A stretch of 50,519 nucleotides of DNA from Kordiimonadales bacterium (lineage in GTDB: Bacteria > Pseudomonadota > Alphaproteobacteria > Sphingomonadales > Kordiimonadaceae). The DNA is taken from positions 26,241 through 76,759 of the forward strand of contig NVTU01000010.1 of the NCBI GenBank assembly GCA_002401685.1, in the 5' to 3' direction. The notes below the pieces were generated by a model that searched no databases, was not told the origin of the DNA, and saw only the letters and a list, made by a program, of their open reading frames with translations. Positions 1 to 50,519 of the stretch are shown piece by piece. Position numbers and translations under genes: made by a program. Numbering within the stretch: position 1 is the stretch's first letter; every line of letters begins with the position of its first letter.

Positions 1-816
1 ATGCAAGATGGTGACGGCTTGTTAATGGCCAACTTTCGGGCTGACCGGGCGCGAGAAATCCTAACAGCGTTGATTGACCCAGCATTTAATGGCTTTGAAC
101 GACACCAGGCGATCCAGTTTGCTGCACAGGCCGGCATGGTTGAATTCTCAGAGGCGCTCAATAAGCATCTATCCGTATTTTTTGCTTCTGATAAAATCGA
201 AAAATGCCTTGGCGAAACATTGGCTGACAATGAAATCCAGCAGCTCCGTATCGCGGAGACAGAAAAATACGCTCATGTGACTTTTTTCTTCAACGGCGGT
301 ATCGAGGCACCGTTCTCCGGTGAAGACCGTATCCTAATTCCATCCCCAGACGTCGCCACGTACGACTTGAAGCCAGAAATGTCTGCGCATGAAGTCACTG
401 ATAATCTGGTGAAAGCAATAGAGGGCGGCACCTACGGTGCAATCATCGTTAACTACGCTAACCCTGATATGGTGGGTCACACTGGCGTATTATCTGCCGC
501 TATAGAGGCCGTTGAAACCATTGATGCCTGCATCGCACGGCTCGAAGTGGCCGTTAATGACTCAGGGGCGGTCTTGATCGTTACGGCTGACCACGGCAAT
601 GTAGAAATGATGATGGATCATTCAACCGGGCAACCCCATACAGCTCACACCAGTTTCGATGTGCCTGCGCTCTTCGTAAATCATGACGCTAAGGTATGCG
701 ACGGTGCGCTCTCTGATCTGGCACCAACGCTTCTTGCCATTCTCGGCGTCCCAAAGCCTGCGGAAATGACGGGGAAAGATTTATCTTTAGCTGTAGAAGT
801 TCAAGCCTCTGCATAG
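1..816 (+). CDS. gpmI: 2,3-bisphosphoglycerate-independent phosphoglycerate mutase, C-terminal part
   Basis: Interconverts 3- and 2-phosphoglycerate in lower glycolysis, using two Mn ions, in the cytosol. The window opens inside the gene: 271 residues are visible of a family length near 510, so the ATG at base 1 is an internal methionine. The stretch begins with the family segment NFRADRAREI, which binds substrate. It later shows the metal-binding motifs NPDMVGHTG, TADHGN and PHTAHT, which belong to the phosphatase-like domain. The stop lies just before envC, whose real start probably overlaps it, so the two genes are likely cotranscribed. The identification is secure. The N-terminal half, with the catalytic serine, lies outside the window. 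Confidence 0.96.
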   Translation: MQDGDGLLMANFRADRAREILTALIDPAFNGFERHQAIQFAAQAGMVEFSEALNKHLSVFFASDKIEKCLGETLADNEIQQLRIAETEKYAHVTFFFNGGIEAPFSGEDRILIPSPDVATYDLKPEMSAHEVTDNLVKAIEGGTYGAIIVNYANPDMVGHTGVLSAAIEAVETIDACIARLEVAVNDSGAVLIVTADHGNVEMMMDHSTGQPHTAHTSFDVPALFVNHDAKVCDGALSDLAPTLLAILGVPKPAEMTGKDLSLAVEVQASA

Positions 817-835
817 GCTACTAACATACGCATTA

Positions 836-2044
836 TTGGGCACACTTGCCGCCGCATCTGTGGTGGGAGCATGCCATGCACAAGATGACGATGAGGCAGC
901 CGCCCGTCTAAAACAATTGGAGAAACAGGTCCAAGCCCGTGAAGCGGAAGCTACGGCGCTTAAAGAGAAAGCCTCGGCAGCACGCTCCGAAGCTCAAAAG
1001 CTTTCCGAGGAACTTGTTATCATTGGGCGAGATATTCGCACGTCAGAAGGCAATGCACGCCGCCTTGCAATCCGTATTCAAACCTTGGAAACAGTCGAGG
1101 CTGAAAAATCCATTGCCCTAGACAGCCGCAGACAAGAACTGCTTGAACTGTTTTCTGCGCTTGAACGCCTTTCAAAAAGACCGCCGGCGTTGGCCCTTCT
1201 GCAACCAAAAAAAGCGCTTACCACCGCCCGCAGTGCGGCGCTCATTGGCAACATATTACCGGAAATCAACGACAAGGCTGCGACCCTTAAAAAGGACTTG
1301 GACGGGCTTGCCGAAATCCAGCTGGATCTATCTACAGAGCGCTTTAACTATAAAAATACTTTAGAGCGCTTAACCGAACATCAATCAAAAATTGGTTCAA
1401 TGGTTAAACGACGCCGTTCTGAGGCTATAAAAGCCACACGCGGCGCACGGAAAGTTGCACAAGAATTGCAACAATTTGCTGAAGAAGCCGCTAGTTTAAA
1501 GGAACTGATCGAAAAACTGGCACAGCAGGCCGCAAAAAGAGCGCAAGAGATCGCGCGTTTAGCTATGCCTGATAGGGCAAGACCAAGGAGAACGAGCCTA
1601 ACACAAGAGCAAGAAGCAATACCATTTCGGCCTAATGGTCGCCCTATTGTTGAGGTAAAAGGTTCACTGCCCTACCCAGCCCTGGGCAGTATAGTTAGGA
1701 AGTTTGGAGCAGACGAGGCCGTAGGACGCGCGCAAGGCATACGGATTGAAACACGAGCTGGCGCACAGGTGGTGGCCCCATATGATGGCAAAATCGTATT
1801 CTCAGGTCCGTTTAGAGAATATGGACAGTTGCTTATCATTGAGCACGGCAATGGGGTTCATAGTCTGCTTTCTGGGTTTGGTGAGTTATACGGCGCTATT
1901 GGCCAGTGGGTCCTTATGGGAGAACCGATCGGGGCGATGGGCAACACGGCAGACGCAAACCAATTGTATTTGGAAATGCGGCAGGGCGGGAAAGCGGTTA
2001 ACCCGGTACCGTGGCTAAGCAGCCAACTGGCATCGGCGCGATAG
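836..2044 (+). CDS. envC: EnvC-like murein hydrolase activator (degenerate M23/LytM)
   Basis: Periplasmic activator of septal amidases in the EnvC/NlpD class. Residues about 20-240 form a long coiled coil rich in K, E and Q. Residues about 285-395 form a LytM/M23 fold ending in NPVPWLSS. The zinc ligands of active M23 enzymes are missing: AQGIRIET stands where HxGxD is expected, and only the histidine of EHGNG remains nearby. This fits a non-enzymatic activator. Start: the TTG at 836 yields a signal peptide with no basic n-region. The open frame runs upstream to a stop at 794-796, and a CTG at 809 would give LHRLLTYALLGTL, a better signal peptide overlapping gpmI, with GTAGAAG ahead of it. 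The neighbour ctpA is the usual partner in this class. Confidence 0.88.
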   Translation: MGTLAAASVVGACHAQDDDEAAARLKQLEKQVQAREAEATALKEKASAARSEAQKLSEELVIIGRDIRTSEGNARRLAIRIQTLETVEAEKSIALDSRRQELLELFSALERLSKRPPALALLQPKKALTTARSAALIGNILPEINDKAATLKKDLDGLAEIQLDLSTERFNYKNTLERLTEHQSKIGSMVKRRRSEAIKATRGARKVAQELQQFAEEAASLKELIEKLAQQAAKRAQEIARLAMPDRARPRRTSLTQEQEAIPFRPNGRPIVEVKGSLPYPALGSIVRKFGADEAVGRAQGIRIETRAGAQVVAPYDGKIVFSGPFREYGQLLIIEHGNGVHSLLSGFGELYGAIGQWVLMGEPIGAMGNTADANQLYLEMRQGGKAVNPVPWLSSQLASAR

Positions 2045-2123
2045 TTAAAAAGATGAAACAAATTAAAACAAGAAAACGATCACTGGTAAGACAGGCCAGT
2101 ACAATGAGTAGAAAGGTAGCAAT

Positions 2124-3458
2124 ATGCGAAAACTTGTAACAGGCGCTTTACTCGCTCTGATGATGACAGTTCCGGGCCATGCCCAGAAGCAGCAGTCTCA
2201 AGACGAATTTTATGAGCAGCTAGACCTCCTGATGCGGGTTCTTGAGCGCGTGCGCTCTGAGTATGTTGATGAAGTAGACGACAAGAAAATTGTGGAAGCT
2301 GCTATTCAGGGAGTGCTCCGGTCACTTGATCCGCATTCTACCTACCTTAATCCTGAAGTGTACGAACAAGTGCGGGTTCAAATTCAAGGTGAATACGGCG
2401 GGCTTGGTATCGAGGTGCAGGCTGACAAGGGCGTTGTGAAAGTCGTTTCGCCTATTGATGACACCCCCGCCGATGAAGCTGGCGTACTAGGCGGTGATTA
2501 TATTACCCATATCGACGGCGAAGCCATTTTAGGCCAAACACTCTCTGAAGCGATTAAGAAAATGCGTGGCCCTGTCGATACGCCAGTGGTTATCACCATT
2601 GTGCGCGAAGGCGAGCCAGAGCCGTTTGACATCGAAATTGTGCGCCGTAAGATCATGGTACGAGCAGTGCGCCACAGGATTGAGGACGAAACGATCGGCT
2701 ATGTGCGCGTTACCACCTTCAACATGCAATCTGGCCGCCTTGTGGAAGAAGCGGTAAACGCAATAGTTGATGAGCTCGGCCCTGATCTCGACGGGCTTAT
2801 TCTTGATCTGCGCAATAACCCCGGCGGCCTTCTCAATGAAGCCATCCGTATTTCAGACGTTTTTCTTGACCGCGGTGAGATTGTGTCCACTAAAGGCCGT
2901 CGTCGCCAAAACAACAACCGTTGGCACGCAACTTCGGGTGACCTACTGAACGGCATCCCAATGGTGGTGCTGACCAATGCATATTCTGCGTCGGCCTCTG
3001 AGATTGTTGCTGGTGCGTTACAGGACCACAGACGGGCCATTATTCTAGGCGACAGGACCTTCGGCAAAGGAACTGTACAAAGTGAAATTCAACTCGGCCG
3101 TAGCGGTAGCCAAGCCATTCGCCTCACTACGGCACGTTATTTCACACCGAGTGGCCGGTCTATTCAGGAACGCGGCGTGGAACCTGATATCGAACTACTG
3201 CAGCCTCGGCAAAAAGGCCAGCGCGGTAAACCACGCCGCGAGGCGGACATTAGCGGCCACATAACCAATGACCAACAGGGCCTCGATAGAACCGGCGAAA
3301 AAGACGGCAAGGCAACCGCGAAAAAAATCTCCACGACAGATCCTGTAACTGCAAATACTGTGCAAGAACCAGTTGACGTACAGCTCAGATATGCGATTAA
3401 GCTATTAAAGAACATGTCGAATTTGCCGAAGCCACAATTGGCGGAAGCACGTTCATAA
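2124..3458 (+). CDS. ctpA: C-terminal processing peptidase (S41A)
   Basis: Exported serine protease that trims or degrades periplasmic and envelope proteins, often cell-wall hydrolases. The first 20 residues, ending GHA, are a clear signal peptide. A PDZ domain covers about residues 90-165. The catalytic Ser/Lys dyad fits Ser290 in NAYSASASE and Lys315 in FGKGTVQ; the 25-residue spacing is the one usual in the family. The C-terminal 80 residues are a low-complexity basic tail. At 444 residues the length is typical of alphaproteobacterial CtpA. It lies 79 bases after envC on the same strand, so one transcript with envC and yibQ is likely, and its substrates may include the amidase system that EnvC controls (inference). 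Confidence 0.95.
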   Translation: MRKLVTGALLALMMTVPGHAQKQQSQDEFYEQLDLLMRVLERVRSEYVDEVDDKKIVEAAIQGVLRSLDPHSTYLNPEVYEQVRVQIQGEYGGLGIEVQADKGVVKVVSPIDDTPADEAGVLGGDYITHIDGEAILGQTLSEAIKKMRGPVDTPVVITIVREGEPEPFDIEIVRRKIMVRAVRHRIEDETIGYVRVTTFNMQSGRLVEEAVNAIVDELGPDLDGLILDLRNNPGGLLNEAIRISDVFLDRGEIVSTKGRRRQNNNRWHATSGDLLNGIPMVVLTNAYSASASEIVAGALQDHRRAIILGDRTFGKGTVQSEIQLGRSGSQAIRLTTARYFTPSGRSIQERGVEPDIELLQPRQKGQRGKPRREADISGHITNDQQGLDRTGEKDGKATAKKISTTDPVTANTVQEPVDVQLRYAIKLLKNMSNLPKPQLAEARS

Positions 3459-3510
3459 GCTGCCCTAAGATTGGTCGGCTACTTCATAAACTAAAAAGGG
3501 TTCTGTAACC

Positions 3511-4635
3511 GTGCCGACCAACTTCACACCATTGCTTACCGCATGGGCCTTGACCATAATTATCATTTTGGGCGGGGTTATGGTGCTGGAGCTTACCTAC
3601 GATCCGGAAGTTGCTATCGCGGAACTTGGTGATCCCATATTGACGGATGCTGCAGATGCAGGCGAAACCGGCAGCGAAGATACCAACAATGCGAGCAGCG
3701 GCACAGATGCGCAGGACCCTACAATTTCAGGCCAAGCCGAAACGCCTCTCGAAACCGATACGCAACTTCCTGCACCCGGGCAAGATACTACGGCGGCCGT
3801 TCCCACACCTGTTGAGCAGCCTAAGGGATTACCCATTAAGCCTGTGGCGGAGCTGCTAGAAAATACCAGCGAGGGCCCGCTTCCAAAAATTGCGGATGAT
3901 GGCAGACTTTCTTATAATGTGTACGCGGCACCAAGGAATTCAGACATTACGCTTAGCAGAATTTCCATTCTTATTACCGACCTCGGTAAAAAGGCTAACA
4001 ACACCCGGCGCGCCGTAGAAGAGTTGCCTGCAGAAATTAGCCTCGGTTTTTCAGTGTACGGCAGAGATCTTCACAATTGGGGCCAACTGGCACGCACGGC
4101 TGGGCATGAAGTATTGCTCGCCATTCCAATGGAACCAACCGGCTACCCGCAAAATGACCCAGGCCCACTTACCTTGCTCACCAGTAATGCTGCCAGCAAA
4201 AATGCAAGGTTGCTGAGATCCTCACTTGCGCGTTTCAGTGGCTATGTAGGTGTTGTAAATTTAAACGGCTCTCGCTTCATTGCCGCAAGTGACAGTATTA
4301 GGCCCGTGTTAGACGAGCTGAAGCGCCGTGGGCTGATGTTCGTGGATAACCGGGACAGCAAGTATTCTCGCGCCGCCGCTATGGCTAAGGCCATCAACAT
4401 GCCGTGGGCGGTCAATAACCGCTATCTAGATAACGAGCTTGGTTCAGATGAGATCCGGGCTCAGCTTGTTCTGTTGGAGCAACGGGCGCGAACGCAAGGC
4501 GCGGCGCTAGGCATTGCCCGTTCCTACCCTGTATCAATACGAGTAATTAAAGCCTGGACGGAAACGCTAAAAGAACGTGGTTTTATACTGGTGCCGGTAA
4601 CGTCGATAGCAAACCAACAAGCCCTACCACGGTAA
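3511..4635 (+). CDS. Divergent polysaccharide deacetylase family protein (YibQ/DUF610)
   Basis: Member of the YibQ-type divergent polysaccharide deacetylase family, which has no firmly known substrate. A GTG start gives a short N-terminus and then one membrane helix (residues about 9-27). A Pro/Thr/Asp-rich linker follows to about residue 135, and then the NodB-like barrel, which begins ISILITDLGKK and ends FILVPVTSIA. Conserved family pieces include FSVYGRDLHNW, HEVLLAIPMEP and VVNLNGSRF. The protein is anchored in the inner membrane with its domain in the periplasm. It sits between ctpA and rppH, which is its common place in alphaproteobacteria and suggests a cell-envelope role. TDLG is seen where active deacetylases keep paired Asp residues, so activity is doubtful. 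Confidence 0.88.
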   Translation: MPTNFTPLLTAWALTIIIILGGVMVLELTYDPEVAIAELGDPILTDAADAGETGSEDTNNASSGTDAQDPTISGQAETPLETDTQLPAPGQDTTAAVPTPVEQPKGLPIKPVAELLENTSEGPLPKIADDGRLSYNVYAAPRNSDITLSRISILITDLGKKANNTRRAVEELPAEISLGFSVYGRDLHNWGQLARTAGHEVLLAIPMEPTGYPQNDPGPLTLLTSNAASKNARLLRSSLARFSGYVGVVNLNGSRFIAASDSIRPVLDELKRRGLMFVDNRDSKYSRAAAMAKAINMPWAVNNRYLDNELGSDEIRAQLVLLEQRARTQGAALGIARSYPVSIRVIKAWTETLKERGFILVPVTSIANQQALPR

Positions 4636-4644
4636 GTAAATCCC

Positions 4645-5106
4645 ATGAACAATATGTCCTATCGCCCTTGCGTTGGTATCATGCTGATCAACAGCAACGG
4701 TTTAATTTTCAGCGCCGAACGCACGGACATGCCGGGCGCATGGCAAATGCCGCAAGGTGGCGTTGATATCGGTGAAGACCAGGAACAAGCGGCCCTGAGG
4801 GAACTTGAAGAAGAAACCAGTGTTCCACATAGTGCGGTCCGTATCGTCAAACGCACGGCAAGCAGTGTGCGCTATGATTTCCCTCAGGAACTACTAACCA
4901 GAGACGGTTGGAAGGGAAAATATATTGGGCAAGAACAGCACTGGTTTCTGATGGAACTTACTGGAGTTGAGGCCCTGATCAACATCGAGACTGAGCATCC
5001 GGAATTCAGCCGTTGGAAGTGGTCGACACCAGAAGAGCTGGTATCCGAAATCGTCTCTTTTAAAACGAGCGTCTACGAACAAGTGGTAGCGGAACTTTTA
5101 GGATAG
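4645..5106 (+). CDS. rppH: RNA pyrophosphohydrolase (Nudix)
   Basis: Removes pyrophosphate from the 5' end of triphosphorylated mRNA, opening it to RNase E-type decay; dinucleoside polyphosphates are alternative substrates. The Nudix box spans residues 38-60, with Glu44 and RELEEE (52-57). Its usual last Gly is Ser59. The 153-residue length, the opening YRPCVGIML and the late EQHWFLMEL block match RppH rather than generic Nudix proteins. The start ATG is nine bases after the yibQ stop; an in-frame second Met follows three codons later (MNNMSYRP) and could be the true start. It is the last gene of the envelope block and faces atpC across a bidirectional terminator. Confidence 0.93.
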   Translation: MNNMSYRPCVGIMLINSNGLIFSAERTDMPGAWQMPQGGVDIGEDQEQAALRELEEETSVPHSAVRIVKRTASSVRYDFPQELLTRDGWKGKYIGQEQHWFLMELTGVEALINIETEHPEFSRWKWSTPEELVSEIVSFKTSVYEQVVAELLG

Positions 5107-5157
5107 TGCCCTGCTGTCTTAAGACTGCCGCCGGCATTCCCTGAACCTGCTTAGGCC

Positions 5158-5192
5158 AAAAAAAACGCCGCCAAAGTTGGCAGCGTTTTTTA
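5158..5192. terminator. Bidirectional terminator between rppH and atpC
   Basis: AAAACGC-CGCCAA and TTGGCAGCGTTTT form a 13-bp stem around a three-base loop, flanked by A and T runs. On the + strand one pair is a C-A mismatch. On the - strand the same position is a G-U wobble, so the structure is stronger as the end of the atpHAGDC transcript while still serving rppH. Confidence 0.8.
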
Positions 5193-5214
5193 TTCTGGAA
5201 TTTTGTGTAGCTAA

Positions 5215-5622
5215 CTAAGCAGCAATAACTTCCTGAAGGGCAGTCATCCAAGCTAATTCCTTTTCGAAACCAGCACGGGCAATATCATCCTTAGCATCCT
5301 GAATATCTTCCTGCATGTTGGAGATATTCTGAGCCAGCTCTTCAGCGTTAACACCGTCAAGCGACAGTGTTTCTTCGGCCAAGATTGTCAGGCCTTCAGG
5401 GCTGATCTGGGCGAGGCCACCTTTTACAAACAAACGCTCGGCAGTGCCGCTCTCTTGCTCGTAAATTTCAATCACGCCTGGGCGGATTGTCGACATCATC
5501 GGAGCGTGCTGCGGCATAGCGGCAAAATCACCGTCCATACCCGGAACAACTACCATCGCCACCTGAGCGTCTTTCAAAAGACGCTCAGGGGATACGATTT
5601 CCAAATGCATTGTATCTGTCAT
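5215..5622 (-). CDS. atpC: F1 ATP synthase epsilon subunit
   Basis: Epsilon subunit of the central stalk, which couples rotation to catalysis and restrains ATP hydrolysis. Residues 1-85 make the beta-sandwich, opening HLEIVSPERLL with the family segment GDFAAMPQHAPM. The remaining part is a helical hairpin. At 135 residues it is of normal length. It is the last gene of the atp cluster, 21 bases after atpD, and is followed by a terminator. Confidence 0.96.
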   Translation of the reverse strand: MTDTMHLEIVSPERLLKDAQVAMVVVPGMDGDFAAMPQHAPMMSTIRPGVIEIYEQESGTAERLFVKGGLAQISPEGLTILAEETLSLDGVNAEELAQNISNMQEDIQDAKDDIARAGFEKELAWMTALQEVIAA

Positions 5623-5643
5623 GATATCCCTAAACCCTTCAGC

Positions 5644-7068
<1,425 letters not shown>

Positions 7069-7086
7069 TTACACCCCTTGTGTAAG

Positions 7087-7980
7087 CTACTTAAGCGCTT
7101 CAGCGCCCGAGATAATTTCAATCAATTCTTTTGTGATGTTGGCCTGACGTGTCCTGTTATAGGTGATTGTCAAACCATCAATCATTTCGCCAGCGTTGCG
7201 TGTTGCACTATCCATCGCTGTCATCCGTGAACCCTGCTCGGAAGCAGCGTTTTCAAGAAGACCACGGTAGATCTGCACCGCCACGTTACGAGGCAACAGA
7301 TCCTCAAGGATTGCTTCCTCATCAGGCTCGTATTCGTAAATCGCTCCGCCAAGTTTATCCCCTGCATCTTCTTCAGACACGTCAGGCATCGGTGCAGGTA
7401 CAAGCTGCTGGTTCGTAGGAATTTGAACCAAAACCGATTGAAACTTAGCATAGAAGAGAGACGCAACGTCAAACTCACCGCGCTCAAACATTGCAAGTAC
7501 ATTGTTTGCAATCGGCTGAGCATCAGAAAACGCCAACCGCTTCACAGCAGACAAATCTACTTGCTCAATGATGTTGTCGGCGTATTGCCGGCGCAAAATG
7601 GCAACACCTTTTTTGCCAATGCACAGGATTTTCACGGTTTTACCGTCAGCAATCAAGGTCGCAATATGAGCCCGGGCCGCTTTTACGATATTGGCATTAA
7701 AACCACCGCAAAGCCCGCGCTCAGATGTTGCAACAATCACGAGATGTACATCGTCCTTACCTGTGCCAGCCAGCAAGGGCGAAGCGCCCGGGCTGTCTTT
7801 CACTGCAATTCCGAGACCGGTCAGTACATTTTCCATCCGTTCGGCGTAAGGACGTGCAGCTTCCGCTGCTTCCTGCGCACGGCGCAATTTAGATGCCGCA
7901 ACCATTTGCATGGCTTTGGTGATCTTCTGCGTCGACTTAACGGACGTAATCCGGTTTTTCAGATCTTTAAGGCTCGCCAT
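7087..7980 (-). CDS. atpG: F1 ATP synthase gamma subunit
   Basis: Rotor shaft of F1, transmitting torque between the c-ring and the alpha/beta hexamer. The N-terminal helix carries the conserved [21 protein letters not shown] pattern, and the C-terminal helix carries [17 protein letters not shown]. The central Rossmann-like part contains [13 protein letters not shown]. At 297 residues it is normal for alphaproteobacteria. It lies 30 bases downstream of atpA in the same operon. Confidence 0.98.
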
Positions 7981-8010
7981 AGGCCGTGCCCTTCTCCTCT
8001 GATATCAAAC

Positions 8011-10106
<2,096 letters not shown>

Positions 10107-10169
10107 TTCTGACGTTCCCCTTTAGTGAAGGCAAAAACCTGGTTACTCTTAATACGGACCGAAAACTGC

Positions 10170-10388
10170 TCAGCACGTACGCTCAATCTGGTTTCTTTCA
10201 ATTGGGCGTCTTTTTGCCCACTTGCGGCGCTTTCCAGCCCAAATGCGTGCTCCCTCTAGCATAGAGGTTTCGCCCTTGCAAGCCGCCAAATGCCGCAAGC
10301 GCGATTCTTCTTCAAATGTTTGATTTTGGTACCCGCAAACGATAACCCGATCACCATTAAAGATATGCCGCTCACAGACGAACATCAC
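10170..10388 (-). CDS. Short hypothetical reading frame carrying repeat copy 1
   Basis: A 72-codon frame just upstream of atpH. Its C-terminal third (SMLEGARIWAGKRRKWAKR, then a few residues to IERTC) is matched by a second copy at 11,456-11,552. The two copies differ by substitutions and a 3-base indel, so the segment evolved as coding sequence. I do not recognise the family. A GTG or ATG start at 10,388 or 10,385 has no good ribosome site, and the frame sits in the atp promoter region, so this may be a relic rather than a working gene. Confidence 0.3.
   Translation of the reverse strand: MMFVCERHIFNGDRVIVCGYQNQTFEEESRLRHLAACKGETSMLEGARIWAGKRRKWAKRRPIERNQIERTC
10177..10276 (-). repeat. Diverged coding repeat, copy 1
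   Basis: About 100 bases resembling 11,456-11,552 at roughly three-quarters identity by eye. Shared cores include GTACGCTC, GTCTTTTTGCCC, GCTTTCCA and AGCATAGAGG. Both copies lie in the same orientation and flank the sulfotransferase pseudogene. Confidence 0.75.
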
Positions 10389-10508
10389 TATATGACAATG
10401 TCTTTTTCAAATATTTCCCAGCACGGTTTGTTAAACCTCAATCCCATTCGCTAAAACGAACATATAGGATTGCTTTACCCTTGAGGTTGGTCGATTTAAA
10501 AGTGGAGT

Positions 10509-11281
10509 CTACTGATATCCAAACCGTTCGTTCAACTTGCGGAGGCCAGGGGAGTTATTATAGATTTTCAAAATATCCTCAGAGGGCGCAGATACTGTGT
10601 TTTTGATCTTTTTCTCGCCGAGATCCTTCGCCCAAGCAGATTGGGCCGGTTTCCTGCCGTCCCAAAGTGTCAATTTATCGTCGCTATGTTCGAAATTCCA
10701 AAATTCTTGCATCCCTTCTTCATACTCAAAACCCAAAACACTCAAGACTTTGGTCAGAACCTGCTTTGGATTTTGGACCAAATCTTCATAGCGTATGGTA
10801 ACCATTTTCGGAAATAATCGCCTGTATTTTAAAATTTATTGATTGTTCGATAGCCACAATTTAGCGGCATCTACCAACGAGATTCCTGAGCTTTTAAATG
10901 CCTTGCTTTGCATCATCTGTCGCACATCGCGCACGATGAAAAGTAGCGGCACATCCCCAAAAGTCGCCCTTAATCGCGGCAGATGAGCTGCGTTTCCTGG
11001 CTCCTTTACAACGAGCGCCTGTTTCTGCTCTGCCTTCAGTGTCTCTGAAAATAAAAATGTGGATCTTCTATCGCGCGCGAAATATCCACGCCAAGCGATT
11101 CACATATCTGAATTACTTTGTCCAAACGTAAATTTTCGGATTGCGTCCCGAAAAAAAACTTCGCCACCGGAATTTCATAGGGTGCCGCAATCTGAGAGTG
11201 CGAATCCAGCATTCGGGTCAACAAAGTCGACCCTGCGCGGGGAGCGCTTACACAAAAAAACAATTTCATAATAGTATCCAC
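10509..11281 (-). pseudogene. Sulfotransferase pseudogene (one frameshift, one nonsense codon)
   Basis: Relic of a PAPS-dependent sulfotransferase. The N-terminal piece (11,281 to about 11,046) holds the cofactor loop SAPRAGSTLLTRMLDSHS. The frame then shifts, and the middle piece (about 11,045 to 10,833) reads LVVKEPGNAAHLPRLRATF and LLFIVRDVRQMM, the 3'-phosphate-binding region. A TAA near 10,832, where a Lys codon AAA is plausible, interrupts it. The same frame continues with LKYRRLFPK and then IRYEDLVQNP to the natural end at 10,509. Read through both lesions the product would be about 255 residues, a normal length. The lesions were found by translating the gaps between open frames. The island around it carries other glycan-modifying genes, so its former role was probably surface-glycan sulfation. 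Confidence 0.85.
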
Positions 11282-11455
11282 ATTTAAATCGAAGCAGATT
11301 GAGCCCGCAAAGTGCCGGACCTTGCTCTAAATATTGGTCTAGGGCAACAGAAGCACAATTTCGGTTGCAGGTAGAACACCCTCTCCTATCAATCCACTGA
11401 GTTTTTTCAATCCAATGAATTTTTTGTAAGGTAGCCCTATGAAGCTCTTCGGTAC

Positions 11456-11552
11456 GTACGCTCGATCTTGCTTTTGACTGGGTGTCTTTTTGCCCTCTTT
11501 CGGTGCTTTCCATCCCACAATCGTGCTCCTTCAAGCATAGAGGCTTCACCCT
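11456..11552 (-). repeat. Diverged coding repeat, copy 2
   Basis: Second copy of the segment at 10,177-10,276. Translated on the - strand it gives SMLEGARLWDGKHRKRAKR and continues to IERTY, against SMLEGARIWAGKRRKWAKR and IERTC in copy 1, with one codon fewer. The frame runs into a stop soon after, so this copy is a fragment. The rest of 11,282-11,579 holds no further recognisable gene. Confidence 0.75.
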
Positions 11553-11579
11553 CTACTTTTAAGACGGGCCACGCACACC

Positions 11580-12428
11580 TTAAAGGGAATGGATATAGTC
11601 CAACAATTCGCTTGTATTGCCAAACTTCAGTTTCTGGATCGCCTGCAGCCGAGCCACCGTGTCTTTAGCTGATGGCCTATAGTCAGGATCAATATCATAA
11701 AGCCGGAACAGCCCGCTTGGAAACGCTGGCACAAACTCCCACTTGTACGGGCGGCCAGGTACGCAAAATGCTGCTGCCGACTGCCACACGTTTCCGGTCC
11801 AAAACCGAGTTTGCTGCGTAGGGGTAGCGACTGACAACGCCACTGGCAACATGTCGTGCGCCAAAATTTCGCCGCCTTCTTTCAGCACTGCAAACGAATG
11901 ATAAATGTCTTTCATCGTCTGATGCGCTTCGTGAAGACCATCCAGAAAAATCATTTCAAAAAAGTTACTGTATGTTTCCGTGTGCTCAAAGAAGAAATCG
12001 TCGCTAAGAACACCAAACAAATGGGGCTCAACTTTCAGCGTATGTTTGATATCAAACTGTGGGTCCACACCAACCGCATAACAGCCTTCGTTTGCCAATG
12101 CTAGAGCGTCACCCCAGCGCACGCCCACTTCCAGATAGGTACTAATGTCCCTATCAACATGATGCTTTTTCAAATAATCCATATATTTGACATCAGGAAA
12201 CTGCAGTTTGGCCATGCGCTCATGAAGCTGCATTAACTCTGCTGCTGCCACCCGGGTCATTTTACCCTGATTTTTCTGAATAAACATTTTCTCAATTGCA
12301 CGCAATTGTTCAAGGATTGGCCCACTTCTGACCGCCGTTTTGAGTTCGCCTGTTGCTACTGCCATTTTTCCCTCATCGTAAGATTCGTAGAACACACCCA
12401 TGCTTTTTAAAGAACCGCCAATAGACAA
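11580..12428 (-). CDS. Class I SAM-dependent methyltransferase (Methyltransf_24-like)
   Basis: Probable methyltransferase of 282 residues; the substrate is unknown. The first 95 residues are helical and have no recognised domain. The Rossmann core follows: motif I TYLEVGVRWGDALALA, the acidic end of strand 2 VGVDPQFD, then MIFLDGLHEAHQTMKDI and EILAHDMLP, the pattern seen in glycan- and antibiotic-tailoring methyltransferases. The gene is on the same strand as the glycosyltransferase fusion and the next methyltransferase, in the island between atpH and priA. A sugar or glycan-building substrate is inferred from these neighbours only. Confidence 0.8.
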   Translation of the reverse strand: MSIGGSLKSMGVFYESYDEGKMAVATGELKTAVRSGPILEQLRAIEKMFIQKNQGKMTRVAAAELMQLHERMAKLQFPDVKYMDYLKKHHVDRDISTYLEVGVRWGDALALANEGCYAVGVDPQFDIKHTLKVEPHLFGVLSDDFFFEHTETYSNFFEMIFLDGLHEAHQTMKDIYHSFAVLKEGGEILAHDMLPVALSVATPTQQTRFWTGNVWQSAAAFCVPGRPYKWEFVPAFPSGLFRLYDIDPDYRPSAKDTVARLQAIQKLKFGNTSELLDYIHSL

Positions 12429-12538
12429 GAACGATTAAGACAAAGAGTATTCCACCCGGCTCTGCTCAGGTTCTAGTGTCAAAACTTTCTAACGATACCG
12501 CCTGATGCTGCCCTCGCTATATTTAGTATTCCTATTAT

Positions 12539-14230
12539 TTATTGGTCTTGCAAATACGCCCTTAAGAACGGTTGCAAATCGGCCTCCAGTATAAATTCCT
12601 TTACCCCCGGCTTATCGCCGGGCCACCTGAATGGTTTTGCGCCAATTTCCGACAAGCAGCTAATTGCCTGCGACGCACCCGGCACCTGCTCTAATGGCTT
12701 AAGCACAAGCAAATTATGCCTAAACCACGAAAACGTTGCTGCGGCACGCATCCCGAGGGTCATACCTAGGTCAGGGCCCCAACCAAGGGTTCGCCAGTGC
12801 TCAAGCCAATATTCTATGGGATGACAATTGATGTGGCCATTACCTGGTTGATCGAGTGAAGCCGCAGAGAATATAATGGCCTTCTCCGCGCTAAGCCCCA
12901 TCATGCGCATCACTTTTAAAGCGCCCTCTTCTTCTCGATGTTCAAGCACTTCCAGGTTAACGATCAAATCAAAACTGTTCTTCGCCCCTTTCAATTGGGT
13001 GATATCGGCTTGCCGGTAGTTCTTTGCTGATAACATGGTTTGATCAGGCTTAACCCCATCGACGCCCATGACCCTGCCCGCTCCCAATGCACCAAACAAT
13101 TGGGTATATGCGCCAATACCGCAGCCTATATCCAAAACCGAATTGGGGTTCAATATTTCTGAAGCAAACCTGAATGGGGGTACGTCTATAAAGAGGTTAT
13201 CCCAACGCCACTTGTCGTCAAACGCGGTATCGGCCTTGCCGACTCTCCCGTTGCCACCCGATTTCGGCTTAAGTAAATTGAACAGCAACGCTTTCTTTTT
13301 CACCGACCCTTCCCATGATTTTGCCACCATCGTCAGCGGCGAAGCATACGATCCGTCGGAATATTTCCGGCCATAGGTAATCTGGTGATCTGAATTGGAT
13401 ACGTCTTTGTCCCAGTCGATCACCATATTTCGTTGCCCGTAATTAAAAGAGGCTTCACAAATGTCCTTTTTCATCACACTAGGCTGGAGCGCACGCTCAA
13501 AGTTTTCTTTCCACTGATGCGCTTCGTTTTTCCCTAATTCGAGGCCTTTCGCTTCTTTAGCCAAAATAGCCATCCAGCCATTCACGCCTTTGGCAATAAG
13601 CTGCTCTTCACTTCGGACCGGGAAATGCAGCAATGAAACATCTCTCAGATTCACAGATTCAATTGGAGTTTCATCCAAGGTTTCTATTCTATGGTTTCCC
13701 ATCGAAACCTGAAGCTCTTTTCCGATTTTTCCGCCCAATCGAAGAACGGCTTTAAAATGTTGCTCTCGCTCAGATTTTCGGCGCCATTTTATTGAAGCCG
13801 GTGGATCAGACTTGAGCTCCGAAAGGGGCTGGTTTTTCGGTAGCACATGGCTCACCCACGGCATTTTCCCGTAAAACCCGGTTGGAATTCTTGAAATCGA
13901 TTTTTCGAAGGAAGAACGACTGGGAGCTTGGACAAATTCATCTGCATCGAGAAAAATAATATATTCTGCAAAAAACGCCGACTGCACCATATGCAAGAAT
14001 TTGGTCATAAACTCTGATTGCGTATATTCGAATGTACGGTGGTCGAGCACGAGAACTCTTCCAGTTTCCCTCGCTAGTTTAATAAGAATGTTTCGCGTAT
14101 CATCAACTGACCCGTTATCGGCAATCACCATGTAATCGACGAATTTCAAATTATGCCGTACAAACGGCTCAATGATGTCCTGTTCGTTTTTAACCATTGA
14201 TAGAGATATTTTTTGAAATGCGGAAATCAT
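12539..14230 (-). CDS. Fusion: family-2 glycosyltransferase + SAM methyltransferase
   Basis: A 563-residue two-domain protein. Residues about 7-270 are a GT2-type glycosyltransferase of the Glyco_tranf_2_4 kind, with SMVKNEQDIIEPFVRH, VIADNGSVDDTRN and the metal site IIFLDADEFV (DADEF about 95-99). Residues about 345-520 are a Methyltransf_23-like domain with SVLDIGCGIGAYTQLFG, MGVDGVKPD and LIVNLEVLEHREEEGA. The protein could therefore add a sugar and methylate the same or a neighbouring residue; capping of a surface glycan chain is a reasonable inference. No signal peptide or membrane segment is evident, so it is cytosolic. The start ATG at 14,230 precedes a strong hydrophobic strand of the GT domain. 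Confidence 0.85.
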   Translation of the reverse strand: MISAFQKISLSMVKNEQDIIEPFVRHNLKFVDYMVIADNGSVDDTRNILIKLARETGRVLVLDHRTFEYTQSEFMTKFLHMVQSAFFAEYIIFLDADEFVQAPSRSSFEKSISRIPTGFYGKMPWVSHVLPKNQPLSELKSDPPASIKWRRKSEREQHFKAVLRLGGKIGKELQVSMGNHRIETLDETPIESVNLRDVSLLHFPVRSEEQLIAKGVNGWMAILAKEAKGLELGKNEAHQWKENFERALQPSVMKKDICEASFNYGQRNMVIDWDKDVSNSDHQITYGRKYSDGSYASPLTMVAKSWEGSVKKKALLFNLLKPKSGGNGRVGKADTAFDDKWRWDNLFIDVPPFRFASEILNPNSVLDIGCGIGAYTQLFGALGAGRVMGVDGVKPDQTMLSAKNYRQADITQLKGAKNSFDLIVNLEVLEHREEEGALKVMRMMGLSAEKAIIFSAASLDQPGNGHINCHPIEYWLEHWRTLGWGPDLGMTLGMRAAATFSWFRHNLLVLKPLEQVPGASQAISCLSEIGAKPFRWPGDKPGVKEFILEADLQPFLRAYLQDQ

Positions 14231-14286
14231 AATGAAGGCTCAAATTACTATAGAATTATTGTCTTAAAGTTTAATCCAGGGCAAAT

Positions 14287-14907
14287 CTACATTGCCGTTT
14301 TAACCAAATAAATTTGTCGAAGCGGAAACGAGAGAATTCTAATTTTACGTTGAAAAATATTTGTGAATGAATCGATAGCCAATTTAGGCATGTTAATCAG
14401 GTCTTGATTGCCCTTTTCTTCCATGAACCAAATATAATCGTCAAATACGATCATTCCGCCCACGCGCAACAAAGGAAATGCCATGGTAGCATCAGTAATG
14501 ACATCCGGAGCCTGATGCGAGCCATCAATATAAATAAGGTCAAAGTAGCCAGTTTTCTCCTCACAAATCAACTGCGCCAGCGCCTTGTAGGACAGTGTTT
14601 TATATCGGTGAAAATCGACCTTTTTTTGCGCCTTTTTTTGCGCCAAATCTATATTTTTTAGAAACCTATTTTCCACTTCAGACATCTCATGCCCAAAGGC
14701 TTGATTGTCAACGCCTCCCGCCCACGTATCGACGCAGTGAATTTCCAGATCGTTCCATTCGGAGCACTTTTCAATCAAATAGCAACTAGACTGGCCCTCA
14801 TAGGACCCAATTTCCAGTATCCTTTTAGGTTTCAGCTGAGGAACCCACCTATTCCACACATTTACGGTTTCCTGAAACCAGCTATTTGTAAATTCATACT
14901 CTGCCAC
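14287..14907 (-). CDS. Class I SAM-dependent methyltransferase (Methyltransf_24)
   Basis: A 206-residue methyltransferase with motif I RILEIGSYEGQSSCYLI, then IHCVDTWAGG, LIYIDGSHQAPDVITD and MIVFDDYIW. This DGSH/DDY pattern is typical of Methyltransf_24 enzymes encoded in polysaccharide and natural-product loci. The substrate is unknown. It is the most upstream gene of the island and is read in the same direction as the fusion gene, 56 bases ahead of it. The coding sequence contains a tandem 12-base repeat with two T7 runs (14,619-14,642) that encodes alternating Lys-Lys-Ala-Gln. Confidence 0.82.
   Translation of the reverse strand: MAEYEFTNSWFQETVNVWNRWVPQLKPKRILEIGSYEGQSSCYLIEKCSEWNDLEIHCVDTWAGGVDNQAFGHEMSEVENRFLKNIDLAQKKAQKKVDFHRYKTLSYKALAQLICEEKTGYFDLIYIDGSHQAPDVITDATMAFPLLRVGGMIVFDDYIWFMEEKGNQDLINMPKLAIDSFTNIFQRKIRILSFPLRQIYLVKTAM
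14619..14642 (-). repeat. Two tandem 12-base units with T7/A7 runs inside a methyltransferase gene
   Basis: Two exact copies of CCTTTTTTTGCG lie end to end within the methyltransferase at 14,287-14,907. Each contains seven T on the + strand (seven A in the mRNA). Such runs are prone to slippage in replication and transcription. At present the frame is intact. Confidence 0.85.
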
Positions 14908-15061
14908 ACTGACATCCTACATTAAGCAAAAAAACGATGTTTCAATACCGGGTGTTCTGGCTACTCGACTGAGCCAATCCGCCCCCAATCAGCTGTTTAT
15001 ACAGCCACTGCCTTTAAATCTGCAATCTGTTTCTCGGTGAAAAAGCAGTCTTCATCACCAG

Positions 15062-17302
15062 CTACATAAAGCTGTAAGGATCAATATCTACTTTAATTCT
15101 TACGCCCTTAATTTTCGGCGCTGAATTTATCCAGTCCCTAATAATCGGCTGAATTTTCATTTCCTTTGGTGCGTGCACCAACATGCGGAACCGGTGTTGG
15201 CCGCGCACACGCGCCATCGCGGCGGGTGCTGGCCCCACAAAATCAAGCCCTTCGAGTACCGGCGCGGCAGAGGCCAATTTCTGGCCTTGCATCATCACAT
15301 CGGGCGCAAAGGGGCCAGAGAGCACAACCGCAACCAGGCGGCCAAAAGGCGGCATATAATGCTGCGCCCGTACTTTTTTCTCAGCTGACAAAAAGGCTTC
15401 ACCGTCGCCAGACAACAATGCCTGCACTACCGGGTGTTCAGGCTCGTAGGACTGCAGATATACTTTACCTGGTTTATCTGCTCGTCCCGCCCGGCCTGCT
15501 ACTTGAACCAGCTGCTGGTAGGTGCGCTCGCCTGCCCGCAAATCACCGCCCCGCAAACCCAGGTCTGCATCAACCACACCAACGAGTGTCAGCGCCGGGA
15601 AATGGTAGCCCTTGGTAACAATCTGGGTCCCGATGATAATATCAAACTTCCGGTCCGCTATTTCCCCAACCACACGCGCTGTTTGTGCCGTTGTTGTCAG
15701 TGTATCGCTTGTCATTACAGTCACCCGGGCACGCGGGAACCGTTTGGTAACTTCCTCGAACAGGCGTTCTGCGCCCGGCCCGCACGCCACCAGCGCGTCT
15801 TCGGTTTTACATTCGGGGCAGGCCTTGGGCACTTCTTCTTTATAGCCACAGTGGTGGCATTGCAGTTCGCGGCGAAAACGGTGCTCCACCAACCATGCAC
15901 TGCAACTGGCACATTCAATTCTATGCCCGCAGGTCCGGCACAGCGTCAGCGGCGCATAACCGCGACGATTAAGGAACAGCATCACCTGCTCACCAGCGAC
16001 AACTGTTTTTTCTATCTGCGTCACAAGTATAGGCGACAGCCACATGCCTGCCTCAGGCGGTTCGTGACGCATATCAATCGCGTGCATCTCCGGCAGCTGC
16101 GCACCGCCGTGGCGTTCGCGCATTTCAAGCCGCTCATACCGCCCTGCATCTGCATTCACCAAAGTTTCTAATGAAGGTGTGGCACTTGCCAGAACGATAG
16201 GGCATTTAGCCAGTTTCGCCCGCACAATGGCCATATCGCGTGCATGGTACAGCACGCCCTCTTCCTGCTTGAACGACTGGTCGTGTTCCTCGTCGACCGT
16301 AATGAAGGCCAATTTTTGAAACGGCAGGAACAAGGCAGACCGCGCGCCTACGACCACACGCGCTTCACCAGATGCCACCGCATTCCATGCACGGCGCCTA
16401 CCGGCCAGCCCTATCTCGGAATGCCAAACAACCGGCGCAACACCGAAGCGGTCCTCAAAACGGTCGAGCCACTGGGACGTCAGCGCGATCTCAGGCACCA
16501 GTACCAGCACTTGCGCTTCAGGCTCTTCAAGGGCTTCAGCCAACCCTTCGAAATACACTTCCGTTTTGCCAGAGCCAGTTACTCCGTCGAGCATGAAAGG
16601 CGCGAAGCCGCCCTCCCATACCTTATCGCGAATGGCTTTTGCGGCCACTTCCTGCTCTGCAGAAAGTGTCGGGCCCTTGAGCGTCAAATCAGGCTGTTCG
16701 AAAGGGCGATCAACTGACAGTTCCAGCGTCTTCAAGCCGCCTGCCTTGGCAAGCCCGCGCACTACTGCCTCGCCAACGTCTGCCCGCTCAGCAATTGCGC
16801 TAGCTGTCTCTGGCGCACCGGGCGCCATTACATCCAAAACTGATATTCTGGCAGGGGTCATACGCACACCCCCCCTGGCATCGTCCGTCGCGCCCTCTAG
16901 TGCTACATAGTGCTTTTTTACGGGAACAGGTTTCAGCGCAGCGGGCGACGACAAACACATGCGCAAAACAGCCCCCTGGTTCGCCAACGTATAGGCAGAA
17001 ACCCAGTCTACGAACCGCCGCACATCCTCCGGGATTGGCAGCATATCTAGAATGCGTGCAATGGGTTTCAACTTTGCAAACGCAAAGACCCTTCCGCCTT
17101 TGCATGTCTTCCCGTCCCACACCACGCCAATCACTGTACGGCCAGAAAGCGGCACTTCAACGAGGGAACCCGGTACCGGGCACTGGCTACCATCAGCAAC
17201 TGCATAATCAAGCGGGCCCGCGAGCGGCACAGGCAGCAGCACTTTGCAGCGCACGCCTTCATGCTCGCTGTTTGCATCCAAATTTAGCGCTTGCTGTTTC
17301 AT
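15062..17302 (-). CDS. priA: Primosomal helicase PriA
   Basis: 3'-to-5' DNA helicase that reloads the replisome at stalled forks. With the ATG at 17,302 (MKQQALNLD) it has 746 residues. The order is an N-terminal DNA-binding domain, Walker A GVTGSGKT (240-247), the DEEH box (337-340), and the zinc-binding insert with eight cysteines at about 455, 458, 464, 467, 482, 485, 495 and 498. The helicase C domain follows, with GTQIVTKGYHFP and QVAGRAGR. The frame stays open to a TTG at 17,368, but the added residues have no family match. PriA in related genomes usually lies near the atp operon; here an island of nearly 5 kb separates them. Confidence 0.97.
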   Translation of the reverse strand: MKQQALNLDANSEHEGVRCKVLLPVPLAGPLDYAVADGSQCPVPGSLVEVPLSGRTVIGVVWDGKTCKGGRVFAFAKLKPIARILDMLPIPEDVRRFVDWVSAYTLANQGAVLRMCLSSPAALKPVPVKKHYVALEGATDDARGGVRMTPARISVLDVMAPGAPETASAIAERADVGEAVVRGLAKAGGLKTLELSVDRPFEQPDLTLKGPTLSAEQEVAAKAIRDKVWEGGFAPFMLDGVTGSGKTEVYFEGLAEALEEPEAQVLVLVPEIALTSQWLDRFEDRFGVAPVVWHSEIGLAGRRRAWNAVASGEARVVVGARSALFLPFQKLAFITVDEEHDQSFKQEEGVLYHARDMAIVRAKLAKCPIVLASATPSLETLVNADAGRYERLEMRERHGGAQLPEMHAIDMRHEPPEAGMWLSPILVTQIEKTVVAGEQVMLFLNRRGYAPLTLCRTCGHRIECASCSAWLVEHRFRRELQCHHCGYKEEVPKACPECKTEDALVACGPGAERLFEEVTKRFPRARVTVMTSDTLTTTAQTARVVGEIADRKFDIIIGTQIVTKGYHFPALTLVGVVDADLGLRGGDLRAGERTYQQLVQVAGRAGRADKPGKVYLQSYEPEHPVVQALLSGDGEAFLSAEKKVRAQHYMPPFGRLVAVVLSGPFAPDVMMQGQKLASAAPVLEGLDFVGPAPAAMARVRGQHRFRMLVHAPKEMKIQPIIRDWINSAPKIKGVRIKVDIDPYSFM

Positions 17303-17440
17303 TCGGTCTCGGAAGGTTTTTGGGATCAGGTTTCCGCCTAGCATAGAAAGGCCTGCGCCCCGGCGCAATAAGGCAGCGAGCGTTATTCAATTTCTTCGCT
17401 CTCGCTCGATGAAGGCTTCCTCAGTTTATTCTGCGCAGGA

Positions 17441-17469
17441 TTGTCAAAACCAGCCATTCCCCTTGATAA
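17441..17469 (+). promoter_or_regulatory. Candidate sigma-70 promoter for the transaldolase gene
   Basis: TTGTCA at 17,441 and TGATAA at 17,464 are separated by 17 bases, 118 bases upstream of the coding start. The -10 box is only a fair match, so this is tentative. Confidence 0.35.
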
Positions 17470-17547
17470 AGAGGCCCATATCTAATAGGCAAGAGCCATA
17501 GGTTGCCTTTGGCCCACCGACAGACTTAACCCTGAGCCTGAAAACTA

Positions 17548-17575
17548 ATTCCGTAAGCGGCATACCCTACGGAAT
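17548..17575 (+). promoter_or_regulatory. Perfect inverted repeat abutting the ribosome site of the transaldolase gene
   Basis: ATTCCGTA and TACGGAAT form a perfect 8-bp inverted repeat around a 12-base loop. The repeat ends directly against AGGAG, the ribosome site of the gene starting at 17,587. It could be a repressor operator or an mRNA hairpin that sets translation. Confidence 0.5.
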
Positions 17576-17586
17576 AGGAGCATAAA

Positions 17587-18240
17587 ATGAAATTTTTCCT
17601 CGATACAGCCGACATTGGCGAAATCCGCGAAGCAAACGCAACAGGCTTGCTGGACGGCGTTACAACAAACCCGTCACTGATTAAAAAAGCAGGCCGCGAG
17701 TTCTTCGAAGTTATTACGGAAATCGCCGCTGAGGTTGATGGCCCAGTGTCCGCTGAAACTGTAGCGCACGACCACGAAACCATGCTCAAAGAAGGCTTCA
17801 AGTGCGCTGAGATTGCGGACAACATAGCTGTTAAAGTCCCGCTGACGATGGAAGGCCTTAAAACCTGCAAGGTTTTGCGCGCTGAGGGCATCATGGTGAA
17901 TGTAACGCTTTGCTTCTCTGCCAATCAGGCGCTGCTGGCTGCAAAAGCGGGCGCAAGCTTCATATCACCGTTTGTTGGCCGCCATGACGATGTGGGCTTC
18001 AACGGGATGGAATTGATCGAAGATATCCGCTGCATCTACGACAATTACGGCTACACCACTGAAATTTTGGTAGCCTCCGTTCGGCACCCAACGCACATTT
18101 TGGAAGCTGCACGCATCGGTGCTGATGTATCAACTTTCCCGTGGAGCGTGATGCAGAAGCTTTTCAATCACCCGCTAACCACCAACGGCCTCGCGGGCTT
18201 TGATAAAGATTGGGCAGCGACCGGCTTTTCAATTCTCTAG
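17587..18240 (+). CDS. Transaldolase-like fructose-6-phosphate aldolase family protein (TalC/MipB)
   Basis: Small transaldolase of 217 residues that works through a Schiff base at Lys83 (NIAVKVPLT). It moves a dihydroxyacetone unit in the non-oxidative pentose phosphate pathway. [19 protein letters not shown] and NVTLCFS are family signatures. SPFVGR carries Phe129 where true fructose-6-phosphate aldolase has Tyr, so transaldolase is the better call. It pairs functionally with transketolase (tkt) elsewhere in the window. The ribosome site is AGGAG, and an inverted repeat sits directly before it. A strong terminator follows the stop. Confidence 0.92.
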
Positions 18241-18266
18241 CCTTTGCCACTAAATTTTTTGAGGAG

Positions 18267-18293
18267 AGGCGCGGCAGATCCCGCGCCTTTTTT
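18267..18293 (+). terminator. Rho-independent terminator after the transaldolase gene
   Basis: AGGCGCGG and CCGCGCCT form a perfect 8-bp GC-rich stem with a 6-base loop, followed by six T. It ends just before the start codon of the next gene at 18,301, which therefore needs its own promoter or read-through. Confidence 0.9.
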
Positions 18294-18300
18294 ATGAGCT

Positions 18301-18963
18301 ATGACAGCAACAGCCTTTAAAAAACTACTGACCGATAACCCATGGCCTAACACCGACGGCGTTACGGCGTGGGATTTCACCCTTGGCGGTCGTGGCCGCG
18401 AATTGATTGATCAGATTATTCTAAAGCAGAAACCCTCTTTCATGTTGGAAATTGGCTGCTTTTTGAATGCCTCGGCAAAACGCTGGCTATCCCTAGATGC
18501 TGGGCTCAAGCTTGTGGGTGTCGACCCTTGGTCTGATACGCTGATTGAACAGTGCAAACGTTATGTGGGCAGGCCGGGCCTGACACGGGCTTACCCCGAC
18601 ATTGAAGAGCAAAAACTGTTCGCTTCCGACATAGAACGCCAAAGCCCGTTTGTTACAGCGATGGCAAACCTGAGCGGCTTTGAAGATCGCTTCGTGCCAT
18701 ACCGTGGCTTTTCTCCTGAAGTCTTGGCTGCTCTAAAAGCGACAGGCTTTGTGCCCGATTTAATTTACATAGACGCCGGGAAAAAAGCCGATGACCTGGA
18801 GGTGTGCCACGCACTTTGGCCAGCTGCGATGATCACGGGCGACGATTGGCATTGGGGCCGCACCAAAGGCTATCCCATGCGCAAAATCGTAAACGCATTT
18901 GCGGCAAAGCACGGCTTCACAGTGATCGCAGACCACGCAACCTGGGTGCTTGAACGGCCCTGA
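18301..18963 (+). CDS. Class I SAM-dependent methyltransferase-like protein
   Basis: A 220-residue Rossmann protein with motif I FMLEIGCFLNASAKRWL, then LVGVDPWSD, LIYIDAGKKADDLEV and MITGDDWHW. It resembles Methyltransf_24 enzymes and the proteins at 11,580 and 14,287, although IDAGKK replaces their IDGSH/LDGLH. The substrate is unknown. The ATG lies only eight bases after the T-run of the preceding terminator and has no clear ribosome site, so a leaderless or poorly expressed message is possible. It is convergent with the ASCH-domain gene. Confidence 0.75.
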   Translation: MTATAFKKLLTDNPWPNTDGVTAWDFTLGGRGRELIDQIILKQKPSFMLEIGCFLNASAKRWLSLDAGLKLVGVDPWSDTLIEQCKRYVGRPGLTRAYPDIEEQKLFASDIERQSPFVTAMANLSGFEDRFVPYRGFSPEVLAALKATGFVPDLIYIDAGKKADDLEVCHALWPAAMITGDDWHWGRTKGYPMRKIVNAFAAKHGFTVIADHATWVLERP

Positions 18964-19032
18964 CTATTTAAGACCTGCCTGGACCTAAGCGCCGCGTTAG
19001 ATAACCGGCATGACGCACGGCGTGGCGATGGG

Positions 19033-19434
19033 TCAGCTAAAGCGCTTGGTCACCCGAAACTGCTCACATACAAGCTTCATATCTTGCGAGAAAACACCTT
19101 GCCGCCTGAAATAAGCCTCATGGTCCGCACGCCAATTCTCTAGCGAGCGATCCCCTTCTCCTTCAAGAAAGGCAAAGTCAGCCGACACGTCACAGAACCG
19201 GGCAAAATCAACAGCGGTAATTTCAATGACACAGGCCTTTTCACCGTGGCCATCCAACACGATCTGACGCTCGCCGATCTTGCTTAGCTCGTCTGTTTCT
19301 AATTCTGGAGAATAGCAAGTGGCAGTTTTCCTGCCGTTCATCACCAATGCAAGAAGTTCGTCAGCCAGCTCTGGGCTATCACCGAATGAAAACGATAAAA
19401 GATCGGATTGCTTTGGGTCAGCCGCTGCGGTCAC
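19033..19434 (-). CDS. ASCH-domain protein
   Basis: A small cytosolic protein of 133 residues with an ASCH fold. The marker VMNGRKTATC matches the family GxKxxT loop, and acidic and aromatic residues follow in the usual order to AYFRRQGVFS. ASCH proteins are thought to bind RNA; some hydrolyse modified cytidines. It begins two bases after the purK stop on the same strand, so it is probably translated from the purEK message. That position suggests a nucleoside-related job (inference). Confidence 0.82.
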   Translation of the reverse strand: MTAAADPKQSDLLSFSFGDSPELADELLALVMNGRKTATCYSPELETDELSKIGERQIVLDGHGEKACVIEITAVDFARFCDVSADFAFLEGEGDRSLENWRADHEAYFRRQGVFSQDMKLVCEQFRVTKRFS

Positions 19435-19436
19435 AT

Positions 19437-20510
19437 TTAATCCTCAGTAACCCAGGTAACGTGGCCCATTTTTCTACCGTCGCGCGGGTCATGTTTGCCG
19501 TAATGATGGTAAGCCGCAGTTGGGTCCGACAGATATTTTTCAAAATCGAGAATATCTTTGCCGAGCAAGTTCTTCATCACGACTTTGCCGCGGGCGCTCG
19601 TGGGCCCAAGCGGCAGGTCACATATCGCCCGTATATGCTGCTCAAACTGGCTGGTCTGCGCGCCTTCAATGGTCCAGTGGCCACTATTGTGAACCCGTGG
19701 AGCAATTTCGTTCACGGTGATTTCGCCCTTGGCGTCATTGACGAACATCTCAACAGCCAATACGCCGATATACTCAAGCTCGTTAGCAATGCGGGTCGCG
19801 AGCACCTTGGCCTTTGCTTCAATCATTTCGTTGATGTTGGCCGGTACCGTCGTGACATCCAGCACGTGATTGGTATGGACGTTCTCAGCCACGGGGAAAG
19901 CGGCGACATCAGCTGATACACTGCGCGCGACAATCACGCTGATCTCGCGGTCAAAGGTGACAAACCCTTCAAGGATTGCCGGGCCACCCTTGGTTATGTC
20001 CATCACGGCGTCAAAATCACGCTTGGACTTCACCATGACCTGGCCTTTGCCGTCGTAGCCAAAACGCCGTGTTTTAGCCACCGCTGGCCGCCCAATTACG
20101 GCAAAGGCTGCTTCAAGCTCTTCACGCGTATCAAACGCCTGGTAGGGGGCTGTAGTCGCTCCCGCTTTATTCAAAAACTCTTTTTCGCTGAGCCTGTCCT
20201 GCGATATTTCCAGCGCTTTGCGTCCGGGACGCAGGGGCTTGATGGCTTCAATAATCTTAGCCGTTGCTGCGGGGATATTCTCAAACTCGTAGGTCACCAC
20301 ATCAACCGACTGGGCAAAGGCCATCAGGGCTTCTTCGTCATCGTATGCCGCCACGGTCACTTGATCCGCCACGTGAAAAGCCGGGCTATGAGTATCCGGG
20401 CAATATATGTGAATTCGGTAGCCAAATTTAGCGGCGGCAAGGGCGATCATACGGCCCAACTGGCCACCACCCAAAATACCGATCGTCCCTTCAGGGTTGA
20501 TCCTGGTCAT
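19437..20510 (-). CDS. purK: N5-carboxyaminoimidazole ribonucleotide synthase
   Basis: ATP-grasp enzyme that carboxylates AIR to N5-CAIR with bicarbonate in purine synthesis. It has the opening nucleotide loop GILGGGQLGRMIALAA, the substrate part FENIP, and the ATP-grasp segments RRFGYDGKGQ and VNEIAPRVHNSGHWT. The length is 357 residues. It lies 14 bases downstream of purE, its pathway partner, and is followed at once by the ASCH gene. Confidence 0.97.
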   Translation of the reverse strand: MTRINPEGTIGILGGGQLGRMIALAAAKFGYRIHIYCPDTHSPAFHVADQVTVAAYDDEEALMAFAQSVDVVTYEFENIPAATAKIIEAIKPLRPGRKALEISQDRLSEKEFLNKAGATTAPYQAFDTREELEAAFAVIGRPAVAKTRRFGYDGKGQVMVKSKRDFDAVMDITKGGPAILEGFVTFDREISVIVARSVSADVAAFPVAENVHTNHVLDVTTVPANINEMIEAKAKVLATRIANELEYIGVLAVEMFVNDAKGEITVNEIAPRVHNSGHWTIEGAQTSQFEQHIRAICDLPLGPTSARGKVVMKNLLGKDILDFEKYLSDPTAAYHHYGKHDPRDGRKMGHVTWVTED

Positions 20511-20524
20511 GTTCTAACTCTTAC

Positions 20525-21031
20525 TTAATCGCCAGAAGGCGCATCAACCGGGTCTTCAGCAACACTAGCCGTTTGCCGATCCCGCCAACTATCAAGCTTC
20601 GCCGCAACAGTATCGTCCATCAATGCTATCACCGAAGCCGCCAAAAGACCTGCATTTTTTGCACCAGCCTTGCCAATTGCCAGCGTCCCTACAGGAACAC
20701 CACCTGGCATTTGCACGATCGAAAGCAAACTATCTTTGCCTGACATCGTGCTTGACTGAATAGGCACCCCGAACACCGGAAGCGGTGTCATGGCTGCTGC
20801 CATCCCTGGCAGATGCGCTGCACCGCCTGCGCCGCCGATGATCACTTTTAGGCCGCGTTCTTTTGCGGACGTTGCGTATTTATACAGCCGGTCCGGCGTC
20901 CTGTGCGCAGAGACAATTTTTGTCTCAAACGGGACACCAAGCTCTTCCAGCACATCGGCTGCCAGCTTCATCGTGGGCCAGTCAGATTGACTACCCATAA
21001 TAATTCCAACGATTGGTAACGTTTCGCTCAT
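20525..21031 (-). CDS. purE: N5-CAIR mutase
   Basis: Converts N5-CAIR to CAIR, the step after PurK. The class I pattern is clear: [12 protein letters not shown] binds phosphate, SAHRTPDRL carries the catalytic His, and [12 protein letters not shown] and GVPIQSS follow. The length is 168 residues. AGGATAGG lies upstream of the ATG. It is the first gene of the purEK-ASCH unit and is divergent from the GGDEF gene across about 200 bases that must hold both promoters. Confidence 0.97.
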
Positions 21032-21192
21032 TGATTTAGCCTATCCTAAAGGGGCGAAAAACCGCAGTAAACAAATGTTTGGGCGTCTGCGAAGCGCGCA
21101 TTATAGATATGGTAATGGGCTTTGCAAGAGAAGCCTTCGCCCCTTTTGTTTCGCGGGGCTTGCATGTAGAAAGCCTTTGACGTCATAATAGG

Positions 21193-21207
21193 TTAACCGA
21201 GTTTTAG
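21193..21207 (+). promoter_or_regulatory. Near-consensus CtrA-type site before the GGDEF gene
   Basis: TTAA, seven bases, then TTAG lies 25 bases before the GGDEF start. It is one mismatch from the CtrA box TTAA-N7-TTAA. By itself this is weak evidence. Confidence 0.3.
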
Positions 21208-21231
21208 AATAAAGTAGCTACAGATTAATAC

Positions 21232-21972
21232 ATGAAAGTTAGCAACACACCTGGAATTGTCAGGACCGCACCCACTGGCCGCGTGAAACGCACGGAAAAA
21301 GCTGATAGCGCCACAGGCACATCTGCCGCCCGCACTATTCAGGATACCGTTCAGGTAATGGGCATCCCGCCTGAAGAAATGACCGCGCGGGTACAGCAGG
21401 CTATACTTGGCCTGATGGAAGAGGTCGACAGCCTGAGGCGCGAACTTGACCATACTCAGCGCCGCCTACGCGAAAGCGAAGATGTGGCTGATACCGATGC
21501 TTTGCTTCCGATCCCCAACAGACGCGCTTTTGTACGCGAACTGAACCGCATGATATCTTTTGCGGAACGGTACGGCACACCGTCTACGCTGGTGTTCATT
21601 GATTTGAATGATATGAAAAAAATTAATGACACCTACGGGCATGAAGCTGGGGACCAAGCCCTGTTTCATGTTGCGAAAACCCTTGTGGAGCATGTGCGTG
21701 GCACTGACGTAGTTGGCAGGTTGGGCGGTGACGAGTTTGGCATTATCTTGGCGCAAGCAGACGAGACTGTCGGCATGCAGAAAGCTGCGGAGCTGGCTGA
21801 AGTAATCACGAAAAACCCGGTCACTCTCGGCGGTGTAAGCCAAAAAATGTCGTTAGCTTTCGGAACCTATACATTCCGCTCGGGCGACAAACCCGATGAT
21901 GCACTCGATAAGGCAGATAAAGCCATGTACGAGAATAAAAAAGAGATTAAAGGCGAAGAGAATATTCGCTAG
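21232..21972 (+). CDS. Diguanylate cyclase (GGDEF domain)
   Basis: Cytosolic enzyme predicted to make cyclic di-GMP from GTP, controlling motility or adhesion. Residues 1-50 are disordered, 50-85 form a coiled coil likely used for dimerisation, and about 86-242 are the GGDEF domain. The active site GGDEF is intact (165-169), and the inhibitory RxxD site is present as RGTD (156-159), five residues ahead. DLNDMKKINDTYGHEAGDQAL is the conserved first half. No sensor or receiver domain is fused. It has an ATG start; upstream lies a near-consensus CtrA-type site. Confidence 0.93.
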   Translation: MKVSNTPGIVRTAPTGRVKRTEKADSATGTSAARTIQDTVQVMGIPPEEMTARVQQAILGLMEEVDSLRRELDHTQRRLRESEDVADTDALLPIPNRRAFVRELNRMISFAERYGTPSTLVFIDLNDMKKINDTYGHEAGDQALFHVAKTLVEHVRGTDVVGRLGGDEFGIILAQADETVGMQKAAELAEVITKNPVTLGGVSQKMSLAFGTYTFRSGDKPDDALDKADKAMYENKKEIKGEENIR

Positions 21973-22012
21973 CGCACCGTGGGCAGCTCAGGCACCAATC
22001 GGCTTGTGCCAA

Positions 22013-22216
22013 TCAGGCAATAATATCAGGAAGCAACAAGCTTTGAAGGCGCCCGATTTCGTCTTTGAGGCTCAGCTTGCGCTTTTTCATGCGCTGTACC
22101 TGCAACAGGTTAAAAGTCCCAGCCTTTAGAACCGCCTCGATGGCACCGTCCAAATCCCGGTGTTCTTCCATCACCCCAGCCAGATGCTCTCGAACCCTGT
22201 CTTCGTCCAAATCCAT
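22013..22216 (-). CDS. DUF465 (YdcH-type) small protein, copy A
   Basis: A 67-residue helical-hairpin protein with the DUF465 signature: EHRDLDGAIEA, then LLQVQRMKKRKLSLKDEIGRL. Its function is unknown. It is convergent with the GGDEF gene and close to ubiX; a second DUF465 gene lies on the other side of ubiX. It is too short for firm start choice, but the ATG fits the family N-terminus. Confidence 0.8.
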   Translation of the reverse strand: MDLDEDRVREHLAGVMEEHRDLDGAIEAVLKAGTFNLLQVQRMKKRKLSLKDEIGRLQSLLLPDIIA

Positions 22217-22308
22217 AGAGATGTCCCAATTGATCGCTTGTGAAAACTTATACCACGGCCATAGGCACTATTGAAGCGGGTTCGCCATAATTGATTGAAA
22301 GAAAAGCG

Positions 22309-22881
22309 TCATTTCCCCCAGCGCGGCAGATTAGCCACGTGGATATCAAACAAATCAAGCACACGGCCAACCGTGAATGTAACCATATCGTCAAGAGACT
22401 GTGGCTTGGCATAAAAAGCTGGTACTGGAGGAGCAATGATTGCCCCCATTTCCGATAATTTAGTCATTGTACGAAGGTGCCCCGTATGAAACGGCGTTTC
22501 CCGCACCATCAGCACGAGCCGCCGGCGCTCCTTAAGGACCACGTCTGCTGCTCGGCTCACCAGTGAACCCGTAATGCCTGTAGCGATCTCACCCATAGTT
22601 TTTACGGTGCAAGGCGCCACAATCATGCCTTCAGTTAGAAAAGAACCGCTGGCAATGGCAGCCCCAATATCCTGAACCGGATAAACATGGTCAGCCAACT
22701 CTTTTACCGCTTTGACCGTCATGTCCAATTCTTCAAAAACGGTACGCTCTGCGGCCTTCGACATCACCAAATGTGTTTCAACACCTGCAGCTCGTAAAAG
22801 TTCCAACGTCCTGACGCCATAACACGCGCCGCTGGCACCAGTGAGGGCAACTATGATCTTTCGCTTACGAGTCTCTGACAT
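22309..22881 (-). CDS. ubiX: Flavin prenyltransferase UbiX
   Basis: Makes prenylated FMN, the cofactor of the decarboxylase UbiD, in ubiquinone synthesis. The sequence has KIIVALTGASGACYGVRTLE (flavin phosphate loop), APCTVKTMGEIATGI, LMVRETPFHTGHLRTM and a late PVPAFYAKPQS. The 190-residue length matches UbiX/Pad1. No ubiD is in the window. It lies between two DUF465 genes. Confidence 0.95.
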   Translation of the reverse strand: MSETRKRKIIVALTGASGACYGVRTLELLRAAGVETHLVMSKAAERTVFEELDMTVKAVKELADHVYPVQDIGAAIASGSFLTEGMIVAPCTVKTMGEIATGITGSLVSRAADVVLKERRRLVLMVRETPFHTGHLRTMTKLSEMGAIIAPPVPAFYAKPQSLDDMVTFTVGRVLDLFDIHVANLPRWGK

Positions 22882-23039
22882 TTCGATTATTGTTCCGCCG
22901 TATACGCTAAAAAATTACGCCCGCTAAGTGCCAGAAGATACAGGCTTACTGCCAGTAGGCCAATCTTTTCCGTGACAAGAGGCTTATCTAGTGCTGCAAT
23001 ACCCTCGTAACTTCACATCAATTGACAGGAGTACACCAT

Positions 23040-23210
23040 ATGAGCCTAGAAACGCATGTTGAAGCGCTTAACCTAAAGCACGCCCATGTAGATCAAAATA
23101 TCATTGCCGAAGAGACCAGGCCCTTTCCTGACGCCATGCGTCTGATGCAGCTGAAAAGAAAGAAGCTGCGGCTTAAAGAAGAACTCGGAAAAATCGACTG
23201 CCAACATTAG
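23040..23210 (+). CDS. DUF465 (YdcH-type) small protein, copy B
   Basis: A 56-residue protein starting at the ATG at 23,040, which has AGGAG nine bases ahead; an earlier TTG at 23,022 is less likely. The DUF465 pattern is seen in LNLKHAHVDQNI and LMQLKRKKLRLKEELGKI. It is predicted to be a short helical hairpin of unknown function. It shares the family with copy A but little sequence beyond the motif, so this is an old duplication. A strong terminator follows. Confidence 0.82.
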   Translation: MSLETHVEALNLKHAHVDQNIIAEETRPFPDAMRLMQLKRKKLRLKEELGKIDCQH

Positions 23211-23232
23211 CTACACACCTATAGCTATGATT

Positions 23233-23271
23233 AAAAAAAGAGCGTGAGGTTAACCCCCACGCTCTTTTTTT
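23233..23271. terminator. Bidirectional terminator between DUF465 copy B and the TrcR-like gene
   Basis: GAGCGTG and CACGCTC pair, flanked by seven A on one side and seven T on the other, so it can end transcripts from both sides. Confidence 0.88.
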
Positions 23272-23307
23272 GTTTAGAATTACTACTGCTATATAGCAGC
23301 AATCAGC

Positions 23308-23988
23308 TTATTCACTTGTCTCATCAACAGCTGCTGCAGCTTCAGCCTCCACAACCTTGTCTTTCGCAGGTGCTTTCGCCGCCTTCTTTAAAATGCTAGG
23401 CATTTTTTTAGTGGCTTTTTTCTTGGCTCCTTTAATAGCTGCAGCTTCTTTCGCAGCTTCCGCCTTTTCCTTACGGGTCGCGGCCAACTGAACCGCTTCA
23501 TCAAGCTCAAGCTGCTTACACAGACCGAGGCCAACCGGATCATTTGGATGAATATTTTTAATATTCCAGTGGGTGCGGTCCCTGATAGCGCTGATAGTTG
23601 GCTTGGTTGTGCCAACAAGCCTAGAAACCTGCAGATCACTGAGTTCTGGATGGTGACGCACTAGCCACGCAATTGCATCTGGCTTATCCTGACGCTTAGA
23701 AAGCGGCGTGTACCGAGGGCCCTTTGTGCGGGTCATGGCTTTAACGTCGTCTTCAACGATTGTCAGCGACGCGCTCGGGTCAGCTTCACAGCGGGCAATT
23801 TCTTCCTTTGTCAGCTGGCCACTTGAATTGGGATCAAACCCAACAATATTGATTCCAACGGTACCATCAGCAACGCCCTGGATTTCCAGCTCGTGCAAAT
23901 TGCAGAGTTCGCCAATCTGCTTAAAAGTAAGGGCCGTATTGTCCACAAGCCATACAGCAGTTGCCATCGGCATTAAAGGTTGTGTCAT
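23308..23988 (-). CDS. trcR: DUF1013 cell-cycle transcriptional regulator (TrcR-like)
   Basis: An alphaproteobacterial DUF1013 protein of 226 residues. Members are described as RNA-polymerase-associated regulators of cell-cycle genes (TrcR); I rely on memory for this. It opens with PLMPMATAVWLVDNTALTF and has a winged-helix-like middle, DKPDAIAWLVRHHPELSD and TTKPTISAIRDRTHWN. The last 70 residues are a Lys/Ala/Glu-rich tail, possibly binding nucleic acid. Together with a perfect CtrA-type box elsewhere in the window it fits an alphaproteobacterial cell-cycle circuit. Confidence 0.85.
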   Translation of the reverse strand: MTQPLMPMATAVWLVDNTALTFKQIGELCNLHELEIQGVADGTVGINIVGFDPNSSGQLTKEEIARCEADPSASLTIVEDDVKAMTRTKGPRYTPLSKRQDKPDAIAWLVRHHPELSDLQVSRLVGTTKPTISAIRDRTHWNIKNIHPNDPVGLGLCKQLELDEAVQLAATRKEKAEAAKEAAAIKGAKKKATKKMPSILKKAAKAPAKDKVVEAEAAAAVDETSE

Positions 23989-24083
23989 TTTGCTATCCTA
24001 ACTCTAAATAAATCTTCCCCATACGCAGAAAGGCATTTTCTTGCCAATCTGACCCCAAATTGGCCTTAAGCACTTTAAAATGG

Positions 24084-24111
24084 GGGTGGGAGAAATTTCT
24101 CTTATCCCACC
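24084..24111 (-). terminator. Probable terminator after the quinone oxidoreductase
   Basis: GGGTGGGA and TCCCACCC form an 8-bp stem with a 12-base loop. On the - strand it is followed by CCCCATTTTAAAG, a weak U-tract. It lies 71 bases after the oxidoreductase stop. Confidence 0.5.
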
Positions 24112-24181
24112 CTTAGCAGGTCAATCCGCTGCTGTCACCTGCACAAACGGCCAAAAGTAGCTTTTGTGGGTGCCACTAGCT

Positions 24182-25165
24182 CTATTTCTCGAAGCTAAGA
24201 ATAATTTTGCCTTTATGCGTACTTGCTTGCATCAAAGTATGAGCTTTAGCAGCATCCCGACAGTCAAAGACCGAATCGATCACTGGCCGGACCTTTCCCG
24301 CCTCAATCAGCGGCCATACCTTTTCCTTAAGAGCCGACGCGACATCGCCTTTAAAAGCATTGCTTCGTGCCCGCAGAGTACTGCCTGTCATCACCAGTCG
24401 CTTGAGCATCACCGGCATCATATTCACATCAACCTGCGGCCCAGTAAGGAAAGCAATGGAAACATGGCGCCCTTCAAGAGCAAGACACTCAATGTTCTTT
24501 GCGATATATGTCCCACCCACCATATCCAGAACAACGTTCACGCCCTTGCCATCCGTTTCGCCCTTAATGCGCTCAACGAAGTCCTCGTCTCTATAGTTGA
24601 TAGCAAAGTCGGCACCCAGTTCGCGGCAAAAAGCTGTTTTTGCATCACTGCCTGCTGTTGTAAAAACCGTCGCACCAAAGGCTTTTGCCAGCTGAATTGC
24701 GGTTGATCCAATGCCCGATGATCCCCCGTGCACCAAGAACGCCTCGCCCTCTTGAAGCCCTGCCCGGTCAAATACGTTCGACCAAACAGTAAAAAAAGTT
24801 TCAGGGATCGCTGCAGCTTCTGCGAACGATAACCCTTCCGGTATCGGCAGCAATGTTTCTATGGGCGCCGTGCAGAATTCCGCATAGCCGCCACCGGCGA
24901 CCAGCGCACAGACTTTCTCACCGATGCGGTCAGCCGTCACACCCTCTCCCACTGCGACGATAACGCCGGCAATCTCAAGTCCTGGAATATCAGACGCACC
25001 TGGAGGCGCGGGATAAAGTCCCAAACGCTGAATAACATCAGGCCGGTTCACGCCTGCCGCTTTTACTTCAGCCAACACTTCGCCTGCCGCCGGCGTGGGT
25101 TTCTCTCGCTCGCACGGCTGTAAAACTTCAGGGCCGCCCGGTTCACGAATTTCAATGGCCAACAT
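24182..25165 (-). CDS. NAD(P)H-quinone oxidoreductase, zinc-free MDR family
   Basis: A 327-residue member of the medium-chain dehydrogenase/reductase family, like PIG3 or zeta-crystallin quinone reductases. It reduces quinones or other enones with NAD(P)H. The ATG at 25,165 has GGGAGA ahead of it. The frame stays open further upstream, but there it is only antisense to the DUF1192 gene. Markers are AGVNRPDVIQRLGLYP and the dinucleotide loop VHGGSSGIGSTAIQLAKA. The Cys ligands of a structural zinc are absent. It is divergent from DUF1192. Confidence 0.9.
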   Translation of the reverse strand: MLAIEIREPGGPEVLQPCEREKPTPAAGEVLAEVKAAGVNRPDVIQRLGLYPAPPGASDIPGLEIAGVIVAVGEGVTADRIGEKVCALVAGGGYAEFCTAPIETLLPIPEGLSFAEAAAIPETFFTVWSNVFDRAGLQEGEAFLVHGGSSGIGSTAIQLAKAFGATVFTTAGSDAKTAFCRELGADFAINYRDEDFVERIKGETDGKGVNVVLDMVGGTYIAKNIECLALEGRHVSIAFLTGPQVDVNMMPVMLKRLVMTGSTLRARSNAFKGDVASALKEKVWPLIEAGKVRPVIDSVFDCRDAAKAHTLMQASTHKGKIILSFEK

Positions 25166-25262
25166 TTTTAGTATCTCCCAAATCGTTGAGCTGAGATGCC
25201 GCCTATAGAGGTGACAACACCGTATCTGCATGCCATCATGCACAGAACTCAGGAGGGGTAAA

Positions 25263-25457
25263 ATGGATTTTGACGATCTACCACGTAAATTAACTGGCCC
25301 AATAGTAGACGTGGAAAAAGAAGACCTTTCCCCGATCAGCATGGAGCATCTGGTAGAACGTGTAGCCCGTTTGCAGGCTGAGATAACCCGCACCCAATCA
25401 GAAATGAAAGCAAAAGAAGCCAGCAAAAATGCGGCAGAGGCCTTTTTCAAATCCTGA
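25263..25457 (+). CDS. DUF1192 small protein
   Basis: A 64-residue acidic protein found across alphaproteobacteria. It opens MDFDDLPRK and has the family core DLSPISMEHLVERVARLQAEI followed by a short coiled coil. The ATG at 25,263 follows AGGAGGGG, a strong ribosome site, and an earlier in-frame start is not needed. The function is unknown. It is divergent from the quinone oxidoreductase. Confidence 0.88.
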   Translation: MDFDDLPRKLTGPIVDVEKEDLSPISMEHLVERVARLQAEITRTQSEMKAKEASKNAAEAFFKS

Positions 25458-25473
25458 TAGTTTTAATTGAGAC

Positions 25474-25514
25474 AAAAAAACAGGAATAGAGAGGGGAGGC
25501 CTTTTCTATTCCTG
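25474..25514 (-). terminator. Hairpin with U-tract on the - strand, probably ending the hsp20 transcript
   Basis: CAGGAATAG and CTATTCCTG are a perfect 9-bp inverted repeat. On the - strand the stem is followed by seven T. It lies about 170 bases after the hsp20 stop; I see no gene in between, so the message would carry a long 3' region. Confidence 0.7.
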
Positions 25515-25684
25515 CGTAGTTTACGACAGCGAGGTTCGTCGTTCTTCAAATTCAGATTTGGTCATGCGGGCTAGGCATATACATGTGGCCGAGTGTCACA
25601 GCCGGCCACAAAGCAGCAAGCCGCATAAAGTCAGGCGCAAGGGATGGATGGGGAGAAAACACCCACCCCGGAAGCGCCTAACAG

Positions 25685-26143
25685 TTAGGCAGCGTCTGCT
25701 TCAAGTTTCCGTACAGTGGGTTTAGAGGAGCGAATTTCGATATTCCGGGGCTTTTTATGCTCAGGGATCACGCGCTTCAAGCTCACCTGCAATAGGCCAT
25801 TTTCGTATTTAGCAGCACCAATTTTTATGGTTTCAGCAAGCTCAAATCGGCGTTCAAACGCACGCTTGGCAATGCCGCGGTGTAGAAACCTGCGGTCGGC
25901 ATCTTCCGGCGCGCCGCGCCCAGCGATCAACAGGGTGCCTTCCTGGATCGTAATGGTTAGTTCGTCTTGCGAGAAACCAGCAATAGCCATGGTGATCTGG
26001 TAATCATCCTCACCAAGCTTTTCAATATTGTAAGGTGGATAAGCAGACGCGCTGTCATTATTTAGCGCTGATTCGACTAACCGGCTTAGATGATCAAAGC
26101 CAACAGTACTGCTCATTAGGGGTGAAAGGTCAAAATTAGGCAT
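25685..26143 (-). CDS. Small heat-shock protein (Hsp20/IbpA family)
   Basis: An ATP-independent holdase of 152 residues. The ATG at 26,143 follows AGGAGGA; the longer open frame upstream is leader sequence. The alpha-crystallin domain covers about residues 35-130, with YNIEKLGEDDYQITMAIAGF, GTLLIAGRG and the conserved ENGLLQVSLKR. It is of the alphaproteobacterial IbpA class. The leader may carry a ROSE-type RNA thermometer. It forms its own unit, ended by a hairpin near 25,480-25,514. Confidence 0.92.
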   Translation of the reverse strand: MPNFDLSPLMSSTVGFDHLSRLVESALNNDSASAYPPYNIEKLGEDDYQITMAIAGFSQDELTITIQEGTLLIAGRGAPEDADRRFLHRGIAKRAFERRFELAETIKIGAAKYENGLLQVSLKRVIPEHKKPRNIEIRSSKPTVRKLEADAA

Positions 26144-26240
26144 AGCTAGTCCTCCTTCAGAAGCGACAAGTTTCCTTCGGCCCACCACAATGGTCAGGCC
26201 TGAGTAGCGTGCCGGTCCCACATTAGCAGCAACCGACAAA
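26144..26240 (-). promoter_or_regulatory. Candidate ROSE-type RNA thermometer in the hsp20 leader
   Basis: The leader reads UCGCU, then UCUGA, then AGGAGGA. ROSE elements, which control alphaproteobacterial hsp20 genes, pair a U-Y-G-C-U motif with the AGGA of the ribosome site. The motif at 26,162-26,166 and the ribosome site at 26,150-26,156 fit this arrangement. Only the last hairpin was judged, by eye. Confidence 0.4.
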
Positions 26241-26282
26241 ACTTATGTGGGGAGGGATATTCTTACCTACAAGGGGCAAACA

Positions 26283-26307
26283 GAAAAAGGCGCCCAAAAA
26301 GGCGCCT
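26283..26307 (-). terminator. Terminator after rpmE
   Basis: AGGCGCC and GGCGCCT form a 7-bp stem. Read on the - strand it is followed by five T. It lies 29 bases after the rpmE stop. Confidence 0.85.
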
Positions 26308-26336
26308 GATCCAAAATATTAAAGTGTCGTAAAGGC

Positions 26337-26564
26337 TTACTTCTTGAGAGTAAGACCGCCACCGAATTTCTTCTTGAAACGAGATACCCGGCCACCTTCA
26401 AGAAGGTTACGAGTACCGCCAGTCCAAGCTGGATGCGATTTAGGGTCAACCTCAAGGGTCATTGTATCGCCTTCTGAACCCCATGTTGAACGGGTCTCAA
26501 AAGTTGTCCCGTCAGTCATAACCACGTTAATTGTGTGGTATGCAGGATGAATTTCTTGTTTCAT
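26337..26564 (-). CDS. rpmE: Ribosomal protein bL31
   Basis: Large-subunit protein of 75 residues, starting [10 protein letters not shown] at the ATG at 26,564 with GGAGA nearby; the frame open upstream is not part of it. [12 protein letters not shown] and SHPAWTGG are family blocks. It contains no cysteine, so it is the zinc-independent form. It has its own terminator. Confidence 0.95.
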
Positions 26565-27490
26565 TGCTCTAATCTCCAAAGCGAGGCGTCCGTATAGGCC
26601 AATCAAGAAACCTTGGCAACCCTGAATCTGACTCTCATTGGATGATTGGTTTAAATAAATCAAAAGCACAGCGAATATAAGGCACCTTCCGGCAAAAAGA
26701 CTGGGGCCTGCATCACCTAAATCTATTTCCCAACAAGTAACTTCAACCCCTGAACATCGGTGAAATTTCCCACTTTTCTGAGTGCCAATGACACCGATAT
26801 CTTCTCTTAAGTGCCCCGAATATAGCATCGGCTGTACTTTGAATTTTACTTTTCATGAGGAAATCTTCTAATTCCTTGCGTTCGCATAAATTCATCATTT
26901 CCTTGGCAACTTCTGGCATGAATTGCAAAGGTATCGCCAAGGCACGCGGCCTAAAAAGGGGCAATTATAGGCAATCGAATTATCTGCCCGACAGCACTTG
27001 CTTTCCAAGCCCATCAAATGATTTGAAATTTCCGGCACATGGCGACTGCGGCGATAAGACGGGTCAATTAGCTGACTAAGCTGCAAGCACTCTTGGCCAA
27101 TCCAGTCAAAATACTGTGCCAAATCCGTTTTACAACAATCTCTCATAATCACTTATTCTTCTGTGAGTATCTTAAGCCGTTCTATAATGCTTGTGCCTGC
27201 GTAGGATTCCGCCATCTGAGGATCCGGCAAAGCCAGCACCTTTAATTTCATGCTGAATGACGGCTCGAACGCATGGAGTGTTTTTTTGTACGCTCGAAGT
27301 TTTTCCTTAGCCGAAATCTAGATCACCTTGGCAAACCGTTGAGTTTTCACCATGTTAGAGCCAACAAATTCAGTAAACGACCCCCTTAAAGCATAACTTT
27401 TTAGACATCCTTACACCGCGCGCAAATCTTCGATTGGATTCCGTGCAAAGCATGCTTATATCTGCACCTTAAGTTAGTAAGGAACTCTTT
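26565..27490. other. Long intergenic stretch, possibly holding a decayed small gene
   Basis: About 0.9 kb between rpmE and the ABC exporter. On the - strand three open pieces follow one another: 27,251-27,153 (MKLKVLALPDPQMAESYAG to a stop), 27,152-26,895 (DLAQYFDWIGQECLQLSQL) and, in another frame, about 26,964-26,743 (IPLQFMPEVAKEMMNL). They could be one broken gene, but I recognise no family in any of them. The promoter of the exporter should lie near 27,400-27,480. Confidence 0.3.
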
Positions 27491-29278
27491 ATGAGCGATA
27501 GCGGCATGCGGGAAGAACATCAGCCTCCAAAGGGGAAGCTGGTTAACCTAAGAACATTATGGACCTTTGTTGGCGTTTATAAGCTCCAACTTTTTTTAGC
27601 CACGGTCTTTTTGCTCATAGCCGCGACGACAGTTCTCATCTTGCCAACTGCCATCGGCAGGATAATTGACACCGCAAATAGCGGCGGCGGAGAAGATGGC
27701 GGACAAGGGATCGCGATATTTTTCACCACCATTATTCTTGTTATGGCTACCGCGACGGCGATGCGCTTCTATTTCGTTAGCTGGCTGGGAGAGCGGGTCG
27801 TGGCTGACATCCGTAAAGCAGTTTACGAGCGACTGATTACGCTATCCCCAGAATATTTTGAAGAAAATCGTCCCGGTGAAATTGTCTCCCGACTAACGGC
27901 AGACACCACCCTGGTGCAAACTATTGTTGGCTCCAGCTTCTCGGTTTGGGCGCGCAATATACTGATCGCGATTGGCGGCACCGGTTGGCTTCTCGTTACT
28001 GCGCCAGAGCAAATGCGCTACATGATCATCATTGTCCCGCCGATTTTGTTTTTCGTTGTATATATGGGCCGCCGGGTACGTAAATTATCTCGTTCCAGTC
28101 AGGATAAAGTTGCAGATGTAGGCGTAAGAGCCAACGAATCGCTTTCTGCTTTGAATATTGTGCAGGCATTCACGCAGGAAAAGTTCGAAAGCCGCCGTTT
28201 TGGTGTCCATGTTGACGATGCATTCGACGTTGCGAAACGCAGAATTAAAATTCGGGCAATTCTTACCTTTGTAATTATGTTCCTGGTATTTGCCGGCATC
28301 GCGGCCCTCATGTTTAACGGCCTACAAAGTGTGTCCACCGGCAAACTCAGCAGCGGCGAAATGACTACCTTCTTGATTCGGTCTATTTTCGTAGCCAGCT
28401 CGTTTGCGTCGCTCACAGAAGTCTATAGCGAGCTGCAGCGTGCAGCAGGTGCGGCTGGCCGTTTGGCCGAGCTGCTTACTGCAGAATCGACCATTAAGGC
28501 TCCTAAAAATCCTATCCCGTTGCCTAAAACTATGAAGGGCGACATTCACTTCGACCATGTTACGTTCCACTACCCGAGCAAAAAGAACATCGCCGCACTG
28601 ATAGATTTTGACCTGCATGTAAAACCCGGGGAAACTGTTGCTCTCGTCGGGCCGTCGGGCGCAGGTAAATCAACTGTGCTGCAACTGTTGCTGCGTTTTT
28701 ATGATCCGCAGAGCGGCTCGGTTACTATTGACGGCATTGATCTCTCCAAAACAGAGCCAACCGAATTCCGCAAACACATTGCGCTCGTGCCGCAGGACAC
28801 CATTATTTTTGCCGATTCTGTTGCAGAAAATATCCGCTATGGCCGGTTCGGTGCGTCAGATGAAGAAGTCCGCGCTGCAGCTGTCTCTGCAGAAGCGCTC
28901 GCTTTCATTGAAGATGCGCCGGAAGGATTTGATACTTTCCTCGGGGAACGCGGCACGCGCCTTTCTGGCGGCCAGCGCCAACGTATCGCAATCGCCCGCG
29001 GCATCCTGCGTGACGCGCCTATCTTGTTGCTCGACGAGGCTACAAGCGCCCTTGACGCCGAGAGCGAGCTTAGGGTGCAGGAAGCGCTCGAGCACCTGAT
29101 GGAAGGCCGTACAACGCTTGTAATCGCGCACCGACTGGCGACTGTTAAAAAAGTAGACCGCATTGTTGTGATGGATGGTGGCAGAATAGTTGCAGAGGGA
29201 ACGCACGATGAACTTGTCGCTCAAGGCGGGATATACAAAAGGCTGGCAGATTTGCAATTCGGCTCTAGCACGGCGTAG
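27491..29278 (+). CDS. ABCB-type ABC exporter, fused permease and ATPase
   Basis: A half-transporter of 595 residues that would act as a homodimer in the inner membrane. Residues about 30-320 form six helices, with the coupling-helix region GERVVADIRKAVYERL. The nucleotide-binding domain has Walker A GPSGAGKST, the signature LSGGQRQRIAIARG, Walker B ILLLDEAT and the H-loop IAHRLAT. This MsbA-like family near rpmE is common in alphaproteobacteria. The substrate is unknown; lipid or peptide export is possible. A sulfotransferase gene follows 45 bases later on the same strand. Confidence 0.95.
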   Translation: MSDSGMREEHQPPKGKLVNLRTLWTFVGVYKLQLFLATVFLLIAATTVLILPTAIGRIIDTANSGGGEDGGQGIAIFFTTIILVMATATAMRFYFVSWLGERVVADIRKAVYERLITLSPEYFEENRPGEIVSRLTADTTLVQTIVGSSFSVWARNILIAIGGTGWLLVTAPEQMRYMIIIVPPILFFVVYMGRRVRKLSRSSQDKVADVGVRANESLSALNIVQAFTQEKFESRRFGVHVDDAFDVAKRRIKIRAILTFVIMFLVFAGIAALMFNGLQSVSTGKLSSGEMTTFLIRSIFVASSFASLTEVYSELQRAAGAAGRLAELLTAESTIKAPKNPIPLPKTMKGDIHFDHVTFHYPSKKNIAALIDFDLHVKPGETVALVGPSGAGKSTVLQLLLRFYDPQSGSVTIDGIDLSKTEPTEFRKHIALVPQDTIIFADSVAENIRYGRFGASDEEVRAAAVSAEALAFIEDAPEGFDTFLGERGTRLSGGQRQRIAIARGILRDAPILLLDEATSALDAESELRVQEALEHLMEGRTTLVIAHRLATVKKVDRIVVMDGGRIVAEGTHDELVAQGGIYKRLADLQFGSSTA

Positions 29279-29323
29279 GGGCAACCAGTAAAGCTGATCA
29301 GCCGCCCTACCCTTAACGAACTT

Positions 29324-30124
29324 ATGGACCACACTTTGTTTCAAAAAATAAAATCATTGGTCTGGCCTGGAGCGAACATCACCCGGTGCATTGGCACGTA
29401 CCATAAAACCGGCTCCGTGTGGCTGCAGGGTATCTTCAGCGAACTTGCGGATGAACTAGGCCTCCAGTTCACTGAAGTCGAAATCGATACGCACCTAGCG
29501 CCAAGTGCTCTGAGTAACGCATTTATTTTCAATCATAGTACCCGGTTCCCCCCTACCATGTATGCCGAGCCAGTTTCTGGCGTGCGAATAATAAGAGACC
29601 CTCGCGACATGGTAATCTCAGCGGCGCATTACCATTGTTGGGCGCCGGAACCATGGCTTCATGCTGCGCAGGATTTATTTGGCGGCAAAAGTTATTGCGA
29701 GACCATCAAGTCTTTGGACACTGCGCAGGAAACATACAGTTTCGAAATGCGTAACACGACAAGCTACGTCATACGGCAGATGGTAAATTCAGACGGCGAC
29801 ACGGCTTTACATAATTTCGTCGACAAAAACTTCCTGACCATCCGCTACGAGGACCTAATAACTGACGCTGACTTAGTCGAAGTGAAAAAGATTTGCCGAC
29901 AGCTTAAGATTTCGCTCAAAAAGACGTCAGAGATATTCTTTAAAAAGTCACTATTTGGGCAGCAGAAGCCCGACGGCGAGCACATTCGGTCCGGTAAAAC
30001 ACAGCAGTGGAAAACAGCGTTTACCAAAAGTACCGCGGAAGATTTTGCAAGCCTACACCAGGCCTCTCTTGAAGCGCTGGGATATGAGACCGACGCCTCG
30101 TGGCTCGATCATTTTAAGAACTAA
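29324..30124 (+). CDS. PAPS-dependent sulfotransferase (Sulfotransfer_1)
   Basis: An intact 266-residue cytosolic sulfotransferase. The 5'-phosphosulfate loop is TYHKTGSVWLQG (about 25-36), the 3'-phosphate site is RIIRDPRDMVISA (about 87-99), and the C-terminal cofactor clamp is HIRSGKTQQWKTAFT. It transfers sulfate to an unknown hydroxyl acceptor, probably a glycan or lipid. The gene closely follows the ABC exporter, so export of a sulfated lipid is a possible but unproven link. No sulfate-activation genes are in the window. Confidence 0.88.
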   Translation: MDHTLFQKIKSLVWPGANITRCIGTYHKTGSVWLQGIFSELADELGLQFTEVEIDTHLAPSALSNAFIFNHSTRFPPTMYAEPVSGVRIIRDPRDMVISAAHYHCWAPEPWLHAAQDLFGGKSYCETIKSLDTAQETYSFEMRNTTSYVIRQMVNSDGDTALHNFVDKNFLTIRYEDLITDADLVEVKKICRQLKISLKKTSEIFFKKSLFGQQKPDGEHIRSGKTQQWKTAFTKSTAEDFASLHQASLEALGYETDASWLDHFKN

Positions 30125-30271
30125 TCAGTAAAGACGCTATAGTCTACACAGGCCCCTTGTGTCGTGGGCTTACCGCGTCATGGGGCAACTGTATCATAGG
30201 CCTACCCTGGGTCATGGGATCACCTATCACCTCGAAGCCCGCTGTAATTTGTCTTTTGCCAACGCCTTTGC

Positions 30272-31363
30272 CTATCGTTGCGTCAGCCGCATCTCGATAC
30301 GCCTGTTACGACCATATGCGAATATGTTATCTGCGGGATCAATCGGCTGATGCTCGCCAAAGCCAGCTGCTGCAAGCCTGCTTGCTGGCACGCCTGCCTC
30401 GATCAGAAACTCAACGACACTGATCGCGCGCGCGCTTGAAAGTTCCCAGTTGCTTTTAAAAAGAGCGTTCGATATTGGCCGCTTATCTGTATGGCCGTCT
30501 ACCCGCAAAATCCACGGCAATTCACCCGGAATTTCCTTCGATATTGAAACCAGTGTTTCAGCAAATTTACGCATCTCAGCGCGGCCCACAGGGCCCAGCT
30601 CTGCGCTGGCGCTGGCGAAAAGTAATTCCGATGCAAAAACAAACCTGTCGCCTTCAATCCGAATTTCAGGCCGCGTCGATAGCACTTCTTTCAAGCGGCC
30701 AAAGAATTCAGACCGGTACCCAGCGAGCTCCTGCACTTTACTGGCCAAAGCCCGGTTCAATCTGCGCCCCATGTCGACAATAACCGCTTGATTGCGCCTG
30801 TCACGCTCGTCACTGGCGTCCAGCGCATTACTCAAACGTGCCAATTGTTCTCGTAGGGCTGTAATGTTATTCTGCAGCTGTATCACCTGCGCCTGTGCCC
30901 GGCGCGACAACACCTGTTCTTCCGAGAGAGCAGCTGCGGACAGTCCAAATTTCTCCGTAAGATCAGCCGCGTCTGCTTCAAACCTTTCGCGCGCTGCCGT
31001 CATTTCTGCCAGCCGTGTATCAGATACAGTAAACGCTGACCTCAAAGCATCCAGGTCCGCACTGATTTTATCCCGGTCTGCGTTAGCGACGTTTAGCGAT
31101 GCGGCCAAATCAGTCATACTCGTGCGCAGCGTTGAATTCGCTTGTTGTTCAAGTTTCAGCAGATTGCCGAGCTGAGCCACCTGCCCGCGCAGTTCAGCAA
31201 GCGCTTGGTCTCGCCCAGTGATTGCCTGCCCCAAGAAGAATTGCGACAAAACGAACATCGACAAAAGGAAAATAATCACGAGTAGTAATGATGACAATGC
31301 GTCAACAAAACCCGGCCAGCTGCTGTCCGGTGCCTGCATGCCGCGGCGGCGCCCGCCCATCAT
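30272..31363 (-). CDS. OmpA/MotB-type peptidoglycan-binding membrane protein
   Basis: A 363-residue inner-membrane protein with one helix near residues 20-45 (FVDALSSLLLVIIFLLSMF). A long coiled coil covers about 50-225, and a C-terminal OmpA domain follows, with LRVDGHTDKRPIS, NWELSSARAISV and NRRIEMRLT. The layout is MotB-like. It begins 30 bases after the ExbB/MotA-like gene, so the two form a stator-like pair anchored to the wall. Flagellar function is unlikely given the absence of flagellar genes; an envelope role is inferred. Confidence 0.88.
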   Translation of the reverse strand: MMGGRRRGMQAPDSSWPGFVDALSSLLLVIIFLLSMFVLSQFFLGQAITGRDQALAELRGQVAQLGNLLKLEQQANSTLRTSMTDLAASLNVANADRDKISADLDALRSAFTVSDTRLAEMTAARERFEADAADLTEKFGLSAAALSEEQVLSRRAQAQVIQLQNNITALREQLARLSNALDASDERDRRNQAVIVDMGRRLNRALASKVQELAGYRSEFFGRLKEVLSTRPEIRIEGDRFVFASELLFASASAELGPVGRAEMRKFAETLVSISKEIPGELPWILRVDGHTDKRPISNALFKSNWELSSARAISVVEFLIEAGVPASRLAAAGFGEHQPIDPADNIFAYGRNRRIEMRLTQR

Positions 31364-31393
31364 GCTGAAATACCCATCATGTTAACTCACCGG

Positions 31394-32575
31394 TCATATA
31401 TGCGGCGTCCCGCTGGTATCGTCTTCACTGCGCTTATCAAGCGTAGCCGCCAGAGTACGTGACAATAGTTTCAATTCAGAGCGCAGCCCTGCTACCACGG
31501 CGTCAGATGATCTTTCTTGTTCAGCAATCATTCGCTTGATGCCAATGTCCATATTGACGATATGCTGCTTAGTGGCATCATCCATTCCGCCGGTCGCTGG
31601 TGCGAAGTCCGGTCTCTGGTTACTTTCCGCCAGACCAGCAATCGCCGCCGTCAATGACCTATTAGCCTCATCACTTCGGCTTGCTTGCTCAGCTTGATTG
31701 CTCATTTGGTCAGACAGTGAGGCCAGCACTTCTGCAATGCCTGTCATCGTTGCTACGGTTTGCTGGCGGCTATCCTCAGATTGCTTCATTGTACGCTGCA
31801 ACCGGTCAATACCGTCCGCTGTTTGCTCCAATACCGCCGTCATGTAGGAGTTCGGACTAGCGACGCCTTCTGACATCTCGCTGCGAGAAAGGTGCGTTAC
31901 TGACGCCAACCAATCTTCAACCCCGTTATAGAAACGCGTCTGGGCCTGACTGGCCTGCAAGTCCATAAAGCCAAGCATCAAACTGCCCGCTAAACCAAAC
32001 AGGGAACTGGAAAAGGCCGTACCCATGCCTGCGAGCGGTGCCTCAAGGCCCGCTTTCAACTCGTCGAACATCAAGGCGGTGTCACTGCCGTCCACAGTCA
32101 GGCTTTTGATGGTGCCGCCGATCGCACCAATGGTGCCAAGAAGCCCCCAGAAGGTCCCCAGTAAGCCGATTAGGATCAACAACTGTGTAAAATACCGGCT
32201 GGTCTCGCGGCTTTCTTCAAGCCGTGTCGCTATCCCGTCGAGAACAGAGCGCATGGACATGGTAGAAAGCCGCATGCCGCCTTCCGCCTGCGCCGCTAAC
32301 AGTGCCGCGGCTGGAGCCATAAGCTTGGGCGTAACCGTTGTAACCGCACCTTCTTGGCGCTTAAAGGCTGTAATCCAGTCAAGTTCAGGTTTCAAGTCCA
32401 CCACACGCCGGAACGCAATCACCAGCCCAATGAGCAGTGTGACCATAATCACCCCGTTCAGGGCTACATTCGCGGCAAATGCTCCGGCCAACGCATCTTT
32501 AAGGAAAACACCCAAAAGCGCCACCGCTAGGACAAACAAGGTCATCCGGGTGATAAATTTCTGCGGTTTCAGCAT
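31394..32575 (-). CDS. MotA/TolQ/ExbB-family membrane protein
   Basis: A proton-channel-type protein of 393 residues. Two helices lie in the first 60 residues. The paired helices of the MotA/TolQ core follow: LLILIGLLGTFWGLLGTIG, then PLAGMGTAFSSSLFGLAGSL with the conserved Gly/Ser face. A cytoplasmic coiled-coil tail follows from about residue 240. It works with the OmpA-like partner just downstream. The pair resembles a wall-linked energising complex. It is not Zorya, because no effector genes are adjacent. Confidence 0.88.
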   Translation of the reverse strand: MLKPQKFITRMTLFVLAVALLGVFLKDALAGAFAANVALNGVIMVTLLIGLVIAFRRVVDLKPELDWITAFKRQEGAVTTVTPKLMAPAAALLAAQAEGGMRLSTMSMRSVLDGIATRLEESRETSRYFTQLLILIGLLGTFWGLLGTIGAIGGTIKSLTVDGSDTALMFDELKAGLEAPLAGMGTAFSSSLFGLAGSLMLGFMDLQASQAQTRFYNGVEDWLASVTHLSRSEMSEGVASPNSYMTAVLEQTADGIDRLQRTMKQSEDSRQQTVATMTGIAEVLASLSDQMSNQAEQASRSDEANRSLTAAIAGLAESNQRPDFAPATGGMDDATKQHIVNMDIGIKRMIAEQERSSDAVVAGLRSELKLLSRTLAATLDKRSEDDTSGTPHI

Positions 32576-32687
32576 GTCGTAGGCTCTCCCTCAAGAAGAA
32601 ATCAAACTGCGCTATGAGCTTAGCAGCATTTTGACCCTAGTTTAGGGGCGAAATTGTGACTTGCAATGAGAAGGTTGCGAGAAAATG

Positions 32688-33383
32688 TTATCTAGCCGCT
32701 AAAAAAGCGTCTACGGCCGCTTGTTGTTCTGCGCGTGGCGTTGTCAAAAGCTTTATCGCCAGGCCATGTATTGGGGCCATCACTGAGTGTGCCGAGATCC
32801 TACTAATAAAGCCCGCTGTTTTTGGCCAGCGCTCTGTATCAATGCGCCAATCTGCGAAACTAGCGTTTAAAAACATCGTGGTAAGAGCAATATCAGCGAC
32901 CGATATTTCACCGAATATACACCCTTTATCGGGTACAAAACTTTCTAGATAATCCATGCACTCGGGAATCATTTTAGTAAGAGCCTGCTCGATTAAGGCC
33001 TCGTTACTTTCGAGTTTTAACAGGGGCTGGATACGCTTTTGAAAAAACAATGCAAGCACAGCACCCCGGCCGATTTTCTCATCTGCATACTCTTCTAGCC
33101 AACGCCCTTGCGCCCGGTCCTGTACGTTCTCGGGGAAAACCGTGATCGTAGGAGCAATGTCTTCCAAATACTGAATGATAACGGTCGAGTCTGGAAGAAT
33201 GAAATCCCCATGCTTTAAAACAGGGACCCGCAACATCGGGCTAATGGCGCGAAACTCTTCCGTCGGGAAAAAAGGAACTTGTGGGGTCAGCTTGTAATCC
33301 AAGCCCTTCAGTTCAAGAACAGCCATCACTTTGCGAACGAAGGGCGAAATTGGCGTGCCGATAAGCGTTAATGGTTCGCGCAT
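32688..33383 (-). CDS. Glutathione S-transferase family protein
   Basis: A cytosolic protein of 231 residues. The thioredoxin-like N-domain opens LIGTPISPFVRKVMAVLELK, with Ser in the catalytic position of SPF. LPDSTVIIQYLEDIAP is the glutathione-binding turn, followed by the helical C-domain. The substrate is unknown. The gene stands alone, on the strand of its neighbours. Confidence 0.88.
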   Translation of the reverse strand: MREPLTLIGTPISPFVRKVMAVLELKGLDYKLTPQVPFFPTEEFRAISPMLRVPVLKHGDFILPDSTVIIQYLEDIAPTITVFPENVQDRAQGRWLEEYADEKIGRGAVLALFFQKRIQPLLKLESNEALIEQALTKMIPECMDYLESFVPDKGCIFGEISVADIALTTMFLNASFADWRIDTERWPKTAGFISRISAHSVMAPIHGLAIKLLTTPRAEQQAAVDAFLAAR

Positions 33384-33464
33384 GGTAAAACTCTCTTTTT
33401 ACTGCTCAGGCATTCATTCTGCCACTGCAGCATAATCTAAGGATTTACCCGCCAGCTACAAGAA

Positions 33465-33496
33465 AATGGCCACCAAACTTACGTATAGCGGCCATT
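33465..33496 (-). terminator. Possible terminator after the IMPase-like gene
   Basis: AATGGCC and GGCCATT form a 7-bp stem with an 18-base loop, followed on the - strand by TTCTT. It is weak but well placed, 29 bases after the stop. Confidence 0.4.
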
Positions 33497-33524
33497 CAAA
33501 GCTATTCAGACAAAAGCAGGGAGC

Positions 33525-34328
33525 TTAAGCGAGGGTGCGGTGCACTCTTTTCAAAGCGCGCTCAACAGGCGCATGCAGACGGTCATTCGCGGCGACAACA
33601 GTCTCGGCCGCGATCACGTTATTGCCGCCTTTCAAATTGCTGGCGTACCCACCAGCTTCGCGCACAAGCAGCGCCCCAGCAGCAACCGACCAAGGGCTCG
33701 CTGCAGTGAGCCAGCATGCGTCCAACCTGCCTGCGGCTACATAGGCCAAATCAAGCGATGCAGTGCCAAAGCTGCGAATACCCGCAACCGTCGGCAAAAA
33801 TTCTGCGATCTCCGCCATATAAGTAGCGCGACCTTCAGGTGAGTTCACCGGTGCGCCAGTTGCCAAAAGGGCCTCGTCCATCTTAACCCGACCAGACACC
33901 CTAATACGCGTATCATTAACATACGCACCTTGCCCCCGCTCCGCCCAGAAAAGCTCATCTGTTAGCGGCGCATAAACAACCGCGGCGGTGATTTCACCCC
34001 GTTCTTCAACAGCAAGTGTTAGCGAAAAATGCGGCAGGCCGTGCTCAAAGTTTGTAACGCCCTCTAGTGGGCCAACAATGAATTTGGCTTCACCGCGTTT
34101 AGGCTCTGACACCACAGTGTCAGACAGCATGCCAAAATCTGGCCGCACACGGAAAAGCTCATCCACAAGCACTTCTTCGGTTTTCTTACGAGCCATCTGA
34201 ACAAAGGATGTTGGGCCATTTTTCGAAACCTGCAATTGCTCAACTTCGCCAAAATCACGGCGCAAATTGCGACTGGCCTTCATAAGAGCAGCAACCATTA
34301 CATTGATGAGCGGAGAACGACGTGCCAT
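33525..34328 (-). CDS. Inositol monophosphatase family protein lacking metal ligands (pseudoenzyme)
   Basis: A 267-residue SuhB/IMPase homologue, starting at the ATG at 34,328 (MARRSPLINVM). The frame also opens at a TTG four codons earlier. The fold blocks are clear, such as TDELFWAERGQGAYVND and GTASLDLAYVAAGRLDA. Each metal motif is changed: GEE is SDT, DPxDGT is GPLEGV, and the late PWD is PWS. The early acidic site (DFV-x-x-D) is SFVQMAR. It should not hydrolyse phosphate esters. It lies just downstream of efp on the same strand. SuhB of E. coli also acts without catalysis on RNA polymerase, so a regulatory role is possible (inference). Confidence 0.88.
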   Translation of the reverse strand: MARRSPLINVMVAALMKASRNLRRDFGEVEQLQVSKNGPTSFVQMARKKTEEVLVDELFRVRPDFGMLSDTVVSEPKRGEAKFIVGPLEGVTNFEHGLPHFSLTLAVEERGEITAAVVYAPLTDELFWAERGQGAYVNDTRIRVSGRVKMDEALLATGAPVNSPEGRATYMAEIAEFLPTVAGIRSFGTASLDLAYVAAGRLDACWLTAASPWSVAAGALLVREAGGYASNLKGGNNVIAAETVVAANDRLHAPVERALKRVHRTLA

Positions 34329-34426
34329 GTGAGCGTCCAATTCTTAAAGGGTGCATTGCACCAGATTAATGATACTAAAAACAAGCGCTGCAGCAGTAGA
34401 CTACAGCTTAGAAATTTGGTTAAGCC

Positions 34427-34990
34427 CTATTCAGCGCGGCTAACATACTCACGCTCTTCAGTGGAGACCACGATCTTGTCACCCTGTTTCACAAAAGGTG
34501 GCACACCAACGCGGATACCATTTTCGAGCGTAGCAGGCTTATAAGAACTGGAAACCGTCTGGCCTTTAATTACAGGCTCAGTCTCAGCCACTTCAAGGGT
34601 TACCTTGTCAGGCAGCGCAACGCCGAGCGGGCTTTCATCGTGGAATTCAATTTTTACACCCATGCCGTCCTGCAGGAACACAGTGGCATCGCCAATGTCC
34701 TCAGCTGAGATAGCGATCTGTTCGTAGGTTTCGCCGTCCATAAAGGTATACATATCGCCGTCCGCAAAAAGAAATTGGTAATCGCGCTGTTCAAGGCGCG
34801 CTTTTTCCACTTTCTCACTGGCGCGGAAGCGTTCGTTCAATTTGGTGCCGTCTCTAAGATTCTTAAGCTCAACCTGCAAATATGCACCGCCTTTACCTGG
34901 CTGCGTATGGGATGTTTTCACTGCGCGCCACAGGCCGCCCTTATGTTCAATCACATTACCAGGGCGAATGTTATTGCCGTCAATTTTCAT
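34427..34990 (-). CDS. efp: Elongation factor P
   Basis: Relieves ribosome stalling at polyproline. It has 187 residues from the ATG at 34,990, which has AAGG ahead of it. The first domain has the loop [13 protein letters not shown]; its Lys33 is the residue usually lysylated by EpmA. The OB domains carry [19 protein letters not shown] and a C-terminal [16 protein letters not shown]. epmA and epmB are not in the window. An IMPase-like gene follows 98 bases downstream. Confidence 0.96.
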
Positions 34991-35253
34991 GACAAAGCCT
35001 TTCAAATCTCAAAAATCAAAGAACGATAGTGGGCGCGGTCTATCAGATTATGTGAGAGGAAGCAACGGTACAGGCTAGGTGCTCCGTGAATATCCAGCGG
35101 AACACGGTTTTCATTGGTGAAATCTACGCTGATACGCCTTTAATCTTAAAAGGAACCCTCTGTGCCACATAACACAAAATTGAGAAGTAGGACCTAGTGG
35201 CAACGGAAACCCGTGGTTATCACCGGTATAATTCACATTGGGCGGAATTAGCT

Positions 35254-35595
35254 ATGACTAATCCAGTCGATCTGGCTGTTGGCCAACGCGTGCGGCAGCT
35301 GCGTAAAGAACGCCGTATTACACAACAGAAACTTGCCGAAGCCATTGGCCTCACGTTCCAACAAATTCAAAAATACGAACGCGCCGGTAACCGCATTTCT
35401 GCAAGCAAATTAGTGGGAATAGCAGGAATTCTTGAAGTTCCAGTTGCGGACTTATTCACATCTGTTGACGAGCATATCGATGGTGGGTTGGACGCTGATG
35501 ATCTAAAGACCCTTTTAGGCTGCGCGGCCAACATGAGTGAAGATATGCGCGAGCACTTTGTAGGCGTTCTAGGCGCCATCGCAAAATCCAATTAA
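35254..35595 (+). CDS. XRE-family helix-turn-helix regulator
   Basis: A DNA-binding protein of 113 residues from the ATG at 35,254 (ribosome site GGCGGAA); a GTG at 35,197 would add 19 residues with no family match. The HTH spans about residues 10-65: VGQRVRQLRKERRITQQKLA, then FQQIQKYERAGNRIS and PVADLF. This is a common alphaproteobacterial one-domain regulator type, related to those that affect the cell cycle or biofilm. Its targets are unknown. It has no partner gene. Confidence 0.87.
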   Translation: MTNPVDLAVGQRVRQLRKERRITQQKLAEAIGLTFQQIQKYERAGNRISASKLVGIAGILEVPVADLFTSVDEHIDGGLDADDLKTLLGCAANMSEDMREHFVGVLGAIAKSN

Positions 35596-35748
35596 ACGGC
35601 GCAAGGCGGCCTCGGCCTGAGAACACCACAGACTTTGTCGCGTGCTAAGTAACATTAATGTGAGAAAAACCGGCTATATGTGTATTGGCAGAACCCCAAA
35701 CTAAAGTCATAAGTTTGCTTAGTTTTTTTCGATTAATTGGGGCATTCT

Positions 35749-36309
35749 ATGACTAAATACTTATTTTTGTTACTTATTTTAATCACTGGTTTCACAACTG
35801 CCAACGCGGTTCCTGCTGACTTAGGCCCTGCAATTGGTTCCGCCGTTGCAAGCGAAATTGAAGCCAGGGATCAAAACGGTATTGAGAAAAATTTTGCGGC
35901 GATAACCGGGAAGAAAGGCACTGTCCTTGTTTTCTTTCGTTCGGCCAAATGGTGTCCCTATTGTCAGGTGCAGCTTAAAAAGCTTGAAAAAACTGCGACG
36001 CACGAAATCACCGCACGCGGTTACAACCTAGTTGGTATTAGCTATGACAGCCCGGAAACACTGAATAAGTTCAGTAAAAAGCAAGGCATCAGTTTCCCTC
36101 TGTTGTCAGACGAGGGATCCAAGATCATTAAATCCTTTGATATTTTGAACAACGAACTCAAGCCCGGGCACGGGGCGTACGGCATCCCTTACCCAATTAT
36201 CATCATTACGGACGAAAGCGGTAAAGTGACCGCCAAATTATTTGAAGAAGGGTACAAGAAACGCCCGGAAACAGAAGTTATTCTGACCACACTCGACGGC
36301 CTTTCCTAA
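35749..36309 (+). CDS. Exported peroxiredoxin-like (AhpC/TSA) protein
   Basis: A 186-residue protein with a signal peptide (TKYLFLLLILITGFTTANA) and then a thioredoxin-fold redoxin domain. The redox site is RSAKWCPYCQVQL, with Cys69 and Cys72 in a CxxC, so it may act as a thiol oxidoreductase or peroxidase in the periplasm. ISYDSPETLNKFSKKQGI and the proline loop YGIPYPIII complete the fold. The ATG at 35,749 is preferred over an upstream one because it begins the signal peptide. A terminator follows. Confidence 0.85.
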   Translation: MTKYLFLLLILITGFTTANAVPADLGPAIGSAVASEIEARDQNGIEKNFAAITGKKGTVLVFFRSAKWCPYCQVQLKKLEKTATHEITARGYNLVGISYDSPETLNKFSKKQGISFPLLSDEGSKIIKSFDILNNELKPGHGAYGIPYPIIIITDESGKVTAKLFEEGYKKRPETEVILTTLDGLS

Positions 36310-36317
36310 GCTAAATG

Positions 36318-36349
36318 AAAACGGCCAGAGGGAAACCTCCGGCCGTTTT
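36318..36349. terminator. Bidirectional terminator between the peroxiredoxin gene and thiE
   Basis: AAAACGGCC-x-GAGG and CCTC-x-GGCCGTTTT pair around GAAA, with one A-C mismatch. The T-runs on both strands fit two convergent genes. Confidence 0.88.
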
Positions 36350-36374
36350 CATTTCATGTCGATGTTTCGGGAAG

Positions 36375-37022
36375 CTAAGCCAGTGCTTTGCCAAATGCTT
36401 TAACCGCAGCCACGGGGCCATCCTTGTGCCCCCATACGCTGCCACTCACGGCAACAAAATGCGCACCTGCATCGGCAACTTGCCTGCAGTTTTCAGGCGT
36501 AATGCCACCAATGGCGACACACGGCACGTCAGTTACTTCGTCCCAATCTGTCAGTATTTCCATCAATGTTTCTGTGCCGACAACATCGGCATCAGGCTTG
36601 GTTTCGCTTTCGAAGCACGCACCAAACGCCACATAGTTTGCGCCTTGATCACCTGCCTGAAACGCCATGTCTTTGCTAGCGTGGCAGGTAACACCGATAT
36701 CTTTATCTGCACCGAGCAAACTGCGTGCCGACGCTAGGCCGCCGTCGTTCTGCCCCAAATGCACACCGTCCGCACCAGTTTGTTCTGCAATGTCGGCTCT
36801 GTCATTGATCAACAGAGCAACTTCGTGCGCGTGGCAAATGGGCAATAACGTCTCTGCAGCACCAACGATAGTTTCGTCGTCGGCTCCCTTCAAGCGAAGT
36901 TGCAGGCAAACGACTTCACCAGTCGCCAGCACATCATCCAGCACTTTCGCAAAAGCCTGCAAATCCTCGATCACAGGAGGGGTAATCAAATACAGCAAGC
37001 AAGTCTCTTTGGTATCAGCCAT
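36375..37022 (-). CDS. thiE: Thiamine phosphate synthase-like protein
   Basis: Joins the thiazole and pyrimidine moieties to make thiamine phosphate. It has 215 residues in a TIM barrel, with LQLRLKGADDE, LINDRADIAEQTGADGVHLG and the C-terminal phosphate loop AIGGITPENCRQVADAGA. These are ThiE/TenI family marks. A TenI-like member cannot be excluded, since the usual GP-FxT-K segment is ACFESETKPDA. It lies 45 bases after fba and is probably on the same message. No TPP riboswitch is visible. Confidence 0.8.
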   Translation of the reverse strand: MADTKETCLLYLITPPVIEDLQAFAKVLDDVLATGEVVCLQLRLKGADDETIVGAAETLLPICHAHEVALLINDRADIAEQTGADGVHLGQNDGGLASARSLLGADKDIGVTCHASKDMAFQAGDQGANYVAFGACFESETKPDADVVGTETLMEILTDWDEVTDVPCVAIGGITPENCRQVADAGAHFVAVSGSVWGHKDGPVAAVKAFGKALA

Positions 37023-37067
37023 AAATAATCGTCCCTGATTTTCTTCTGTTATTGGTCGAAAGTAAAG

Positions 37068-38132
37068 TTACGCGCTAGCCATTGAATGGCCTTTTGAGCC
37101 AAGGTCATCAAACGCCTCATCAAGCCGCGTTACAAGTGCCTGTTCGCATTTACGCAGCCATGCCCGCGGGTCATATTGCTTTTTGAACGGCGTACCGGTT
37201 TCTGGGTGTACCTGCCATTTAAAGGCATCACTGTGTTCTCCCACATAAGCACCAATAGCTTCTGAGAAAGCAAACTGAGTATCGGTATCGATGTTCATTT
37301 TAAACACACCGTATCCGACAGCCTCTTCAATCTTGGCCTTTTCCGAACCAGAGCCACCGTGGAATACAAAATTCAGTGGGTTCGTTGCAGTGCTGCGCGC
37401 TGCCTGCACCATATCCTGAGACGCTTTCAAAATCTCAGGCCGCAGTTTCACGTTCCCCGGCTTATACACACCGTGCACATTACCAAAAGACGCTGCGACA
37501 GAAAAATGACCAAGCGGCATCAACAAGTCATACGCCTTCAAAACATCCTCAGGCTGGGTGTAAAGGCTAGGGTTTTCAAAATCGTCATCAACATCAGCGC
37601 CAACGCCGTCCTCTTCTCCGCCGGTAACACCGAGCTCAATCTCAAGGCTCATCCCCATAGGGGCCATATCTTTAAGAACCCGCGCACATGTATCCAAATT
37701 GAAATCGATATCTTCGCCAGACAGGTCAAGCATGTGAGAGCTATAAAGCGGAACACCTGTCTTCGCGATATTTTTGCGGCTCTCTTCAACCAAGGCCTCT
37801 ACCCATGGGATCAGCTTCTTATCTGCGTGGTCGGTATGAAGGATCGCGCAAATACCGTAATGTTCCGCCAGCAAATGCACATGCTGGGCAGCAGAAACCG
37901 CGCCAAGAACCTTCGCACCGAAGCCGTCTTCAAGACTTTTTCCGGCATAAAACTGTGCGCCGCTATTAGAAAATTGAATGATAACGTCGGAGCGATTTTT
38001 AGCGGCTGCTTCCATAACGGCGTTAATCGAATTTGTGCCAACGACATTGACGGCAGGCAAGGCAAAGCCTTTGGCTTTACTGTTTTCCACAAGGGCGGCG
38101 TAATCATCGCCGAACACAACACCTGGTTTCAT
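37068..38132 (-). CDS. fba: Class II fructose-bisphosphate aldolase
   Basis: Zinc-dependent aldolase splitting fructose-1,6-bisphosphate. It has 354 residues of the long class IIA type. Motifs are ALPAVNVVGTNSINAVMEAA, the zinc and catalytic site ILHTDHADKK, SLEIELGVTGGEEDGV and the phosphate loops FHGGSGS and NIDTDTQ. It has an ATG start. It is separated from pgk by the opposite-strand lipoprotein-kinase cassette. Confidence 0.96.
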   Translation of the reverse strand: MKPGVVFGDDYAALVENSKAKGFALPAVNVVGTNSINAVMEAAAKNRSDVIIQFSNSGAQFYAGKSLEDGFGAKVLGAVSAAQHVHLLAEHYGICAILHTDHADKKLIPWVEALVEESRKNIAKTGVPLYSSHMLDLSGEDIDFNLDTCARVLKDMAPMGMSLEIELGVTGGEEDGVGADVDDDFENPSLYTQPEDVLKAYDLLMPLGHFSVAASFGNVHGVYKPGNVKLRPEILKASQDMVQAARSTATNPLNFVFHGGSGSEKAKIEEAVGYGVFKMNIDTDTQFAFSEAIGAYVGEHSDAFKWQVHPETGTPFKKQYDPRAWLRKCEQALVTRLDEAFDDLGSKGHSMASA

Positions 38133-38260
38133 AATATTTTCCGTTTTTCCGGTTTATTGGGGCGCATAAACAGCGGCCAAACCCCGCATGTTCACGTTGT
38201 CTCTTTGATACACAAAGCAGTAAGCAAGAGCAACAAAAGTTGATGTATTCAAACCCAGTT

Positions 38261-38276
38261 TTAATCCATACTTAAC
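38261..38276 (+). promoter_or_regulatory. Perfect CtrA-type box
   Basis: TTAA-TCCATAC-TTAAC matches the full CtrA consensus TTAA-N7-TTAAC. It lies in the spacer between fba and the lipoprotein gene, 71 bases ahead of the GTG at 38,348. Either divergent gene could be controlled; position favours the sensory cassette. Confidence 0.55.
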
Positions 38277-38347
38277 AGATGATCAGTAAGCTCTGTCAAA
38301 GGTTTGGGGGATCAGCAACAAGGTCGCAAGAAAAGCGAGTTTTTAGA

Positions 38348-39334
38348 GTGACAAAAACGGGCCATCTGGGCGCAAAAATTTTGATGATGTTTAGCACCGT
38401 GGTCCTGCTAAGCTGTAACCCGCCACAGAAAGATTACCCTCTTCGTCTATCGACCAATTCCTGGGTTGGGTACGAGCCCTTTTACATAGCTGAAAGCATG
38501 GGGTATTTCTCCAAAGACGCTATCCATCTTATCGAAATGCCGTTTTCACTTACAATGGACCAATCGCTCCGGGCAGGCACGCTTGACGCCGCGGCCGTCT
38601 CCCTGAGCCGCGCCTTGTCCCTTGTTGGTGCCGGCCACGACATTACCGTTTTAATGATACTCAATTGGTCAAACGGCGCAGACCAATTGATCGCGCACCC
38701 CAGCATCAAATCTGTCGTTGACCTAAAAGGAAAAACCGTAGGGGCCGAAGAAAATACGGTAAACGGCTATTTGCTACAGCGCGCTTTGCAGATCAACGGC
38801 TTGTCAATCTCGGACATCACATTCAAACACACGCAAAACACCGACGTAGCGGACGCCTTTAGAGCAGGCGAGATTATGGCTGGTGCTGTCTACGGCGCAG
38901 AGATTCCCATACTTTTGAGTCTCGGAGCAAGGCCCATTTTCGACAGTTCAGACATTCCTGGTGAGATACTAGATGTCCTTATTGTCCGAACGCCTTACCT
39001 CGAGCAAAACCCAGACAAAATAGAACAGCTTATTCTAGCTTGGTTTAAAGGGGTAGACCACCTGAAGCACATCGCAGCAGGTGCAAAAAGGCCTATTGGC
39101 CTTATGTCCGACAAGGCTTTTAAGGCGGCGATCAGGCAGATTAAGTTTGCCTCAATCATAGACAATACGGATTTCCTCCAGAATACTGCCAAAAAGTTAG
39201 AAGCGTTGATCAACCTACGCTTAGCGCTCACCAACAGCTTAGGCATAAGCCGTGAACGCAGCAGAACCAGCCAAACAAAGCCGCTCATAAATTCCGTACC
39301 TTTTTTTGATGCCATCAGTAAGGTAGGAGAGTAA
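38348..39334 (+). CDS. Substrate-binding lipoprotein (NMT1/SsuA-like)
   Basis: A predicted lipoprotein of about 328 residues from the GTG at 38,348; the frame is open to 38,279, which lies against the CtrA-type box. The lipobox VVLLSC puts the lipidated Cys at about residue 23. The mature part is a periplasmic binding protein of the nitrate/taurine/thiamine-precursor type: STNSWVGYEPFYIAESMGYF, VDLKGKTVGAEENT and DAFRAGEIMAGAVYGAE. No permease or ATPase gene is adjacent. The stop shares a base with the kinase start (TAATG), so it probably presents a ligand to that kinase rather than to a transporter. Confidence 0.88.
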   Translation: MTKTGHLGAKILMMFSTVVLLSCNPPQKDYPLRLSTNSWVGYEPFYIAESMGYFSKDAIHLIEMPFSLTMDQSLRAGTLDAAAVSLSRALSLVGAGHDITVLMILNWSNGADQLIAHPSIKSVVDLKGKTVGAEENTVNGYLLQRALQINGLSISDITFKHTQNTDVADAFRAGEIMAGAVYGAEIPILLSLGARPIFDSSDIPGEILDVLIVRTPYLEQNPDKIEQLILAWFKGVDHLKHIAAGAKRPIGLMSDKAFKAAIRQIKFASIIDNTDFLQNTAKKLEALINLRLALTNSLGISRERSRTSQTKPLINSVPFFDAISKVGE

Positions 39335-41283
39335 TGCTGAAAAACATGTCCCTCCGCCATCTAGTTCCTCTGATGTTTTTAGCAGGCAGCCTACTGCTCG
39401 TGGTTTTCTTCTACCTACTTGGCTTTCCTGCAGCACAAGAAGCGGCCAAGGAGCTCAGTAAACAGGAAACGTATAATACTATATTGGCACAGCAGAGCCG
39501 CTTCATTGAGCTATTGATACAGAATGATCCGGACAAGCTTTCAAAGGAAATCTACTTCATCAACACAGATCCCGACCTCGAACGCATGATCATTGTCGAC
39601 GAGAACCAGCTCATTCTCTATGCAAATCGGTCACGCCTTGTTGGGGTTCACCTTAAAGACAGCGAGATTAACACAGGGAAGTTCCCAATCCCTTTCCCTG
39701 AAAACCAGATCAACGACATTATTCTAATCGATGCCCCAGAAAACAGCACCCTTATAAGCGGTTTAGCGCCGCTGCGGTATAGACGCGGGAGTGAAACCTT
39801 TAACCGAACTCTCATTATCGTGCGGGACTATGCCCCGTTAGCCACGGCAATTACTGACATCGCTGCTATCCCCTCAAAATTGCTAGCAACGGTGATGCTC
39901 ATGCTTTCGATATTGGCCGTTTTACTGCTGCACTTCCATTTGGGCCGCCGACTGGGCCCGCTGCTTCTCGCAGCTGCCAACTTGGCAAAAGGCACCAATG
40001 GTGCGCGCGCTAAACTTGGCGGCTCTGACGAATTTGCCCAAATTGGCCGTGCATTCGACATGATGGCCGAACGCATTGAGATAAAACGCGAAGGCCTAGA
40101 AAAAGCGATGGCCGAAGCTGAAAAAGGCAGTGATGCCAAGAACAAATTCCTCGGATATATGAGCCATGAAATACAGACACCTTTATCGGGTGTCCTGGGC
40201 TTCGTCGATCTGTTGAAAGAGACCGAGCTGAATGATGAATCGCGCCTATATGTGCGCTCTCTAGAAAGCGCTTCCCGAACACTTTCCGGATTGATAGGGG
40301 ATTTACTTGAAACCAGCCGGCTGGAAGCCGGTACCGTTAAACCCGTCAGTGAAACGTTTTGTCTCAATAGCCTGCTTCAGGAAATCCTAGACTCTGTTCT
40401 ACCTCGATCAATGCAAAAAGGCCTCAGCGTTAGGGTCATCAGTAATGAAAACGAACCAATTTGGCTCGAAAGCGATCAAAGTTTATTCCGGCAAATCCTC
40501 CTGAATTTGCTTGGCAACGCTGTGCAGTTCACAGAAGAGGGTCAAATCACCATTGCTATCTCTTCTTATCCTGTCCTAGGCAATGTAACAGCGCTGTCAA
40601 TCAGCGTTATAGACACCGGCATCGGCATTGCCCCTGACGAGATTTCGAAATTGTTTGAGCGCTTTTACAGATCGGTCGACAGCCGAGCACAGGCAAAGCC
40701 AGGATCCGGCGTGGGGCTTTCGATTTGCCGCGAGCTCGCGCAGCTTCTAGGGGGTGACATCACCATTGAAAGTGAACTTGACCAAGGATCAACCTTCACC
40801 TTCAATATTGAGGTGCCTGGTTCCAAGCGTCCCGATGACCAAAACTACACGGCTTTGTGGCAGCGCGAACAGCTTTCACAGAATGTGCTACTGGTTGAAA
40901 ATTCCGAAATAACCAGAAACTTGATTACCAGCATTCTCAGTAAATGGGGCCACAACGTCCGTACTTGCTCCAACGGGATCGACGCCATTCAGGTTATGAA
41001 AGACCAACTTATTTATCCGGACAGCAAACCCATTAGCCTTGTTATACTAGATCTCCATTTAGCTGGGCTGGACGGCTTTGAGACGGTCCTCGAAATCCGT
41101 GGCCTCGACAGTAATTACGAATGTCTGCCAATCATTGCGACAACCACGCAAAAAGAAAAAGACGTGAAGGAGCGCTGCCTAAACAGTGGCTTTGACGGCT
41201 TTATCGGCAAGCCGGTTGACCGCAAGAAAATGGCGGAAGAAGTCTTCCGCCTAACCAGACTGGCAACAAGAAAAGCTGGGTAA
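39334..41283 (+). CDS. Hybrid histidine kinase
   Basis: A membrane sensor of 649 residues. Helix 1 is at about 11-30. A periplasmic sensor domain of about 150 residues follows (Cache-like by layout), then helix 2 at about 182-202 and a HAMP segment. HisKA has His278 in SHEIQTPLSG. The ATPase domain has NLLGNAVQFTEEG, DTGIGI and GSGVGLSI. A C-terminal receiver carries Asp573 (LVILDLHL) and Lys626 (GKP). In the receiver the usual acidic pair ED is Glu522-Asn523, so metal binding may be weaker. No response regulator or Hpt gene is adjacent. It overlaps the lipoprotein gene by one base. Confidence 0.95.
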   Translation: MLKNMSLRHLVPLMFLAGSLLLVVFFYLLGFPAAQEAAKELSKQETYNTILAQQSRFIELLIQNDPDKLSKEIYFINTDPDLERMIIVDENQLILYANRSRLVGVHLKDSEINTGKFPIPFPENQINDIILIDAPENSTLISGLAPLRYRRGSETFNRTLIIVRDYAPLATAITDIAAIPSKLLATVMLMLSILAVLLLHFHLGRRLGPLLLAAANLAKGTNGARAKLGGSDEFAQIGRAFDMMAERIEIKREGLEKAMAEAEKGSDAKNKFLGYMSHEIQTPLSGVLGFVDLLKETELNDESRLYVRSLESASRTLSGLIGDLLETSRLEAGTVKPVSETFCLNSLLQEILDSVLPRSMQKGLSVRVISNENEPIWLESDQSLFRQILLNLLGNAVQFTEEGQITIAISSYPVLGNVTALSISVIDTGIGIAPDEISKLFERFYRSVDSRAQAKPGSGVGLSICRELAQLLGGDITIESELDQGSTFTFNIEVPGSKRPDDQNYTALWQREQLSQNVLLVENSEITRNLITSILSKWGHNVRTCSNGIDAIQVMKDQLIYPDSKPISLVILDLHLAGLDGFETVLEIRGLDSNYECLPIIATTTQKEKDVKERCLNSGFDGFIGKPVDRKKMAEEVFRLTRLATRKAG

Positions 41284-41291
41284 CCAGAAAC

Positions 41292-42494
41292 TCAGCCCTG
41301 GTTGTCCAAGGCCTTAACGCCTGGAAGCTCCCGGCCTTCCATCCACTCGAGGAAGGCACCGCCCGCAGTAGATATATGGGTAAAGCTGTCTTTGGCCCCG
41401 GCGTGCGCCAGCGCGGCAACCGTATCTCCGCCGCCTGCAACACTAAGAAGCTTTCCGTCATCAGTAAGTGCTGCAGCAGCTTTTGCCAAAGCGACGGTTG
41501 CCATATCAAACGGCTCCATTTCAAATGCGCCCATTGGGCCATTCCAGACCAGCGTTTTGCATTCTGCCAATACGCCTGCCAGGGTTTCAACCGTGGCAGG
41601 ACCAGCATCAAGGATCATCTCACCGTCCGCAACATCTGTAGCGGCTTTGGTTTCATTTGCAGCGTGGGCTTTAAATTCACGCGCGACAACAACATCGCTC
41701 GGCAAATGTATCTGGCATCCCGAGGCGTCTGCAGCTGCCGTAATTTTAAGCGCTGTATCCTTTAGATCTTTTTCGCAAAGGCTGGCACCAATATTATGAC
41801 CCATAGCAAATAGGAAGGTGTTGGCCATTCCGCCGCCAATGATCAGATGATCAACTTTCGCTACCAAATTCTCCAACACAGCCAGCTTAGAGGAAACTTT
41901 CGCGCCGCCCACCACCGCCACGACCGGCTTTTTAGGAGCACCTAGGGCATTGTCCAGGGCAATCAGCTCAGCACTCATGGTTTCGCCCGCTGCCGAAGGA
42001 AGCAATTTCGCAATCGCCTCAGTCGACGCATGCGCCCGGTGTGCGCACGAAAACGCATCATTGATATAGACGTCACCAAGCTTGGCAAACCGCGCAGCGA
42101 GGGCTGCGTCATTTGTCTCTTCACCCGCGAAAAAGCGTGTATTTTCCATGATCATCACAGACTTAAACGGAAAAGGCCACGCGCCGCTCGCTTCATACTC
42201 ATTAAAAGCCTGGCTGGTGATAAATCCAACATCCTGGCCCAGCACCTGAGCGAGCGCAGGCACAACTGGCTCTAGCGATAAGTCCGCCACGATTTGGCCT
42301 TTTGGCCGCCCGAAATGCGCCAGTAAAACGGCCTTGCCGCCAGCCGCGATAACCGCGTCTACGGTCGGCTTCACCGCTTGCAGCCGTGTATCATCCCGCA
42401 CAGCCCCGTCCACCATTGGCACGTTAAGGTCAACGCGGATCACCGCCGTTTTGTTGGTGAGGTCGCCTAAGTCTGAAATACGGTTGAAAGCCAC
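41292..42494 (-). CDS. pgk: Phosphoglycerate kinase
   Basis: Makes ATP from 1,3-bisphosphoglycerate in glycolysis. It has 400 residues from the GTG at 42,494, which follows AGGAA; the frame open further upstream is non-coding. Motifs are [34 protein letters not shown] and the nucleotide site [11 protein letters not shown]. The gene lies downstream of gap on the same strand, with a hairpin terminator between them. Its 3' end is nine bases from the end of the convergent kinase gene. Confidence 0.97.
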
Positions 42495-42519
42495 GGAATT
42501 TCCTAAATTAATGGAGTAT

Positions 42520-42547
42520 AAAAAAGGGCAGCCCAATGAGCTGCCCT
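42520..42547 (-). terminator. Hairpin terminator or attenuator between gap and pgk
   Basis: AGGGCAGC and GCTGCCCT pair around a 7-base loop. On the - strand the stem is followed by six T. It lies after the gap stop and before the pgk start, so it would reduce read-through from gap into pgk. Confidence 0.8.
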
Positions 42548-42569
42548 GTATCTTTTATGGTGCGCTCAG

Positions 42570-43577
42570 TTAGCCCAATTTCGCCATAACCACGGCAGTA
42601 TCAGACATCCGGTTAGAGAAGCCCCACTCGTTATCATACCATGTCAAAATGCGTACGAAACGGCCGTCGATAACTGCGGTCTGGCTGCTATCAAATGTAG
42701 AGCTGTTCGGGTTGTGGTTAAAGTCGATTGATACGGCTGGCATGTCTTCGTAACCAAGGATGCCTTTGAGCTTGCCTTCTGCAGCAGCTTTGATCGCACC
42801 GTTGATCTCTTCAACCGACGTATCGCGGCCTGCATCAAACTTCAGGTCAACCAGCGAAACATTTGGTGTAGGAACGCGGATCGCCGACCCGTGCAGCTTA
42901 CCTGCAAGCTCAGGCAATACAAGGCCAACCGCTTTAGCGGCGCCCGTTGATGTTGGGATCATAGACATTGCAGCAGCACGCGCCCGGCGCGGATCGCTAT
43001 GCAATGTATCAAGCACCGGCTGGTCGCCTGTGTAAGCGTGGATGGTGGTCATGTAGCCGCGCTCAATACCGATCAAATCATTGAGGACTTGCGCGACAGG
43101 TGACAGGCAGTTGGTGGTGCAAGACGCGTTAGAAACAATCACGTCGTCAGCAGTTAGCTCATCACTATTCACACCGAACACTACGGTGCGGTCAGAATTT
43201 GAGCCCGGTGCGGAAATCAGAACTTTTTTCGCGCCTGCTTCAATGTGCATTGCTGCTTTTTCGCGTGCTGTGAAAATGCCTGTACATTCCATGGCAACAT
43301 CAACGTTTTCCTCACCCCAAGGCAATTCAGCCGGGTTGCGAATAGCCGTCACACGGATACGGTCGCCGTTTACAACAATATAGTCACCGTCAATCTGAAC
43401 ATCAGCCGCAAAATGGCCGTGCACACTATCGCGCTTAAGAAGATATGCGTTCATCTCAACGTCGCCGAGATCATTGATCGCTACAACACGAATATCATCG
43501 CGGCCGCTTTCATAAATTGCGCGCAACACGTTACGGCCGATGCGACCAAATCCGTTAATAGAAACACGTACAGTCAT
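42570..43577 (-). CDS. gap: Glyceraldehyde-3-phosphate dehydrogenase, type I
   Basis: NAD-dependent oxidation of glyceraldehyde-3-phosphate. It has 335 residues. The nucleotide site is [14 protein letters not shown], the catalytic Cys lies in [12 protein letters not shown], and the end is [12 protein letters not shown]. An ATG start is used. It lies 79 bases after tkt; a terminator follows before pgk. Confidence 0.98.
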
Positions 43578-43656
43578 TTAAAGTGTCCTCCGATCAATAT
43601 GTAAGCGGCCAACGATTTAAGGGGATGCGCCGGCCCTACAGGAAACAAAAATTCTC

Positions 43657-45660
43657 TTAAAGTTTTTCGCGAACTGCGGCCACAAGGGCATCAGCCGTTA
43701 TTCCAAAATGTTTATAGAGATCAACCGCTGGCGCCGACGCACCAAACGAGTTGATACCAATGTTAACGCCGTTCAAGCCTGTATAACGCTCCCAACCAAA
43801 CGTCGTGCCTGCTTCGATAGAGCCCCGTACAGGACCTTCTGGCAGAACGGTTGAGCGGTAAGCCGCATCTTGCTTGTCGAACAATTCCGTACACGGCATG
43901 GAAACCACCCGTGTCGGCACGCCGCTAGCTTGCAGTGTGTCGCGTGCTGCGGCAGCGATCTCAACTTCAGAACCCGTCGCGATCAATATTACAGCTGCGT
44001 CACCGTCTTCGGCTTCGTGGAGTATATAGCCGCCTTTGGCGCAAAGGTTTTCTTCAGTATGCTCAAGGCGCTGCTGGATAAGCCCCTGCCTGGTCAGCGA
44101 CAGCACGCTAGGTGTGGATTTGCTTTCCATAGCAATCTGCCAGCACTCTGCTGTTTCAACAGCATCACACGGCCGGAACGTATAAAGGTTTGGCATCACG
44201 CGCAGGCTCATCATATGCTCAACAGGCTGGTGGGTCGGTCCATCTTCCCCGAGGCCAATACTGTCGTGCGTCATCACATAGATAACCCGCTGCCCCATAA
44301 GAGCAGCCAACCGGATAGCAGGGCGCGCATAATCAGTGAACACCATGAAGGTACCGCCGTACGGCACATGCTGGCTGTAAAGCGCAAGGCCGTTCATCGC
44401 TGCGCACATTTCAAATTCGCGAATGCCGTAATACATATAGCGGCCAGAGAAGTCGTCAGCTGATATAGGCGCCGTTTGGCTGGTTTTAGTTAGGTTTGAG
44501 CCCGTCAGATCAGCAGAACCACCGATAGTCTCAGGAACAACGCCGTTGATAACCTCAAGCGCCATCTGGCTGGCTTTACGGGTCGCGACCTTCACTGGCT
44601 CTGCAACAAGCTTGGCTTTATACTCGTTGAAGGCAGCGCCAAAACCCTTTGGCAGGTCTTTGTTTTGGCGGCGTGCGAAGTCTTCTTTCACCAAAGCGTC
44701 AAGCGCATCAAATTTAGCCTGCCATGTATCTGCATCAGCAGCGCCCGCTTCACCAACTCCGCGCCAAGCGCTCAGCACATCTGCTGGAATTTCAAACGGC
44801 GCATACGGCCAATCAAGAGCTTCGCGTGTGCCTTTAATCTCGTCGTCACCAAGCGGTGCGCCGTGCGTAGCAGCCGTACCCTGTTTGGTGGGTGCGCCGT
44901 AACCGATGACAGTGCGGCACGCGATCAAGGTTGGCTTATCAGATTGCTGAGCAAGACCGATCGCCACTTCAATGGCTTCTGGATCGTGGCCGTCAACTGC
45001 CTGTACGTGCCAATTCGCGGCTTCAAAACGGCCATGCATGTCTTCGCTGGTGGAAAGGTCGGTCGCACCGTCAATTGAGATACTGTTATCGTCCCACAGT
45101 ACAATCATCTTCGATAGCTTGAGGTGCCCGGCAAGCGAGATCGCCTCTTGGCTCACGCCTTCCATCAGGCAACCGTCGCCAGCAATGATATAGGTGTAGT
45201 GATTAGTAATATCGTCACCGTATTCAGCGTTTGAAAGCCGCTCTGCGATGGCCATACCAACAGACGTTGCCAATCCTTGGCCAAGCGGACCCGTTGTCAT
45301 CTCGATGCCTGGGCATTCGCCAAACTCGGGGTGACCAGCCGTAGGGCTGTGCAACTGGCGGAAATTCTTAAGGTCTTCAATCGTTGGGCGCTCGTAGCCT
45401 GTAAGATGCAGCAACGAATATAGAAGCATTGAGCCGTGGCCAGCTGAAAGAATAAATCTGTCCCGGTTGGGCCATTTTGGCTGCTTCGGATCGAACTTCA
45501 TAAACTTGGAAAACAAAACCGTCGCCACATCGGCCATGCCCATCGGCATGCCTGGATGTCCAGAATTAGCTTTTTGTACGGCATCCATAGCCAACGCGCG
45601 AATTGCGTTAGCCATATTATTGTGAAGATCGGTATCGGAGAGTACGGAGTTTTCGCTCAT
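43657..45660 (-). CDS. tkt: Transketolase
   Basis: Thiamine-diphosphate enzyme of the pentose phosphate pathway. It has 667 residues. The cofactor motif is GDGCLMEGVSQEAISLAGHL, ending in the helix after WDDNSISIDG. Motif HDSIGLGEDGPTHQPVEH and the C-terminal ASGVPTRVVSMP block are intact. It is the first gene of the tkt-gap-pgk block and is divergent from the DUF4164-zapA unit. Confidence 0.98.
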   Translation of the reverse strand: MSENSVLSDTDLHNNMANAIRALAMDAVQKANSGHPGMPMGMADVATVLFSKFMKFDPKQPKWPNRDRFILSAGHGSMLLYSLLHLTGYERPTIEDLKNFRQLHSPTAGHPEFGECPGIEMTTGPLGQGLATSVGMAIAERLSNAEYGDDITNHYTYIIAGDGCLMEGVSQEAISLAGHLKLSKMIVLWDDNSISIDGATDLSTSEDMHGRFEAANWHVQAVDGHDPEAIEVAIGLAQQSDKPTLIACRTVIGYGAPTKQGTAATHGAPLGDDEIKGTREALDWPYAPFEIPADVLSAWRGVGEAGAADADTWQAKFDALDALVKEDFARRQNKDLPKGFGAAFNEYKAKLVAEPVKVATRKASQMALEVINGVVPETIGGSADLTGSNLTKTSQTAPISADDFSGRYMYYGIREFEMCAAMNGLALYSQHVPYGGTFMVFTDYARPAIRLAALMGQRVIYVMTHDSIGLGEDGPTHQPVEHMMSLRVMPNLYTFRPCDAVETAECWQIAMESKSTPSVLSLTRQGLIQQRLEHTEENLCAKGGYILHEAEDGDAAVILIATGSEVEIAAAARDTLQASGVPTRVVSMPCTELFDKQDAAYRSTVLPEGPVRGSIEAGTTFGWERYTGLNGVNIGINSFGASAPAVDLYKHFGITADALVAAVREKL

Positions 45661-45862
45661 GTCAAACTACTACTTTAGGCCTGAAAATGCGGCAGCGCTG
45701 AATTTGGGTCAAAATGGCCGGGACACCGCTCATAGTCAACACCTGAAAGCGCCGTCTCTGCCGCTTTTCTAAAGAATTTCTTATCTCTGATTGCAGGAGT
45801 GATTGACGCGGATCAGGCAAACACCCTATCTTCGGTGTAATTTCGCTATGAGGCTGACTATT

Positions 45863-45880
45863 TGGTCAGTTTTCTGACCA
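45863..45880 (+). promoter_or_regulatory. Perfect inverted repeat upstream of DUF4164-zapA
   Basis: TGGTCAG-TTTT-CTGACCA is a perfect 7-bp inverted repeat ending 23 bases before the DUF4164 start. It could be an operator or a leader hairpin. No terminator function is expected, since no T-run follows. Confidence 0.45.
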
Positions 45881-45903
45881 TAGGGAATTGAGGGGAGAAC
45901 AGC

Positions 45904-46308
45904 ATGGCAAACGCACCCAAAAGTGACGAATTGGAAGAAGCACGCACGCGACTCGAGTCGGCACTTTCATCCATGGCGCAAGGTGTGGCTAGTTCCCGTG
46001 ACGCGCTCGACATGGCAGCGATTGTAGCCAGCAATCAAGCCGCAAGTGCAGTACGCGTAGAGGCACTTGAAAAAGAAAACCTCACACTGCACGAGCAAAT
46101 TGCCGCATTCGCCTTGCAACCAGATCCGGTAGCCCCCGCAAGCAGCGACGAATACATTACAGCTCTGGAAGCAGAAAAAGCACAGCTGGTGAAAGAAAAC
46201 CAGGAGTTGGCGCAAGGGCATGCAGTCCTACTTGCAGAAAAAGTCGGAATCCGGGAAGATTTAGACAAAACAATTGCCGAACTTGAAGGCATGATGGCGG
46301 AGGCTTAA
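45904..46308 (+). CDS. DUF4164 coiled-coil protein
   Basis: A 134-residue, mostly helical acidic protein with two coiled-coil stretches (about 5-75 and 80-130). DUF4164 members are found just upstream of zapA in alphaproteobacteria, as here; the stop abuts the zapA ATG. A role with the division ring is inferred only from this link. No signal peptide is present. Confidence 0.8.
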   Translation: MANAPKSDELEEARTRLESALSSMAQGVASSRDALDMAAIVASNQAASAVRVEALEKENLTLHEQIAAFALQPDPVAPASSDEYITALEAEKAQLVKENQELAQGHAVLLAEKVGIREDLDKTIAELEGMMAEA

Positions 46309-46626
46309 ATGGCGCAGTTAACAGTGGACATCAACGGCAAGCACTATCCCCTAGCATGCGCGGACGGCGAAGAAGCACATCTGCAAAAACTTGCTGATTA
46401 TGTTGATGGCAAGGTCCGCGACCTTGGCACAAAACTGGGTCATGTTAGTGAAGCCCGGCTTATGCTGATGGCCGCGCTCATTATTGCCGACGAACTAAAC
46501 GAAAGCAGTGAAGGTAAAGGTGGATCAAGCCTTATTGGCGCGCTCAGCGAAAGCGACATGGCCAGCGTGCTAAACGAAGTCGCAAGCGAAGTCGAGGCAA
46601 TGGCTACGAAGCTCGCCGCTGAATAA
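46309..46626 (+). CDS. zapA: Cell division protein ZapA
   Basis: Bundles FtsZ filaments at the division site. It has 105 residues. The N-domain has VDINGKHYPLACADGEEAHL, then a dimerising helix with RLMLMAALIIADEL. The C-terminal region is a short coiled coil. Its ATG follows directly on the DUF4164 stop. Confidence 0.93.
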   Translation: MAQLTVDINGKHYPLACADGEEAHLQKLADYVDGKVRDLGTKLGHVSEARLMLMAALIIADELNESSEGKGGSSLIGALSESDMASVLNEVASEVEAMATKLAAE

Positions 46627-46690
46627 GGTCGCTTTTAGACGCTGCTTTGCGCTCAACACATGATTTCTTATGTAATTTGGTGTCCTGCTA

Positions 46691-46719
46691 TTGCAGATTA
46701 CCGTCATAGAGCATAAATA
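46691..46719 (+). promoter_or_regulatory. Candidate promoter of the 6S RNA gene
   Basis: TTGCAG and TAAATA are separated by 17 bases. A start about six to eight bases downstream agrees with the 5' edge of the predicted closing stem of 6S RNA. Confidence 0.5.
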
Positions 46720-46723
46720 TAGC

Positions 46724-46896
46724 GAGCGGGTACTGCGCTGTGCGCAAGATACGAAGTAATCCCCGGGGCTATAAGTTCTCTGAGGGAGCTGTCCCTGGTT
46801 CGGATCGTGGTCCTTACCATCACGGCGCCCACCTAATTTATTAGGCATCGGAGGATACAAACGTCAACGCGGCAGAGGTGGTCCCGCACCCACTTT
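46724..46896 (+). ncRNA. ssrS: 6S RNA (probable)
   Basis: A non-coding stretch between zapA and 5-formyl-THF cyclo-ligase, the classic site of 6S RNA, which binds sigma-70 RNA polymerase. GCGGG at 46,726 can pair with CCCGC near 46,889, and CTGC with GCAG just inside, giving a closing stem for about 170 bases. Inside are GC-rich segments (CCCCGGGG, GAGGGAGCTGTCCC) and the hairpin CCTAATTTATTAGG. There is no open frame. The ends are estimated by eye. Confidence 0.6.
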
Positions 46897-46920
46897 CCAA
46901 GTTCACTATAAAAAGTAAGG

Positions 46921-47520
46921 GTGGCTGTTTTGAGCACCGTACACACAGGCTCAGAAAAAGCGGCCCTTCGCCAGGAAGCAAAACGCATTCGGGCAGGTGC
47001 TGCCGAGTTATATGCTGTCGCTGCCGCTGAGCGTGCGACTATTCACGGCATGAAGCTTCTGTCCTCCTTTGAAAAGTCCGCTGTTGTTGCACTGTACTGG
47101 CCGATTGGAGACGAGCTTGATCCCCGTTTCCTGTTGCACAACTTGGGAAAAGCCGGCTTGGCAACCGCTTTGCCCGTAGTTACTGGCAAAGATGAACCGC
47201 TCGAATTTCGGCGCTGGGGTATCGGCGATCCGCTGGAGCAAGGCTTGTTCGGCACGCAGCAACCGCCTAGTGACGCACCGCGAGTTACACCAAATGTGCT
47301 TATTATACCGCTGCTGGCATACGATGCAGATTGCTACCGATTGGGCTGGGGTGGCGGCTTTTATGACCGCACACTTGCCGCAAACAGCGCCGTTAAAGCA
47401 TTTGGGTTTGCTTACGGCGCACAAATCATAGATTATGTCCCAAGAGAAGCGCATGACTGGCCCCTTCAAGGTATCATTACTGAAGAGGGTGTGGTTTTGC
47501 CGAAAATTTTACCGGCATAG
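46921..47520 (+). CDS. 5-formyltetrahydrofolate cyclo-ligase
   Basis: Converts 5-formyl-THF to 5,10-methenyl-THF with ATP, recycling a stored folate. It has 199 residues from the GTG at 46,921; a TTG three codons later is an alternative. It has YWPIGDELDPRFL and the signature RLGWGGGFYDRTLA, plus a final HDWPLQGIITEEG. It lies directly downstream of 6S RNA, a widely conserved pairing in which the two may share a transcript. Confidence 0.93.
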   Translation: MAVLSTVHTGSEKAALRQEAKRIRAGAAELYAVAAAERATIHGMKLLSSFEKSAVVALYWPIGDELDPRFLLHNLGKAGLATALPVVTGKDEPLEFRRWGIGDPLEQGLFGTQQPPSDAPRVTPNVLIIPLLAYDADCYRLGWGGGFYDRTLAANSAVKAFGFAYGAQIIDYVPREAHDWPLQGIITEEGVVLPKILPA

Positions 47521-47568
47521 GGCCAAGACAGTCCTGCGCCGAAAGCCAACTGCAAGGGTGTGGATTTT

Positions 47569-48384
47569 ATGCGAGTATTGTTTTTGGGTGACTTGATGGG
47601 ACGTGCAGGCCGCACGGCGGCGATCGATGCCCTGCCCGACCTTCGCGAAAAACTCAAATTGGATTTTGTTGTTGTAAACGCAGAAAACGCCGCGTCTGGC
47701 TTTGGTACCACCAGCAAAATTGCCGGGCAGGTTATTCAAGCAGGCGCTGATGTACTTTCAGGCGGCAACCATACGTTTGATCAGAAAGAAATTCTCAGCG
47801 TTATCGGCAGCGATACGCGCATTTTGCGACCTATCAACTATCCGCCCAGCACACCGGGCCGTGGTTATTGCGTCTATAATGCGCCTAGGGGCAAAAAGAT
47901 TTTGGTTATCAATGCCATGGGCCGCGTGTTTATGAATGCGCTGGATTGTCCGTTCCGCGCTATTGATGAAGTGCTTAAAAAGTACCGACTCGGTGCCACC
48001 GTTGATGCCATTCTTGTCGATTTTCATGGTGAAGCGACGTCGGAAAAAATGGCGATGGGGCATTATCTAGATGGTCGAGTAAGCCTTGTTGTTGGCACCC
48101 ATAGCCACGTACCCACAGCGGATTGCCAAATACTGGACGGCGGAACTGCATACCAAACCGACGCTGGTATGTGCGGCGATTATAACAGTGTGATCGGCAT
48201 GGAAAAAGGGGAGCCCATCAGCCGTTTTCTAACGCGCATGAACAGAGAACGCTTTTCGCCAGCGGGCGGCCCAGCCACCGTATGCGGCACGTTTGTTGAA
48301 ACCGATGATAGGACTGGCTTGGCAACACGTGTTGAACCAGTGCGCATCGGCCCGCGCCTGATGGCTCATTTACCTGAAGTTTAA
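47569..48384 (+). CDS. YmdB-type metallophosphoesterase (TIGR00282)
   Basis: A dimetal phosphoesterase of 271 residues, probably hydrolysing 2',3'-cyclic nucleotides or related substrates. It starts at the ATG at 47,569 (MRVLFLGDLMGRAGR); a GTG at 47,560 is also in frame. Metal motifs are GDLMG, NAENA, GGNHTFD, VDFHGEATSE and GTHSHVPTAD. It follows the cyclo-ligase by about 50 bases on the same strand. Confidence 0.92.
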   Translation: MRVLFLGDLMGRAGRTAAIDALPDLREKLKLDFVVVNAENAASGFGTTSKIAGQVIQAGADVLSGGNHTFDQKEILSVIGSDTRILRPINYPPSTPGRGYCVYNAPRGKKILVINAMGRVFMNALDCPFRAIDEVLKKYRLGATVDAILVDFHGEATSEKMAMGHYLDGRVSLVVGTHSHVPTADCQILDGGTAYQTDAGMCGDYNSVIGMEKGEPISRFLTRMNRERFSPAGGPATVCGTFVETDDRTGLATRVEPVRIGPRLMAHLPEV

Positions 48385-48444
48385 TACCCCGATCTTACCC
48401 CAACGGCAAAAGCCTGAATTTACCAAAAAGCTGACACAGCAACT

Positions 48445-49122
48445 ATGCCCATTCTTCGTAAAAATGACCGAAAACTTTATTTTGCCCATATTCCCAAAAC
48501 TGCGGGTTCTTCGCTTTATTGGTGGTTATTGCAAAACAACTGGCAAATCGCAAATTTTGGTGGTGCCTGTAGCCGCGACAGGCCAGTGCGAGCAGACACT
48601 ATATTCCGCAAAGAATTTGGTATTGCCTATTTTCAGCATGAAGGTGACCACAGCACCCTTACAACCAGCCCGCAACATGCCCCAGCTGACATTTGGCAAA
48701 CTTGGGGCCCGTTTGACCAGTCCTTTGCTATCGTGCGGGAACCCATTGCTCGGTTCCGCTCAGCAATTTGCTATTCCTACGATCGCTTTATAAATCGCCA
48801 CAAGTTTGACAATAACATTGCCACGCTGACAAAATTTCGCGAGGAGGCTCTTAATCGCCTGGTAACGGTCATTGAGAAACAGCCAAATATGGCTGACAAC
48901 CACTTTTTGCCGCAACAGTGTTTTATAACAGACCAGACTAAGCTTTATTTCTTTGACCAAGACTGGGTTAGCCAGATAGGCAACGACCTGGGTCTTTCCG
49001 GCGAAATTGCCCACATGAATAAATCCAATCTGAAAATTGAGCTGACAGAACCTGAACTGCGTTTTGCCGAAGAACACTTTCAAAATGATATTCGCTGGTA
49101 TGCTGATCTCCGCGCAGAATGA
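48445..49122 (+). CDS. Sulfotransferase family 2-like protein
   Basis: A 225-residue sulfotransferase. The PAPS loop is YFAHIPKTAGSSLYWWLL and the 3'-phosphate site is FAIVREPIARFRSAI. These match Sulfotransfer_2-type enzymes, which modify carbohydrate chains. It has no membrane helix. Downstream come the relic of a glycosyltransferase on the other strand and an FkbM methyltransferase, so it is probably part of a surface-glycan locus. It differs in type from the sulfotransferase at 29,324. Confidence 0.85.
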   Translation: MPILRKNDRKLYFAHIPKTAGSSLYWWLLQNNWQIANFGGACSRDRPVRADTIFRKEFGIAYFQHEGDHSTLTTSPQHAPADIWQTWGPFDQSFAIVREPIARFRSAICYSYDRFINRHKFDNNIATLTKFREEALNRLVTVIEKQPNMADNHFLPQQCFITDQTKLYFFDQDWVSQIGNDLGLSGEIAHMNKSNLKIELTEPELRFAEEHFQNDIRWYADLRAE

Positions 49123-49129
49123 ATGGCCG

Positions 49130-49348
49130 TTTTTCAGGATCATTGTCCACAATCTTAAAAGCAGCGTATGCAGACCGTAAAAAACTATTTTCTACGAACA
49201 TAGCCGCTATCAACAATAACTAACCTCGTTGCCAAAGATTGTCACTTTCAAGATAGGCAATTATGTCGCCTGAAGCATGTATCAAACCATTGTTTCGCGC
49301 AGCACATACGCCAGCATGCGGCGATCTAAAAAAATTAATCTTACCGTC
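49130..49348 (-). pseudogene. Relic of a family-2 glycosyltransferase
   Basis: Translated on the - strand, 49,348-49,223 reads DGKINFFRSPHAGVCAARN and continues NGLIHASGDIIAYLESDNLW, the well-known GT2 run from the acceptor helix to the DxD metal site. A TAG at 49,220-49,222 interrupts it. The same frame then gives MFVENSFLRSAYAAFKIVDN, matching the next GT2 segment. Upstream of 49,348 the frame meets a TAA at once, and the 3' side runs under the sulfotransferase gene, so both ends are lost. Confidence 0.8.
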
Positions 49349-49428
49349 TTAAAACGTAGCCATTCAATTTACAGTCTGATAACACCAATAAAAAAGTGAC
49401 CCTAACATATAGAAATCAGGATAAGTGC

Positions 49429-50115
49429 ATGAGTTTCTGGGAAGGTGCCATTACGGATGTCTGGCACAAAGATTTTTTCTTTCAATTTTTTGTCGTCAGC
49501 GGAAAAGCTGTCATACAGCAGGCACTGCTTAAAGGACATCTATATGAAAAAGAAGAGCTTGAGCTCTTAACTCCGTATGTACCTGAGAATGCAACAATTT
49601 TAGACATTGGCGCCAACCTCGGCGTCCATACCATTTATTACGATAAAGTTTTAAATGCGAAAAAGATTATACCATTCGAGCCTAATCCGCCGGCAATAAA
49701 GTTGTTGAAAATAAATCTGAAATTAAATGGCTGCCAAGTTGCTGATACAAGTTTTCTTGGATGCGGCGTGGGCGCCAAAGCGGCCACCGGCTTTGCAATA
49801 AAGAACCCCACTACTTACGCCGACGGTCGCACGTTTATAATTGAAGACGGAGAAGGGCCTATTAATATCATCACAATCGATGAAACAATTGAAGAACCAA
49901 TAGATTTCGTAAAAATAGACGTTGAAGGTATGGAATTAGAAGTTCTGGACGGGATGAAAAAAACAATAGACCAATATAGGCCAGCAATTTTTGTTGAGGT
50001 AAACAACGAAAACAAATCTCGCTTTACAGAGTTTGTCGCGGAAATAGAGTACAGCATCAAAGAGAGCTTCAAACGATACCCGGAAAACTGCAATTATTTA
50101 ATAGCCCCTATATAG
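49429..50115 (+). CDS. FkbM-family methyltransferase
   Basis: A SAM methyltransferase of 228 residues from the ATG at 49,429 (AGGA ahead); a GTG at 49,396 lacks a ribosome site. FkbM marks are ATILDIGANLGVHTIYY, IPFEPNPPA and DFVKIDVEGMELEVLDG. Such enzymes O-methylate sugars in glycans or polyketides. The gene seems richer in A and T than its neighbours by eye, which would fit acquisition by transfer. Confidence 0.88.
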   Translation: MSFWEGAITDVWHKDFFFQFFVVSGKAVIQQALLKGHLYEKEELELLTPYVPENATILDIGANLGVHTIYYDKVLNAKKIIPFEPNPPAIKLLKINLKLNGCQVADTSFLGCGVGAKAATGFAIKNPTTYADGRTFIIEDGEGPINIITIDETIEEPIDFVKIDVEGMELEVLDGMKKTIDQYRPAIFVEVNNENKSRFTEFVAEIEYSIKESFKRYPENCNYLIAPI

Positions 50116-50208
50116 TAGCTACCTTCGGGACCCAAAATGGCCCTCAGTTAAATTTTCTTCACGATCCAAAGACTGAAGGAAATTGTCGCACAAGGCCCTG
50201 CCTAAACT

Positions 50209-50519
50209 CTATAAGAACCGACCCACTACATCTTTATAGGACCGGCTTACTTTCAGCTCAGTGCCGCCCTCCAACGTCAGAAAACATTCGCCGTTTGAAT
50301 GCGGGCGCACTTCACGTACCTTATCCAAATTGACGATGGTGGACCGGTGGACACGCTGGAAAATTTTCGGGTCGAGCCGCTTTTCCATGGTTTTCATGGT
50401 TTCGCGCAGGATATGCGTTTTCTCGCCTACGTGGATGCACATATAGTCCCCAGCAGCGTCTATATATTCCACGTCAGACACGTCAACAATGGTGATATGG
50501 CCGCGGTCCTTAATGCGCA
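50209..50519 (-). CDS. LytTR DNA-binding domain protein, C-terminal part
   Basis: The last 103 residues or so of a protein whose start lies beyond the window; the frame is open to the window end (RIKDRGHITIVDVSDVEYI). The LytTR domain is clear: YIDAAGDYMCIHV, LRETMKTMEKRL and FQRVHRSTIVNLDKV, then a basic end SRSYKDVVGRFL. It binds DNA direct repeats. Whether a receiver or membrane region precedes it cannot be seen. Confidence 0.9.
   Translation of the reverse strand, partial: RIKDRGHITIVDVSDVEYIDAAGDYMCIHVGEKTHILRETMKTMEKRLDPKIFQRVHRSTIVNLDKVREVRPHSNGECFLTLEGGTELKVSRSYKDVVGRFL

Follow-up and report, generated by a model that had tools for sequence, protein, structure and literature searches.

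A solute-binding lipoprotein gene overlapping a hybrid histidine kinase gene between pgk and fba: a putative receptor pair with relatives across the phylum

The window analyzed here, a stretch of 50,519 nucleotides from a Kordiimonadales bacterium (contig NVTU01000010.1 of assembly GCA_002401685.1), carries two genes between fba and pgk that encode a solute-binding lipoprotein and, directly downstream, a hybrid histidine kinase. The features at this locus are as follows, with positions counted from the first letter of the window:

37068-38132, minus strand: fba, opposite to the cassette and on its upstream side
38261-38276, plus strand: CtrA-type box TTAA-N7-TTAAC, TTAATCCATACTTAAC, 87 bases upstream of the inferred lipoprotein start
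38348-39334, plus strand: NMT1-type solute-binding lipoprotein gene, GTG start preferred (PF09084, 53.1 bits)
38348-38416, plus strand: signal peptide up to the lipidation cysteine (lipobox LLSC, Cys23), from the sequence
39332-39336, plus strand: TAATG stop/start overlap of the lipoprotein and kinase genes, from the sequence
39334-41283, plus strand: hybrid histidine kinase gene, 649 amino acids (ORF and Pfam)
39424-39876, plus strand: extracytoplasmic sensor region flanked by membrane helices (two, assigned by eye), on which the lipoprotein would dock
39946-40080, plus strand: HAMP domain (25.7 bits, cut-off 25)
40135-40332, plus strand: HisKA domain with His278 in SHEIQTP (Pfam and alignment)
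40474-40815, plus strand: HATPase_c domain (103.1 bits)
40885-41244, plus strand: receiver domain with Glu522-Asn523 and phospho-acceptor Asp573 (Pfam and alignment)
41292-42536, minus strand: pgk, opposite to the cassette

The stop codon of the lipoprotein gene (TAA, 39332-39334) and the start codon of the kinase gene (ATG, 39334) share a single A, and pgk ends 8 bases past the kinase stop codon in a tail-to-tail arrangement. The initial annotation had described this one-base overlap, the position of the cassette between pgk and fba on the opposite strand, and the lack of a permease gene beside the pair, all of which we find in the sequence and the open reading frames. An exporter-like ABC protein (read by eye) is encoded at 27491-29278, ca. 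9 kb from the pair.

The first gene product belongs to the NMT1 family (PF09084) with 53.1 bits against a Pfam cut-off of 20.5. A longer frame would begin with the ATG at 38279, but this codon lies merely two bases from the CtrA-type box while a signal peptide with a lipobox follows the GTG at 38348, which is therefore the likely start codon. The lipidation residue Cys23 is unchanged in all nine aligned lipoprotein rows. The best NCBIfam match, TIGR03427 (ABC_peri_uca), reaches 105.3 bits and stays below its equivalog cut-off of 333.9, and with 97.3 bits against a subfamily cut-off of 163.5 the protein is not a member of the SsuA family TIGR01728 either; SsuA, TauA, and nitrate-type proteins come out on top of a PDB profile search with the lipoprotein alignment. 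The motifs DxSxGxD and PxxIxD of the urea-carboxylase-linked ABC binding proteins of TIGR03427 are also present in the lipoprotein, in which Asn106 replaces the first Asp of the pocket-type motif DxSxGxD. However, a true TIGR03427 member (526 bits, in the genome with our working number G044) is encoded among urea carboxylase and ABC genes, unlike the window lipoprotein.

In the second gene product, the HAMP, HisKA, HATPase_c, and Response_reg domains all exceed their Pfam cut-offs, and the combination of HisKA, HATPase_c, and receiver with the phospho-acceptors His278 and Asp573 makes it a hybrid histidine kinase. The models of TorS and LuxQ are among its five best NCBIfam matches, but the likeness is limited to the kinase core: the score of 282.6 against an equivalog cut-off of 676.5 for TIGR02956 means that the protein is not TorS, and the LuxQ model gives 225.3 against a cut-off of 1200. 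Pfam finds no family for the first ca. 200 residues, including the two membrane helices placed by eye, and when PDB profiles were searched with the sensor alignment, its extracytoplasmic part had no convincing match (the top two hits cover the HAMP region with E ~0.001). Single-sequence structure models are of low confidence, with a mean pLDDT of 42.6 for the sensor region and 35.4 for a second model.

The receiver carries the motif LLVENS, which places Glu522-Asn523 where two acids are usual and leaves it lacking the canonical acidic metal-ion pair, with Asp573 and the Lys of GKP retained. The Asn at the second acidic position, already pointed out from the sequence, is thus real, and the other cassette-bearing members of the genus (G008, G012, and G016) have His there. 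G024 has Glu-Ala, and the pair is intact (ED or DD) in G020, G027, and G025 as well as in seven weaker homologues. Loss of the second acid is therefore common to the cassette-bearing genus members and G024, and their receivers may bind the metal ion less tightly.

How widely is the pair distributed? The lipoprotein finds matches in 16 of 147 relatives at E ≤ 1e-20 (its own genome included), nine of them in the family of the window (f1). The next gene encodes the orthologous kinase in eight of these nine, so that the orthologous pair is present in 8 of the 29 genomes of the family and the kinase gene adjoins the lipoprotein gene every time. In the ninth genome (G003) a different kinase with a PAS domain follows, its gene also overlapping that of the lipoprotein; we rejected it as a cassette member because the lipoprotein branches apart from the cassette clade and the kinase is another one. 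For each of the seven matches in family f5, a stretch resembling an ABC ATPase lies no more than 2 kb away, and in G044 we confirmed a nearby urea carboxylase together with an associated protein.

The cassette had also been seen as cutting through a glycolysis block. The position holds up: we found pgk in 27 of the 29 family genomes, and the pair lies beside it on the fba/thiE side in seven (the window, G008, G012, G016, G020, G027, and G024), while that of G025 is ca. 4.6 kb beyond tkt. Among the 19 pgk-bearing genomes without the pair, 12 have a class-II fba 107-302 bases from pgk on the same strand; the other seven show none in the stretch examined around pgk. However, we rejected a recent insertion because the same site is occupied in three genera (g1, g3, and g7). 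Mapped onto a tree built from gap, pgk, and tkt, the distribution of the pair takes six changes, i.e., at least six gains or losses, which is barely below the mean of 7.0 for shuffled labels (126 of 500 shuffles as low). This scattered distribution fits an old resident pair that was lost several times, but would look no different had the pair been exchanged by way of the conserved flanks. A glycolytic role of the pair, for which its position alone speaks, was not adopted.

The CtrA-type box upstream of the lipoprotein gene had been read as a sign of cell-cycle control. Taken alone it is not significant: 0.34 matches are expected in the window, and 27 of 100 shuffled versions of it hold at least one. 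Nor does the whole genome show an excess of the pattern, with 20 matches compared to 33 for a reversed control. It is also missing from the four cassettes of other genera (G020, G027, G024, and G025, from three genera). These numbers favor a chance match in front of a pair that would not be under cell-cycle control, which we nevertheless consider rather unlikely for the genus of the window. There, TTAA-N7-TTAA stands upstream of the lipoprotein gene in all four cassettes, at -87 in the window, at -85 in G008 and G012, and in the near-copy G016, with differing spacers and flanks. Shuffles of each genus upstream region contain the site in 30-34 of 2000 cases, so that three matches by chance are very unlikely (ca. 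4e-6 if independent, for start codons that were picked partly after the spacing was seen). Furthermore, none of the 12 cassette-less pgk-fba gaps examined carries the box, and the genome encodes a CtrA homologue that is 76% identical to the Caulobacter sequence used as query. The upstream box is thus conserved within one genus, and control of the cassette by CtrA, which would bind at the box, is supported by these comparisons within the genus (four of four cassettes, G012 and G016 being near-copies) but not beyond it (none of four).

Outside the family, a profile of the sensor region matched 236 of 385 genomes of the class at E ≤ 1e-6, most of the listed matches covering the HAMP end only. In four of the nine non-family sensor loci that we opened (not counting a second match in G419 on contig C97), the kinase gene directly follows that of an NMT1-like lipoprotein (G386, G261, G419 C236, and G511 C17); four others show no such gene upstream and G511 C7 is ambiguous. 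The three best-scoring matches that start before profile position 100 (G386, G261, and G511 C17) are all paired with a lipoprotein. A lipoprotein profile built from 11 kinase-linked rows (A3) matched 63 of the 385 genomes at E ≤ 1e-25. Opening 20 further loci of the class revealed a signaling gene downstream in seven (two kinases, two GGDEF-EAL proteins, two PAS-EAL proteins, and one adenylate/guanylate cyclase), a permease in 11 (by eye), and two unclear cases (G232 and G526). All nine matches of this search above 200 bits, including the window's own and three already known, are linked to signaling; both kinds occur lower down, with the 11 permease-linked loci all under 190 bits.

Across the phylum, the lipoprotein search at E ≤ 1e-45 pointed to 80 places in 68 of 398 genomes, of which we opened 40, mainly the best-scoring ones. 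According to Pfam scans of all 40 genes directly downstream, 36 encode a membrane signaling protein (30 kinases, four proteins with GGDEF or EAL, and two with PAS and no output domain in the frame read) and four an ABC permease. The co-occurrence that the initial annotation had asked about is thus frequent among these mostly top-scoring loci, with a tilt toward signaling because they were picked by score with a profile of kinase-linked rows; 36 of 40 is not the share for all 80 places since the remaining 40 are mostly weaker and G410 and G182 were found permease-linked in the class search. In 33 of 35 signaling pairs measured the two genes overlap or lie no more than 15 bases apart, with a 4-base overlap in 15 pairs and the 1-base overlap of the window in three. 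The partner itself begins with a phosphonate-binding-type domain in 5 of the 36 signaling loci.

We placed these binding proteins in a tree of 76 rows (54 signaling-linked, 21 transporter-linked, and one unlabelled), which omits G313, G232, and G016, the latter as a near-copy of G012. The signaling/transport label requires three changes on this tree against a mean of 18.6 after shuffling, and none of 500 shuffles was as low. The unlabelled row and 52 of the 54 signaling rows group together (SH-aLRT 86, not a starred branch), and Glu134 is found in 98% of these 52 signaling-side rows but in only 3 of the 21 others. Similarly, the lipidation cysteine is present in 88% of them but in 7 of the 21 transport rows, while the motifs DxSxGxD and PxxIxD occur on both sides. 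One origin of the signaling-linked lipoproteins is thus suggested, though not proved, given a quick tree method, an unknown root, and several long rows. Two signaling rows lie on the transporter side, namely G577 and the cyclase-linked G153, which is embedded among transporters; they run against a reading of the lipoproteins as signaling partners, as does Asn106 in place of the pocket Asp in the window.

A second kind of partner accompanies related sensors. Within the family, the sensor region also retrieves seven weaker homologues (E 1e-13 to 1e-10), all of which align as hybrid kinases and come without the NMT1 lipoprotein. Each of the seven has a divergently transcribed neighbor encoding a secreted protein of ca. 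260 residues, all of one family. Two of these proteins reach SBP_bac_3 (best E 0.002), one of them scoring 18.1 bits against a cut-off of 26.4, and a profile comparison of the family with the lipoproteins gave a probability of 41% (E 0.0003, 97 columns); no solved structure matches. Since both likenesses are weak, we tentatively call the family binding-protein-like and not a binding protein.

At the locus of the window, the gene of an exported binding protein adjoins that of a membrane kinase, as is characteristic of binding-protein/sensor-kinase receptors. We therefore consider it quite probable from the comparison of sequences that the lipoprotein acts as a ligand receptor, docking on the adjacent kinase at its extracytoplasmic domain and controlling it. 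The lipoprotein would be held at the inner membrane and dock on the kinase made right after it; a ligand would close the NMT1-type lobes and thereby alter the docked complex in one direction or the other. The membrane helices and HAMP would then relay the signal to His278, from where the phosphoryl group would move within the kinase to Asp573 and on to a phosphotransfer partner or regulator. This agrees with the ligand-sensing pair proposed earlier, which the comparisons support through the conserved pairing, the place of the lipoprotein on the signaling side of the tree, and the lack of a free permease of the taurine/nitrate type in the available, 77% complete assembly. An experimental precedent is CuaDSR of Ruminiclostridium cellulolyticum where, in the accessible part of the report, the gene of a lipidated binding protein likewise lies beside a membrane kinase gene and CuaD, which is separate from the transport binding protein as would be the case here, binds the kinase and improves sensing (PMC10384115). 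As far as that text describes it, CuaDSR differs in having a separate regulator gene in the operon, while the window has a hybrid kinase and a pair flanked by fba and pgk (PMC10384115).

Adjacency can mislead, however, because binding proteins encoded next to AgtS and AruS of Pseudomonas aeruginosa showed no role in their activation, according to the available portion of that study (PMC11113362). The lipoprotein could accordingly serve an ABC transporter encoded elsewhere, with the kinase gene next door only for co-expression of uptake and regulation, and pocket-type motifs are indeed common to its transport relatives. We think this improbable given that 36 of the 40 related loci opened have a signaling gene and no permease directly downstream. 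A cognate permease elsewhere had been named beforehand as the finding that would count against a sensing pair, and the genome as assembled (2.68 Mb, 77% complete) holds two NMT1-type proteins and five permease matches. The one taurine/nitrate-like permease (under NCBIfam cut-offs) shares an operon with an ATPase and an NMT1-type binding protein of its own, and the other four belong to Pst-like and sugar-type operons (by eye, from ORF lists). There is thus no free taurine/nitrate-type permease among the five, in an assembly incomplete enough that one may be missing. About equally improbable, in our view, is that the kinase senses its signal by itself and the lipoprotein only tunes or sharpens the response or recognizes the state of the cell envelope instead of a small molecule: CuaS seems, from what the accessible text reports, to answer cellobiose without CuaD, if less well (PMC10384115), and the pocket motif is altered here (N106), but the sensor region is divergent (20-52% identity to that of the window across 14 homologues) while 25 lipoprotein positions are invariant across the nine rows.

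Periplasmic binding proteins that report to hybrid kinases are known from TorT-TorS and LuxP-LuxQ, in which TorT and LuxP belong to families other than NMT1. In the polyamine receptor NspS-MbaA, a binding protein of a family other than NMT1 works with a membrane c-di-GMP enzyme (GGDEF/EAL output), and the several NMT1 relatives paired with GGDEF/EAL proteins resemble this arrangement. The pair of the window looks like a new branch of the known binding-protein/sensor-kinase type. More broadly, and at somewhat less than even confidence, we propose that a large branch of NMT1 lipoproteins in the phylum left transport and became a plug-in receptor for kinases, GGDEF/EAL proteins, and PAS-EAL proteins, and that the genus of the window placed its receptor kinase under CtrA, so that a gene pair within the tkt-gap-pgk-fba block would link the cell cycle to a nutrient-like signal. 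Annotations commonly treat binding proteins as parts of transporters. If the proposal is true, many "ABC substrate-binding proteins" would have to be relabelled as receptors, and they would make up a single, testable family whose members share a receptor type but differ in output. In its accessible text, a census from 2022 lists ca. 10 characterized cases of kinase activation by binding proteins and credits 13 of 22 binding-protein families with a known action on some type of receptor, among which NMT1 may be included (PMC9602780). A review of the same year states, in the part available, that the PBP clan comprises 27 Pfam families and that SBP_bac_3 alone among them has been studied in c-di-GMP networks (PMC8846402). 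Our own search of titles and abstract openings found none describing a kinase or c-di-GMP enzyme paired with an NMT1 protein, from which we do not claim that such pairs are absent from print.

Regarding the ligand, we considered a thiamine precursor in view of the neighboring thiE and the NMT1/THI5 name and found no support for it. Small amino, guanidino, or urea-like compounds would be our weak guess, weak because the pocket-type motifs are also present in transporter relatives. Among these relatives, that of G044 sits with urea carboxylase and that of G410 lies beside an agmatinase-type ureohydrolase.

Between fba and the lipoprotein gene of the window lies a short motif:

38205-38216: TTGATACACAAA, reading TTTGTGTATCAA on the strand of fba

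Among the upstream regions compared, TTGATACACAAA also occurs 5' of the lipoprotein gene in cassette carriers of the same genus (G008, G012, and G016) and of other genera in the family (G020 and G027). Several genomes without the cassette carry it 5' of fba, either whole or as shorter forms (GTGTATCA). The motif probably belongs to the promoter from which the aldolase gene itself is transcribed, or is a site for a regulator.

At the G012 locus (L019), no class-II fba was found between the lipoprotein gene and thiE, while a frame in this interval was recognized by eye as resembling a class-I type aldolase; fba thus seems to have been displaced there with the cassette kept in place. A class-II fba match is likewise missing at loci L020 and L024.

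Among the CtrA-type matches of the window's own genome (G000), six places are perfect dyads, i.e., matches on both strands that are offset by one base:

GTTAA-N6-TTAAC (contig:position): C7:35562, C8:2412, C8:9469, C14:49830, C23:53700, C50:62870

At five loci (L256, L260, L262, L269, and L270), an NMT1-type gene stands immediately 5' of a signalling gene whose product itself starts with an N-terminal phosphonate-binding-type domain, an arrangement in which one sensor would be fed by two binding domains. At L192 (G153), the neighbor of the NMT1-type gene encodes a HAMP- and PAS-containing adenylate/guanylate cyclase; the NMT1-type protein falls within the transporter side of the binding-protein tree, and this pairing is possibly an independent recruitment. 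Further loci (L058-L064) encode a family of secreted proteins of ca. 260 residues with weak likeness to binding proteins; at all seven, the gene is transcribed divergently from that of a hybrid kinase, and no solved relative of this family was found.

In the 77%-complete assembly of the window's own genome, the sole taurine/nitrate-like ABC operon detected is L278 (1157-5318), where a 453-residue protein matching no NCBIfam family adjoins the permease. Two predicted proteins of the window (29324-30124 and 48445-49122) look sulfotransferase-like by eye.
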